This document shows positions 1 through 46,206 of a stretch of 46,206 nucleotides of DNA, one piece after another. Under the pieces are notes generated by a model that saw nothing but the letters and a program-made list of their open reading frames with translations, made no database searches and was not told the origin of the DNA. Source of the stretch: a virus; the IMG/VR virus record IMGVR_UViG_3300017759_000011, positions 1 through 46,206 of that record; one strand, 5' to 3'. Each line of letters opens with the position of its first letter. Positions within the stretch are counted from its first letter, which is position 1. The translations under genes and the position numbers were made by a program.

Positions 1-204
1 AATATTGATGATATTACTGCGCTTGAAATAGAATCTGAATTGAGAGAATCAATTTCAAGACAAGAACCACGAGTAAAACTAAGAAAATTAAAAGCATCTC
101 CAGATATTGATGGAAATGGATTTGATGTTGTTATAAATTATGATATTATCGGAGCTGATGTTCCACCACAACAATTAGAATTCGTATTGCTACCAACAAG
201 GTAA
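1..204 (+). CDS. 25: Baseplate wedge subunit gp25, 3' part only
   Basis: This is the C-terminal 67 codons of a gene cut by the window edge; the reading frame is open from base 1 to the TAA at 202-204. The visible protein has an acidic helix-like segment, then a PRVKL segment, a short 'DIDGNG' turn and a hydrophobic strand (VVINYDI) before the end. This fits the end of the GPW/gp25 family, a small lysozyme-like fold that sits in the inner baseplate wedge near gp6 and gp53. Position supports the call, because the next gene is gp6, as in other T4-like phages. The start and most of the fold are outside the window, so the call rests on a short piece plus synteny. Confidence 0.8.
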   Translation, partial: NIDDITALEIESELRESISRQEPRVKLRKLKASPDIDGNGFDVVINYDIIGADVPPQQLEFVLLPTR

Positions 205-205
205 A

Positions 206-2359
206 ATGCCGTTAGTTAATTTTACAAATCTAGACTTCAATCAAGTCAAAGAATCATTACGTGCATATTTGGAAGCGAATTCCAACTTCACGGATTATAA
301 TTTTGATGGTTCTAACTTATCATCGATATTAGATGTACTCGCATATAATACATACATTACTTCATACAATGCTAATATGGTGGCAAATGAAGTTTTTATT
401 GATAGTGCTACTTTAAGAGAGAATGTCGTAGCATTAGCAAGAAATATTGGATACATCCCCAGATCAAGAAAAGCAGCGACATCCGCAATTACTTTCTTTG
501 TAGATACTAGTAATATTCAACCCCACCCTGCCTCTCTAACCCTCCGTAAAGGGACTGTAGCAGCGTCTAAAGGTTCTTTTGGGGGATCATCCAGCACATT
601 CTGTATTTTAGATGATATCACAGTTCCGGTTATAAGAAATATTGCATCCTTTAATAGCATTCCAGTTTATGAGGGAACTTTTTTAACAAAAAGTTATACA
701 TACAATTCTTCAAACGCAAGTCAAAAGTTTATATTACCAAACGCTGGAGTTGATACTGAACTTTTAAGACTATCAGTTAAGAATAATTCATCATCTGCAG
801 CATCGACAAAATATTCTATGCATAATAGTTTATTTGATGTTGGATCAGAATCAAAAATATATTATATACAAGAGATAGACAATGAGAGATATGAGATAAT
901 CTTTGGAGATGGTGTTTTTGGTAAAAAGTTAGAAGATCAAAATTTTATCACTACCGAATATATTGTAAGTAGGGGTAGTGAAGGAAATGGAGTGTCTCAA
1001 TTACGCTTTAATGGTAGATTGACATATGTTAAAGATGGTAGTGAGTTTATCGTCAATGAGGGAATTTCCTTAGTAACTACAGAATATAGTTCAAGAGGTG
1101 GAGAATCAATAGAATCGGTTGATTCTGTGAAAAAATATGCTCCGCGCATATATGCATCTCAAAATAGAGCTGTCACTGCAGATGATTATGAAACTTTAAT
1201 ACCCTCAAAGATTTATCCGGAAACAGAATCAATTTCAGTTTTTGGTGGAGAGGAATTAAACCCACCTCAGTATGGTAAAGTTTTTATAAGTATAAAACCA
1301 AGATTTGGTGATTTTTTACCCAATCTAATAAAAGAAAATATAAAATTAAAATTAAAAAAATATGCAATATCGGGAATAGTACCTGAATTATTAGATCTAA
1401 AATATTTGTTCGTTGAAATAAGTGCAAATATTTACTACAATACAAACTTAGCTCCATCTGCTGCGGATGTGTCCACAAGAGTTCAAAATAATGCTTTAAC
1501 TTATTCAAACTCAACTGAATTAAATAAGTATGGTGCTAGATTCAAGTATAGTAAGTTTTTAAAAATTATAGATGACAGCCATGAGTCAATAACTTCTAAT
1601 ATTACACTCGTAAGAATGAGAAGGGACTTAAGAGTAGTTCCTAATGCCTTTGCCGAATATCAAATTGGATTTGGTAATCGTATGCATATTTCTAGTTTTA
1701 CTGGATTTAATATTAAAACAACTGGATTTAGAGTATCCTCCGTACAAGGAGTTGTATATATGAGTGATATTCCAAACTCTGATGGTTTGACTGGATCATT
1801 ATTTATGTTTACATTACCAAATGCTGGATCTCAAAATCCAACTATTGTTAGAACTAATGTTGGTAGAATAGATTATGTAAATGGAATTATTGTAATTAAT
1901 GCAGTAAATATTCTATCTGGAATTGAAAAGGATGGTCAACAAGTTATTGAAATTCAAGCAACGCCAACCTCCAATGATATTGTCGGATTACAGGATCTTT
2001 ATTTGCAACTAGATATTAATAACAGTTCTTTTGAAATGATATCAGATCAGATAGCTTCAGGAATCGATCCATCTGCATCAAATTATATTGTCTCCTCTTC
2101 TTATAGTGGAGGTAGTTTAATAAGGGCAGGTGAACCGTCTATAACAACCTCAGATAGTGTAATTGACTCATTAGGAACACAAACGGCAACATTTGTTGGA
2201 CAAGGGCAACAATCAACTAATGCTGTTTCAAACACAACTAGCACATCCACTACAACCACAACTGGAACAACTGGAACAACAGGATCTACGGGATCTACCG
2301 GATCTACGGGAACATCAACACCATCTTCTGGTGGCGGTGGATATAGTAGCGGTTACTAA
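206..2359 (+). CDS. 6: Baseplate wedge subunit gp6
   Basis: This 717-aa protein is a little longer than T4 gp6 (about 660 aa). gp6 dimers form the inner ring that joins neighbouring wedges of the baseplate. The N-terminus matches the family: residues about 28-50 contain 'DYNFDGS..SSILDVLAYNT', close to what I recall of T4 gp6, followed by a 'LRENVVALARNIGY' helix. The baseplate-J-like core includes 'AVTADDYETLI' near residue 322. The start at 206 follows the gp25 stop by one base, with the SD-like 'caaggtaaa' just upstream. The last 40 or so residues are an unusual low-complexity Ser/Thr/Gly tail ending in a Gly-Gly-Gly-Gly-Tyr run; T4 gp6 has nothing like this. The main body is ordinary and the identification is secure. 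Confidence 0.93.
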   Translation: MPLVNFTNLDFNQVKESLRAYLEANSNFTDYNFDGSNLSSILDVLAYNTYITSYNANMVANEVFIDSATLRENVVALARNIGYIPRSRKAATSAITFFVDTSNIQPHPASLTLRKGTVAASKGSFGGSSSTFCILDDITVPVIRNIASFNSIPVYEGTFLTKSYTYNSSNASQKFILPNAGVDTELLRLSVKNNSSSAASTKYSMHNSLFDVGSESKIYYIQEIDNERYEIIFGDGVFGKKLEDQNFITTEYIVSRGSEGNGVSQLRFNGRLTYVKDGSEFIVNEGISLVTTEYSSRGGESIESVDSVKKYAPRIYASQNRAVTADDYETLIPSKIYPETESISVFGGEELNPPQYGKVFISIKPRFGDFLPNLIKENIKLKLKKYAISGIVPELLDLKYLFVEISANIYYNTNLAPSAADVSTRVQNNALTYSNSTELNKYGARFKYSKFLKIIDDSHESITSNITLVRMRRDLRVVPNAFAEYQIGFGNRMHISSFTGFNIKTTGFRVSSVQGVVYMSDIPNSDGLTGSLFMFTLPNAGSQNPTIVRTNVGRIDYVNGIIVINAVNILSGIEKDGQQVIEIQATPTSNDIVGLQDLYLQLDINNSSFEMISDQIASGIDPSASNYIVSSSYSGGSLIRAGEPSITTSDSVIDSLGTQTATFVGQGQQSTNAVSNTTSTSTTTTTGTTGTTGSTGSTGSTGTSTPSSGGGGYSSGY
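2234..2356 (+). repeat. Low-complexity Ser/Thr/Gly tail of gp6
   Basis: The last part of gp6 is built from short in-frame repeats: ACA/ACT-rich Thr codons, then three 9-base 'ggatctacg'-type units (Gly-Ser-Thr), then a Gly-rich end with two Tyr. It looks like a flexible, solvent-exposed tail made by slippage-prone repeats. Confidence 0.7.
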
Positions 2360-2382
2360 TTCAAAGGATTAATATTTAAAAA

Positions 2383-5300
2383 ATGACAGAAACAAGAATC
2401 AAGTTTAATAGTATCGTTAAGAATCAACTTCCAACCTATGTTGAGAATGAGTTCCCCTTGATCGGGGAATTCCTGAAAGAATATTATAATTCTCAAGAAT
2501 ATAAAAGTGGTCCTTTAGACTTGATTCAAAATATTGATCAATATGTTAAAATTGATGAGCAAACCACTATCAATCATGAAGTATTTTTAAGATTAGATAT
2601 TGATGAATTTGATGAGGTAATAAATGTTGATCTCAGAGAATCACCTTTAGGAACGGATAGATTTCCAGATTCTTATGGATTAATAAAAATAAACGATGAG
2701 GTAATATTATATACCGGAAAAACTGATTCTAGTTTCACTGGTTGTGTTAGAGGATTTAGTGGAGTAACATCATATAGATCAGACTCTAATCAAGGGGATC
2801 TTGTATTTAAATCTACTGAGGCGTCTGAGCATAAAAAAGGTGCATCAATCGAAAATTTAACATGCACTTTTTTAAAAGAATTTTTACTTAAAACAAAAAT
2901 ACAATTACTTCCAGGGTTGTCTCAAAGGAATCTAAGTTCAAATTTAAATGTTGGCAATTTTATCAAGCAGTCAAAAGATTTTTATTCAAGTAAAGGAACA
3001 GATCAATCATATAAGATCCTATTCAATGTTTTATACGGCGAAAATGTAAACATTATTAGACCAAGAGAGAATTTATTCACACCATCAAATGCATTCAATC
3101 TTGTCTCATCAAACTTTGTTGTTGAAGAATTAACTGGTGATCCATTAGAGTTACAAAATAGAACAATTTTTCAAGATTTTGAAGGATCAAAAGCATATAC
3201 TCCTATTTTTAATGTAGAAAAAATTGGTAGAAGTAGTAAACATTTTAAGGTTTCTTTTGATGGTGGATACAATAGGGACTCTAGAGTTAGTGGATCCACG
3301 TATGGTAGATTTGACACTAGTTCAAAAACTCATATAATTGGCGATGTATCAATCGGATCAACAATTATATATGTTGATTCTACTATTGGATTTCCTAATT
3401 CTGGTGAATTATATGTCACATATCCTACCGGAATCACTGCTACTTCTGGAATTGTATCATATACTTCCAGGACATCCACACAATTTCTTGGATGCACTAA
3501 TATTATTGAGCCCTTACTTGATGGTGAAGGAATAACTGATAGAAATTTCTTATTTACACAATCCGAAGAGGAGTCAGATTCTATAGTTGTTAGATTAGGA
3601 CCTATTTTAACTGGATTTACTAATCAAAGTGATGTATTTGACTTAAAATCTGGAGATGAGATTTCTGTCAAAACACTAGGTGTGGAGGAGGATAATTTTA
3701 AATTTAATAACTGGATATACAATAATTCTGTACAGTATTTTATATCTGAGATAAATTATGTATCAATACAAAAATATGAACTGACTTTAGAAAAAAATCA
3801 TTATATTAGACTTGGAGATTCCTTATTAATCATTGATGAAAATTCAATAAAAACCATTCAAGCAGAAGTTCTCGATATTATTACATCAAAAAAGATAATT
3901 GTTGTTTTAAAATCGGAATCAACACTTGACACTAATTTAGTATATTATGTAAAAAAACCAATTAAAAAAGTTAATTCGGAAACTTTTCCATATTTAAGCA
4001 ATTTTCACGCTAATATTCAGAATGTTTATAAAAAGCAATACACTGATTCTCTATTAGTATCATCAAACTCTTTACCCGCATATCAATCACAATCTATAGT
4101 ATCAAATAAAAATAGAGTTTTATTTAGTGGCACATTTTCTGGAGATACCTTAGAATTACTAGATCATGGATATTATACTGGCGAATTAGTATATTACACT
4201 CCAGAAAAAAGATTAGTTGAAACTGAAACTGACGATGGCACAAAAAGATCAAGGATTTATATAGATTCATCACTATTTGATGCAAAAAATGGAGGTGAAG
4301 GTGAATATTTTCTATACAGAGTAGATAATAATAATATTAAATTAGCAAGATCAAGATCAGATTTATTTTTTGGAAAATTTATTCAATTAAATGAATCAAA
4401 GACTGTAGTTGACAACTCTATTGAACCTGCTTTTTCAAGTTTAAATAATTTAGAACCACAAAGAATTTATAGAGAAATTTCCACACCTCTTTATTCTGGA
4501 AAATTTACAAAAACAAATCCGGGAGCAACTGGAATTTTAGTAAATGGTGTGGAAATTTTAAATTATAAGTCAAAAGATTTTATTCAACATGGAAAAGTTG
4601 AAAAAATTGATGTAATTTCTTCAGGAAATGGATTTGATGTAATTAATCCACCGTTATTAGATATAAGTGATGACATTGGAATTGGAGCCACCGGATTTTT
4701 GGCGATAAATGGGAATCTTAGTGAAATAAGAATAATTGATCAAGGTTTTGATTTGATTGATACTCCCGTTGTATCAATCACAGGTGGAAATGGAAAAAAT
4801 GCTAAAGCTTTAGCATCTACAAAACAAATAACTTATGCACCGGAGTTTTCATCTAATATTGAGGTATCAATAACAAATAATTCTATTGGATTTTCAACTT
4901 TTCATAAATTCCGTGGTGGCGAAGAAGTAGTTTACAAAACCAGGTCTCAAAAAGGTGTTGGTGGATTATCTACCGATTTTAATTATTATGCCTCCATAGT
5001 TGATGAAAATACTGTAAAACTACACACTGATATTGGTGATGCTCTAGCGGGTATTAACACTGTTGTATTAACAAGTTCTGGGATAGGTAGACATTCTTTA
5101 GAATGTGTACAAAAAAAATCCATATTAAGTGCGATTAATATAGTAGACAGAGGAACTGGGTATGAAAATAAAAAACGCTCTGCATTGTCCTCTGGTATAA
5201 GCACTTCATCTAATAATATAACAATTGAAGATCATGACTATAAATCGGGTGAGATTATAAAATATCTTGGTGGAAGTGGAAATCAAATTGTCGGTATAAC

Positions 5301-8300
5301 GACAAGCAATGAATATTTTGTTACCGTTATTGATAAGAACAACTTTAAATTATCAGTATCTGCAAATCTTCAAGAAAAAGACTTCTTCTATAAAACTAAT
5401 CAATATGCAAATATAACATCTCAAGGAACTGGAGTTCATTTCTTTAATTATCCTGAAATTAATGTAACCGTAGATAGTTTGATTGGTATTTCATCAATAG
5501 GAACCGAAACCTTTGGTGTCAAAGTACAACCTATTTTTAGAGGTGAGGTATCTTCGATACATCTACAAGATGGGGGTTCTAGTTATGGTACAAGTGATAT
5601 AATAAATTTTATTAAAAATCCAAATATCAAAGTTAAGAGTGGTAGTAATGCACAGGTCCAACCAGTTGTATCTAATGGGCAGATAAAAGAAGTAATTGTT
5701 TTAAATCCTGGTAGTGGATATGTATCAAGTGTTGATTTGCAGGTTATTGGAACAGGAGTTGGATGTGTACTTACACCAATATTGACAGATGGAAGACTAA
5801 CCAAAGTGAAGGTTATACAAACTGGCGAAGGTTACATTCCAGGAGAAACTGAAATACTTGTTTTAAATACGGAATCTGATTTTGAATTCGCTGGTACAGT
5901 AAACCGATGGACGATAAACATTTTTGAAAAATTATATCAAAATAATTTCTTATTGAAAGATGATATTATATTAGGGGAGTCTTCAAGCGACAAATATGGA
6001 CTGCAGGCATACTACATGTATGCACCCAGAAAATTGAGAGAAATGCTTTATTCTGTTAATGAAGGTGGAGAAGTTCTTTATGGAAAACCCGACCTCAAAT
6101 TAGTTGATTCACAAGAAACTTTATTCCAAGATCATTCTCCTATAATAGGTTGGGCTTATGATGGAAATCCAATCTATGGACCATATGGATATTCATCAAA
6201 TAGTGGTGGCGTGGTAACCATTATGAAGTCTGGATACAAACTCAATCAAAATAGACTTAATGGACCTCCAACCACCTTATATCCACTAGGATTTTTTGTA
6301 GAGGATTATACTCATTATACATACGAGGATGATAGTTTCTTAGATAAAAATAATGGAAGATTCTGTGTAACCCCAGAATATCCAAATGGAACATATGCAT
6401 ATTTTGCCACTATCGATGAAAATTCAGTTCAATCTGATAATTTATCACAGTTTAAAAATTACAGATTACCTAAGTTTCCGTATATAATTGGTGACAAATA
6501 TAATTCCGAACCAATAAAATTTAATTTTGAAAAATCATCCAATCAAGAAGATTATAAAGTAGAGGATAATGGGTGGTGCAGAAATACGTTCCCTTATAAT
6601 TTAAGAGATAAAAAATTAGAATATAAGTATATTCCTCTTCCTAAAACCTCTGATGAATCCGCAGTTGTTTCTTCTTCAAGTTTAGGTAACATACAAGAGA
6701 TCAATATAAAAACTGAGGGAGATTTATATAAAATAGGGGATATTATAAATTTTGATAATAGATTTACAACAGGAAATGGAGCAGCAGCTAAAGTTTCCTT
6801 ACTGAAGGGGAAATCAGTAGAATCAATAACCAATAATACAATTAAACTTAGCAATTCTGAACTGATACCTTCAAGATTAAAAAATCAGTATATTGTGGAA
6901 ACTAGTGCTCCTCATAATTTTAATAATTTAGATTTTATAAACATAACTGGAGTTTCTACAACCACAACAAATATTGAAGGATCATATCAAATAGGAGTAT
7001 CAAGCGAAACTTTTAAATTAGTTGGAACCGGAACTACAAATAATATTGCAGTAGGGTCCACATCTGTAACTGGTTTGGTTACATTTTTCTCAGTCTCAGG
7101 AAGTTTAAAAAATACGAAAATTGTGCCAAATGATGTTCTAGGGATTGGAACCGAAAGAGTAAAGATTTTAAATGTAGATGTAATTAATTCTAGATTCAGA
7201 GTTTTAAGGGAAATCGATGGTCCAGTTGGTCTAAGCCATACTATTGGATCTCTTCTATTGGAGAATCCAAGAAGGTTTACAATAAACGTTGGATTAAATA
7301 CGACATATGAATTTAGAAGAAACAGAGAAATATACTTTGATCCTTCAGAAAATGTTGGATTGGGAACAACTGCTGTTGGAATAGGATCTGTTTTAACATT
7401 TTCAAATTATGGATTAAACTCTATAGGATTTAATACCGCAGGAACGAAAAGTGTATCTGTGCAGCTTAGCACAATTTATTTAAAGAATCATAATCTTCGG
7501 ACCGGAGACATTTTAACTTATTCAGCAAATGGTGGTGATCAAATTTCATATAATGAAAAATCGCGAGTTGGAATAGCGGCTACTTTCATAGATGGTCAAG
7601 AGTTATTTGTTGCAAAAATTACAAACGATTTAATCGGTATAGCAACTCAAAAAGTAAGTCTTGGCACAACAGGAGAATTTGTTGGAGTTGGTAACACTGC
7701 TGAGATAGTTTTCTTTACTGGGTTTGGAACTGGAAATAATCATAGTTTTAAAACTAATTTTAAAAATTTATCTATTGACTCATCAAGACAAGATGTCACA
7801 GTGACTACCACACAAGATAATTTACTCCATGAAGGGCATAACGTATTCATTAATGTTAATCCTCAAACAATATTGCCACATAAAGTTAAATTCAATGATT
7901 ATAATCGTAGAATTATCGTAGGAATTAAAACTTTTACCAATATTGGAGTTAATACGACTGACAATACTATTAATATACAGGATCATGGTTATGAAACTGG
8001 AAATAAAGTAATTTATTCATCTGCAGATCCGTGTGAGGGATTAGAAAATGATAAAATTTATTACATCGTTAAAATTGATGCTAACAAATTTAAACTATCA
8101 AATAATCGCTATAATTCATTACTGACTAATCCCAGCGTCGTGGGTATTGCTAGTACTAGTCTTACTTTTGGTGAAATAGGATTGGTTAATCCTATTATCT
8201 CCGCATATAGAGATTCAACTCTGGAGTTTGACATTTCAGATGTATCTTTAGCATATGAGAAAGAATCTACTTTGTATTCTGCATTCAAGTTAAATTTTTA

Positions 8301-11300
8301 TGTAGATAAAAATTATACAAAACTTTGGGAATCGGATCTATCCTCTTCTGTGTTTGATGTAAATAGAGAAAACAGATCTGGATTATCTACCACCTCTAAA
8401 GTATCGGTATCAATAGGAAAAACAACACCATCAACTCTATATTACAAACTCGACCCAGTTACCAGTAATAATTTACCTAAAATAAAATCTGAAGTGATGG
8501 TCGATGATGAAATCATCGGAAGTGGTAGTATAGAAGTTAGAAATAGTGTCTATAATGGACTTAGAAGAGTTTCAGTTGCCGGAACAAATTTTTTCAAATT
8601 CTCATTAAATGAGGTTCCGGAAAATAATTCATATGTATCTACGTCATCATCTATATCGTATACTACAAACTGTACTCACACAAACGGACCAATATCTGCA
8701 GTCGAAATAGTCAATCCTGGTAAAAATTATGATTCTTTACCAGACATCATCTCAGTAAATTCCTTAAATGGATCTAAAGCAGAACTCGTTTGCGTAAGTA
8801 AAAATATTGGAAAGATTCAAAATGTTTCTATTAAAGATATTGGATATGATTATCCAACTGACAAAACACTTAAACCTAGTGCCATACTTCCTCAGATAAT
8901 TAAACTAGATTCATCAGCAAAGATAGAATCGATTACTGTATCTTCAATCGCTAAGGGTTATACCTCTGCACCAAAACTTTTAACTCTTGATGGAAAGACA
9001 AATCAAATAGTGTCTGATTTAGATCTAGAGTATCATATAGATGATAATACCGTAACTATTCTACAGAATACAAGAGGAATAAATTTCTCCACGCCAACAA
9101 TAATACCTATTGAAAATAATAATGGAGTAGGCATTAACAATTTAGAGTATGATACTTCGACTAAAGAAGTTACAATAAGATTATCATCTGGTTTTTCATC
9201 ACTAAATGATTTCCCATTTGCAGTTGGAGATAAAGTGTTTATTGAAAATATAAGTGTTGGTATTAATACATCATTTATAGGATTTAACTCAAAAAATTAT
9301 GGGTATAAGTTATTCACACTAACTTCAGTTACTCCAAATATCGGGGGGATTGGAACTGTATCGTATAATCTTACTGAAGATTTAAGTGATGGTCAAGATC
9401 CAGGAAAAGCAGATTTAATTAGATCTTCTGGAATTATAACTCCTGAAAAATATTTTCCAATATTTGATATTGATCTAGTAAGTAAAGATTTTATTTCAGG
9501 TGAGCAAATTGTATCTGGAAATAAAACCGGAAAGGTTCAAAGTTGGGATAACACAACAAAAACTCTAAGGGTTTTATCTAAAGATACTTTTAAAGTTGAT
9601 GATAAAATTAGAGGATTGTCTTCAGACTCGTTGGCAATAAGTTCTGAAGTAAAGTCATATGAGACTTATTTTGAAGTTGGTGCAAAGACCGAAATTTTTG
9701 AGGGAAATCAAACTATATCTGGTTTCTTGAATAATAATCTGCAAAGAGTCCAGGATAATGATTATTATCAGAACTTCTCATATTCCATAAAATCAAGGAT
9801 ACCATTTGGAGAATGGGACAATATTGTTTCAAGCACAAATCATACCATAGGATTTAAAAAATTTAGCGACCTCCAAATAGAATCAAGAAATATAGATCAA
9901 CCAGCTAATGTTGGATTGACAACATCGCAAACAGATTTGACAATTGATTATGGAATAAATGAATATATTGACACAAATTGTGTATTCGATTTTGACTTAG
10001 GAAGAGAAAACAATATTAATTTTGATGACACTTCAGTGTTGTCTGATGAAATAGTCTTTAAGAGCAAAATTCTCTCTGATTTTAGTGAGTCTGTTGGAAA
10101 TAGAGTTGTTTCTATAGATGATGTAAGTCCATTATTCAATAATACTCCAAGAGCAACAAAATTTGTTGCATTAGATACGTTTAATTTATCCGAGTTCAGA
10201 AGTAAAAAGTATTTTATTTACTTAAAAGATACAAGATTTGTAAAAGAAAGGCAATTTGAAATCGTATCTCTTATTCATGATAGTGCTTCAAATGGTTATC
10301 TTAATCAATATGGAAAAATAGACTCTGTGAAAGATTTAGGATCCTTTGACTTTGCTATCTCAGGATCCGTTGGAGAGTTTAGATTCTTCCCAATAAATTC
10401 AAGAGTAAATGATTACGATGTATGTGCATTATCTTTCAATTTGGATGACAATCTACTTGGAATTGGAACTACATCTATTGGTGAATCTATCATACAAAGT
10501 AATAGTGTTTCAGTTCCATCTGTACCAACAAATATTGTTAGCATCGGAAATACTTATCATTCACTCAAAGTTTTAGTAACTATAGCACCTGATGTTGAGA
10601 ATGTATCTTTTGGATCTACCGCAACATTTAATACTAGAGAGTTTGAATATCAAGAATTAAATATCTGCCATGATGGTAATGAAGTGTCATTACTAGAATT
10701 TGGCAAATTGACAACATCCATTGGAGAAGTATCTGCTGCTGGATTTGGAACTTATAATGCATATCTTGATGGAAATAATCTCAAAGTAGATTTCCATCCA
10801 GAAGTTGGTATTGGAACAACTTCTGTAGTTAACACTATTGTTGTTGGACTATCTACCTCATCTTCTGGTATATCAACTGTAGATATGAAGCACGCTAGAC
10901 TTGAGTCTAGAATAACTCAAATTTCTTCATCTGGATCTCCAACTGAAAATGTTATTGGTCAGTATCCAAGTCACATTTCACAAGAAGTTGATAGGTATGA
11001 TTCATCATATTGTTTGATTCAACTTCATGATACCACTAATGATAGGTATGAGTTCTTAGAGCATATAGTAGTTGATGATCATGTTGAAGGAGTATTAATT
11101 AATCAAACTTTTGATACTGAATTTGCAAATGTGAGGACACACAGCGGTCTCGGAACTTTTGGCAGCAGAATAGTTACTGATGGAGTTGGTATCGCAGCTA
11201 CAACTGAGATTTTATTTACACCAGAACCAAATATCAATGTTAACGTTCATGTCTATATGAATGCCTTAAGAGTTGAGGATGATAATAAAGATTTTATTAA

Positions 11301-14300
11301 TTTTAATAACGGAACTTACTCAACGTCATTTACGAAATATACCGGCACTGACCGAGATGTAAAGAGATCTTTCCCAATAAAGCATGTATTCAGTCCAGTT
11401 TTTGAAAAAATATTTGATGGTAGTGACTCCACTATCGTAAAATTAGTTGGCGACACGATTACAATTCCAGATCATTTCTTTGTTACTGGTGAAAGAGTAA
11501 GGTATAATTCTGCTGGATTATCAACTACAGATAAAATAGGAATTGGATTGACTACTTTCCCCGAAACGGGAATAACTACAAGTTTCATACCAGATGAAGG
11601 TCTATTTGTTGTTAAAGTTGATGATGAGACAATTCAGCTAGCAAGAAGTGCTGAGAACGCATTGAAGGCAGTTCCTTCCGTTTTAACATTTACATCTGTT
11701 GGAGTTGGCAACTCGCATAAATTTATAGCAACTAATCAAAATCCAAAAGTATTGATTGCTCTTGATAATATTATACAATCTCCTGTAGTATCCACTGCGG
11801 TTACAACAACTTTAATTCAAAGTGTTGTGACTACGGACGATATAATTAAAATAAGTACTATAGATGACCTGACTGGCGGGGATTTACTTAAGATTGATAA
11901 TGAAATCGTTAAAATCGAAGGTATTGGTGTGGGTGCTACAAATTCACTGAGAGTGCGTAGATCTTGGTTAGGAACGCCATTGTCAGGATTCTCAACAGGT
12001 GCTTTAGTTACTAAAATTCTCGGTAATTATAATATTGTCGATAATACACTCAATTTTGCTGATGCTCCTTTTGGAAATGCGGCAACGACTGGTGATGCTC
12101 AGAGTAGTTTCCAAGGAAGAGTATTCACAAGAAGTGGTGTTCCCCAAAGTTCAAATGAACCATATTACAGAAATGTGGTTATTGATGACATATCAAAACA
12201 GTTTGATGGAGTAAAGAATAACTTTACTATAAAATCTCAAAACACGAATATTGCCGGAATATCTAATGAGGGAATACTCGCTTTAGTAAATGATATATTC
12301 CAAACAGTCGGAAATGAAAATAATTATGAATTAATTGAATCATCCGGTATAACTACTGTTTCGTTTGTTGGAACTGCTAGAGATTTAAGGAATGATGTTG
12401 GAATATCTACGTTACCACGAGGCGGTATGATCCTTTCTGTGGGATCAACTACAGGATTTGGTTATCAACCTCTTATTGGCGCAGGTGGAACTGCGATTGT
12501 ATCTGGGGTAGGGACAATCTCCTCCGTTTCTATAGGAAGTAGTGGATCTGGTTATAGAGTTGGAGTTCAAACCGTTAATGTTAGTGTAGGAACTTCATCT
12601 CTAGGAAGCGGTAATTTTGTGTCCATAGGAACAGCTGTTATTAACAATGATGGCAATATTGTAAGTATAGCAATTACTAATCCTGGAGTTGGGTATACTC
12701 ATACAAATCCGCCATTTGTTGTTATTGATGAACCTCTATCTTACTCTGGAATTGCTCTAACATATAGTGCTGCATCAACCGGAATTGGTAGCGGTATTGG
12801 TGCTGTTGCTGATATTGTTGTTGGGCAAGGATCAAGTGTTATTAGTTTTAAATTAAAGAATACTGGATATGGGTACGAACAGGGAGAAATATTAACTATT
12901 CCTACTGGAGGTCAAACTGGAATACTCACCACATCTCAATTCAGTGGAGACGAGTTTCAAATTATCATCGATAAAGTTCATTATGATGAATTTACTGGAT
13001 GGTCTGTTGGTGTTTTAGACAATTTTGATGATATAAGTGAATACCCTGATGGGAAGAGATTAGATTTCCCACTTATTAAAGCTGGTAACTTGGTTTCAAT
13101 TAATAAGAAGAAAGGATCAAAAATTGATCTTGACCAAGTTCTTATCGTATTCATTAACAATATTCTTCAAGTTCCCGGTGATTCTTATAGGTTCCCAGGT
13201 GGTTCAAGAATTATATTTTCAGAACCACCTAGAGTTGGTGATGATATTAAAATTATTTTTTATAAAGGAAGTGGGGATGATCTGGATGTCATTGATAGAG
13301 AAGTAATTGAGACACTTAAACTTGGTGACGAAGTAACTTTAAACTTTGATCAAGAGAGAAATCAAAACCAAACCTTACAACAAAATGTTAGAACCGTAAA
13401 TACTACTGTTTCTATTGATGCAGTTAAAACAAATCCATATTTTGGTCCAGGATTAACTGATGATCAAGAATTAGAGAGACCTATTACTTGGTGCAGACAA
13501 ACTGAAGACAAATTGATTAATGGTCGCGAGGTGACAAAAGATAGAGAGATTTATGAACCTATAATTAGTCCTGTTGCTAATATTATAAGTCCCGTAGGAA
13601 TAGGAATTACTTTAATATATGTTGATAGATTAAGACCACTATTTGATAACGTAATTGAACATCCTGATCTTAATATACGTGCGGGTATTCAAAAGAAAGT
13701 TACTATCATTCCAACGCATGTTACAGTCGGAGCTTCTGCAACCGCAGTAGTTTCCACTGGAGGCACAATTAGTTCAGTAACTATAACTAATGGCGGTGTT
13801 GGTTATTCCACAACTCCTGGCGTAAGTATAGCAAGCACAACAGGTGTTGGAGTGGGAGCAACAAGTACGGCACTTGCTTCCGCGACAATTAATTCTGAGG
13901 GAACAGTTTCACAAATCATTGTTACTAATGGTGGTATGGGATACACTGATCCTCCATCAGTAATCATTGGCGAACCGACATATACAACTGAGGAAAATAA
14001 TGTTGATACGTATACCGGCGACTCTGGTATTATAGTTGGATTTGGAACACAATTTGTAGGTGCTGCAACAACTCAATTGATCTTTGATTTACATATTCCA
14101 TATAATTCTAAACTTAGAGATGTAAATATCGTTGGTACTGCTGTTACTCTTAGTGGATTATCTGCAGGTGATTACTTTACAATTAGTGGATCAAATATTG
14201 GATCTGCTAGCACGAGTATCACATCTTTATCTAATGATAATTCTACTATTGTAGGAATAACTAAAGATAATTTGGATGGAGTTTACGTAGCAAATTCTGT

Positions 14301-14592
14301 TCAGTATGTAAGCAAGAGTATCGCTGGAGTTTCAACTCAAGTTACAAGAGTTACTGTTAATACTACAAGTCATCCAACAGGGGCAGGAGTAACCATTGGT
14401 ATAACAACTGCATCATTTATCGGAAACTTCTCCTGGGGTAAAGTTGTTTTGAGTGGAAGAAGTAAAAATCTGGCATATCCGGCACAAACTATGTCCGGTA
14501 TTGGATCAGATGGTAATAGTGGTATATCAACTTCCACAAAACTAGTTAGAACTAGATATGTTAGATTTAAAAAATCTACTAATTACACCTAA
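2383..14592 (+). CDS. 7: Giant gp7-like baseplate wedge protein with YHYH domain
   Basis: The 4069-aa product lies between gp6 and gp8, exactly where T4 has gp7 (1032 aa), the wedge scaffold linking gp6, gp8, gp10 and gp53. A short core supports homology: residues about 199-226 (DFYSSKGTDQSYKILFNVLY...) closely resemble, from memory, a segment in the C-terminal part of T4 gp7. Here it lies near the N-terminus, so most of T4 gp7 is missing and about 3800 residues are added downstream. The added part is beta-rich and modular. It has about 14 'GxGY' units (clusters near residues 740-810, 1055-1160, 2105-2205, 3375-3510 and 3785-3870), at least six 'HGYxTGdxVxY...xxFKLs' units resembling E1 FCCH-type modules, several 'IdxEiixy' units, and a YHYH-type domain at about 1251-1344 (HSPIIGWAYDGNPIYGPYGY ... 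NGRF ... NGTYAYF). No stop or frameshift interrupts it. Only the gp7 assignment by synteny plus the core is firm; the role of the extension is unknown. Confidence 0.82.
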   Translation: MTETRIKFNSIVKNQLPTYVENEFPLIGEFLKEYYNSQEYKSGPLDLIQNIDQYVKIDEQTTINHEVFLRLDIDEFDEVINVDLRESPLGTDRFPDSYGLIKINDEVILYTGKTDSSFTGCVRGFSGVTSYRSDSNQGDLVFKSTEASEHKKGASIENLTCTFLKEFLLKTKIQLLPGLSQRNLSSNLNVGNFIKQSKDFYSSKGTDQSYKILFNVLYGENVNIIRPRENLFTPSNAFNLVSSNFVVEELTGDPLELQNRTIFQDFEGSKAYTPIFNVEKIGRSSKHFKVSFDGGYNRDSRVSGSTYGRFDTSSKTHIIGDVSIGSTIIYVDSTIGFPNSGELYVTYPTGITATSGIVSYTSRTSTQFLGCTNIIEPLLDGEGITDRNFLFTQSEEESDSIVVRLGPILTGFTNQSDVFDLKSGDEISVKTLGVEEDNFKFNNWIYNNSVQYFISEINYVSIQKYELTLEKNHYIRLGDSLLIIDENSIKTIQAEVLDIITSKKIIVVLKSESTLDTNLVYYVKKPIKKVNSETFPYLSNFHANIQNVYKKQYTDSLLVSSNSLPAYQSQSIVSNKNRVLFSGTFSGDTLELLDHGYYTGELVYYTPEKRLVETETDDGTKRSRIYIDSSLFDAKNGGEGEYFLYRVDNNNIKLARSRSDLFFGKFIQLNESKTVVDNSIEPAFSSLNNLEPQRIYREISTPLYSGKFTKTNPGATGILVNGVEILNYKSKDFIQHGKVEKIDVISSGNGFDVINPPLLDISDDIGIGATGFLAINGNLSEIRIIDQGFDLIDTPVVSITGGNGKNAKALASTKQITYAPEFSSNIEVSITNNSIGFSTFHKFRGGEEVVYKTRSQKGVGGLSTDFNYYASIVDENTVKLHTDIGDALAGINTVVLTSSGIGRHSLECVQKKSILSAINIVDRGTGYENKKRSALSSGISTSSNNITIEDHDYKSGEIIKYLGGSGNQIVGITTSNEYFVTVIDKNNFKLSVSANLQEKDFFYKTNQYANITSQGTGVHFFNYPEINVTVDSLIGISSIGTETFGVKVQPIFRGEVSSIHLQDGGSSYGTSDIINFIKNPNIKVKSGSNAQVQPVVSNGQIKEVIVLNPGSGYVSSVDLQVIGTGVGCVLTPILTDGRLTKVKVIQTGEGYIPGETEILVLNTESDFEFAGTVNRWTINIFEKLYQNNFLLKDDIILGESSSDKYGLQAYYMYAPRKLREMLYSVNEGGEVLYGKPDLKLVDSQETLFQDHSPIIGWAYDGNPIYGPYGYSSNSGGVVTIMKSGYKLNQNRLNGPPTTLYPLGFFVEDYTHYTYEDDSFLDKNNGRFCVTPEYPNGTYAYFATIDENSVQSDNLSQFKNYRLPKFPYIIGDKYNSEPIKFNFEKSSNQEDYKVEDNGWCRNTFPYNLRDKKLEYKYIPLPKTSDESAVVSSSSLGNIQEINIKTEGDLYKIGDIINFDNRFTTGNGAAAKVSLLKGKSVESITNNTIKLSNSELIPSRLKNQYIVETSAPHNFNNLDFINITGVSTTTTNIEGSYQIGVSSETFKLVGTGTTNNIAVGSTSVTGLVTFFSVSGSLKNTKIVPNDVLGIGTERVKILNVDVINSRFRVLREIDGPVGLSHTIGSLLLENPRRFTINVGLNTTYEFRRNREIYFDPSENVGLGTTAVGIGSVLTFSNYGLNSIGFNTAGTKSVSVQLSTIYLKNHNLRTGDILTYSANGGDQISYNEKSRVGIAATFIDGQELFVAKITNDLIGIATQKVSLGTTGEFVGVGNTAEIVFFTGFGTGNNHSFKTNFKNLSIDSSRQDVTVTTTQDNLLHEGHNVFINVNPQTILPHKVKFNDYNRRIIVGIKTFTNIGVNTTDNTINIQDHGYETGNKVIYSSADPCEGLENDKIYYIVKIDANKFKLSNNRYNSLLTNPSVVGIASTSLTFGEIGLVNPIISAYRDSTLEFDISDVSLAYEKESTLYSAFKLNFYVDKNYTKLWESDLSSSVFDVNRENRSGLSTTSKVSVSIGKTTPSTLYYKLDPVTSNNLPKIKSEVMVDDEIIGSGSIEVRNSVYNGLRRVSVAGTNFFKFSLNEVPENNSYVSTSSSISYTTNCTHTNGPISAVEIVNPGKNYDSLPDIISVNSLNGSKAELVCVSKNIGKIQNVSIKDIGYDYPTDKTLKPSAILPQIIKLDSSAKIESITVSSIAKGYTSAPKLLTLDGKTNQIVSDLDLEYHIDDNTVTILQNTRGINFSTPTIIPIENNNGVGINNLEYDTSTKEVTIRLSSGFSSLNDFPFAVGDKVFIENISVGINTSFIGFNSKNYGYKLFTLTSVTPNIGGIGTVSYNLTEDLSDGQDPGKADLIRSSGIITPEKYFPIFDIDLVSKDFISGEQIVSGNKTGKVQSWDNTTKTLRVLSKDTFKVDDKIRGLSSDSLAISSEVKSYETYFEVGAKTEIFEGNQTISGFLNNNLQRVQDNDYYQNFSYSIKSRIPFGEWDNIVSSTNHTIGFKKFSDLQIESRNIDQPANVGLTTSQTDLTIDYGINEYIDTNCVFDFDLGRENNINFDDTSVLSDEIVFKSKILSDFSESVGNRVVSIDDVSPLFNNTPRATKFVALDTFNLSEFRSKKYFIYLKDTRFVKERQFEIVSLIHDSASNGYLNQYGKIDSVKDLGSFDFAISGSVGEFRFFPINSRVNDYDVCALSFNLDDNLLGIGTTSIGESIIQSNSVSVPSVPTNIVSIGNTYHSLKVLVTIAPDVENVSFGSTATFNTREFEYQELNICHDGNEVSLLEFGKLTTSIGEVSAAGFGTYNAYLDGNNLKVDFHPEVGIGTTSVVNTIVVGLSTSSSGISTVDMKHARLESRITQISSSGSPTENVIGQYPSHISQEVDRYDSSYCLIQLHDTTNDRYEFLEHIVVDDHVEGVLINQTFDTEFANVRTHSGLGTFGSRIVTDGVGIAATTEILFTPEPNINVNVHVYMNALRVEDDNKDFINFNNGTYSTSFTKYTGTDRDVKRSFPIKHVFSPVFEKIFDGSDSTIVKLVGDTITIPDHFFVTGERVRYNSAGLSTTDKIGIGLTTFPETGITTSFIPDEGLFVVKVDDETIQLARSAENALKAVPSVLTFTSVGVGNSHKFIATNQNPKVLIALDNIIQSPVVSTAVTTTLIQSVVTTDDIIKISTIDDLTGGDLLKIDNEIVKIEGIGVGATNSLRVRRSWLGTPLSGFSTGALVTKILGNYNIVDNTLNFADAPFGNAATTGDAQSSFQGRVFTRSGVPQSSNEPYYRNVVIDDISKQFDGVKNNFTIKSQNTNIAGISNEGILALVNDIFQTVGNENNYELIESSGITTVSFVGTARDLRNDVGISTLPRGGMILSVGSTTGFGYQPLIGAGGTAIVSGVGTISSVSIGSSGSGYRVGVQTVNVSVGTSSLGSGNFVSIGTAVINNDGNIVSIAITNPGVGYTHTNPPFVVIDEPLSYSGIALTYSAASTGIGSGIGAVADIVVGQGSSVISFKLKNTGYGYEQGEILTIPTGGQTGILTTSQFSGDEFQIIIDKVHYDEFTGWSVGVLDNFDDISEYPDGKRLDFPLIKAGNLVSINKKKGSKIDLDQVLIVFINNILQVPGDSYRFPGGSRIIFSEPPRVGDDIKIIFYKGSGDDLDVIDREVIETLKLGDEVTLNFDQERNQNQTLQQNVRTVNTTVSIDAVKTNPYFGPGLTDDQELERPITWCRQTEDKLINGREVTKDREIYEPIISPVANIISPVGIGITLIYVDRLRPLFDNVIEHPDLNIRAGIQKKVTIIPTHVTVGASATAVVSTGGTISSVTITNGGVGYSTTPGVSIASTTGVGVGATSTALASATINSEGTVSQIIVTNGGMGYTDPPSVIIGEPTYTTEENNVDTYTGDSGIIVGFGTQFVGAATTQLIFDLHIPYNSKLRDVNIVGTAVTLSGLSAGDYFTISGSNIGSASTSITSLSNDNSTIVGITKDNLDGVYVANSVQYVSKSIAGVSTQVTRVTVNTTSHPTGAGVTIGITTASFIGNFSWGKVVLSGRSKNLAYPAQTMSGIGSDGNSGISTSTKLVRTRYVRFKKSTNYT
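6133..6414 (+). other. YHYH-type domain inside the gp7-like protein
   Basis: Residues about 1251-1344 of the giant protein carry the hallmarks of the YHYH family: 'HSPIIGWAYDGNPIYGPYG', a 'GPP' loop, an acidic 'EDY' stretch, 'NNGRFCVTPEYPNGTYAYFAT'. The family-naming Tyr-His-Tyr-His motif is degenerate here (YAYF), so both motif histidines' positions are changed or lost. YHYH domains are otherwise known mainly as parts of secreted bacterial proteins of unknown function. Confidence 0.75.
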
Positions 14593-14598
14593 TAAATA
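14590..14598 (+). promoter_or_regulatory. Late-promoter-like motif before gp8
   Basis: TAATAAATA overlaps the stop codon of the gp7-like gene and lies 19 bases before the gp8 start. It resembles the T4 late promoter core TATAAATA. An AAAGGA ribosome site follows at 14598-14603. Confidence 0.55.
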
Positions 14599-14617
14599 AA
14601 GGAAAAAGTCTATAAAA

Positions 14618-16168
14618 ATGGCTGCAATCATAACTGATCAGATTAGAATATTAAACGCAAAGAATTTTGTTGCAGGAATTGCTAATGCCAACAATTCCTA
14701 CTATTCTTTTGTTGGACTGCCAAATCCTCTTGAGTACTCTTCTACTTGGAATCAAGATCCTCCATCACCAAAAGATAATTTTGATCAGGAAAATGATTAT
14801 TGGGATAGTATGATTGCTATGAAAAGAATAAACACCACTGATGTGCGACAAGTGGTTCCCAAAAGAGTTTGGTCTTCGGGAAATTCTTATGATATGTATA
14901 GGCATAATTATAGTAGGTCAAATACTGCTCCTGTATCTGGTTCAACAAACTTATATTCATCTACTTTCTATGTAATCAACAGCGATTTTAGAGTTTATGT
15001 ATGTCTACAAAATGGATCTAATCCAGAAACTCCAAATGGTAAACCATCTTTAGATGAACCAACTTTTATTGATTTAGAACCTAGATCTGCAGGAACAAGC
15101 GGAGACGGTTACATTTGGAAATACCTTTATACTATAAAACCAGCAGATATTATTAAATTCGATTCGACAGAATTTATGCCAGTCCCACAAAATTGGGAAA
15201 CTGATAATGATGTTTCATTAGTCAGAGATAATGCTGTTGACGGTTCAATTAAAATCGTTACAATTAAAAATCGTGGTGTAGGATTAGGGACTGCCAATGT
15301 TACTTACAGTAGCGTTCCTATTGAGGGAGATGGAGTTGGAGCGGAATGCTCGATAACAATTGATGGAGATTCTAGAGTAGAGTCTGTTCTGATATCAGAA
15401 CAAGGTTCTGGATACACCTTTGGAACGGTTAACTTTTCTGCAGCAGGTATTCCAGAAGGAACAACAAGACCAGAATTTGATGTAATTATTACTCCACAAG
15501 GAGGTCATGGAGCAGATATATATCGAGAACTGGGAGCATATAATATTTTAATGTATTCAAGGATTGAAAGTGATAATGAAAATCCAGATTTCATCACGGG
15601 AAATCAATTTGCTAGAATTGGTATTGTACAAAATCCACAATCAGCAGGAGGATCAGTTTTAGCATTAGATAAAGCAAGTGCTGTTAGTGCTCTAAAACTA
15701 ACTGGAATTGGATACAGTGAAGCAATATTTGATGTTGATTCAGAGGTAACCCAATTAGTTGGGACGGGAAAAACTTCTGTAGGTAGGGTTATTAATTATG
15801 ATCAAAATACTGGAGTATTAAAACTATGGCAGAATAGGAATAACCATGGTTTTGATGTCAATGGAAACAGAGAAACAAGTTCAGACTATGGATTTCAATT
15901 AAATGAATTTTCTGGTAGTCCAGAAACTGGAGGAAATGTTTCTATTATCCCTACCGTTGGACTTCAGTTATCAATCGATCAAGCATTTAACGATAACAAA
16001 ACCACGATAAATAATCGTACGTATTACCTTGGGATGAATTTCAGTAGTGGTGTTGCTGCTCCAGAAGTAAAACAACATTCAGGTAACATCATTTATGTAG
16101 ATAACAGACCAGCTATCACGCGCTCGTCGAATCAAAAAGAAGACATAAAAGTTATTTTGCAGTTCTAA
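14618..16168 (+). CDS. 8: Baseplate wedge subunit gp8
   Basis: This 516-aa protein is the wedge subunit that sits outside gp7 in the T4 baseplate. Family marks are clear at both ends: 'DVRQVVPKRVWSSG' near residue 76, 'GDGYIWKYLYTIKP' near 162, and a C-terminal 'HSGNIIYVDNRPAI....KEDIKVIL' that matches the end of T4 gp8 as I recall it. It is about 180 residues longer than T4 gp8 (334 aa). The extra length lies mainly in the middle (about 205-440) and includes a 'SVLISEQGSGYTFG' unit of the same type found many times in the upstream giant protein. The ATG at 14618 is preceded by AAAGGA and by a late-promoter-like motif. Six bases separate it from the next gene, so the two are probably co-transcribed. 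Confidence 0.93.
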   Translation: MAAIITDQIRILNAKNFVAGIANANNSYYSFVGLPNPLEYSSTWNQDPPSPKDNFDQENDYWDSMIAMKRINTTDVRQVVPKRVWSSGNSYDMYRHNYSRSNTAPVSGSTNLYSSTFYVINSDFRVYVCLQNGSNPETPNGKPSLDEPTFIDLEPRSAGTSGDGYIWKYLYTIKPADIIKFDSTEFMPVPQNWETDNDVSLVRDNAVDGSIKIVTIKNRGVGLGTANVTYSSVPIEGDGVGAECSITIDGDSRVESVLISEQGSGYTFGTVNFSAAGIPEGTTRPEFDVIITPQGGHGADIYRELGAYNILMYSRIESDNENPDFITGNQFARIGIVQNPQSAGGSVLALDKASAVSALKLTGIGYSEAIFDVDSEVTQLVGTGKTSVGRVINYDQNTGVLKLWQNRNNHGFDVNGNRETSSDYGFQLNEFSGSPETGGNVSIIPTVGLQLSIDQAFNDNKTTINNRTYYLGMNFSSGVAAPEVKQHSGNIIYVDNRPAITRSSNQKEDIKVILQF

Positions 16169-16174
16169 AGAATT

Positions 16175-19100
16175 ATGCCACAGCAAACGAATTTAAATGT
16201 AGCGCCATATTTTGACGATTTTGATCCGGCAAACGAGTATCAAAAAGTATTATTCAAGCCTGGATATCCAGTTCAGGCTAGAGAATTAACTACATTACAA
16301 TCTATTTTACAAAATCAAGTTGAAAAGTTTGGTCAACACTTTTTCAAAGAAGGTGCTAAGGTCATTCCGGGAAATACTGGATATTCGCAGTTATATTATG
16401 CAGTGCAGTTATCTAGAACATTCCAAGGAGTTCCTGTAGAAGCGTATGCAAGTCAATTAATAGGATCCACAATCTCAGGACAAACTTCAGGAGTAACTGC
16501 AACAGTTGATAATGTATTATTTTCTGCGGACTCTGAGAGAGGTAATTTAACTCTTTATGTGGCATACGTGGGATCGTCAACTGCCGATAATACAACTCAA
16601 ACTTTTTTTGATGGAGAGGAATTATCATCTAATCAGATTATATCCTCTGGACTCTTTGGCAACTCAACCATTGAACCCGGCACTCCATTCGCAACAACCA
16701 TTATTAACGGCGCAGCTGCAACAGGTTCCGTTTTTCAGATTGATTCTGGTGTATACTTTATACGTGGGCATTTTATTAACGTTAATAAAGAATCATTGAT
16801 CTTAGATCAGTATAGCAATACTCCAAGTTATAGAGTTGGTCTGTTTATAAATGAGGAAATTGTCAATTCTAATGCAGACGAATCGTTAAATGATAATTCT
16901 CAAGGATTTAACAACTATGGAGCACCAGGTGCTGACAGATTACGGATGTCGGTTGGTTTATTTAAAAAATCACTTACCGATATAAATGATGATAACTTTA
17001 TTGAATTAGCAACAATCGAAAATGGTAATTTAAAGACATCTCAAACTAGAAGAGGTAGTGCTGCTAGAGGAAATGGTGGTGTATTCTACGATGATCTTAC
17101 CGATGTTCTTGCTAGAAGAACTTATGATGAAAGTGGTCATTATATTGTCAAACCGTTTAATGTTTCTATTGTCAACTCACTTAACAATAGTAGGGGAAAT
17201 CAAGGAGTATTTCAAGCAGGACAATTTACATATAGTGGAGGAACACCATCAAATGACCTGGCACTGTGCAGAATATCCCCAGGTAAAGCGTATGTGCGAG
17301 GATATGAGATAGAAACTATTGCACCAACTTTCATCGATGTACCTAAACCAAGAACCACAAAGACAGTTGAAGATCAGTTCATAGAGTATAATACTGGTCC
17401 AACTTTAAAGTTGAACAGTGTTTTCAGAACTCCAACGGTTGGTGTTGGAAATACTTTTATTGTCAGTCTTAGAAGTGACAGGGTTGGATCCAATCCCCAA
17501 GTTGCATCAGGGAAAGAAGTGGGATTAGCTAGGGTCTTTGATTTTAGGTTAGAGTCTGGTTCCTATAATTCTTCATTGCCGAATACAAATGAGTGGGGAA
17601 TGTCTTTATTTGATGTTCAACCATTTACAGAAATTGTAGTTAATCAAAATGTAACGTTATCCATACCAGCATATGTTGAGGGTGATAGTAGTGGCGCAAC
17701 AGCATTTTTAAGAAGCTCTATAAATGTTGGCACAGCAATAACTGTTTATGATAAAAAAGGTGAATTTTTAAAAGATGAAAAACTTATTTTTAGAAGTGGG
17801 ACTTCTTTTGATAAAATTGCCGAGAGCAGAGTCGCTGTAGCAATTACTTCGCATAGCATATCTGACGCCAAATCGTTGTTCGGTGATTTTGGCGTTGGTG
17901 CATCTGCTTTGGGAGATAATAGAGTTGGTATCAATACTTTTAGTGCAAATGTAGTTCAGTCATCTTTATCTAATGTAGGTATCGTGACGATTACTGCCAC
18001 AAGTGGTGGAAATAGTATCGTGAGAAGTACAAGTCCCACTATTCCTGGCATATTTAAAGAAGGAAATCTTGTAAGATTCACTCAAACTAATAGCACGAGT
18101 AATGATAAAGTTTTAGCAAAGGTTTCTGGAGTTGGAACTGATAGCATTACGATTAGTCAAGGTATTAGTGTTCCTGGAGTATGTGATAGACTAGATTTAA
18201 GTTCTTTAACAACAGTTACTGATTTTGAACTTGTAACAACTAATCTTGACACATCTTCTGATAATACACTATACACCAAGTTCCCAAAAGAACATATTGC
18301 TTCTGTCGATCTAACTGATGCAACTCTTACAATCAGAAAAACTTTTACTGTTAGTATTAGTAACGGACAATTGTCGTCAGTGAGTATAACTGATACGACT
18401 TTACCCGAGGGAGAAGTTTATCTGCCATTCACAAGCACTAGATATTCACTTATAAGATCCAATGGAGTAACTGAACCTCTAACAGGAGATAAAATTGCAT
18501 TTGCTTCTGATGGAAAAGTTATAAGAATAAGAAATTTAGGAGCAGATGATACTGGTGCAAGATTGATTGTAACAGTATCTAAATCTAAAGTAAAATCTAA
18601 GAGAAAATTAGTTAACGCTGCAAGAAGTTTAGTTGTAGATAAATCAACCAACCCAGCATCTGGTATCGGGTCTACAACTATAAATGATGGATTGGATTAT
18701 GGAAATTACGCTTTTGGAACAAGAGTTCAAGACAAGTTGATCTCATTAAATACTCCGGATATTATTGAAATTCATGGGATTTATGAGTCTTCTGATCCAA
18801 CTTTAAGTAATGATTCATTTGGAGCACCACAAATGTCACTCGCTCAGATAAATGGTGTATCTGGAACGACTACTGATGTCACTCTTGGAGAACTTTTTGT
18901 TGGGCAAAGTAGTGGAGCAGTTGCTGTGTATGGAGAATTTGTGGATACTTCCACTATTCGATATCTTGCAAAAAATAATTTTGGATTTGTTGAGGGAGAA
19001 ACAGTAATTTTTCAGGAAACTGGGATACAAGGAGTGGTTAGTAATTTAACTACGACAGCATTTGATCTAACAATCAACTACACATTTAATGCTGGACAGA

Positions 19101-22100
19101 AAGACACCTTCTTTGATTTTGGAACGCTAAGAAGAAAAGATGATTTTGATTCTCCATCTAATAAGATTAAGATTTATTTTAAGAGTGCATCTTTTGATTC
19201 AACGGATGATGGAGATATCGTAACTGTAGAATCGTACAATAATTTTAATTATTCTACAGAAGTTAAGGGTATAAAAGGAGTTTTAAATACAGATTTAATA
19301 GATCTAAGACCAAGAGTAAGTGATCATTCTATATCAGAAAACTCTAGATCACCGCTAGAGTTTTTGGGTAGAAGTTTTAATTCTGTTGGAAGTTCAGTTC
19401 CAAATATTTTAGCGTCCAACGAAAATATCTTTTTAGATTACTCTTATTTCCAGTCTAGAATAGATAGGCTGTTCTTACACAAAGATGGGAAATTCCAGTT
19501 TAAGTTTGGAGTCCCATCCGATGATCCTGTAAGATCAAGACCAGAACCCGTCGATAATGCGATAGAGATTGCAGAAATAACATATCCACCATATCTCCAT
19601 AATGTAGAACAAGCATCTATTAAATTCCTGAAATATAAGAGATTTCAGATGAAGGATATTAAGAAACTTGAAGATAGAATCAAGAATCTTGAATATTACA
19701 CACAACTTTCTTTGCTTGAAACTAATACGGCAAATATGCTTGTATTGGATGAAAATGGAACTAATAGATTTAAATCTGGTTTCTTTGTTGATAACTTCAC
19801 CTCATTTAAGACCCAGGAAACTGGATTGGAGAAAAAAAATTCAATTGATCAAATTCATAAGCATTTAAGAGCAAAACATTTTACAACCTCAGTTGACCTT
19901 CAAACTGGACCAGTCGTTGATGTTGACGAAAATGAAGATAAGAGAACATCCCCTATTGAAGGTATAAACGTAAGAAAACAAAGTGATATTATTAGTTTAG
20001 AGCACTCTGATGAAGTTTATATTGAACAGAGTTTTGCAACTAGAACTGAGAGTGTTACACCTTTTTTAATTAGTTTCTGGCAGGGGACTATAATACTCAC
20101 GCCATCTTCAGATACTTGGATTGATCAAACCAAAATATCTGCAAAGACTATTGATACGATGGGTAACTATGCAATGGCATTAGCTGCTGCAGAGCAGCAG
20201 TTTGGTATTGATCCACAAACCGGTTTCTCTGGAGAGATATGGAATTCTTGGGAGAATGATTGGTCTGGAACGTATACTTATGAAATTGAATCTATTCAAA
20301 GAAATGATGAATCAGATCCAGTCACTTTTGGTCGTGGAGGATGGATAAATGGAGATCCATCCACAACTCCAGCACAGTGGATACGTCAAACAACAACTCA
20401 AGTCGTTGAAGAAGATTTCCAGACCACTATAGAATCTGGAAATGAAACCAGAACTGGTGTACAACACTATATTGTCGAAGAATTTGAAAATGTAAGTGTT
20501 GGTGATAAAGTTGTTAGTACAGAAGTAGTTAAAACAGTTCGCTCTAGAAATATTGAGTTCTATGCTACCAACTTAAAACCAAGTACTAGAATTTACGCCT
20601 TCTTTGACGGTAGAGATGTAACTAATTTCTGCATCCCCAAACTTCTTGAAATTAGAATGGCATCAGGAACTTTTGAAGTTGGTGAAAGAGTTATAGGTAC
20701 AACTTCTTTATATACTTCTGCAGATTCTGAACGCTCTATAAGATTTAGAGTAGCACAATCTAATCATAGAAGAGGCGATTATAATGCACCAGACGAAATA
20801 TACTCCGATAATCCATATGTGCCTGGTGGTTTAATACCTGCTAACTATTCGTCAACTTCTACGATACTAAACGTAGATACATATTCACTTTCAAATCAAC
20901 CACAAGGTGAGTATTATGGATATGTAACACCAGGTATGACTCTGAAAGGAGTCAGTAGTGGTGCTACAGCAGAGGTAGTAAATCTTAGATTAATATCTGA
21001 TAATTCTTCAGCACTTGGTGGTAGTTTCTATATTCCAGAATCTCGTAATAGAGATAATCCTACTTTTGAAACTGGAACAAATGTATTTACTTTGACAAAT
21101 AATCCAGATAATGACCAGAACGCTGCTACTACTGTCGCAGAGGAAGCATATGCTACTTCTGGTCTTCTGGAGACCCTACAGGATCAAATACTTTCAATTA
21201 GAAATGCTAGAGTAGAATCTAAGAAACTCTTCCAGAGTGAAGTAATTAATAGAACTATTGGAACAGAGATAGTTTCATCTAGAAATATTGGTCAAGCAGA
21301 TGTCAGCGAAGAAATTACTGGATATTATGATCCATTAGCACAATCATTTGAAGTTAAGGATGCTACAGGAGTATTCGTAACTAAGTGTGATGTATTCTTT
21401 AGAACTAAAGATGACGGGAATACTCCTATAAGATTCCAAATTAGAACCATGAAAGATGGTTTTCCGACTGCAAAATATTTTGATCTTTCTGAAGTTATCT
21501 TGTATCCAGAAGATGTTTTTACATCAACTGATGGGTCTGTATCAACGACATTTGAATTTGCAGCACCAGTGTATCTTGAAGGTGGAAATGAATATGCAAT
21601 TTGTTTGATTTCAAACTCAACAAAATATAGTGTTTACATTTCAAGAGTTGGAGAAAATGATATTCTCTCGGATACCTTTATATCCAATCAACCAACACTA
21701 GGATCCCTATTCAAATCCCAAAATGCATCAACATGGGAAGCGAGTCAGTGGGAAGACCTTAAGTTTACCATGTATAGGGCAGAGTTTGTAGAATCTGGAT
21801 CTATTGATCTTTACAGTCCAGAGTTATCTGGAGGTAATAAGCAAATTGCTACTTTATTAAACAATCCTCTGAATGTAATATCCAATCAAATTCGTGTTGG
21901 TCTAGGAACGACTCTCGCGGATAATAGATATGAACTTGGTAATACATTCTTTCAGGCAGGAAGTAATGCCACAGGAGATTTAGTTGGTGTTGCAGCAAGT
22001 GCTACTGGGACTCTATCTATAACAAATCCAGGTATTGGATATACTCCTGGAGATGGATCTAATACTTTCTCAGATGTAAGTCTTGTCACAGTTACAGGTG

Positions 22101-23821
22101 ACGGTTCTGGTGCAACTGCTGAAGTAAGTATAGCAAATGGTGTTGCAGTGGCAGCGACAATTACTGGTAATGGAGGAAATGGATATCAAGTTGGTGATGT
22201 TCTTTCCATTAGTGCGATTGGTGAAGCTAGTATTGGAAGAAATGCTAGATTTACTTTAACGTCAATCGGACATACATCACAATTACTTCTCGATAATGTT
22301 CAGGGAGAATTTATTACCGGTGCAGCAGGAACTATCAGTTTCTTTGATGCTAATGGTGTGGCAAGAGAACTTAATAGTGGAACATTTAATGGAGGTGCTT
22401 TTGGTGGTGATGTTATCATACCATCCACTGGAATAACAAGTATAAGCGATGGTTTACATATAAAAGTAAACCATAAAAATCATGGAATGTACTTTGCTGA
22501 TAACTTTGTAAGAATTACTGGTGTCTTGCCAGATATTAAACCGGTGAAATTAACTTCGCCTTATAGTGTTTCATCTACAGACCCAATTCAAGTATCAGAT
22601 GGATCGATCTTTAGTACATTTGAAAATGTCGGAATAGGAACAACTAACACTGGATTATTATTGATTGGAGATGAAGTTATTGAATATACTAGTACAACTA
22701 GTTCTTCTGTTGGTGGTAATATCACAAGAGGTATTAATAATACCCTGATCAAATCATATCCTATTGACACACCTGTGTATAAGTACGAACTTGGTGGTGT
22801 TAATTTGTCTAGGGTTAATAAAACTCATGATTTACAAGATGTTTCTGTCTTAGATCCGATTGCGTTAGATTCTTATCATATCAGATTAGATATGAGTCAA
22901 AAATATGGATCTTTAGGTATAAACAATAATGCAGATAGGTCCACTGGACTATCATATCCCAAACTCTTTATTAGTGGTAGTAAATCTACAGGTGGTGAAA
23001 CAGTTAGTGCAACTCAGAATATACCATTTGAGATGATTAAACCATCCATACATAATATTGCTGTTGAAGGGACTTCTATCTCTGGACAAATTAGAACAAT
23101 TACATCACAAAGTATAAGTGGAACTGAAATACCATATGTAAACAATGGTTTTGAGGATGTAACCCTTAATGCTAATAACTATCTTGATTCTCCAAGAGCA
23201 TTATTCTCCAAAGTAAATGAGGATAGAAAACTCGATTTTATTGAAGGTAATAAATCTCTTCAAATGAGAATATTCCTCAATACCACTAACACAAAACTAT
23301 CTCCACAAATTGAACTTCAAAGATGTAATATTATTACAACATCCAATAGAATTAATAGTGTGATTTCTGATTATGCTACCGATTCAAGAGTAAATACTGT
23401 TGGAACCGATCCAACAGCATGTCAGTATATTTCGAAAGAAATTGGTATTGAAAATCCAGCAAGTTCTCTGAAGGTAATGTTAGATGCTCATATAGGCGCA
23501 ACTGCCGATATTAGAGCATTCTATGCAATAAGTGATGATTCTGGATCTGAACCAGTATTCACACCATTCCCTGGATACTTAAATATTGATTCTAGAGGAT
23601 TTGTAATTGATGAAAAAGATAATGACGGAAGATCAAATAAACTTATTACCCATTCCAATAGAGATGGATTTGGATATACTGATTGTCACTTTAAAGAATA
23701 TGTCTTTGAAGTAGATAGACTTCCCACATTTAGAACATATAGAATAAAAATTGTGATGACATCGACAAGTCAAATTTTTGTTCCTAGAATGAGAGACTTG
23801 AGAGTACTGGCATTAGCATAA
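16175..23821 (+). CDS. DUF4815-type large baseplate-associated structural protein
   Basis: This 2548-aa protein opens with the DUF4815 signature (NVAPYFDDFDPANEYQKVLF, then 'GYPVQARELTTLQSILQNQVEKFGQHFF'), and the family region appears to run to about residue 1045 ('LRRKDDF', 'DLIDLRPRVSDHS'). A charged, probably coiled-coil helix follows at about 1150-1220. Later come a conserved-looking 'FYATNLKPSTRIYAFFDGRDVTNFC' stretch (about 1462-1486) and a 'YYDPLAQSFEV' domain (about 1717-1850). Two 'GxGY' units and one 'GDEVIEYTS...RGINNT' unit lie at about 1945-2205. The C-terminus (TFRTYRIKIVMTSTS..PRMRDLRVLALA) looks like a dedicated end domain. It occupies the place of T4 gp9-gp12, none of which I can recognise here, so a peripheral baseplate or fibre-attachment role is inferred from position. 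DUF4815 has no established function that I know of. Confidence 0.8.
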   Translation: MPQQTNLNVAPYFDDFDPANEYQKVLFKPGYPVQARELTTLQSILQNQVEKFGQHFFKEGAKVIPGNTGYSQLYYAVQLSRTFQGVPVEAYASQLIGSTISGQTSGVTATVDNVLFSADSERGNLTLYVAYVGSSTADNTTQTFFDGEELSSNQIISSGLFGNSTIEPGTPFATTIINGAAATGSVFQIDSGVYFIRGHFINVNKESLILDQYSNTPSYRVGLFINEEIVNSNADESLNDNSQGFNNYGAPGADRLRMSVGLFKKSLTDINDDNFIELATIENGNLKTSQTRRGSAARGNGGVFYDDLTDVLARRTYDESGHYIVKPFNVSIVNSLNNSRGNQGVFQAGQFTYSGGTPSNDLALCRISPGKAYVRGYEIETIAPTFIDVPKPRTTKTVEDQFIEYNTGPTLKLNSVFRTPTVGVGNTFIVSLRSDRVGSNPQVASGKEVGLARVFDFRLESGSYNSSLPNTNEWGMSLFDVQPFTEIVVNQNVTLSIPAYVEGDSSGATAFLRSSINVGTAITVYDKKGEFLKDEKLIFRSGTSFDKIAESRVAVAITSHSISDAKSLFGDFGVGASALGDNRVGINTFSANVVQSSLSNVGIVTITATSGGNSIVRSTSPTIPGIFKEGNLVRFTQTNSTSNDKVLAKVSGVGTDSITISQGISVPGVCDRLDLSSLTTVTDFELVTTNLDTSSDNTLYTKFPKEHIASVDLTDATLTIRKTFTVSISNGQLSSVSITDTTLPEGEVYLPFTSTRYSLIRSNGVTEPLTGDKIAFASDGKVIRIRNLGADDTGARLIVTVSKSKVKSKRKLVNAARSLVVDKSTNPASGIGSTTINDGLDYGNYAFGTRVQDKLISLNTPDIIEIHGIYESSDPTLSNDSFGAPQMSLAQINGVSGTTTDVTLGELFVGQSSGAVAVYGEFVDTSTIRYLAKNNFGFVEGETVIFQETGIQGVVSNLTTTAFDLTINYTFNAGQKDTFFDFGTLRRKDDFDSPSNKIKIYFKSASFDSTDDGDIVTVESYNNFNYSTEVKGIKGVLNTDLIDLRPRVSDHSISENSRSPLEFLGRSFNSVGSSVPNILASNENIFLDYSYFQSRIDRLFLHKDGKFQFKFGVPSDDPVRSRPEPVDNAIEIAEITYPPYLHNVEQASIKFLKYKRFQMKDIKKLEDRIKNLEYYTQLSLLETNTANMLVLDENGTNRFKSGFFVDNFTSFKTQETGLEKKNSIDQIHKHLRAKHFTTSVDLQTGPVVDVDENEDKRTSPIEGINVRKQSDIISLEHSDEVYIEQSFATRTESVTPFLISFWQGTIILTPSSDTWIDQTKISAKTIDTMGNYAMALAAAEQQFGIDPQTGFSGEIWNSWENDWSGTYTYEIESIQRNDESDPVTFGRGGWINGDPSTTPAQWIRQTTTQVVEEDFQTTIESGNETRTGVQHYIVEEFENVSVGDKVVSTEVVKTVRSRNIEFYATNLKPSTRIYAFFDGRDVTNFCIPKLLEIRMASGTFEVGERVIGTTSLYTSADSERSIRFRVAQSNHRRGDYNAPDEIYSDNPYVPGGLIPANYSSTSTILNVDTYSLSNQPQGEYYGYVTPGMTLKGVSSGATAEVVNLRLISDNSSALGGSFYIPESRNRDNPTFETGTNVFTLTNNPDNDQNAATTVAEEAYATSGLLETLQDQILSIRNARVESKKLFQSEVINRTIGTEIVSSRNIGQADVSEEITGYYDPLAQSFEVKDATGVFVTKCDVFFRTKDDGNTPIRFQIRTMKDGFPTAKYFDLSEVILYPEDVFTSTDGSVSTTFEFAAPVYLEGGNEYAICLISNSTKYSVYISRVGENDILSDTFISNQPTLGSLFKSQNASTWEASQWEDLKFTMYRAEFVESGSIDLYSPELSGGNKQIATLLNNPLNVISNQIRVGLGTTLADNRYELGNTFFQAGSNATGDLVGVAASATGTLSITNPGIGYTPGDGSNTFSDVSLVTVTGDGSGATAEVSIANGVAVAATITGNGGNGYQVGDVLSISAIGEASIGRNARFTLTSIGHTSQLLLDNVQGEFITGAAGTISFFDANGVARELNSGTFNGGAFGGDVIIPSTGITSISDGLHIKVNHKNHGMYFADNFVRITGVLPDIKPVKLTSPYSVSSTDPIQVSDGSIFSTFENVGIGTTNTGLLLIGDEVIEYTSTTSSSVGGNITRGINNTLIKSYPIDTPVYKYELGGVNLSRVNKTHDLQDVSVLDPIALDSYHIRLDMSQKYGSLGINNNADRSTGLSYPKLFISGSKSTGGETVSATQNIPFEMIKPSIHNIAVEGTSISGQIRTITSQSISGTEIPYVNNGFEDVTLNANNYLDSPRALFSKVNEDRKLDFIEGNKSLQMRIFLNTTNTKLSPQIELQRCNIITTSNRINSVISDYATDSRVNTVGTDPTACQYISKEIGIENPASSLKVMLDAHIGATADIRAFYAISDDSGSEPVFTPFPGYLNIDSRGFVIDEKDNDGRSNKLITHSNRDGFGYTDCHFKEYVFEVDRLPTFRTYRIKIVMTSTSQIFVPRMRDLRVLALA

Positions 23822-23822
23822 T

Positions 23823-24050
23823 ATGGACATCTACACGGTCAAAGGGCATAAGGATCTCGCAAGAGATCCTAATACTAACAATATTGTAAATATCAATAAT
23901 GTGGAGTATGATCAATATATGGCAACCAGAGAATCAAAGAACAAAAAGAATGAAAAGATACAGAATATAGAGGATGAGGTTGCTAGTATGAAAAACGACA
24001 TCAATGACATCAAGTCTTTACTAAAGGAGTTAGTCAATGGATCCAAATGA
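23823..24050 (+). CDS. Small conserved phage protein with C-terminal coiled coil
   Basis: This 75-aa protein begins right after the DUF4815 stop (ATG at 23823, one base later) and so is probably translationally coupled. The N-terminus 'MDIYTVKGHKDLARDP.TNNIVNIN' is followed by a basic patch (RESKNKKNEK) and a heptad-like helix rich in Ile, Val, Met and Leu (IQNIEDEVASMKNDINDIKSLLKELV) that should form a coiled coil. Small proteins of this layout occur between the baseplate and neck genes of marine T4-like phages, but I know of no assigned function. The gene overlaps the next by 14 bases. Confidence 0.75.
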   Translation: MDIYTVKGHKDLARDPNTNNIVNINNVEYDQYMATRESKNKKNEKIQNIEDEVASMKNDINDIKSLLKELVNGSK

Positions 24051-24219
24051 AATTCAATTGAACAATCTTTCAAAAAGTTTCGAATATACAAAGTATGCCT
24101 CTACGATAGATTCTTGTAAAGATATACGGGAACTTCAGAATATTGCGAAGGCATTCTGCAAACTTTATTATAAGCAACAAGAAACAATGCAATCTATTGG
24201 ATTATCTTACGGCGACTAA
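24037..24219 (+). CDS. Small helical protein upstream of gp13
   Basis: This 60-aa ORF starts inside the 3' end of the previous gene; 'aaaggagttagtcaATG' gives a strong ribosome site (AAGGAG at 24025-24030) seven bases before the start. The sequence is mostly helical: 'LNNLSKSFEYTKYASTIDSC' then 'LQNIAKAFCKLYYKQQETM'. No domain is recognised. Good ribosome site, tight overlap and location in a conserved cluster argue that it is real. A role as a small assembly factor or neck accessory would be a guess. Confidence 0.7.
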   Translation: MDPNEIQLNNLSKSFEYTKYASTIDSCKDIRELQNIAKAFCKLYYKQQETMQSIGLSYGD

Positions 24220-24222
24220 ATA
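24216..24222 (+). promoter_or_regulatory. Late-promoter-like motif before gp13
   Basis: CTAAATA in which the TAA is also the stop codon of the preceding 60-aa gene. It lies 22 bases before the gp13 ATG. A 'TTAGGAAAC' ribosome-site-like stretch follows at about 24226-24234. Confidence 0.55.
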
Positions 24223-24244
24223 CACTTAGGAAACTTGTGAATAA

Positions 24245-25087
24245 ATGGCAAAACCAGCAAGTAGATCGGAATTAATTGATTACTGTAAGAGGCAATTGGG
24301 TGCTCCTGTATTGGAGATTAATGTTGCTGATGAGCAGCTTGATGACCTAGTTGATGATGCACTTCAGTTATTTCAAGAGCGTGATTATGATGGAACGACA
24401 AATACATTCTTGAAGTATAAGATCACTCAAGATGATATTGATAGGGGAAGAGGTAGAGGTGGATCAAATCCAATTGGAATTGTAACAACAACTGCTACAT
24501 CAACAGTCGGCGTTTCTACTACATTTTCATTCGAAGAAAATAGTAATTATCTTCAAGTTCCTCCAGAAGTATTGGGAGTTACAAAGATATTTCATTTTAG
24601 TGGTGCGAATACCGCAGCAAATAATATGTTTAGTATTAAATATCAATTATTCTTGAATGATATTTACTACTTCGGATCAACTGAAATACTCACCTATGCA
24701 ATGACAAAGAGATATCTTGAAGATATTGATTTTGCTTTGACCACACAAAAACAAATTAGATTTAATATTAGACAAGATAGACTTTATTTGGATATAGACT
24801 GGGCTAGTGTTAATATAGATGATTATATTGTAATCGATTGCTATAGACTCGTTGACCCTAATGATTTTCCGAGAGTATATAATGATGCTTTTTTAAAGCG
24901 TTATCTGACTGCACTTATTAAAAGGCAATGGGGTCAAAATTTAATTAAGTTCCAAGGAGTCAAACTACCAGGTGGAGTTGAGTTAAATGGTAGACAAATA
25001 TATGATGACGCAGAAAAAGAATTAGATAAGATTAAAGAGGTAATGTCGAATACCTATGAACTACCACCTTTTGACATGATAGGATAA
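24245..25087 (+). CDS. 13: Neck protein gp13
   Basis: This 280-aa protein is close to the T4 length (309 aa). gp13 and gp14 form the head-completion or neck complex that seals the portal and accepts the tail. The N-terminus 'SRSELIDYCKRQLGAPVLEINVADEQLDDLVDDALQLFQ' and the later 'TKIFHFSG' and 'DIDWASVNIDDYIVIDCYR' stretches are typical of gp13 in marine T4-like phages. The C-terminal half ends with an 'RQWGQNLIKF.GVKLPGGVELNG' helix and loop that I also associate with this family. It overlaps gp14 by one base (TAATG), implying coupled translation in a gp13-gp14 pair. Confidence 0.92.
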   Translation: MAKPASRSELIDYCKRQLGAPVLEINVADEQLDDLVDDALQLFQERDYDGTTNTFLKYKITQDDIDRGRGRGGSNPIGIVTTTATSTVGVSTTFSFEENSNYLQVPPEVLGVTKIFHFSGANTAANNMFSIKYQLFLNDIYYFGSTEILTYAMTKRYLEDIDFALTTQKQIRFNIRQDRLYLDIDWASVNIDDYIVIDCYRLVDPNDFPRVYNDAFLKRYLTALIKRQWGQNLIKFQGVKLPGGVELNGRQIYDDAEKELDKIKEVMSNTYELPPFDMIG

Positions 25088-26547
25088 TGGTACTCAATCC
25101 TTTTTTCTTACAAGGTTCTCAGGGAGAACAAAGTCTTGTACAGGATCTTATTAACGAGCAACTAAAGATATATGGGGTAGAAGTACATTATATGCCCCGT
25201 AAATATCTTACGGAATCTAGTGTAATAAGAGAGGTAATTCAATCTTCTTTCGATCAAGCGTATCCTATAGAAGCATACGTTAATAATTTTGACGGATACG
25301 GAGATAATACTACAATATTATCTAAATTTGGAATTCAACAAACTCAGGAAATAAGTTTAATAATTTCTAAGGAAAGATTTGAAACATATATTTCAACATT
25401 AATGAGTCTTGAAGAAAATATGAAGTTAACTACAAGACCAAAAGAGGGTGATCTAATTTACTTTCCACTTGGTGATAGGTTATTTGAAATAAAATTTGTA
25501 GAACACGAAAAACCATTCTATCAACTGAGAAAAAATTATGTTTATGAACTAACTTGTGAGTTGTTCCGATATGAAGACGAGGTTATTGATACTGGTAATG
25601 ATGAAATAGATGATGTATTAATTGGTGGAGAATCTGATGGTTTGACTGATGATAATATTTCTACAATTATTGGACCGACTCAGACACTCACTATGATTGG
25701 AGTTGGAGTTACAGCAACTGCTATTGCTGGAAATCCTCAGAATGGTGGAGTTAGAAGTTTTGTTATATCAAATAGAGGAGCTGGATATCTTTCTATCCCA
25801 TCTGTCACACTCTCTAATGTTCCTTCAGGTGGAATAATTGGAATAGGGTCAGTGACCAAGATGATTGGTGGAATTAATTTTTGCAATCTTAATGCAAATC
25901 CAGGAGCACAATCAGTTCAACAATTAGATGTTGTAAATCCAGGTCGTGGATATATTGAACCACCTAAGGTCAAATTCAAAAAGACTAGTGGAAGAACAGG
26001 AACTGGAGCAGCTGCTACTTCAATCATTGGAGATGGTGTTGTTGGAATTATAACTGTTACGGATGGTGGTGGGGGATACACTGTGCCGCCAGAAATTACT
26101 TTTAGTAATGAAAACTTCTTAAGTGGAGTGACTACTGTATCAGCTGCCGCAACAGCAATAGTTAGTGCTGCTGGAACTATTACTGAAATACGATTTATGG
26201 AAGCAGGTGCTGGGTATAGTGCGGCACCAACAATAACTATTGGAAATCCTCATATTGGATCAACTGGAGAGTTTATATTTAATGAAACTATCACTGGTTC
26301 TACTAGTGGAACAACAGCAAGAGTACGTATCTGGACAAATTCAACCAATGTTCTTGAAGTAGGAAATGTTGATGGTACATTTATTGTGGGAGAAACTATA
26401 GTTGGATCGGTATCAAGTGCATCTCATATTCTAAGAGTTATTGACAAAGAACCAGACAACGATCCATATGCTGATAATTTTGATATAGAAACGGAAGCAG
26501 ATAAGATAATTGACTTCTCCGAACGTAATCCCTTTGGAATTCCCTAA
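25087..26547 (+). CDS. 14: Neck protein gp14 with inserted beta-modules
   Basis: This 486-aa protein has the gp14 signature in its first 180 residues: 'YGVEVHYMPRKYL', 'AYVNNFDGYGDNTTILSKFG', and 'PKEGDLIYFPLGDRLFEIKFVE', all with clear counterparts in T4 gp14 as I recall it. T4 gp14 is 256 aa; here about 220 residues (about 205-445) are added between this core and the C-terminal 'DNDPYADNFDIE...NPFGIP'. The insert holds four or so 'GxGYxxxPxVxI' units (ISNRGAGYLSIPSVTL, VVNPGRGYIEPPKVKF, VTDGGGGYTVPPEITF, FMEAGAGYSAAPTITI), the same module as in the gp7-like protein. The gene starts on the gp13 stop (TAATG) and its own stop lies within a late-promoter-like CTAAATA. Confidence 0.92.
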   Translation: MVLNPFFLQGSQGEQSLVQDLINEQLKIYGVEVHYMPRKYLTESSVIREVIQSSFDQAYPIEAYVNNFDGYGDNTTILSKFGIQQTQEISLIISKERFETYISTLMSLEENMKLTTRPKEGDLIYFPLGDRLFEIKFVEHEKPFYQLRKNYVYELTCELFRYEDEVIDTGNDEIDDVLIGGESDGLTDDNISTIIGPTQTLTMIGVGVTATAIAGNPQNGGVRSFVISNRGAGYLSIPSVTLSNVPSGGIIGIGSVTKMIGGINFCNLNANPGAQSVQQLDVVNPGRGYIEPPKVKFKKTSGRTGTGAAATSIIGDGVVGIITVTDGGGGYTVPPEITFSNENFLSGVTTVSAAATAIVSAAGTITEIRFMEAGAGYSAAPTITIGNPHIGSTGEFIFNETITGSTSGTTARVRIWTNSTNVLEVGNVDGTFIVGETIVGSVSSASHILRVIDKEPDNDPYADNFDIETEADKIIDFSERNPFGIP

Positions 26548-26550
26548 ATA
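26544..26550 (+). promoter_or_regulatory. Late-promoter-like motif before gp15
   Basis: CTAAATA, with TAA being the gp14 stop codon. It lies 35 bases before the gp15 ATG and directly upstream of a perfect hairpin. Confidence 0.5.
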
Positions 26551-26574
26551 AAAATATCTTCTTCAAGATATTTT
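26551..26574 (+). terminator. Perfect 10-bp hairpin between gp14 and gp15
   Basis: AAAATATCTT and AAGATATTTT pair perfectly around a CTTC loop. The stem itself ends in four T, so it could act as a weak terminator for the upstream message. It lies after the CTAAATA motif, so in a transcript from that site it would be a 5'-leader hairpin just before the AGG ribosome site of gp15. Which role applies cannot be read from sequence. Confidence 0.55.
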
Positions 26575-26585
26575 AGGTTTTAGCA

Positions 26586-27587
26586 ATGTTTGAATATTTT
26601 TACAACGAAATTTTGAGGAGAACGATTATTTCGTTTGGTACTCTATTCAATTCTATCGAGATTAGACAAACAAATACAAGTGATAGCGTTGTAAATGTTG
26701 TCAGAGTTCCATTAGCATATGGACCAACACAGAAATTCTTAGCGAGATTAGAACAATCGCCAGATTTAAATAAATCTACTTCTTTATCGCTACCTAGAAT
26801 GTCGTTCGAGTTTACGGGACTGACATATGATCCAGGCAGAAAAGTAACAACCACCCAAACCTTTTTAGCAAAAGATAAAGATACTGGAACTGAAGTAAAG
26901 AAGGCATATATGCCAGTTCCTTATAATATGCAGTTTGAATTGAGCGTCATGACTAAACTTAATGATGATGCACTTCAAATAGTTGAACAGATTCTTCCAT
27001 ATTTTCAACCAGCATATAATCTCACAATCGAACTAGTAGAAACTATAAAAGAAAAAAGAGATGTTCCGATTGTTTTAGAGAACATCACAATGCAAGACGA
27101 CTATGAAGGAGATTTTTCTTCCAGAAGAGTTTTACTTTATACTCTAAGATTTACTGCTAAGACTTACCTTTTTGGTCCTGTTTCTTCTGCATCCAAAGAT
27201 ATTATCAAAAAGTCTACTATCAATTATCGTACTGGAGTCGATACCACAAATACCCAAAGAGAGATATCATACTCTGCAATCCCAAGAGCAACTAAAAATT
27301 ATGTCGGTGATGCAGCAACTACACTTACTGCTGATATTGATAAGACAACTAAAATTATTGAAGTTGCAAATGCAAGTGGTTTATCTGCTAACACATATAT
27401 TGATATTGATGAGGAGCAAATCTTTATTAAATCAATCACCGGTAATAAACTGACAGTGAGAAGGGGAGATGACAAGACAACAATCACAGATCACCTTAAC
27501 GGAGCATCAGTGTTTGTGATAGATTCTGCCGATAATGCTGAGATAGAAGTTGGCGATGATTTTGGATTCAGTGGAAGTTATTTCTGA
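26586..27587 (+). CDS. 15: Tail sheath stabiliser / tail completion protein gp15
   Basis: This 333-aa protein caps the finished tail and joins it to the neck. The N-terminus 'MFEYFYNEILRRTIISFGTLFNSIEI' and the internal 'LQIVEQILPYFQPAYN' match T4 gp15 (272 aa) as I recall it. Residues about 241-312 form an extension absent from T4. It is a 'TKIIEVANASGL..NTYIDIDEEQIFI...LTVRRGDDKT...HLNGASVFVI' unit, related to modules in the gp7-like and DUF4815 proteins. The start at 26586 is the first Met after the hairpin. The stop (27585-27587) lies one base before the gp16 ATG. Confidence 0.93.
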   Translation: MFEYFYNEILRRTIISFGTLFNSIEIRQTNTSDSVVNVVRVPLAYGPTQKFLARLEQSPDLNKSTSLSLPRMSFEFTGLTYDPGRKVTTTQTFLAKDKDTGTEVKKAYMPVPYNMQFELSVMTKLNDDALQIVEQILPYFQPAYNLTIELVETIKEKRDVPIVLENITMQDDYEGDFSSRRVLLYTLRFTAKTYLFGPVSSASKDIIKKSTINYRTGVDTTNTQREISYSAIPRATKNYVGDAATTLTADIDKTTKIIEVANASGLSANTYIDIDEEQIFIKSITGNKLTVRRGDDKTTITDHLNGASVFVIDSADNAEIEVGDDFGFSGSYF

Positions 27588-27588
27588 T

Positions 27589-28005
27589 ATGAAAAATAAA
27601 TTTGATAGTTTAAATAACGAATTTAATGTTGAAGATGACATTGTTCATACTGAAGTTGTCAAAAGTAAAATAGAAGATATTAAAAAAACTTCTGATGATA
27701 TTAAAAAAGATTATGATTATACACGAGGAAATTTATATAGTATTATAGAGAAAGGTCAAGAGGCGATAAATGGTATACTTGAAATCGCTCAAGAAAGTGA
27801 GATGCCTAGAGCATATGAGGTTGCTGGACAGTTGATTAAAAATGTTGCTGATGCCACAGATAAATTAATGGAATTACAGAAAAAATTAAAGGATGTTGAG
27901 GAAGATTCTCATAAAGGACCATCAACAGTTAATAATGCACTCTTTGTAGGATCTACTGCAGACTTAGCAAAGATGTTAAAAGGAATGAATGATTCGGATA
28001 AATAA
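27589..28005 (+). CDS. 16: Terminase small subunit gp16
   Basis: This 138-aa protein (MKNKFDSLNNEFN...) is the small terminase that recruits DNA to the large subunit gp17 and stimulates its ATPase. I chose the ATG at 27589 rather than the in-frame ATG at 27550, which would overlap gp15 by 38 bases; TGA-t-ATG spacing favours coupled translation. The central part (DYDYTRGNLYSIIEKGQEAINGILEIA, then 'PRAYEVAGQLIKNVADATDKLMELQKKLKD') is the long helical hairpin or coiled-coil oligomerisation core expected for gp16. The tail 'NNALFVGSTADLAKMLKGM' also matches T4 gp16 from memory. Unlike T4, where genes 16 and 17 overlap, the partner gp17 lies 16.4 kb downstream. Confidence 0.9.
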   Translation: MKNKFDSLNNEFNVEDDIVHTEVVKSKIEDIKKTSDDIKKDYDYTRGNLYSIIEKGQEAINGILEIAQESEMPRAYEVAGQLIKNVADATDKLMELQKKLKDVEEDSHKGPSTVNNALFVGSTADLAKMLKGMNDSDK

Positions 28006-28018
28006 CTAGAAACGGAAG

Positions 28019-28354
28019 ATGTCAAATCCAGTACTTAATATAGTAATATCACAAGGTTTTGATTTTGAAGAAACCTTCCAATCAACTGAGGCTAATGGAA
28101 CTACCAGTAACCTGGCAGGATTTACTGCTTCTTCTATTCTGAAAAAACATTCTGGCGCTTCTTCGTCTACACCATTTTCGGTTACCATCACTGGTAATAC
28201 TGGAACTGTTGCAATTGCCATGACAAGTGGAAAGACAGTCGATTTGACTCCAGGAAGATATGTATATGACGTAAGATTAGTTTCATCAGCAGGAAAAGTA
28301 TCAAGACTAGTTGAAGGAATGGCATTAGTCACTCCTGGTATTACTACCTCATAA
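28019..28354 (+). CDS. Small beta-rich virion structural protein (BppU N-terminal-like)
   Basis: This 111-aa protein follows gp16 with a 'GGAAG' ribosome site directly before the ATG. Its pattern is an Ig-like beta-sandwich: 'GFDFEETFQ', 'NLAGFTASSILKKH', 'VAIAMTSGKTVDLTPGRYVYDVRLVSSAGKVSRLVEG', ending in 'VTPGITTS'. The 'L(T)PGrYvYDV...G.v.RlveG...V.P.iT' ending is shared with small baseplate or head-fibre adaptor proteins of the BppU N-terminal type. I infer an adaptor or decoration role for nearby fibres. The stop codon sits within a late-promoter-like CATAAATA. Confidence 0.7.
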   Translation: MSNPVLNIVISQGFDFEETFQSTEANGTTSNLAGFTASSILKKHSGASSSTPFSVTITGNTGTVAIAMTSGKTVDLTPGRYVYDVRLVSSAGKVSRLVEGMALVTPGITTS

Positions 28355-28357
28355 ATA
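28350..28357 (+). promoter_or_regulatory. Late-promoter-like motif (CATAAATA)
   Basis: CATAAATA contains the stop codon (28352-28354) of the upstream small structural gene and precedes the next ATG (28375) by 17 bases. Confidence 0.5.
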
Positions 28358-28374
28358 AAAATAAAATCCGTTCC

Positions 28375-28674
28375 ATGGCTAGAATAGTAACTAAAAAGAC
28401 CACAAGAACGAGATCAGTTCAGTCAGTAAAACCAGTGTCTAATCTGGAAGAATTATCTGATGTAAATATCACTGGCGCACCGGATGCGTCGGTAGATGGG
28501 CATCTACTGAGTTTTGACTCAGCATCAAATAGTTTTGTTTTGATATCTCCCGATGAATACTTATCCGATACTGTAGCAGATGGTGATATCCCAGATGATT
28601 TCGTCACTCAGTTAGAGGGTGAATTAAATTTAGGTGATTTACAGATAGACAATCTTGATGGTGGTGAGTTCTGA
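28375..28674 (+). CDS. Small acidic structural-type protein, first of a related pair
   Basis: This 99-aa product has a basic N-terminus (MARIVTKKTTRTRSVQSVK) and an acidic rest. The middle 'HLLSFDSASNSFVLISPDEYL' and the end 'DDFVTQLEGELNLGDLQIDNLDGGEF' align with the next gene ('VVFFNQTTGNFELRKIGQTL', 'SALVDQIESELDISKIDFRGIDGGEF'), so the two look like an old tandem duplication. The stop overlaps the next start (TGATG). Similar small ORFs precede fibre genes in marine T4-like phages, which suggests a virion adaptor, but the function is unknown. Confidence 0.7.
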   Translation: MARIVTKKTTRTRSVQSVKPVSNLEELSDVNITGAPDASVDGHLLSFDSASNSFVLISPDEYLSDTVADGDIPDDFVTQLEGELNLGDLQIDNLDGGEF

Positions 28675-28913
28675 TGTCAGTTCGTAGACTACAAGATTTT
28701 GATAATACTAATTTTGGGTCATTAAATTCTAGTAAAAATAAAGATGTAGTTTTCTTTAATCAAACGACAGGAAACTTTGAATTAAGAAAAATAGGACAAA
28801 CCTTAACAGCATCTACATCTACTGACACTCCTTCAGCATTAGTCGATCAAATTGAAAGTGAACTTGATATAAGTAAGATTGATTTTAGAGGAATTGATGG
28901 CGGAGAATTTTGA
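28674..28913 (+). CDS. Small acidic structural-type protein, second of the pair
   Basis: This 79-aa protein starts on the last base of the previous stop (TGATG). It shares with its neighbour a 'vfFn..tgnFeL' strand pair and a C-terminal 'qiEsELdi..i....iDGGEF' ending, but has a shorter N-terminus (MSVRRLQDFDNTNFG). Both genes sit directly upstream of the first large fibre gene. An adaptor or fibre-base role is inferred from position only. Confidence 0.7.
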   Translation: MSVRRLQDFDNTNFGSLNSSKNKDVVFFNQTTGNFELRKIGQTLTASTSTDTPSALVDQIESELDISKIDFRGIDGGEF

Positions 28914-28943
28914 CTAAATAATACTAACGATATATTGTAAATA
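28914..28943 (+). promoter_or_regulatory. Two late-promoter-like motifs before the 1116-aa fibre gene
   Basis: CTAAATA at 28914-28920 directly follows the upstream stop codon, and GTAAATA at 28937-28943 lies 6 bases before the ATG at 28950. The first has the better spacing for a promoter with a leader; the second may be chance in AT-rich DNA. Confidence 0.45.
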
Positions 28944-28949
28944 AACGAG

Positions 28950-31900
28950 ATGCCCGCACCTGTAATTCAGTTTAAACGTGGTATTCTTGCTAATCTACCC
29001 GCACTGAGGGCAGGTGAACCAGGTTTTACCACAGATACTAGCGATTTATATGTTGGTATTGACTCTACCACAAATAATAATCAATTTGTAGGATCAGGAA
29101 GATTTTGGTCTACTGGATCTGCTACTGTAGGTAGTGGTGTCAAACTTGTCGAAGGCACTAATAATGGAACTAGTGCAATAACAATCAAGGCACCAAATAG
29201 TCTTGGTTCTGATGTCACATTCACCTTTCCAGGATCTGATGGAACTAACGGTCAGATTCTATCAACGAATGGTTCTGGGACATTATCTTTTATTGATTCT
29301 GCCGCAACGCTAAACATTGTAGGTGACTCAGGATCTGATGCTGTTGCGCTTCTTTCAGATAATCTGACCTTTAGTGGAACTTCAAACGAAGTTGTTACTG
29401 CAGTCACAAATAATACGGTAACCATAAGTCTACCTGATGATGTAACAATCGGTCAAGACTTAACTGTTACTAGAGATTTATCAGTTAGTAGAAATGTCGC
29501 CATTGCTGGAAATACGGTATTAAGTAGCACTGGTTCTATTCAGATTCCAAAAGGAACAACTGCTCAAAGATTGAGTGGTGTTCTTGGTCAAATCAGATAT
29601 AACACAACCTTATCTCAATTTGAGGGGTATGGTGCTGGTAACGCATGGGGATCTCTTGGTGGAGTAAAGGACGTAGACGGTGATACTTTCATAAGAGCAG
29701 AATCTTCTGCTGGTCAAGATGAGGACTCGCTTGAGTTCCTGACAGGAAGTAGCGTTAGAGTTTCTATTGACTCTAGTGGAAACGTTGGTGTAGGAACAAC
29801 AGGTGGTCCTACTGCTGATTCTACGAATGATGCCATACTCAACGTTGGTATCGTCACAGCAAACAACTACTATGGAACAGGTGGAGATCTTAAGTTAGGA
29901 TCCGCAAGTGATGGGAGTTTAACCACATCTGGAGCACTTAATACATTTACAACAGCATCAACGATTGTTAATAGTATTGATGACTTGAATGAAGTAGCAT
30001 TCAATATCATTAAGAATACTGCTGTAACAGATGTTGGATTTACAGCAGATTCCAGTTCAGGTGCTGCAACACTAACAGTCACTTTAACTATCACCTCTTC
30101 TGGCAACGCAAATCAGTTTATTATCAACTGGGGTGATGGAAGTGCGTTAGAAACAACCACAGACTCTACACCAACACACAATTATACTGATTCTGGTGGT
30201 GGTACTTATAATGTAACAGTCGTAGCAAGAAACTCTTCTGGTGTAGGCGCAGGTCACTCTCAGTCTCTAACAAAGAGTAACTTCATCACAGTGTTCACTC
30301 CTGCTCCTGTAATGGGATTCAGCCTGTTCAGAGCATCCTCTGGTGGATCAGCACTGAGCGGAAATGACCTCTATGTCATTGATAATGGCGGTGGTCCTAG
30401 CAATTATCATACTCTGCACCTTGACAATACCACACAAAATGCAACCGGTGTTGGAGCAACATTCACGATCAACTGGGGGGATGGATCTTCTGTACAAACT
30501 GTAACCACAGACAATGCTGCTGGTGGTGCAGGTGGATCTGCTGGAAGACTTTCTCACCAGTGGGCAGATGGTACAAGTAGTGGCACTAGCACAGATAATG
30601 TTACTCTTACAATTACCAACCATACAACAACTGATCCGTCTGAGATTCCAAAAGCCACAACAACAGCAATCAAAGTTTATCAAGACGATGTTGCTGCTCC
30701 TGCCAATCTTGGAACTAAGACACTTTCGAACGTTTCCAGTCAAGGAACTTCGCCAAGACTCGCATCTGGATTTTCTGCTAACGGGGTAAGTGGATTTAAC
30801 GCTGGTGATTCTGTCACAAGAGTCTCTAGTGGAACAGCAACTGCTGGTCCTATAACAACCTTTGCTTATGATGGAAATAACGGAACACTCTCTGCTAATG
30901 TAACTGGGTCCACTGATGGTAGCAGGGGACTTACTTCTGGTGATGATACTGGAAACTATACAAGTCTTCAGATCACCGATGAAAGTGATTATCAACTCTT
31001 AGATTCTTCTGGTTCAACAACATCTTTTGCTAACAGCATTTACTATCCTGGACTTTACAAAGGATTTAAGGCAAGAGTTTCTAAATCTGTTGCTTCTCTA
31101 TCAACCGGTGCGAATAGTATGCAACTGGTTCATAGTGCTCAAGGGTCCACAAATACCGTCAAATTTGTAAAGGATAACTTAACTGCAAGTCCAAGCATCT
31201 CTGCAGCGGGAAGTCTTGCTCAGGGAACTGCAGGAACGTTTAGATATATCTCTGGTGTTCCTTATTACAACTCTGGTTCACCAACACTTACTCTCTCTGG
31301 AGTAACTATTTCAAATTTAGTTGGTCAGTGTCATACTAACCAGTCAAATATTGTTGAGGTAGATGACGGAAGCAACCAGGAGGGAACATCATCAAACGCA
31401 ATCACTAATAGTGATTACACATATGCACAGATTGATGGATCTACAACCATGTTAAGTAGCGGTATTCCACTCGCTAACACTGGAACTTCTTCTGCATATG
31501 CAATCGGCAATCTCACGGTTCCAATCACTTCTTCAAGTGTAAGAACCATTAGTAGAGTCAAGGCTCGTGCTCGTAATGTGAATGGTGTTGGTTCTTACGG
31601 TTCTGACATTACTACAAATGTTCAGGTTCATACCGCATCACAAAGCGGAATTAGTGAAATCGCGATTGCAGTTTCTGATTCTCTGGGTGATGGATTTGAT
31701 GATGATGGAGTAAGAATCTATGACTTTAAGGATGCTACTGCCGATAATCCATCATTTAGCGGAAGCACAAACTTCTATACAAATCAACCATATACTGAGT
31801 CATTAACTTCTGGAACTGTTGGTGTGAAAGAAGCAATCCTCAGACTTGGAGTTATCAAGTTTGACCAAACAGATTTCTCTTCTGGATATCTCCCTGCAGG

Positions 31901-32300
31901 TCCAGATAGAAGTTCTGCACCGGCAAAACAATATTTCACGTTTGCCTTCCGAAGAACACCACTTGCTAACTTTAATATAAATATTACATCAAGTGGGATT
32001 ACAGGTCTCTGGATTGCGGCACCCGGAACTCAGATAGATAGTACTAGTGGTATCAACGGATGGTTAAAAGCGGATACTCAATACGCTGGATCCGGTATTC
32101 CCGGAAGCGGCACAGGTGGTAATGGTAGTGATGGATGTGCTTCAACTGGTGGTGATAGAATCCAAGCAGATACTGCATTAAGTGGAAGTTATACAATGAC
32201 TCTTGGATCAGAAAATCTTAGTAATGCTACTGGTAATGTTGTTTTGATACGAATTGCATTAGATTCTGGTCAATCCGTAACAGCTCTTTCTGTATCCTAA
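28950..32300 (+). CDS. Tail-fibre-like protein with PKD-like domains
   Basis: This 1116-aa protein starts with a fibre-base segment (PVIQFKRGILANLPALRAGEPGFTTDTSDLYVGI) of the type found at the N-terminus of phage receptor-binding proteins (Mtd N-terminal-like). Residues about 120-300 hold triple-helix-like fibre sequence (VTIGQDLTVTRDLSVSRNVAIAG, then 'SGNVGVGTTGG'). Two PKD/Ig-like domains follow, marked by 'FIINWGDGSA' (about 395) and 'FTINWGDGSS' (about 508). The end (about 960-1116) is a distinct globular domain: 'YFTFAFRRTPLANFNINITSSGITGLWIAAPGT', a 'GNGSDGCAS' loop and 'SYTMTLGSENLSNATGNVVLIRIAL'. I associate that C-terminal domain with fibres of marine phages and take it as the likely tip. 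Host specificity cannot be read from it. Confidence 0.78.
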   Translation: MPAPVIQFKRGILANLPALRAGEPGFTTDTSDLYVGIDSTTNNNQFVGSGRFWSTGSATVGSGVKLVEGTNNGTSAITIKAPNSLGSDVTFTFPGSDGTNGQILSTNGSGTLSFIDSAATLNIVGDSGSDAVALLSDNLTFSGTSNEVVTAVTNNTVTISLPDDVTIGQDLTVTRDLSVSRNVAIAGNTVLSSTGSIQIPKGTTAQRLSGVLGQIRYNTTLSQFEGYGAGNAWGSLGGVKDVDGDTFIRAESSAGQDEDSLEFLTGSSVRVSIDSSGNVGVGTTGGPTADSTNDAILNVGIVTANNYYGTGGDLKLGSASDGSLTTSGALNTFTTASTIVNSIDDLNEVAFNIIKNTAVTDVGFTADSSSGAATLTVTLTITSSGNANQFIINWGDGSALETTTDSTPTHNYTDSGGGTYNVTVVARNSSGVGAGHSQSLTKSNFITVFTPAPVMGFSLFRASSGGSALSGNDLYVIDNGGGPSNYHTLHLDNTTQNATGVGATFTINWGDGSSVQTVTTDNAAGGAGGSAGRLSHQWADGTSSGTSTDNVTLTITNHTTTDPSEIPKATTTAIKVYQDDVAAPANLGTKTLSNVSSQGTSPRLASGFSANGVSGFNAGDSVTRVSSGTATAGPITTFAYDGNNGTLSANVTGSTDGSRGLTSGDDTGNYTSLQITDESDYQLLDSSGSTTSFANSIYYPGLYKGFKARVSKSVASLSTGANSMQLVHSAQGSTNTVKFVKDNLTASPSISAAGSLAQGTAGTFRYISGVPYYNSGSPTLTLSGVTISNLVGQCHTNQSNIVEVDDGSNQEGTSSNAITNSDYTYAQIDGSTTMLSSGIPLANTGTSSAYAIGNLTVPITSSSVRTISRVKARARNVNGVGSYGSDITTNVQVHTASQSGISEIAIAVSDSLGDGFDDDGVRIYDFKDATADNPSFSGSTNFYTNQPYTESLTSGTVGVKEAILRLGVIKFDQTDFSSGYLPAGPDRSSAPAKQYFTFAFRRTPLANFNINITSSGITGLWIAAPGTQIDSTSGINGWLKADTQYAGSGIPGSGTGGNGSDGCASTGGDRIQADTALSGSYTMTLGSENLSNATGNVVLIRIALDSGQSVTALSVS

Positions 32301-32301
32301 G

Positions 32302-32308
32302 GTAAATA
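32302..32308 (+). promoter_or_regulatory. Late-promoter-like motif (GTAAATA)
   Basis: GTAAATA begins two bases after the upstream stop and ends only 5 bases before the ATG at 32314. That is tight, so it may instead be just leader sequence. Confidence 0.3.
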
Positions 32309-32313
32309 AGTAA

Positions 32314-35300
32314 ATGGCAATTTCAGAAGCACAAAAGGTTGATTTTCTTTGGAAGAAACTTGGTTACGGAGTTTCCAAGACCGATACTAATGCCAACAAG
32401 AAGGCAACTAATGAATCAATAGCAAGTCCTCTACTCCTAAGAGGAAATAATGTATTATCTCAGGCAGATCTAATCCCAGGCACAATGCCAGCATCTTCTG
32501 CTGGTGTAGTTACTGTATATCCAACTTCTGCGCCTGATGAAACCACAGCAGATGCATCGGCATCATCTAATAGAACTTGGAAAACTGGTTTAATAGATTG
32601 GATTCCTCCAGAGATTGGATCAACTTATCTTGTAAAGGTATATGTTCATACTGCTGGAGATGCTGCTAACGCTGCTAGTAGTGGAACTCAGGTATTCGGT
32701 GCTGGTTCTGGTAATAATGATGAATGGTTTTTTGACTATCAATCGGGTACTTTGCACTTTATCGGAACAAATCTTCCAAACGGTGTAAATTTTTCTGGAA
32801 AGAGTGTTTATGTAAGTGGTGCAAGGTATACCGGCATTAAAGGCGTATCAGTTCCAGGATCTACTGGGTCGTTTAGTGATGTTAATGCAACTGGTATTGG
32901 CACATTTCAATCTGGTGGTAGATTAGATGATGTTCAGATCGGTAGAACAGCAGCTAATGAGATTGATACAACGGCAGGAAATCTTATCTTAGATTCTGCT
33001 GGTGGAACAGTTCAGATTACTGATAATGCATCTGTTACTGGCAATACTACCCTTAGCGGAACACTAGATGTAGATGGGCAGACTGATTTAGATGTATTAA
33101 ACGTTGCTGAGACCGCCACATTTAGTGCTGCAATCGATGCAAATGGGTCTTTGGATGTTGATGGTCATACAGAGCTTGATGACGTTAATATCGCTGGTGT
33201 TGCGACTGCTACGGCAGTTCATTTAGGTGCTGAGGGATCGGCACTTCGTCTTACCACTAATACAATTTCTGGTCCTGCAACTATTACGATTGACCCTGCT
33301 GGTGTCGGAGACAACACAGGAACACTTGTCGTTGCTGGTAATCTCCAAGTTGACGGAACACAAACCACCATTAACTCAACGACAGTTAATATAGATGATA
33401 AAAATATTCAGGTTGCCACTGGTGCTGCTAATGATGCAGCTGCTGATGGTGCCGGTATTACTGTTGATTCTGGTGAGGGAGACAAGACCTTCCAGTTTGA
33501 AGCAACCGGTGACAACTGGGGTGCATCAGAGAACTTAAATCTTGCCTCTGGTAAAGCATATAAGATTAACAATACAAGCGTTCTGAATGCTACAACTCTT
33601 GGCGGTGCAGTTGTCAACTCTTCACTTACAAGTGTTGGAACTCTTACAGGTCTCACAGTTTCAGGTAATGCGTCTGTTGAAGGTAATGTAGACCTTGGTA
33701 ATGCAACATCTGATACAATTACCGCAACTGGTAGATTTGATAGTGATTTAGTTCCATCTACTGATGATGCAAGAGATTTAGGAACGTCATCTTTACAGTG
33801 GAGAAATCTTCACTTAGATGGCACAGCAAACATCGATGCTTTAGTTGCCGATACTGCTGATATTGATGGTGGTAGCATCGATGGTGCTGCGATTGGTGCT
33901 AACTCTGCCTCAACTGGTGCTTTTACAAGTTTAACTGCGAGCGGTAATGCTACAGTAACAGGTAATATAGATGTAGATGGACATACAAATCTTGATAATG
34001 TAAGTATTGCAGGTGTCACAACTCATGCTGCTGGAGTAACATTCTCTGGTGCAATTGATGCCAATTCTACTGCTACATTTGCTACAGCAGTTGTAGAGGA
34101 TCTCACAAATAATCGTGTAGTTATCGCTGGTTCTGGTGGAGAACTTGAAGATAGTGCAAATCTTACCTTTGATGGGTCAACTCTTAATGTTGTTGGACTT
34201 GCAGATCTTGATGATGTAAATGTATCTAGTGCTGCTACTGTATCAACACTGATTGATGTTCAGGGTTATATAAAGGGATATAAGTTCCTCTCTGCTCCTT
34301 ATGGAAGCACAACAACCATTACTGTTACTGTTGCGAGTAAAGATGCAACTCACAGATATCAAGGAACTGGTAGTGGATCTGGATATTTACTGGATGGAGT
34401 TCAGGCTCCTATCCTTACTTTGACTCCAGGTAGAACTTATAAATTTGATACATCACATTCAAGTAATAGTGGTCATCCATTCCTCTTCTATATGGAAGCG
34501 GATAAGACTACTCAGTATACTACAAATGTTACCACAAACGGTACAGCAGGTAATGCTGGAGCATACACGCAGATTGTAGTTGGAGATGAAACTCCATCTG
34601 TGCTTCACTATCAGTGCTCTGCTCATGGTTACATGGGTAACGCTGTTGTTACTAACTCTAATGCAATCAACTCAAACTATGCCGCAACTCTTCGCGGTGG
34701 ATTGAGTGTTACTGGAACAACAACGCTTGGAACTCTCGCATTCTCTGCTGGTGGTTCCTCTGTTACTGGTGTTCTAGACGAAGATAATTTTGCTAGCGAC
34801 AGCAATACAAAACTTGCAACTCAACAGTCTATCAAGGCATATGTTAATTCTCAAATCACTGGATCTGATTTAGACTTCCAAGGAGATAGTGGTGGCGCAC
34901 TTTCAATCGATCTTGATAGTGAAACTCTGACTATCGCAGGCACATCTAATGAAATTGAAACCTCTGGTTCAGGAAACACTCTTACCATTGGTCTTCCTAA
35001 CGATGTAACGATTGGAAATAATCTCACAGTAACCAACGATCTTACAGTTACAGGAAACACCATCAAGTCAAGTGGTGGTACAACTGCTCTTACTTTAAGT
35101 GGTGATGATGTAACTGTTGCAGACGACTTGACCGTAACTGGTGTCAGTAACGCCGAAAGATTTGCAGGTCACTCATTTATTCAGGCACCTCATAATGGAA
35201 CTGTAAAGACAATCACTGTTACCGTTGCTTCCAAGACAGCAGCACATAGGTATCAAGGAACTGGTAGTGGCTCTGCTTATGTCCTTGATGGAGTACAAGC

Positions 35301-36513
35301 ACCCTTCCTGACTTTAACTCCAGGTAGAACTTATAAGTTTGATACCTCCGATTCTAGTAACGGTGGTCATCCATTCCGTTTCTATCTTGAAGCAGCTAAG
35401 ACAACTGCTTATACAACTGGTGTTACTGTAAATGGAACAGCAGGTAGTTCAGGTTCTTACACCCAGATTGAAGTATCTGATACCACACCTGTAGTTTTGC
35501 ATTATCAATGCTCTTCTCATGGTTACATGGGTAATGCAGTCAATACTAACTCTTCCACAGCAACAAATGTTACAGCAAATTCTGTTGCTCTTGGTACAGA
35601 TACAACCGGTAACTATGTTGCAACTGTTGCTGGCACTGCAAATGAAGTAGATGTTTCTGGTAGTGGTTCTGAAACTGCTGCTGTAACGATCGGTCTTCCA
35701 AATAGTGTTACAATCACAACCAATCTTACAACTCCACAACTGACATTGAATGGCACTGCAGTAACTGCAGTAAATGATGAGGACAATATGTCTTCCAACA
35801 GTGCTACAGCACTTGCTACACAGCAATCAATCAAGGCATATGTTGACGCTGAGGTTGGTGCAGTTGATGTAACTACATCTATCGCAGGTGATTCTGGAAC
35901 TGGCACAGTTTCTACATCACAAACTCTTACTATTAATGGTACAGCAAATGAGGTTGAGACTTCTGTTTCTGGACAGACATTTACCATTGGACTTCCAAAT
36001 ACAGTCAATGTAACAACTGCGATTGATGTTCCAACTGTTGAAGCAACTAATCTCAAAGCAAGAGACGGCACCGCTGCAATTACCATTACTGATTCTACAG
36101 GTGCTGTTGCAACTGCTTCTAATCTAACTGTTGGCGGTAACTTAGTTGTTAATGGATCTACCACACAGGTTAATTCCACAATAACAACAATACAAGACCA
36201 ACTCATTGAACTGGGTACAGATAGTGGTTCTGCTCCATCATCCGACCTAAACAGAGATATTGGTGTTATATTCCACTGGCACGATGGAAGCAATCCATTC
36301 AAAGCTGGTGTTTATTTTGATGATAGCACCGGTCGTATTGTTGCAGCAAAGAAAGTTTCTGAGTCTGCTGGAGTTCTTACTAACAATGAAGGTGCTGGAT
36401 TTGAATCAGCAGAGTATTATGTAAGTGGTTGTACTGGAACTCAAAGAATATTTGGTTGCAGCAGCGGAGAAATCATTCTTGAGAACACAACAATTGATGC
36501 TGGAGCATTCTGA
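32314..36513 (+). CDS. Tail-fibre-like protein with two cupredoxin-like domains
   Basis: This 1399-aa protein begins 'MAISEAQKVDFLWKKLGYGVSKTD', followed by a globular N-terminal domain (to about 175) with 'FFDYQSGTLHFIG'. Fibre-type repeats then run to about 650 (for example 'NLQVDGTQTTINSTTVNIDDKN' and 'STDDARDLGTSSLQWRNLHLDG'). Two near-copies of a cupredoxin-like domain lie at about 650-780 and 950-1078. Each carries 'LTLTPGRTYKFDTS', 'GHPF' and 'LHYQCSxHGYMGNAV', giving candidate type-1 copper ligands H721/C768/H771/M774 and H1019/C1066/H1069/M1072. Two 'DED(N/F)..S.S.T..ATQQSIKAYV' units follow each copy (about 821-843 and 1155-1178). The C-terminus contains 'DIGVIFHWHDGSNPFKAGVYFDD' and ends 'IDAGAF'. 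Fibre identity is inferred from repeats and position; copper binding is inferred from ligands. Confidence 0.78.
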   Translation: MAISEAQKVDFLWKKLGYGVSKTDTNANKKATNESIASPLLLRGNNVLSQADLIPGTMPASSAGVVTVYPTSAPDETTADASASSNRTWKTGLIDWIPPEIGSTYLVKVYVHTAGDAANAASSGTQVFGAGSGNNDEWFFDYQSGTLHFIGTNLPNGVNFSGKSVYVSGARYTGIKGVSVPGSTGSFSDVNATGIGTFQSGGRLDDVQIGRTAANEIDTTAGNLILDSAGGTVQITDNASVTGNTTLSGTLDVDGQTDLDVLNVAETATFSAAIDANGSLDVDGHTELDDVNIAGVATATAVHLGAEGSALRLTTNTISGPATITIDPAGVGDNTGTLVVAGNLQVDGTQTTINSTTVNIDDKNIQVATGAANDAAADGAGITVDSGEGDKTFQFEATGDNWGASENLNLASGKAYKINNTSVLNATTLGGAVVNSSLTSVGTLTGLTVSGNASVEGNVDLGNATSDTITATGRFDSDLVPSTDDARDLGTSSLQWRNLHLDGTANIDALVADTADIDGGSIDGAAIGANSASTGAFTSLTASGNATVTGNIDVDGHTNLDNVSIAGVTTHAAGVTFSGAIDANSTATFATAVVEDLTNNRVVIAGSGGELEDSANLTFDGSTLNVVGLADLDDVNVSSAATVSTLIDVQGYIKGYKFLSAPYGSTTTITVTVASKDATHRYQGTGSGSGYLLDGVQAPILTLTPGRTYKFDTSHSSNSGHPFLFYMEADKTTQYTTNVTTNGTAGNAGAYTQIVVGDETPSVLHYQCSAHGYMGNAVVTNSNAINSNYAATLRGGLSVTGTTTLGTLAFSAGGSSVTGVLDEDNFASDSNTKLATQQSIKAYVNSQITGSDLDFQGDSGGALSIDLDSETLTIAGTSNEIETSGSGNTLTIGLPNDVTIGNNLTVTNDLTVTGNTIKSSGGTTALTLSGDDVTVADDLTVTGVSNAERFAGHSFIQAPHNGTVKTITVTVASKTAAHRYQGTGSGSAYVLDGVQAPFLTLTPGRTYKFDTSDSSNGGHPFRFYLEAAKTTAYTTGVTVNGTAGSSGSYTQIEVSDTTPVVLHYQCSSHGYMGNAVNTNSSTATNVTANSVALGTDTTGNYVATVAGTANEVDVSGSGSETAAVTIGLPNSVTITTNLTTPQLTLNGTAVTAVNDEDNMSSNSATALATQQSIKAYVDAEVGAVDVTTSIAGDSGTGTVSTSQTLTINGTANEVETSVSGQTFTIGLPNTVNVTTAIDVPTVEATNLKARDGTAAITITDSTGAVATASNLTVGGNLVVNGSTTQVNSTITTIQDQLIELGTDSGSAPSSDLNRDIGVIFHWHDGSNPFKAGVYFDDSTGRIVAAKKVSESAGVLTNNEGAGFESAEYYVSGCTGTQRIFGCSSGEIILENTTIDAGAF
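34266..34650 (+). other. Cupredoxin-like domain, copy 1
   Basis: The domain encodes a beta-rich segment with 'PGRTYKFDTSHSSNSGHPFLFY' and 'VLHYQCSAHGYMGNA'. The spacing His...(46 residues)...Cys-x2-His-x2-Met gives a full type-1 copper ligand set (H721, C768, H771, M774). No signal peptide is present, as expected for a virion part. Confidence 0.72.
35167..35544 (+). other. Cupredoxin-like domain, copy 2
   Basis: This is a second copy, most positions identical to the first, with 'PGRTYKFDTSDSSNGGHPFRFY' and 'VLHYQCSSHGYMGNAV'. The ligand set is kept in full (H1019, C1066, H1069, M1072) with the same His-to-Cys spacing. Confidence 0.72.
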
Positions 36514-36519
36514 TAAATA
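36512..36519 (+). promoter_or_regulatory. Late-promoter-like motif (GATAAATA)
   Basis: GATAAATA overlaps the TGA stop (36511-36513) of the 1399-aa fibre gene and precedes the hairpin and ATG of the coiled-coil gene. Confidence 0.5.
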
Positions 36520-36539
36520 GGGGAAGAATGACTTCCCCT
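36519..36539 (+). promoter_or_regulatory. Hairpin covering the ribosome-site region of the 107-aa gene
   Basis: AGGGGAAG (36519-36526) pairs perfectly with CTTCCCCT (36532-36539) around a 5-base loop, ending two bases before the ATG at 36541. The only SD-like sequence (AGGGGA) lies in the 5' arm, so the folded form would hide it. There is no T run after the stem, which argues against an intrinsic terminator. Confidence 0.55.
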
Positions 36540-36540
36540 T

Positions 36541-36864
36541 ATGGATGAACAAGATTATAAAAATTTGATTGCGATTTATCAACAAAAAGCACAGGACTTC
36601 TTTAATCAGACCGTTGCTGCAGAAACTAGAGAGATGAAGTATAAACAGCAAGCGGAAGTCTATGCTAATAGGATTACTGAACTTCAGAAGCAGGTGAGTG
36701 CTGCAAGTGAAGCAGTTAACTCTAGTAATGAATCTTCTCGTTCTTTGAAAGAACGACTTTCGCAAGTAACAAGAGAACTTGAAGAAGAAAGAAATAAACC
36801 AGCACCTACTCCCACAAGATCACGAAAGGCAAAAACAAAGGATTTAGTCGCCGAAGAGTTCTAA
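36541..36864 (+). CDS. Small coiled-coil protein between fibre genes
   Basis: This 107-aa protein is almost wholly helical and charged. Its heptad-like region runs from about residue 5 to 88 (QQKAQDFFNQTVAAETREMKYKQQ..., 'ITELQKQVSAASEAV', 'LKERLSQVTRELEEERN'). A Pro/Thr/Arg/Lys linker (PAPTPTRSRKAKTK) and an acidic end (VAEEF) follow. It lies between two giant fibre genes, has its own promoter-like motif, and its start is preceded by a hairpin. A fibre-assembly or tail-associated role is plausible from context but not shown; no family is recognised. Confidence 0.72.
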   Translation: MDEQDYKNLIAIYQQKAQDFFNQTVAAETREMKYKQQAEVYANRITELQKQVSAASEAVNSSNESSRSLKERLSQVTRELEEERNKPAPTPTRSRKAKTKDLVAEEF

Positions 36865-36870
36865 TAAATA
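36861..36870 (+). promoter_or_regulatory. Late-promoter-like motif before the 1907-aa fibre gene
   Basis: CTAATAAATA overlaps the TAA stop (36862-36864) of the coiled-coil gene and lies 53 bases before the fibre ATG, leaving an unusually long leader for this window. Confidence 0.55.
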
Positions 36871-36878
36871 TCTAGAGC

Positions 36879-36894
36879 ACCAGTATATACTGGT
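36879..36894. repeat. 16-base perfect palindrome in the leader
   Basis: ACCAGTATATACTGGT is its own reverse complement. In RNA it could form a 6-bp stem with a 4-base loop; in DNA it is a candidate protein-binding site. It lies between the CTAATAAATA motif and the 1907-aa fibre ATG. Confidence 0.6.
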
Positions 36895-36923
36895 CATAGA
36901 ATGACTACATAGACGCATAAAAA

Positions 36924-39900
36924 ATGGCAGATCCAAAGATTAAGTTTAAGAGGTCGGCTGTAGCCGGTAAAATTCCTACCGCCGCACAAGTCCCATTAGG
37001 AGAGATTGCTTTAAACACTAACGATGGTCTTCTGTATGCGTCAAAAGATGTTGGTGCTGGAGTAACAGTCATCGCCGTTAATCCATTTAGGGTAGGCACA
37101 GGAACAGATAGTTATAATACATTTTTTACTGCCGGTAATGTCGGTATTAACTCAACAATCCCAACATCAAAGTTAGATGTTGGTGGGGATGTAAAACTTA
37201 GTGGTGTTATTACTGCTACATCCTTTAGTGGTTCTGGTGCATCACTCACTAATCTTCCTGCTGGTAATCTTACAGGAACTTTACCGGCAATCAGTGGTGC
37301 AAACTTAACGAACTTAAATGGTTCTAATATCTCTTCGGGAACAGTCGCTGCTGCTAGAGTTGGTGCTCTTCCTGCAAGTAAAGTTACCTCTGGTACGTTT
37401 GATGCTGCCAGAATACCAGATTTAGCAGCAAGTAAAGTTACTTCTGGTACGTTTGATGCTGCTAGAATTCCCACACTCAATCAAAATACAACAGGAACTG
37501 CTGCAGGTTTAACTGGTACTCCAAATATAACAGTTGGAACTGTAACAGGGGCATCTTTAGATATTTCCGGTAACGTTGATATTGATGGAACCTTAGAAGC
37601 AGATGCCATTACTGTTGATGGTGCAACATTAGCAGAAACTATTTCCGATACTGTGGGGGCAATGGTTTCTAGTAATACCGAATCTGGTATTACTGTTACA
37701 TATCAAGATAGTGATAATACTCTTGATTTTAGTGTAGCATCACAAACTGATGAAAACTTTACGACTGCTGATCATTCCAAATTAGATGGTATTGAAGCAA
37801 GTGCTGATGTAACTGACGCAACTAATGTGGCAGCAGCTGGTGCTGTTATGGAGTCAGATTCTACTACTGCAAGTATGAGTTTTGTTGTAGATGAAGATAA
37901 TATGTCTTCTAATTCTGCTACAAAAGTACCAACTCAACAGTCTGTTAAAGCATACGTTGATTCTCAGGTAACGGCACAAGACTTAGATCTTACATCTGAT
38001 AGTGGAACTATCGCTATTGATCTTGATAGTGAAACTCTTACTATTCAAGGTACAGCAAATGAAATTGAGACAAGTGCAACTGGTAATACCGTCACTGTAG
38101 GTCTTCCCAATAATGTAACCGTAGGAAATAATCTAACAGTTGGAAATGATTTGGTTGTGACTGGATCATTAACATATGAAGACGTAACAAATATTGATTC
38201 GGTTGGATTATCAACTTTTAGAGCAGGAGTTAATGTCACTGGAACAGCGACTGCTACATTATTTTCAGGTTCTGGAGCATCACTCACCAATCTTCCTGCT
38301 GCAAATATAACAGGAACCTTACCAGCAATCAGCGGTGCTAACTTAACGAACTTAGATGCCACCGATCTTGCTTCTGGAACTATTCCAGATGCACGATTCC
38401 CAGCAGCACTTCCTGCTATTGATGGTTCAGCACTCACAGGCATCACAGCATCAGGAACTGGTGCTATCGGTGGTCTTACCGTTAAAAATCAAAGTGGTGC
38501 CGTTGTTGGCACTGCAGGCAGTGTTTCCACTATTGACTTTGATGGATCTGCAGGAGTCACTGTAACTGCTACAACTGGTTCTGCTGGTATCGCTACCGTT
38601 CTCATCTCTGCAGATCTTGTAACAGATACATCCCCACAGCTTGGTGGTAATTTAGATCTCAACGGCAATAATATTACTGGATCTGGTAATATTCCTGCGG
38701 CTAATCTAACAGGAACTTTACCAGCAATTAGTGGTGCCAATCTCACAAATCTTGATGCTTCAGACCTTGCTTCTGGCACAGTTCCTGATAATAGATTCCC
38801 CGCAACACTTCCTGCATCTAGTGGCGCTAACTTAACTAACTTAAATGGTTCTAATATTTCTTCAGGAACAGTTTCTGCCGCGAGAGTTGGTGCTCTTCCT
38901 GCTAGTAAAATCACTACAGGAACATTTGATGCTGCTAGAATTCCAACTCTCAATCAAGATACAACTGGAACTGCTGCACTTGCAGAGGGTCTGACTGGTT
39001 CTCCTACTATTGGTGTCAGCACAATTACAACGACTGGTAGTGTAGGAATAGGTTCTACTCTACCAACAGGTAAACTTGACGTTTTAGGTCAAGTAAACAT
39101 TAAATCAACATCGACCACAACAACATCCGGAATAGCAACATCATATACTGGTTCTGTTTATCTTGATGGTAATAGTGATTATCTAACAGTTCCTGGCCCT
39201 GGAACATTAGCAGCTAGTTCTAACTGGACTTTAGAATGCTATTTCTATTGCACCGGTACTTCTAGTGGAACTTATAGAATTGTTGGTGCCAATGAAAGTG
39301 TAAATGGATCTCAATATTCTTTTATTAGGATCAAAAATGGTCAGTATGAGTTTTTTACTGATAATGCATATGGTAATACAGTTGGAACTGCTACCTTTAA
39401 TGCATGGCACCATATTGCATTTACAAAAACTGGAACAACTCTGCGTGGTTTTGTTGATGGGGTCAAGATTTATGAGGCAACAGATAATAATTCAGATATT
39501 ATTACAACATTTGTTGTTGGATGGGGTTATGGAAGTGAGTATTTCCCAGGATATATTTCAAATGTAAGATTTGTTAATGGCACTTCTCTTTACAAATCAA
39601 ACTTCACTCCCCAGACAGCAGAACTTACCAAAATTTATAATACTACACATCTTTTAGCACAGTCTTCAAGTTCCGCAACTGCAGAAGCAACTGGCAAAAC
39701 TGTGACTGCTGTTGGCACTGCTGCAGCATCAACAACAAATCCAAGTCTTGTAAAAGGATTTGATATATCAGGATCTGTATTATTTGATGGTGTTAATGAT
39801 TATTTGACTGTTGGAAGTCATGCAGACTTAGCAATGGGAACTGGTGATTTTACCATTGAGATGTGGGTCTATTCAACAGATTCTTCACTCAATACTCAAG

Positions 39901-42647
39901 ATAGAAGATTCTTTGCTTCAGAGGCAAATGGAACAAGTGCAATTCAGTTCGGACATATTAATACAACCGGAGGAATTGTAGAGTACGCCACTAATGGTAG
40001 TTTAGGAATTAGAGTAACTGGAACAACAGATATTAGAAATCGCTGGGCTCACGTTGCTGTAGTCAGAGCAAGTAATACAGTTACTTTGTATATTGATGGT
40101 AAGAGTGAGGGCACACCAGCAACAGATAGTAATTCAAAATCTGCTAGCAATCCTACAATAGGAAAGTATCCTGGATTATCTGGACATTTCAAAGGGAATA
40201 TGTCCAATGTTCGTGTGGTCAAAGGAACAGCACTTTACACATCTAATTTTGATCCAATATTTACTGAACTCACAAATTTACCAAATACTAAGTTCCTTGC
40301 TCTTCAGTCATCTAGTTCTGTCACAGCATACACAGTTTCACCAGGTGCGATTTCAAACTATGGAGCAACTGCCGCAACAACAAGTCCTGGTCTAATCTCA
40401 CCTCACAGCATCACTGGTTCTGTTGAATTTGATGGGACCGGTGATTACTTAACAGTCGCAGATAGTTCTTTAAATCCTGGAACAGGTGATTTTGCGGTAG
40501 AGGCATTTATTAAATTTGCAAGTAATTCCGGAACTAGAAGGGCAGTGGTCATGGATACCGGTGCCTATGGTTCCAATAGTTTGAGTATTCAACAATATAA
40601 TAATGGATTTGAATTTTATTGTGGTGGTCAAAATCACTATACAAGCGGTTTTGACATGACAATATGGCATCACGCGCTGATCACAAGAAAGAGTAATACA
40701 ATAAGATATATTGTCGATGGTAAAATAATAGGAACAGATACTAGTTCTAACAACATTTATGGTCAACCTACAAACACATTAACTATTGGTGGATATAATA
40801 GTGTTTCCAATAGTGAGTATATGGGGGGTTATATTAGTAATGTAAGATTAGTTGTAGGTTCTGTTCCATCTGAGTATGAAACGACATCTACAACTGTTGG
40901 AACACAAATATTTACCCCGACAAGAGAAGAATTAGATAATATTACTGATACCAAGTTTCTTGGATTGCAGTCAGCAAGTTCTGCAACAGCATATGCTGTT
41001 TCTCCTGCATCAATCTCTGTTAATGGCGATGCATCAGCATCATCAACATCTCCAGGTCTAGTTAAAGCATACACTAATGCTGGAGGTTCAACTACCACCA
41101 CAACCACAACACCGGGCAATTTATTAGTAAGTGGTATCACAACTGCTACGAATAGAATCGACATTAAGAGTGATGATTCTACACCAGGACGTATTGATTT
41201 TTATTGTGAATCCAGTAATGCTCATTATACCCAACTTAGATCTGCTGCTCATGCAAGTTATTCTGGTATAGCAACAGTAACTTTACCAACCTCAACAGGA
41301 ACTTTACTACTTACTGATGGTTCCGGTGCATCACTTACCAATCTTCCTGCTGCTAATCTTACTGGAACACTTCCTGCTATTAGTGGTGCTAATCTCACTA
41401 ATCTGGATGCATCTGATCTTGCTTCAGGTACAGTTCCTGATGCACGATTCCCTGCTACATTACCCGCTGCTAGTGGTGCTAATTTAACAAATCTACCAGC
41501 AGCAAATTTAACTGGGACACTTCCTGCTATAAGTGGTGCTAATCTGACTAATCTTGATGCGTCAGATCTTGCATCAGGAACTGTTCCTGACGCAAGATTC
41601 CCTGCCACACTTCCTGCTGCCAGTGGTGCTAACTTAACGAATCTTCCTGCTGCTAATATAACCGGTACTCTTCCTGCGATTAGTATTGGTGGTGACTTAT
41701 CTATTGTCGATAAGATAGTTCACACTGGCAACACAAATACTTCGATTGGATTCCCTTCTAATAATAAAGTACAATTTGCCACAAGTGGATCTCCACGAAT
41801 GACACTCGACAGCTCAGGGCGCGTCCTCATTGGCACTACAGGCGCTCCAGCTGGTACTGATGCTCAATATAGTAGATTAGTAATTAGAGGAAATACTCAA
41901 TCAGCTTCATCAGTTGCTTATCTGTCATTAGGAAATGGAAACACAACATCAGATACAGGCACAAATGAAAACTTAGGAATACTTACTTTTAATGATAACG
42001 ATAATGACGCAGGCGAGTATGCTCGTATTATAGGTGCATCAGATGGTGCGAATGGAACTGATGATTATCCAGGAAAACTGATATTTTCTACGACATCTGA
42101 TGGTGGTTCAGCACCCACTGAACGGATGCGTATAACTGCTACTGGAAGAATGGGATTGGGAACCCAAAATCCAACATCAGTATTAGATGTTAGTGGTACT
42201 GTAACTGCTACAACTTTCAGTGGTTCTGGTGCATCTCTCACAAATCTCCCTGCTGCTAATTTAACAGGAACTTTACCAGCAATTAGTGGTGCAAACTTAA
42301 CTAATCTTGATGCGTCAGATCTTGCTTCAGGCACAGTTCCAGATGCACGATTCCCTGCAACTCTACCTGCAATCAGTGGCGCTAATCTTACAAATATAAA
42401 TGCTACTGTTGCTGGTATTAGCACAACAGGAACAAGCACATTTAATCATGTATCTGTGACTGGTGTTGCGACAGTATCCACTGCTTTCTATCTTCCACAA
42501 TATACAACTACCGCAAGAGACGCAGCAACATTTAACGAAGGTGCAATGATTTACAATACAACTGTGAAGAAAATGGAGTTTTATGATGGAACTAATTGGA
42601 ACACCTTACCTGGCGTTACTCTTGGACTTGGTATGGGGGTATTTTAA
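36924..42647 (+). CDS. Giant tail-fibre-like protein with three LamG-like domains
   Basis: This 1907-aa protein starts with a fibre-base segment (DPKIKFKRSAVAGKIPTAAQVPLGEIALNTNDGLLYA), similar in type to the 1116-aa protein. Repeated fibre units 'GSGASLTNLPAANLTGTLPAISGANLTNL.ASDLASGTVPDARFPATLP' occur at least six times (about residues 100-185, 445-500, 590-680, 1470-1585 and 1765-1830). Three concanavalin/LamG-like domains sit in the middle (about 739-949, 949-1162 and 1163-1387). Each has 'GSVxFDGxxDYLTV', 'W.lE..', 'WHH(A/I)..(T)(K/R)', 'xVDGK.i' and 'G(Y/N)(I/M)SNVRxVxG' marks. The stretch 'RMTLDSSGRVLIGT' and 'MRITATGRMGLGTQNPTSVLDV' are classic fibre-stalk motifs. The C-terminus (GAMIYNTTVKKMEFYDGTNWNTL...) is short, with no S74 chaperone domain. 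The LamG-like domains suggest glycan binding on the host surface. Confidence 0.8.
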   Translation: MADPKIKFKRSAVAGKIPTAAQVPLGEIALNTNDGLLYASKDVGAGVTVIAVNPFRVGTGTDSYNTFFTAGNVGINSTIPTSKLDVGGDVKLSGVITATSFSGSGASLTNLPAGNLTGTLPAISGANLTNLNGSNISSGTVAAARVGALPASKVTSGTFDAARIPDLAASKVTSGTFDAARIPTLNQNTTGTAAGLTGTPNITVGTVTGASLDISGNVDIDGTLEADAITVDGATLAETISDTVGAMVSSNTESGITVTYQDSDNTLDFSVASQTDENFTTADHSKLDGIEASADVTDATNVAAAGAVMESDSTTASMSFVVDEDNMSSNSATKVPTQQSVKAYVDSQVTAQDLDLTSDSGTIAIDLDSETLTIQGTANEIETSATGNTVTVGLPNNVTVGNNLTVGNDLVVTGSLTYEDVTNIDSVGLSTFRAGVNVTGTATATLFSGSGASLTNLPAANITGTLPAISGANLTNLDATDLASGTIPDARFPAALPAIDGSALTGITASGTGAIGGLTVKNQSGAVVGTAGSVSTIDFDGSAGVTVTATTGSAGIATVLISADLVTDTSPQLGGNLDLNGNNITGSGNIPAANLTGTLPAISGANLTNLDASDLASGTVPDNRFPATLPASSGANLTNLNGSNISSGTVSAARVGALPASKITTGTFDAARIPTLNQDTTGTAALAEGLTGSPTIGVSTITTTGSVGIGSTLPTGKLDVLGQVNIKSTSTTTTSGIATSYTGSVYLDGNSDYLTVPGPGTLAASSNWTLECYFYCTGTSSGTYRIVGANESVNGSQYSFIRIKNGQYEFFTDNAYGNTVGTATFNAWHHIAFTKTGTTLRGFVDGVKIYEATDNNSDIITTFVVGWGYGSEYFPGYISNVRFVNGTSLYKSNFTPQTAELTKIYNTTHLLAQSSSSATAEATGKTVTAVGTAAASTTNPSLVKGFDISGSVLFDGVNDYLTVGSHADLAMGTGDFTIEMWVYSTDSSLNTQDRRFFASEANGTSAIQFGHINTTGGIVEYATNGSLGIRVTGTTDIRNRWAHVAVVRASNTVTLYIDGKSEGTPATDSNSKSASNPTIGKYPGLSGHFKGNMSNVRVVKGTALYTSNFDPIFTELTNLPNTKFLALQSSSSVTAYTVSPGAISNYGATAATTSPGLISPHSITGSVEFDGTGDYLTVADSSLNPGTGDFAVEAFIKFASNSGTRRAVVMDTGAYGSNSLSIQQYNNGFEFYCGGQNHYTSGFDMTIWHHALITRKSNTIRYIVDGKIIGTDTSSNNIYGQPTNTLTIGGYNSVSNSEYMGGYISNVRLVVGSVPSEYETTSTTVGTQIFTPTREELDNITDTKFLGLQSASSATAYAVSPASISVNGDASASSTSPGLVKAYTNAGGSTTTTTTTPGNLLVSGITTATNRIDIKSDDSTPGRIDFYCESSNAHYTQLRSAAHASYSGIATVTLPTSTGTLLLTDGSGASLTNLPAANLTGTLPAISGANLTNLDASDLASGTVPDARFPATLPAASGANLTNLPAANLTGTLPAISGANLTNLDASDLASGTVPDARFPATLPAASGANLTNLPAANITGTLPAISIGGDLSIVDKIVHTGNTNTSIGFPSNNKVQFATSGSPRMTLDSSGRVLIGTTGAPAGTDAQYSRLVIRGNTQSASSVAYLSLGNGNTTSDTGTNENLGILTFNDNDNDAGEYARIIGASDGANGTDDYPGKLIFSTTSDGGSAPTERMRITATGRMGLGTQNPTSVLDVSGTVTATTFSGSGASLTNLPAANLTGTLPAISGANLTNLDASDLASGTVPDARFPATLPAISGANLTNINATVAGISTTGTSTFNHVSVTGVATVSTAFYLPQYTTTARDAATFNEGAMIYNTTVKKMEFYDGTNWNTLPGVTLGLGMGVF
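37374..37472 (+). repeat. Recent in-frame tandem repeat, 54-bp period
   Basis: Two copies of a 45-base unit (encoding ASKVTSGTFDAARIP) start at 37374 and 37428. They differ at four bases, all synonymous. This is a young duplication compared with the 150-bp repeat later in the same gene. Confidence 0.8.
39140..41085 (+). other. Three consecutive LamG-like domains
   Basis: Three domains of 200-225 residues each begin with a 'GS(V)xFDG..DYLTV' strand (39155, 39772 and 40417 by eye). Each ends with a '(F/A)LxxQSSS(S)xTA' linker into an Ala/Ser/Thr/Pro stretch. Each keeps the jelly-roll pattern, but they have diverged strongly from one another. They look like carbohydrate-binding or adhesive modules. 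Confidence 0.72.
41334..41630 (+). repeat. Tandem 150-bp repeat, identical protein, diverged codons
   Basis: Two 49-codon copies (41334-41480 and 41484-41630) encode exactly the same amino acids, yet by my count 22 of 49 codons differ, all synonymously. A third partial copy follows. These are fibre-stalk repeats, not a CRISPR array. Confidence 0.85.
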
Positions 42648-42649
42648 AT

Positions 42650-42657
42650 CATAAATA
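42650..42657 (+). promoter_or_regulatory. Late-promoter-like motif (CATAAATA)
   Basis: CATAAATA begins three bases after the 1907-aa fibre stop and ends 21 bases before the ATG at 42679. Confidence 0.5.
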
Positions 42658-42678
42658 ATTGATATTAACTGTGTTTTG

Positions 42679-44433
42679 ATGGCTAAGAACGGTCGTTGTC
42701 CAGCAGGACAGTATTACTGTTACACTGATAAAAAGTGTAAACAAATTCCAGCAGGATTTAAGGTAGTTGGTCGTGCTGGAATGCTCCGAAAGGAGAATGG
42801 ACATTCTGTTGATGATGAAGGTGAATCAAAGAACGGTAATGGTAATGGAAACGGCAATGGTAATGGTAATGGTGGTGGTAATGGCAACGGCGGAGGATCC
42901 GTAAGTGAAGCTAACAAAAGTGGTGATAATTCTTTGCGTGACTGGTTTGGCAAGAGTCGCTCTAGTGACGGCAAGCCTGGCTGGGTTCAGTTGGGTGGCA
43001 AGTATGCAGGAAAACCCTGTGCCAGACAACCAGGACAAACCACAAAACCAAAGTGTGGTTCAAGCAAAATGAAGCGAAACCTCAGTAAAAGCGAGGAAGA
43101 TGCTGCATTTAGACGTAAGAATCGTCAAGATTCAAATCCAGATAGAAAAGGGAAGGCAATCAACGTGAAAACAGAAGAATTTACAACCTTACCATTACAG
43201 ATTGAAATCCCAACAGAGATAAGAGATTTTAATCTTGGACTTATGTTCAGAGAAAGTCTGGATACAAATAGTGGAATGTTATTCATCTTTGATGAAGTAG
43301 CACAGCAGTCATTCCACATGAGAGAGACGAAGATTCCTCTGGATATTGCATTTATTAGAGAAGATGGAATTATCGAAAGTATTAAGCAGTTAGAACCAAA
43401 TGATGAAACTGCTGTTGAATCTAATGGAGATATTCTTTGTGCATTAGAAGTAAACCGTGGATGGTTTGCTGAGAATAATGTAGAAGTTGGTGATGAGATT
43501 GATATTGAGGAAGGCAAGAAAGATGCTTGCTATCACAAAGTCAAGTCTCGTTATTCTGTATGGCCTTCTGCATATGCTTCTGGTGCATTAGTTAAGTGTC
43601 GTAAAGTTGGTGCTGCTAACTGGGGTAATAAAACTAAAAAAGAGGGATATGATTATTCTAACTGGAGATCTGTTTTTAAACCAACTGAGTATGAGACAAT
43701 TGATTTAATTACTCCAGATCCATTAGAACCAACTGAGGGTATTGGAAGTAAGATGCTCGGCGAAAAGTGCTGGCCAGGTTATAAGAAGAAAGGTATGAAG
43801 ACAATGTTTGGAAAGAGATATCCGAATTGCGTCAAAGCAAATGAAGAAGCAGAATGTACTCATACTAAAAAAGGTGAGGATTGCCCCGTTCATGGTGCTG
43901 ATCTTTGCCCCGATAAAGTAGAAGAAGCAGTTCAGATTCCAAGAAAGACTGGTAATATTGTCGAAGTCTTCTTGACCTGGCGTGGCAAGATGTTGATGAT
44001 CAAGATGTTCTTCCCATCCGTGAAGAAACCAAGTCGCTCCGAAGTTCAAGATCAACTTGATAAAGTATATCCAGGTTCTAAAGTCAGCACTTACAGAGTT
44101 TCTGATATCAAACCAGGAGAACAGTTCTTACAGACTGAGGAGACTGAATTAGAGGAGGGAACTCCTGCATGGCAGAGAAAGGAAGGTAAAAGTGAGTCTG
44201 GTGGACTCAATGCTAAGGGAGTTGCATCCTATAGAGCAGCAAATCCAGGATCAAAACTTAAGACTGCTGTCACTACAAAACCATCCAAATTAAAGAAAGG
44301 ATCAAAAGCAGCAAATCGTCGAAAGTCATTCTGTGCAAGAATGAAAGGAATGAAGAAGAGATTGACTTCTGCGAAGACCGCTAGAGATCCAGATTCAAGA
44401 ATCAATAAGTCTCTTCGTAAGTGGAATTGCTGA
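42679..44433 (+). CDS. Cys-rich multi-module protein (DUF5872/DUF6321-like) upstream of gp17
   Basis: I chose the ATG at 42679 (584 aa); a TTG one codon earlier is less likely. The protein is a string of small modules. First, a Cys motif (GRCPAGQYYCYTDKKCKQIP; C7, C14, C20). Then a Gly-Asn linker (about 52-74). Next, a basic 'LRDWFGKSRS..GKPGWVQLGGKYAGKPCARQ' module (about 84-140). Residues about 155-280 form a globular stretch with a DUF192-like feel ('VNRGWFAENNVEVGDEIDI'). A 'CYHKVKSRYSVWPSAYASGALVKCRKVG' module (DUF5872-like, about 284-331) follows, then 'GEKCWPGYKKKGMKTMFGKRYPNCVK' (about 360-386), a 'VFLTWRGKMLMIKMFFPSV' region (about 421-475), and a basic end 'GTPAWQRKEGK...FCARMKGMKKRLTS...RINKSLRKWNC' (DUF6321-like). 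These modules recur in marine T4-like phages. Their function is unknown; the basic, Cys-rich ends could bind nucleic acid or metal. Confidence 0.75.
   Translation: MAKNGRCPAGQYYCYTDKKCKQIPAGFKVVGRAGMLRKENGHSVDDEGESKNGNGNGNGNGNGNGGGNGNGGGSVSEANKSGDNSLRDWFGKSRSSDGKPGWVQLGGKYAGKPCARQPGQTTKPKCGSSKMKRNLSKSEEDAAFRRKNRQDSNPDRKGKAINVKTEEFTTLPLQIEIPTEIRDFNLGLMFRESLDTNSGMLFIFDEVAQQSFHMRETKIPLDIAFIREDGIIESIKQLEPNDETAVESNGDILCALEVNRGWFAENNVEVGDEIDIEEGKKDACYHKVKSRYSVWPSAYASGALVKCRKVGAANWGNKTKKEGYDYSNWRSVFKPTEYETIDLITPDPLEPTEGIGSKMLGEKCWPGYKKKGMKTMFGKRYPNCVKANEEAECTHTKKGEDCPVHGADLCPDKVEEAVQIPRKTGNIVEVFLTWRGKMLMIKMFFPSVKKPSRSEVQDQLDKVYPGSKVSTYRVSDIKPGEQFLQTEETELEEGTPAWQRKEGKSESGGLNAKGVASYRAANPGSKLKTAVTTKPSKLKKGSKAANRRKSFCARMKGMKKRLTSAKTARDPDSRINKSLRKWNC
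42832..42900 (+). repeat. Gly-Asn linker repeat
   Basis: About 23 codons of AAY-GGN (Asn-Gly) and GGN-rich repeats, ending in a Gly-Gly-Ser. It joins the N-terminal Cys motif to the next module and is likely a flexible spacer prone to length change. Confidence 0.85.
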
Positions 44434-44440
44434 TTAACAT

Positions 44441-46087
44441 ATGTCTGATAATGTATATCTTGGCAATCCGAATCTAAAAAAAGCAAATACTCCCATTGAG
44501 TTTACTCAGGAACAAATCCTTGAGTTTATGAAATGTAAGGAGGATCCTGTTTACTTTGCCAACAATTATATCAAGATTGTTTCTCTTGATGAAGGACTAA
44601 CACAGTTTCACCCGTATGACTTCCAAGAGAAACTGATTAATAACTTTCATAATAATAGGTTTAATATCTGCAAGATGCCACGACAGACTGGTAAATCAAC
44701 CACTGTGGTATCTTATCTTTTACATTATGCAATCTTTAATGATAGCGTCAATATTGGTATTCTAGCAAACAAGGCAGCAACAGCAAGAGAACTACTTAAT
44801 AGACTACAGACTGCTTACGAGAATCTCCCTAAGTGGATGCAGCAGGGTGTTCTTGTGTGGAATAGAGGATCTCTAGAACTTGATAATGGTTCTAAAATCT
44901 TAGCAGCATCTACCTCTGCTAGTGCTGTTCGGGGTATGTCATTCAATATTCTATTCCTAGATGAATTTGCGTTCGTTCCAAATCATGTGGCAGATTCTTT
45001 CTTTGCGTCTGTTTATCCTACGATTACTTCTGGTAAAAAAACAAAAGTAATTATTGTATCTACTCCACATGGTATGAATCACTTCTATCGAATGTGGCAT
45101 GATGCGGAAAGGAGCAAAAACGAATATGTTCCAACAGATGTTCACTGGTCCGAAGTTCCTGGTAGAGATTCTATATGGAAAGATCAGACAATTTCTAATA
45201 CATCAGAACAACAATTCAAAGTTGAGTTTGAATGTGAGTTCTTAGGATCTGTCGATACTCTGATTGCTCCAAGTAAGTTAAAGTCTATGGTGTATGACAA
45301 CCCACAGACTCGAAACGCTGGACTTGACGTATATGCTCCAGTTGAAAAGGGACATGATTATGTAATGACGGTTGATGTAGCAAGAGGAGTTGGTGAAGAT
45401 TATTCAGCATTCATAGTTGTAGATATCACACAGTTCCCTCACAGATTAGTTGCCAAATATAGAAACAATGAAATCAAACCAATGTTGTTTCCAAATATTA
45501 TCTATGAAGTAGCAAAGAACTATAATAGTGCTTTCATTCTATGTGAAGTGAATGATATTGGGGACCAAGTAGCAAGCATTATACAGTATGACTTGGAATA
45601 TCAGAATCTATTAATGTGTTCTATGAGAGGTAGAGCTGGTCAAATTGTTGGTCAGGGATTTTCCGGTAAGAAAACACAACTTGGCGTTAAGATGTCCAAG
45701 ACTGTTAAAAAAGTTGGAGCACTTAACCTCAAAACTCTTATTGAAGAAAATAAACTCATATTCTGTGATTATGAAATAATCTCTGAGTTAACCACATTTA
45801 TATCAAAGAAAAACTCATTTGAAGCGGAGGAAGGTTGCAATGATGACCTTGCTATGTGTCTGGTTATCTATGCTTGGTTAGTCCAGATGGACTACTTTAA
45901 GGAACTCACAGATCAAGATGTGCGAAAGAGACTTTATGAAGATCAAAAAGATCAGATAGAACAAGATATGGCACCTTTTGGATTTATGAATGATGGATTG
46001 GATGATACTAGTTTTGTTGATAAAGAAGGTGATAGATGGTTTACTGATGAGTATGGTGATATGGGGCATATGTGGGAATATAGATAA
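44441..46087 (+). CDS. 17: Terminase large subunit gp17
   Basis: This 548-aa protein (T4: 610 aa) is the packaging motor and headful nuclease. The ATPase domain has a Walker A loop 'RQTGKST' (R81-T87), a Walker B 'ILFLDEFAF' (D174, catalytic E175) and a coupling motif 'STPHG' (207-211). The RNase-H-like nuclease domain has the three expected acids: D312 (TVDVARG), E369 (LCEVND) and D468/D469 (CNDDLAM). These correspond in order to T4 D401, E458 and D542. The N-terminus (PIEFTQEQILEFMKCKEDPVYFANNYI) is the usual gp17 lead-in. No intein or intron breaks the frame. The start at 44441 is seven bases after the upstream stop. The stop overlaps the next ATG (TAATG). Confidence 0.96.
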   Translation: MSDNVYLGNPNLKKANTPIEFTQEQILEFMKCKEDPVYFANNYIKIVSLDEGLTQFHPYDFQEKLINNFHNNRFNICKMPRQTGKSTTVVSYLLHYAIFNDSVNIGILANKAATARELLNRLQTAYENLPKWMQQGVLVWNRGSLELDNGSKILAASTSASAVRGMSFNILFLDEFAFVPNHVADSFFASVYPTITSGKKTKVIIVSTPHGMNHFYRMWHDAERSKNEYVPTDVHWSEVPGRDSIWKDQTISNTSEQQFKVEFECEFLGSVDTLIAPSKLKSMVYDNPQTRNAGLDVYAPVEKGHDYVMTVDVARGVGEDYSAFIVVDITQFPHRLVAKYRNNEIKPMLFPNIIYEVAKNYNSAFILCEVNDIGDQVASIIQYDLEYQNLLMCSMRGRAGQIVGQGFSGKKTQLGVKMSKTVKKVGALNLKTLIEENKLIFCDYEIISELTTFISKKNSFEAEEGCNDDLAMCLVIYAWLVQMDYFKELTDQDVRKRLYEDQKDQIEQDMAPFGFMNDGLDDTSFVDKEGDRWFTDEYGDMGHMWEYR

Positions 46088-46206
46088 TGGATTTAGATGG
46101 ACAAATTAAGTTAGGACATCTTCTTTTACAAGATAGAACATGTAAGAAGTGTGGTGACACAAAAAACTTGATTGATTGTTTTTACAGGACGAGAAAGGAT
46201 AGAGGA
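46087..46206 (+). CDS. Zinc-finger protein, possible HNH/endonuclease VII-type homing gene, 5' part only
   Basis: The first 40 codons of a gene start at the last base of the gp17 stop (TAATG), so it is translationally coupled to gp17. The protein begins 'MDLDGQIKLGHLLLQDRTCKKCGDTKNL' and continues 'CFYRTRKDRG'. A CxxC pair within 'TCKKCGDTKNL' followed by '(D/E)..FY' and basic residues is a common lead-in of phage HNH or endonuclease VII-like proteins, where a second CxxC and the nuclease follow. That part lies beyond the window, so the nuclease identity is inferred. A free-standing homing endonuclease next to a terminase gene would be typical. Confidence 0.55.
   Translation, partial: MDLDGQIKLGHLLLQDRTCKKCGDTKNLIDCFYRTRKDRG

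Follow-up and report, generated by a model that had tools for sequence, protein, structure and literature searches.

A tail-fibre-like protein encoded in the genome of a marine phage carries two copies of a domain, each of which is likely a cupredoxin module of the virion fibre with a type-1 copper site, the metal site as well as the fold probably being under selection. The window, that is, the whole stretch of DNA analysed, comprises 46,206 nucleotides (IMG/VR record IMGVR_UViG_3300017759_000011).

The protein and its two domain copies

The following features were located in the window:

32314..36513, + strand: tail-fibre-like protein of 1399 aa, bearing both domains (PHROG tail fiber, phrog_30742)
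34267..34680, + strand: cupredoxin-like domain, copy 1 (family profile E 4.8e-68; AlphaFold model of 34273-34671)
34474..34476, + strand: His721, putative copper ligand of copy 1
34615..34635, + strand: Cys768-x2-His771-x2-Met774, putative copper-ligand loop of copy 1
35155..35568, + strand: cupredoxin-like domain, copy 2 (family profile E 1.1e-68; 70.4% identity to copy 1 over the profile-defined domain)
35368..35370, + strand: His1019, putative copper ligand of copy 2
35509..35529, + strand: Cys1066-x2-His1069-x2-Met1072, putative copper-ligand loop of copy 2

The complete protein matched the PHROG 30742 tail fiber profile (E 1.1e-125), as did each domain separately (E 8.6e-65 and 4.3e-65). 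Its gene is flanked by small (TerS) and large (TerL) terminase genes, both recognized by PHROG; the same placement between terminase genes is seen for the annotated tail-fibre genes of P-TIM68 and Synechococcus phage Bellamy.

Each copy is about 135 residues long. The two near-copies described in an earlier note on this DNA, with GHPF and CSxHGYMGN at equal spacing, were borne out: GHPF begins at residue 720 in copy 1 and 1018 in copy 2, CSxHGYMGN at 768 and 1066, and the spacing is 47 residues both from His721 to Cys768 and from His1019 to Cys1066. The span of 34266-35544 proposed there agrees with the profile at its start (34267) and is slightly short at its end (35568). The protein contains only 4 Cys (768, 1066, 1373 and 1382) and 6 Met, and the C-x2-H-x2-M motif accounts for two of the four Cys. 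Beyond the two copies, six-frame translation of the window revealed one similar match; it lies at 10669 on the - strand, and its spacing pattern is longer. The motif in the two copies thus exceeds what chance would give.

Both copies were also detected in L001, L002 and L005, copy 1 corresponding to copy 1 and copy 2 to copy 2 at 95-100%, so the duplication did not arise as an assembly artefact of this record; the second copy of L002 runs past the locus end, and L001 and L002 may be one virus. Another locus, L016, has two domain copies of its own. Counting the window together with 79 loci, 5 of the 82 ORFs that bear the domain have it twice.

Predicted fold

A type-1 copper site consists of one upstream His plus three further ligands, Cys, His and Met, at the final loop. 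The AlphaFold model of copy 1, in which numbering is the protein residue minus 653, contained eight strands (pLDDT 92.4, pTM 0.86). H68 lies just ahead of strand 70-73 (strand 4), C115 ends strand 110-115, and H118 and M121 are in the loop preceding strand 123-126; in strand order, these putative ligands occupy cupredoxin places (strand 4, loop 7-8). The abstract of PMC4059628 describes the cupredoxin superfamily as an eight-stranded Greek-key beta sandwich, and agreement of the model with this description lies in the strand count and the Foldseek list.

Foldseek comparison of the model with PDB yielded seven matches at E<=1e-3, all to rusticyanin, and all 50 matches listed were cupredoxin-superfamily chains, factor V among them; TM-scores were low (0.37-0.50, query-normalised, with rmsd of 5-9). 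The best VIA-align match was the N-terminal domain of copper nitrite reductase (Z 9.1, rmsd 3.1 over 102 residues), although Z values of 8-9 are near the level at which the tool itself warns, and the 50 matches listed were nitrite reductases, laccases or rusticyanin throughout. The beta-barrel of cupredoxin type suggested in the earlier note was put to a fold test and not refuted: the model is an eight-stranded beta structure, and the PDB chains listed for it belong to copper proteins or homologues of these.

Sequence links to copper proteins

The window domains matched none of the copper families of Pfam, and NCBIfam gave no match of any kind for the window. A search of the window with PF00127 (Copper-bind, plastocyanin/azurin) likewise gave no match, the window family did not match the amicyanin model TIGR02657 (equivalog cut-off 110.2 bits), and phmmer searches of PDB with the window domains returned two non-significant matches, neither of them a copper protein. 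PDB matches to the window family profile were also non-significant (best E 0.019 and 0.043). The sole Pfam match of the window domains was CBM_4_9, under cut-off (E 0.021-0.024); carbohydrate binding was set aside, as this family was found in 4 of the 63 members of alignment A1 and was weak in each. Over these 63 members, the commonest weak Pfam matches were At5g54830-like (12/63, best 0.0013) and Cu-oxidase (7/63, best 7.1e-4).

A connection was observed through domains of other phage fibres. In hhalign comparisons, the window family aligned with these domains at 99.5% (98.6% with ligands masked), and the latter aligned with a plastocyanin-family set at 98.3% (92.5% with ligands masked, the first His being two columns out of register). 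Direct comparison of the window family with the plastocyanin-family set gave 55.6%, with all four ligands aligned, and no alignment once ligands were masked, so that this direct connection depends on the ligands. The bridging profile retrieved 63 PDB sequences at E<=1 (best 4.6e-5), and 59 of the 60 matches shown were copper proteins. Among the bridging phage domains, TIGR02657 was matched in 5/10 (best E 7.8e-5; 20.8 bits for one domain) and PF00127 in 4/10 (best 5.8e-4); in three phage records, PF00127 matches under the cut-off coincided with stretches recognized by the family profile. A C-x2-H motif was the criterion for choosing members of both the bridging set (A5) and the plastocyanin set, and the presence of C, H and M in them is therefore partly built in; the upstream His, which was not a selection criterion, is invariant in 10/10 members of A5. 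As judged from these profiles, the window domains appear to be related to plastocyanin, amicyanin and rusticyanin through other phage domains, with a weak direct link. Together with the model, its PDB matches and the survey described below, the bridge supports the earlier proposal of a cupredoxin relationship with an intact type-1 ligand set in both copies.

Conservation and loss of ligands

In A1, which excludes two weak ligand-less rows found earlier, H, C, H and M were kept in 61, 61, 61 and 63 of the 63 rows. A ligand-blind profile was then used over a wider set and gave 276 matches, from which 10 not spanning the ligand region were left out. Several of these 10 are ligand-less weak domains of baseplate-type proteins, and one is the cut-off copy of L002. 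In the remaining 266 domains, His, Cys and His were all kept in 213, all lost in 53 and partially kept in none; 213:53 is not a frequency estimate, because each list of survey loci was limited to the best 80, out of 467, 443 and at least 597 relatives, and because the ligand motif is present in some of the seed peptides. Certain places are present twice within the 266 (e.g., L068 and L164, L089 and L146), and the count is therefore also given for distinct sequences (n=214): 179 kept, 35 all lost, 0 partial. A single HCHN state proved to be a misalignment, as L131 reads C-x2-H-x2-M. At 90% non-redundancy, partial His/Cys/His states occurred in 0/112 domains, compared with at least 14 for each of 816 similarly conserved column triples; at 70% non-redundancy, the corresponding values were 0/44 and at least 2 (286 triples). 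Homologues freely losing single ligands, which the earlier note had named as evidence against its reading, were thus looked for, and none lacked only one or two of His, Cys and His.

This all-or-none pattern also bears on whether H, C, H and M might be conserved for packing in an unrelated beta sandwich, resembling a copper site by chance. Weak direct sequence scores and modest TM-scores would fit such a resemblance. Nevertheless, we consider it very unlikely, since the other 816 column triples do not behave as His/Cys/His do, a profile bridge leads to cupredoxins, and copper proteins fill the PDB lists of a confident model.

Met was present in 48 of the 53 domains without the other three ligands. 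Its conservation therefore says little about metal, and co-variation of all four ligands was narrowed to three. The earlier note argued that retention of the ligands in both copies indicates selection for metal binding. At 70% identity, four residues would agree by luck about one time in four (0.704^4), which makes the two-copy argument weak; support for the conclusion comes from the wider survey instead. Given that His, Cys and His are kept or lost together and that ligand-less domains (53/266) retain other conserved residues, metal binding is probably what is selected in this domain family. Most ligand losses belong to a single clade, and the joint loss may therefore go back to a small number of events; 4 changes are needed on the tree, of which well-supported branches force only 1.

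For one ligand-less relative, the AlphaFold model was poor (pLDDT 68), so persistence of the fold after ligand loss is shown at the sequence level only; in Foldseek, this model placed SO1698 (annotated as an aspartic peptidase) on top, with copper oxidases from rank 11. The protein of the ligand-less clade corresponds to PHROG 12985, which is without assigned function. Its identity as a T7-like tail adaptor was considered and dropped: Pfam is blank after the domain, and SU10_adaptor (E 6.6e-17) matches only an ORF neighbouring the gene.

Distribution

The phages in which relatives of the domain were found, within tail or structural proteins, are mostly marine and include those of Prochlorococcus, Synechococcus, Pelagibacter and Methylophilales. 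Its description as a fibre feature holds for the window protein (PHROG 30742) and is too narrow for the family, which also occurs in baseplate-type and other structural proteins. Copper was named in none of the annotations of relatives among those listed.

Proposed function

According to the model, each domain would fold as an eight-strand beta barrel with a predicted type-1 site, formed by His before strand 4 together with the Cys, His and Met of the loop between strands 7 and 8. Across the family, the metal site is either retained or lost as a whole. Copper may be bound in the virion; since little free copper is available in the cytoplasm, where phages are assembled, loading would occur after lysis or in a host periplasm. 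Should the fibre be a trimer, a particle with six fibres and two domains in each chain would carry approximately 36 coppers. Cytoplasmic assembly would offer more zinc or iron than copper, and the native metal could be one of these, or the site could be a non-metal one in a cupredoxin-derived fold. This is unlikely in view of a ligand set, order and loop of the type-1 copper type and of a bridging profile that retrieves copper proteins almost alone; in addition, each domain has one Cys and hence no internal disulphide.

For the proposed copper module, the likeliest role, which we advance tentatively, is copper-dependent contact or adhesion at the host surface. In a broader and somewhat unlikely version, marine phage virions would be copper-loaded, their type-1 fibre modules would contribute to host contact by exchanging metal or electrons with a host surface or a periplasmic copper protein, and the site would be switched off as a unit in lineages that have ceased to need it.

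It is also possible, if doubtful, that the site, with copper or another metal, merely stabilises a rigid fibre knob and has no redox or receptor role. Occurrence of the domain in long repetitive structural proteins and its recurrence in baseplate-type proteins are consistent with such stabilisation, for which HxH-held iron in the T4 long tail fibre is a precedent in the accessible portion of PMC11705849. However, the 53 ligand-less domains keep other conserved positions, implying that metal is not strictly needed, and a C-H-H-M set would be costly for a structural metal.

Finally, virion sites might capture copper or handle oxidants outside the cell, in scavenging or antioxidant roles. Many copies per particle are possible and the carriers are mostly marine phages, but the site itself is the sole evidence, and tens of copper ions would give a phage little unless its host uses them. 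We consider this role quite unlikely.

Significance

Known cupredoxins are either free carriers or domains of enzymes; here, a predicted site of this type belongs to virion proteins of phages. Among the titles and abstract openings listed in searches of an open-access library, none described a cupredoxin in a virion. Virions with filled sites would bear copper and be redox-active, and copper would join the trace-metal proposal for marine phages, hitherto concerned with iron. Isolates suited to a direct test include P-SSM2, Bellamy, P-TIM68 and Melnitz, for which ligand-less relatives provide natural controls.

Comparison with known systems

The ligand loop of amicyanin is C-x2-H-x2-M. Amicyanin (TIGR02657) and plastocyanin/azurin (PF00127) are similar to the window domains in predicted fold and ligand order, and amicyanin in this loop as well. 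However, amicyanin and plastocyanin are free secreted electron carriers, whereas the phage domain is an internal fibre module, and both window copies fall under every curated cut-off of these families. Cyanophage plastocyanin (petE) is a copper protein of the same superfamily that is also phage-carried, and a free PF00127 protein of 114-131 aa was present in 4 of the 10 phage records searched. In contrast to the fibre domains, which lie under the PF00127 cut-off, petE is a separate small gene with no part in the virion. PHROG 30742, matched by the window protein and both domains, names a tail fiber and no metal site. With regard to metals in fibres, the accessible portion of PMC11705849 reports iron held by HxH motifs in the T4 long tail fibre (gp37), as well as the 'Ferrojan/Trojan horse' hypothesis that marine phage tail fibres hold iron, with relevance to host contact. 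The gp37 site involves another metal, other ligands and another fold, HxH in a beta helix, compared to the cupredoxin domain described here.

Two domain copies in the tail fibre protein

The window, a virus record of 46,206 bases and T4-like type, represents a structural module whose genes PHROG assigns to baseplate wedge subunits, a head-tail adaptor, head closure, a tail sheath stabiliser and the small and large terminase subunits. An ORF on the + strand (32314-36513) encodes a 1399-aa protein matched by PHROG tail fiber 30742 (E 1.1e-125), and the family profile located two domains in it:

34267-34680, + strand, cupredoxin-like domain, copy 1 (E 4.8e-68)
35155-35568, + strand, cupredoxin-like domain, copy 2 (E 1.1e-68)

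As the earlier note had observed, these are near-copies with equal ligand spacing: they are 70.4% identical, and in each a His is followed 47 residues on by Cys-x2-His-x2-Met. Only four Cys and six Met residues occur in the entire protein. Both copies were present in three related loci (L001, L002 and L005; 95-100% identity copy by copy) and a fourth, L016, has a pair of its own, so the duplication is real and predates the split from L005. The sole H-x-H of the protein (FHWHDG, residues 1321-1323, 36274-36282), a motif proposed for iron binding in phage fibres, lies in its C-terminal part.

A megablast search with positions 24000-46206 matched 479 phage records, for 411 of which the identity was ≥99%, and most were from Escherichia/Shigella phages; such records were absent among the matches listed, and these hits probably reflect a short shared word.

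Predicted fold and relationship to copper proteins

An AlphaFold model of residues 654-786, built with 53 sequences, had eight strands (mean pLDDT 92.4, pTM 0.86), with the upstream His just ahead of strand 4, the Cys ending strand 7, and the second His and the Met in the loop preceding strand 8. Foldseek against PDB gave seven matches at E≤1e-3, every one rusticyanin, and all 50 matches listed belonged to the cupredoxin superfamily (laccases, multicopper oxidases, nitrite reductase, AcoP, plastocyanin, rusticyanin and coagulation factor V). TM-scores were low (0.37-0.50) and rmsd was 5-9 Å; the match is therefore to the fold and not to a close relative. VIA-align, applied to the Foldseek candidates, listed copper proteins in 50 of 50 matches, the best being the N-terminal domain of a copper nitrite reductase (Z 9.1, rmsd 3.1, 102 residues). 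The model thus favours the cupredoxin fold that had been proposed. Among viral models, Foldseek matched 'beta-sandwich proteins' of Marseillevirus- and Pithovirus-type genomes (E 1.9e-6 to 4.4e-9).

When queried directly, the window domains gave no matches or weak ones. The family profile, run on 43 records, found further, more distant copies within the same phages, and ten of these formed a bridging set. Through such phage domains, sequence comparison links the window domains to copper proteins. In hhalign, window family versus bridging set gave 99.5%, falling to 98.6% when the ligands of both were masked, and bridging set versus 40 plastocyanin-family sequences gave 98.3% (92.5% when ligand-masked, with the first His two columns off). 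The window family aligned directly with the plastocyanin family at 55.6% with all four ligands aligned, and no alignment was obtained between the two after masking. The bridging profile matched both window domains at ~1e-15 and 63 PDB sequences at E≤1; copper proteins made up 59 of the 60 listed, including nitrite reductase (4.6e-5), plastocyanin (7.3e-4), amicyanin, pseudoazurin, rusticyanin, azurin, auracyanin and CuA subunit, and one was not a copper protein. Below curated cut-offs, bridging members matched PF00127 (4/10), Cupredoxin_1 (2/10) and amicyanin TIGR02657 (5/10), and PF00127, again below cut-off, fell on family-profile places in the P-SSM2, ACG-2014h and P-TIM68 records.

PF25489 (At5g54830-like domain), weakly matched by 12 of 63 window-family and 3 of 10 bridging members, is a possible further distant relative. 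A free 148-aa cupredoxin with a PF00127 match (L160; SGTDRNGS...HPFYIKT), found in a Prochlorococcus-titled assembly (the same genome as L093), resembles fibre domains of P-SSM2 and P-HM2 (L142, L152); it may represent a cellular source.

Conservation of the ligand set

In the window-family alignment, which omits two weak ligand-less rows, 61 of the 63 rows have His, Cys and His, and all 63 have Met. Against circularity, the survey profile was blinded at the four ligand columns; it gave 276 matches in the loci examined, 266 of which spanned the ligands. Of these, 212 were HCHM, 53 carried other residues in place of all three of His, Cys and His, and the lone HCHN was a misaligned intact motif. 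Among 214 distinct sequences, 179 were intact, 35 had lost the three ligands and none was partial. At 90% non-redundancy the ligand triple was partial in 0 of 112 domains, compared with 14 to 44 for 816 triples of similarly conserved columns; at 70%, the corresponding values were 0 of 44 and 2 to 14 for 286 triples. All 12 domains without ligands in the 90% set retained F64, Y119, V92 and G48.

Both states occur in a podophage-like clade of 82 domains (29 intact and 53 lost, with no partial motif; 51 distinct sequences, 16 of them intact and 35 lost), whose ligand-less members carry several different replacement loops. A tree of the post-domain protein part (76 of 82 clade rows) needed at least four changes, of which well-supported branches force only one. 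Because they are lost or kept together with no partial states, the three strong ligands act as a unit, like a metal site, although independent losses are few and their number uncertain. Met stands outside this unit. Selection for metal, previously suggested from all four ligands, is therefore probable on the evidence of His/Cys/His, which are kept or lost whole; Met, which stays in 48 of the 53 domains that lost them, is hardly informative on this point.

In a clade of marine viral contigs, a ~370-aa protein (PHROG 12985; L068:731-1834, L164-L243) has the domain at its start, with copper ligands in some members and not in others, and adjoins an SU10-adaptor-like ORF. A further domain, intact, is encoded in L068 by a separate ORF of 331 aa (3677-4672).

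Distribution in phages and other genomes

Four query forms were compared by tblastn with 50,697 phage records (E≤1e-3), the resulting sets possibly overlapping: the window domain matched 27 records, the S-B68 form 154 (60 listed), the P-SSM2 proximal-fibre form 48 (all listed) and the intact form of the podophage-like clade 76 (40 listed). Hosts were Synechococcus, Prochlorococcus, Pelagibacter and Methylophilales, together with one lake actinobacterial phage. Annotations among the matches listed were tail fibre, structural protein, baseplate and hypothetical protein, with peptidase S8 or subtilisin-like in two (S-H9-1 and S-BM3, where the domain lies inside the proteins so annotated); none named copper. 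Annotated tail-fibre genes of Synechococcus phage Bellamy and of Prochlorococcus phage P-TIM68 contain the domain and, like the window ORF, are located between the terminase genes. Bridging-type domains also occurred in a 667-aa hypothetical protein of Prochlorococcus podophage P-GSP1 (L353) and in lake actinobacterial phage DSL-LC01 (L354).

A GTDB scan (one genome per species, patterns from A3) yielded six loci, on contigs that may be viral; the titles of the assemblies name Prochlorococcus, Pelagibacterales or Pelagibacter, Planctomycetaceae and Euryarchaeota. One relative (L095) is located on a contig of 274,960 bp that bears the title Pelagibacterales SAG-MED28 and may be phage or chromosome.

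Possible role and comparison with known systems

Our data reveal, within a tail-fibre protein, a relative of cupredoxins whose ligand set is intact and selected. We favour the view that this fibre module would bind copper and that the filled site would contribute to fibre action at the host surface. The domain would be exposed, and its site would be occupied by copper, perhaps loaded after lysis. The main rival for its role is stabilisation of the fibre.

The cupredoxin fold and copper site are already known. Plastocyanin (petE) is described as a host-type gene carried by cyanophages (PMC3037559), and a free phage-borne plastocyanin gene was present in 4 of 10 phage records searched. Metal in phage fibres is known for iron (PMC11705849). 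A cupredoxin as part of a virion protein was not found in searches of an open-access library that lacks most subscription journals.
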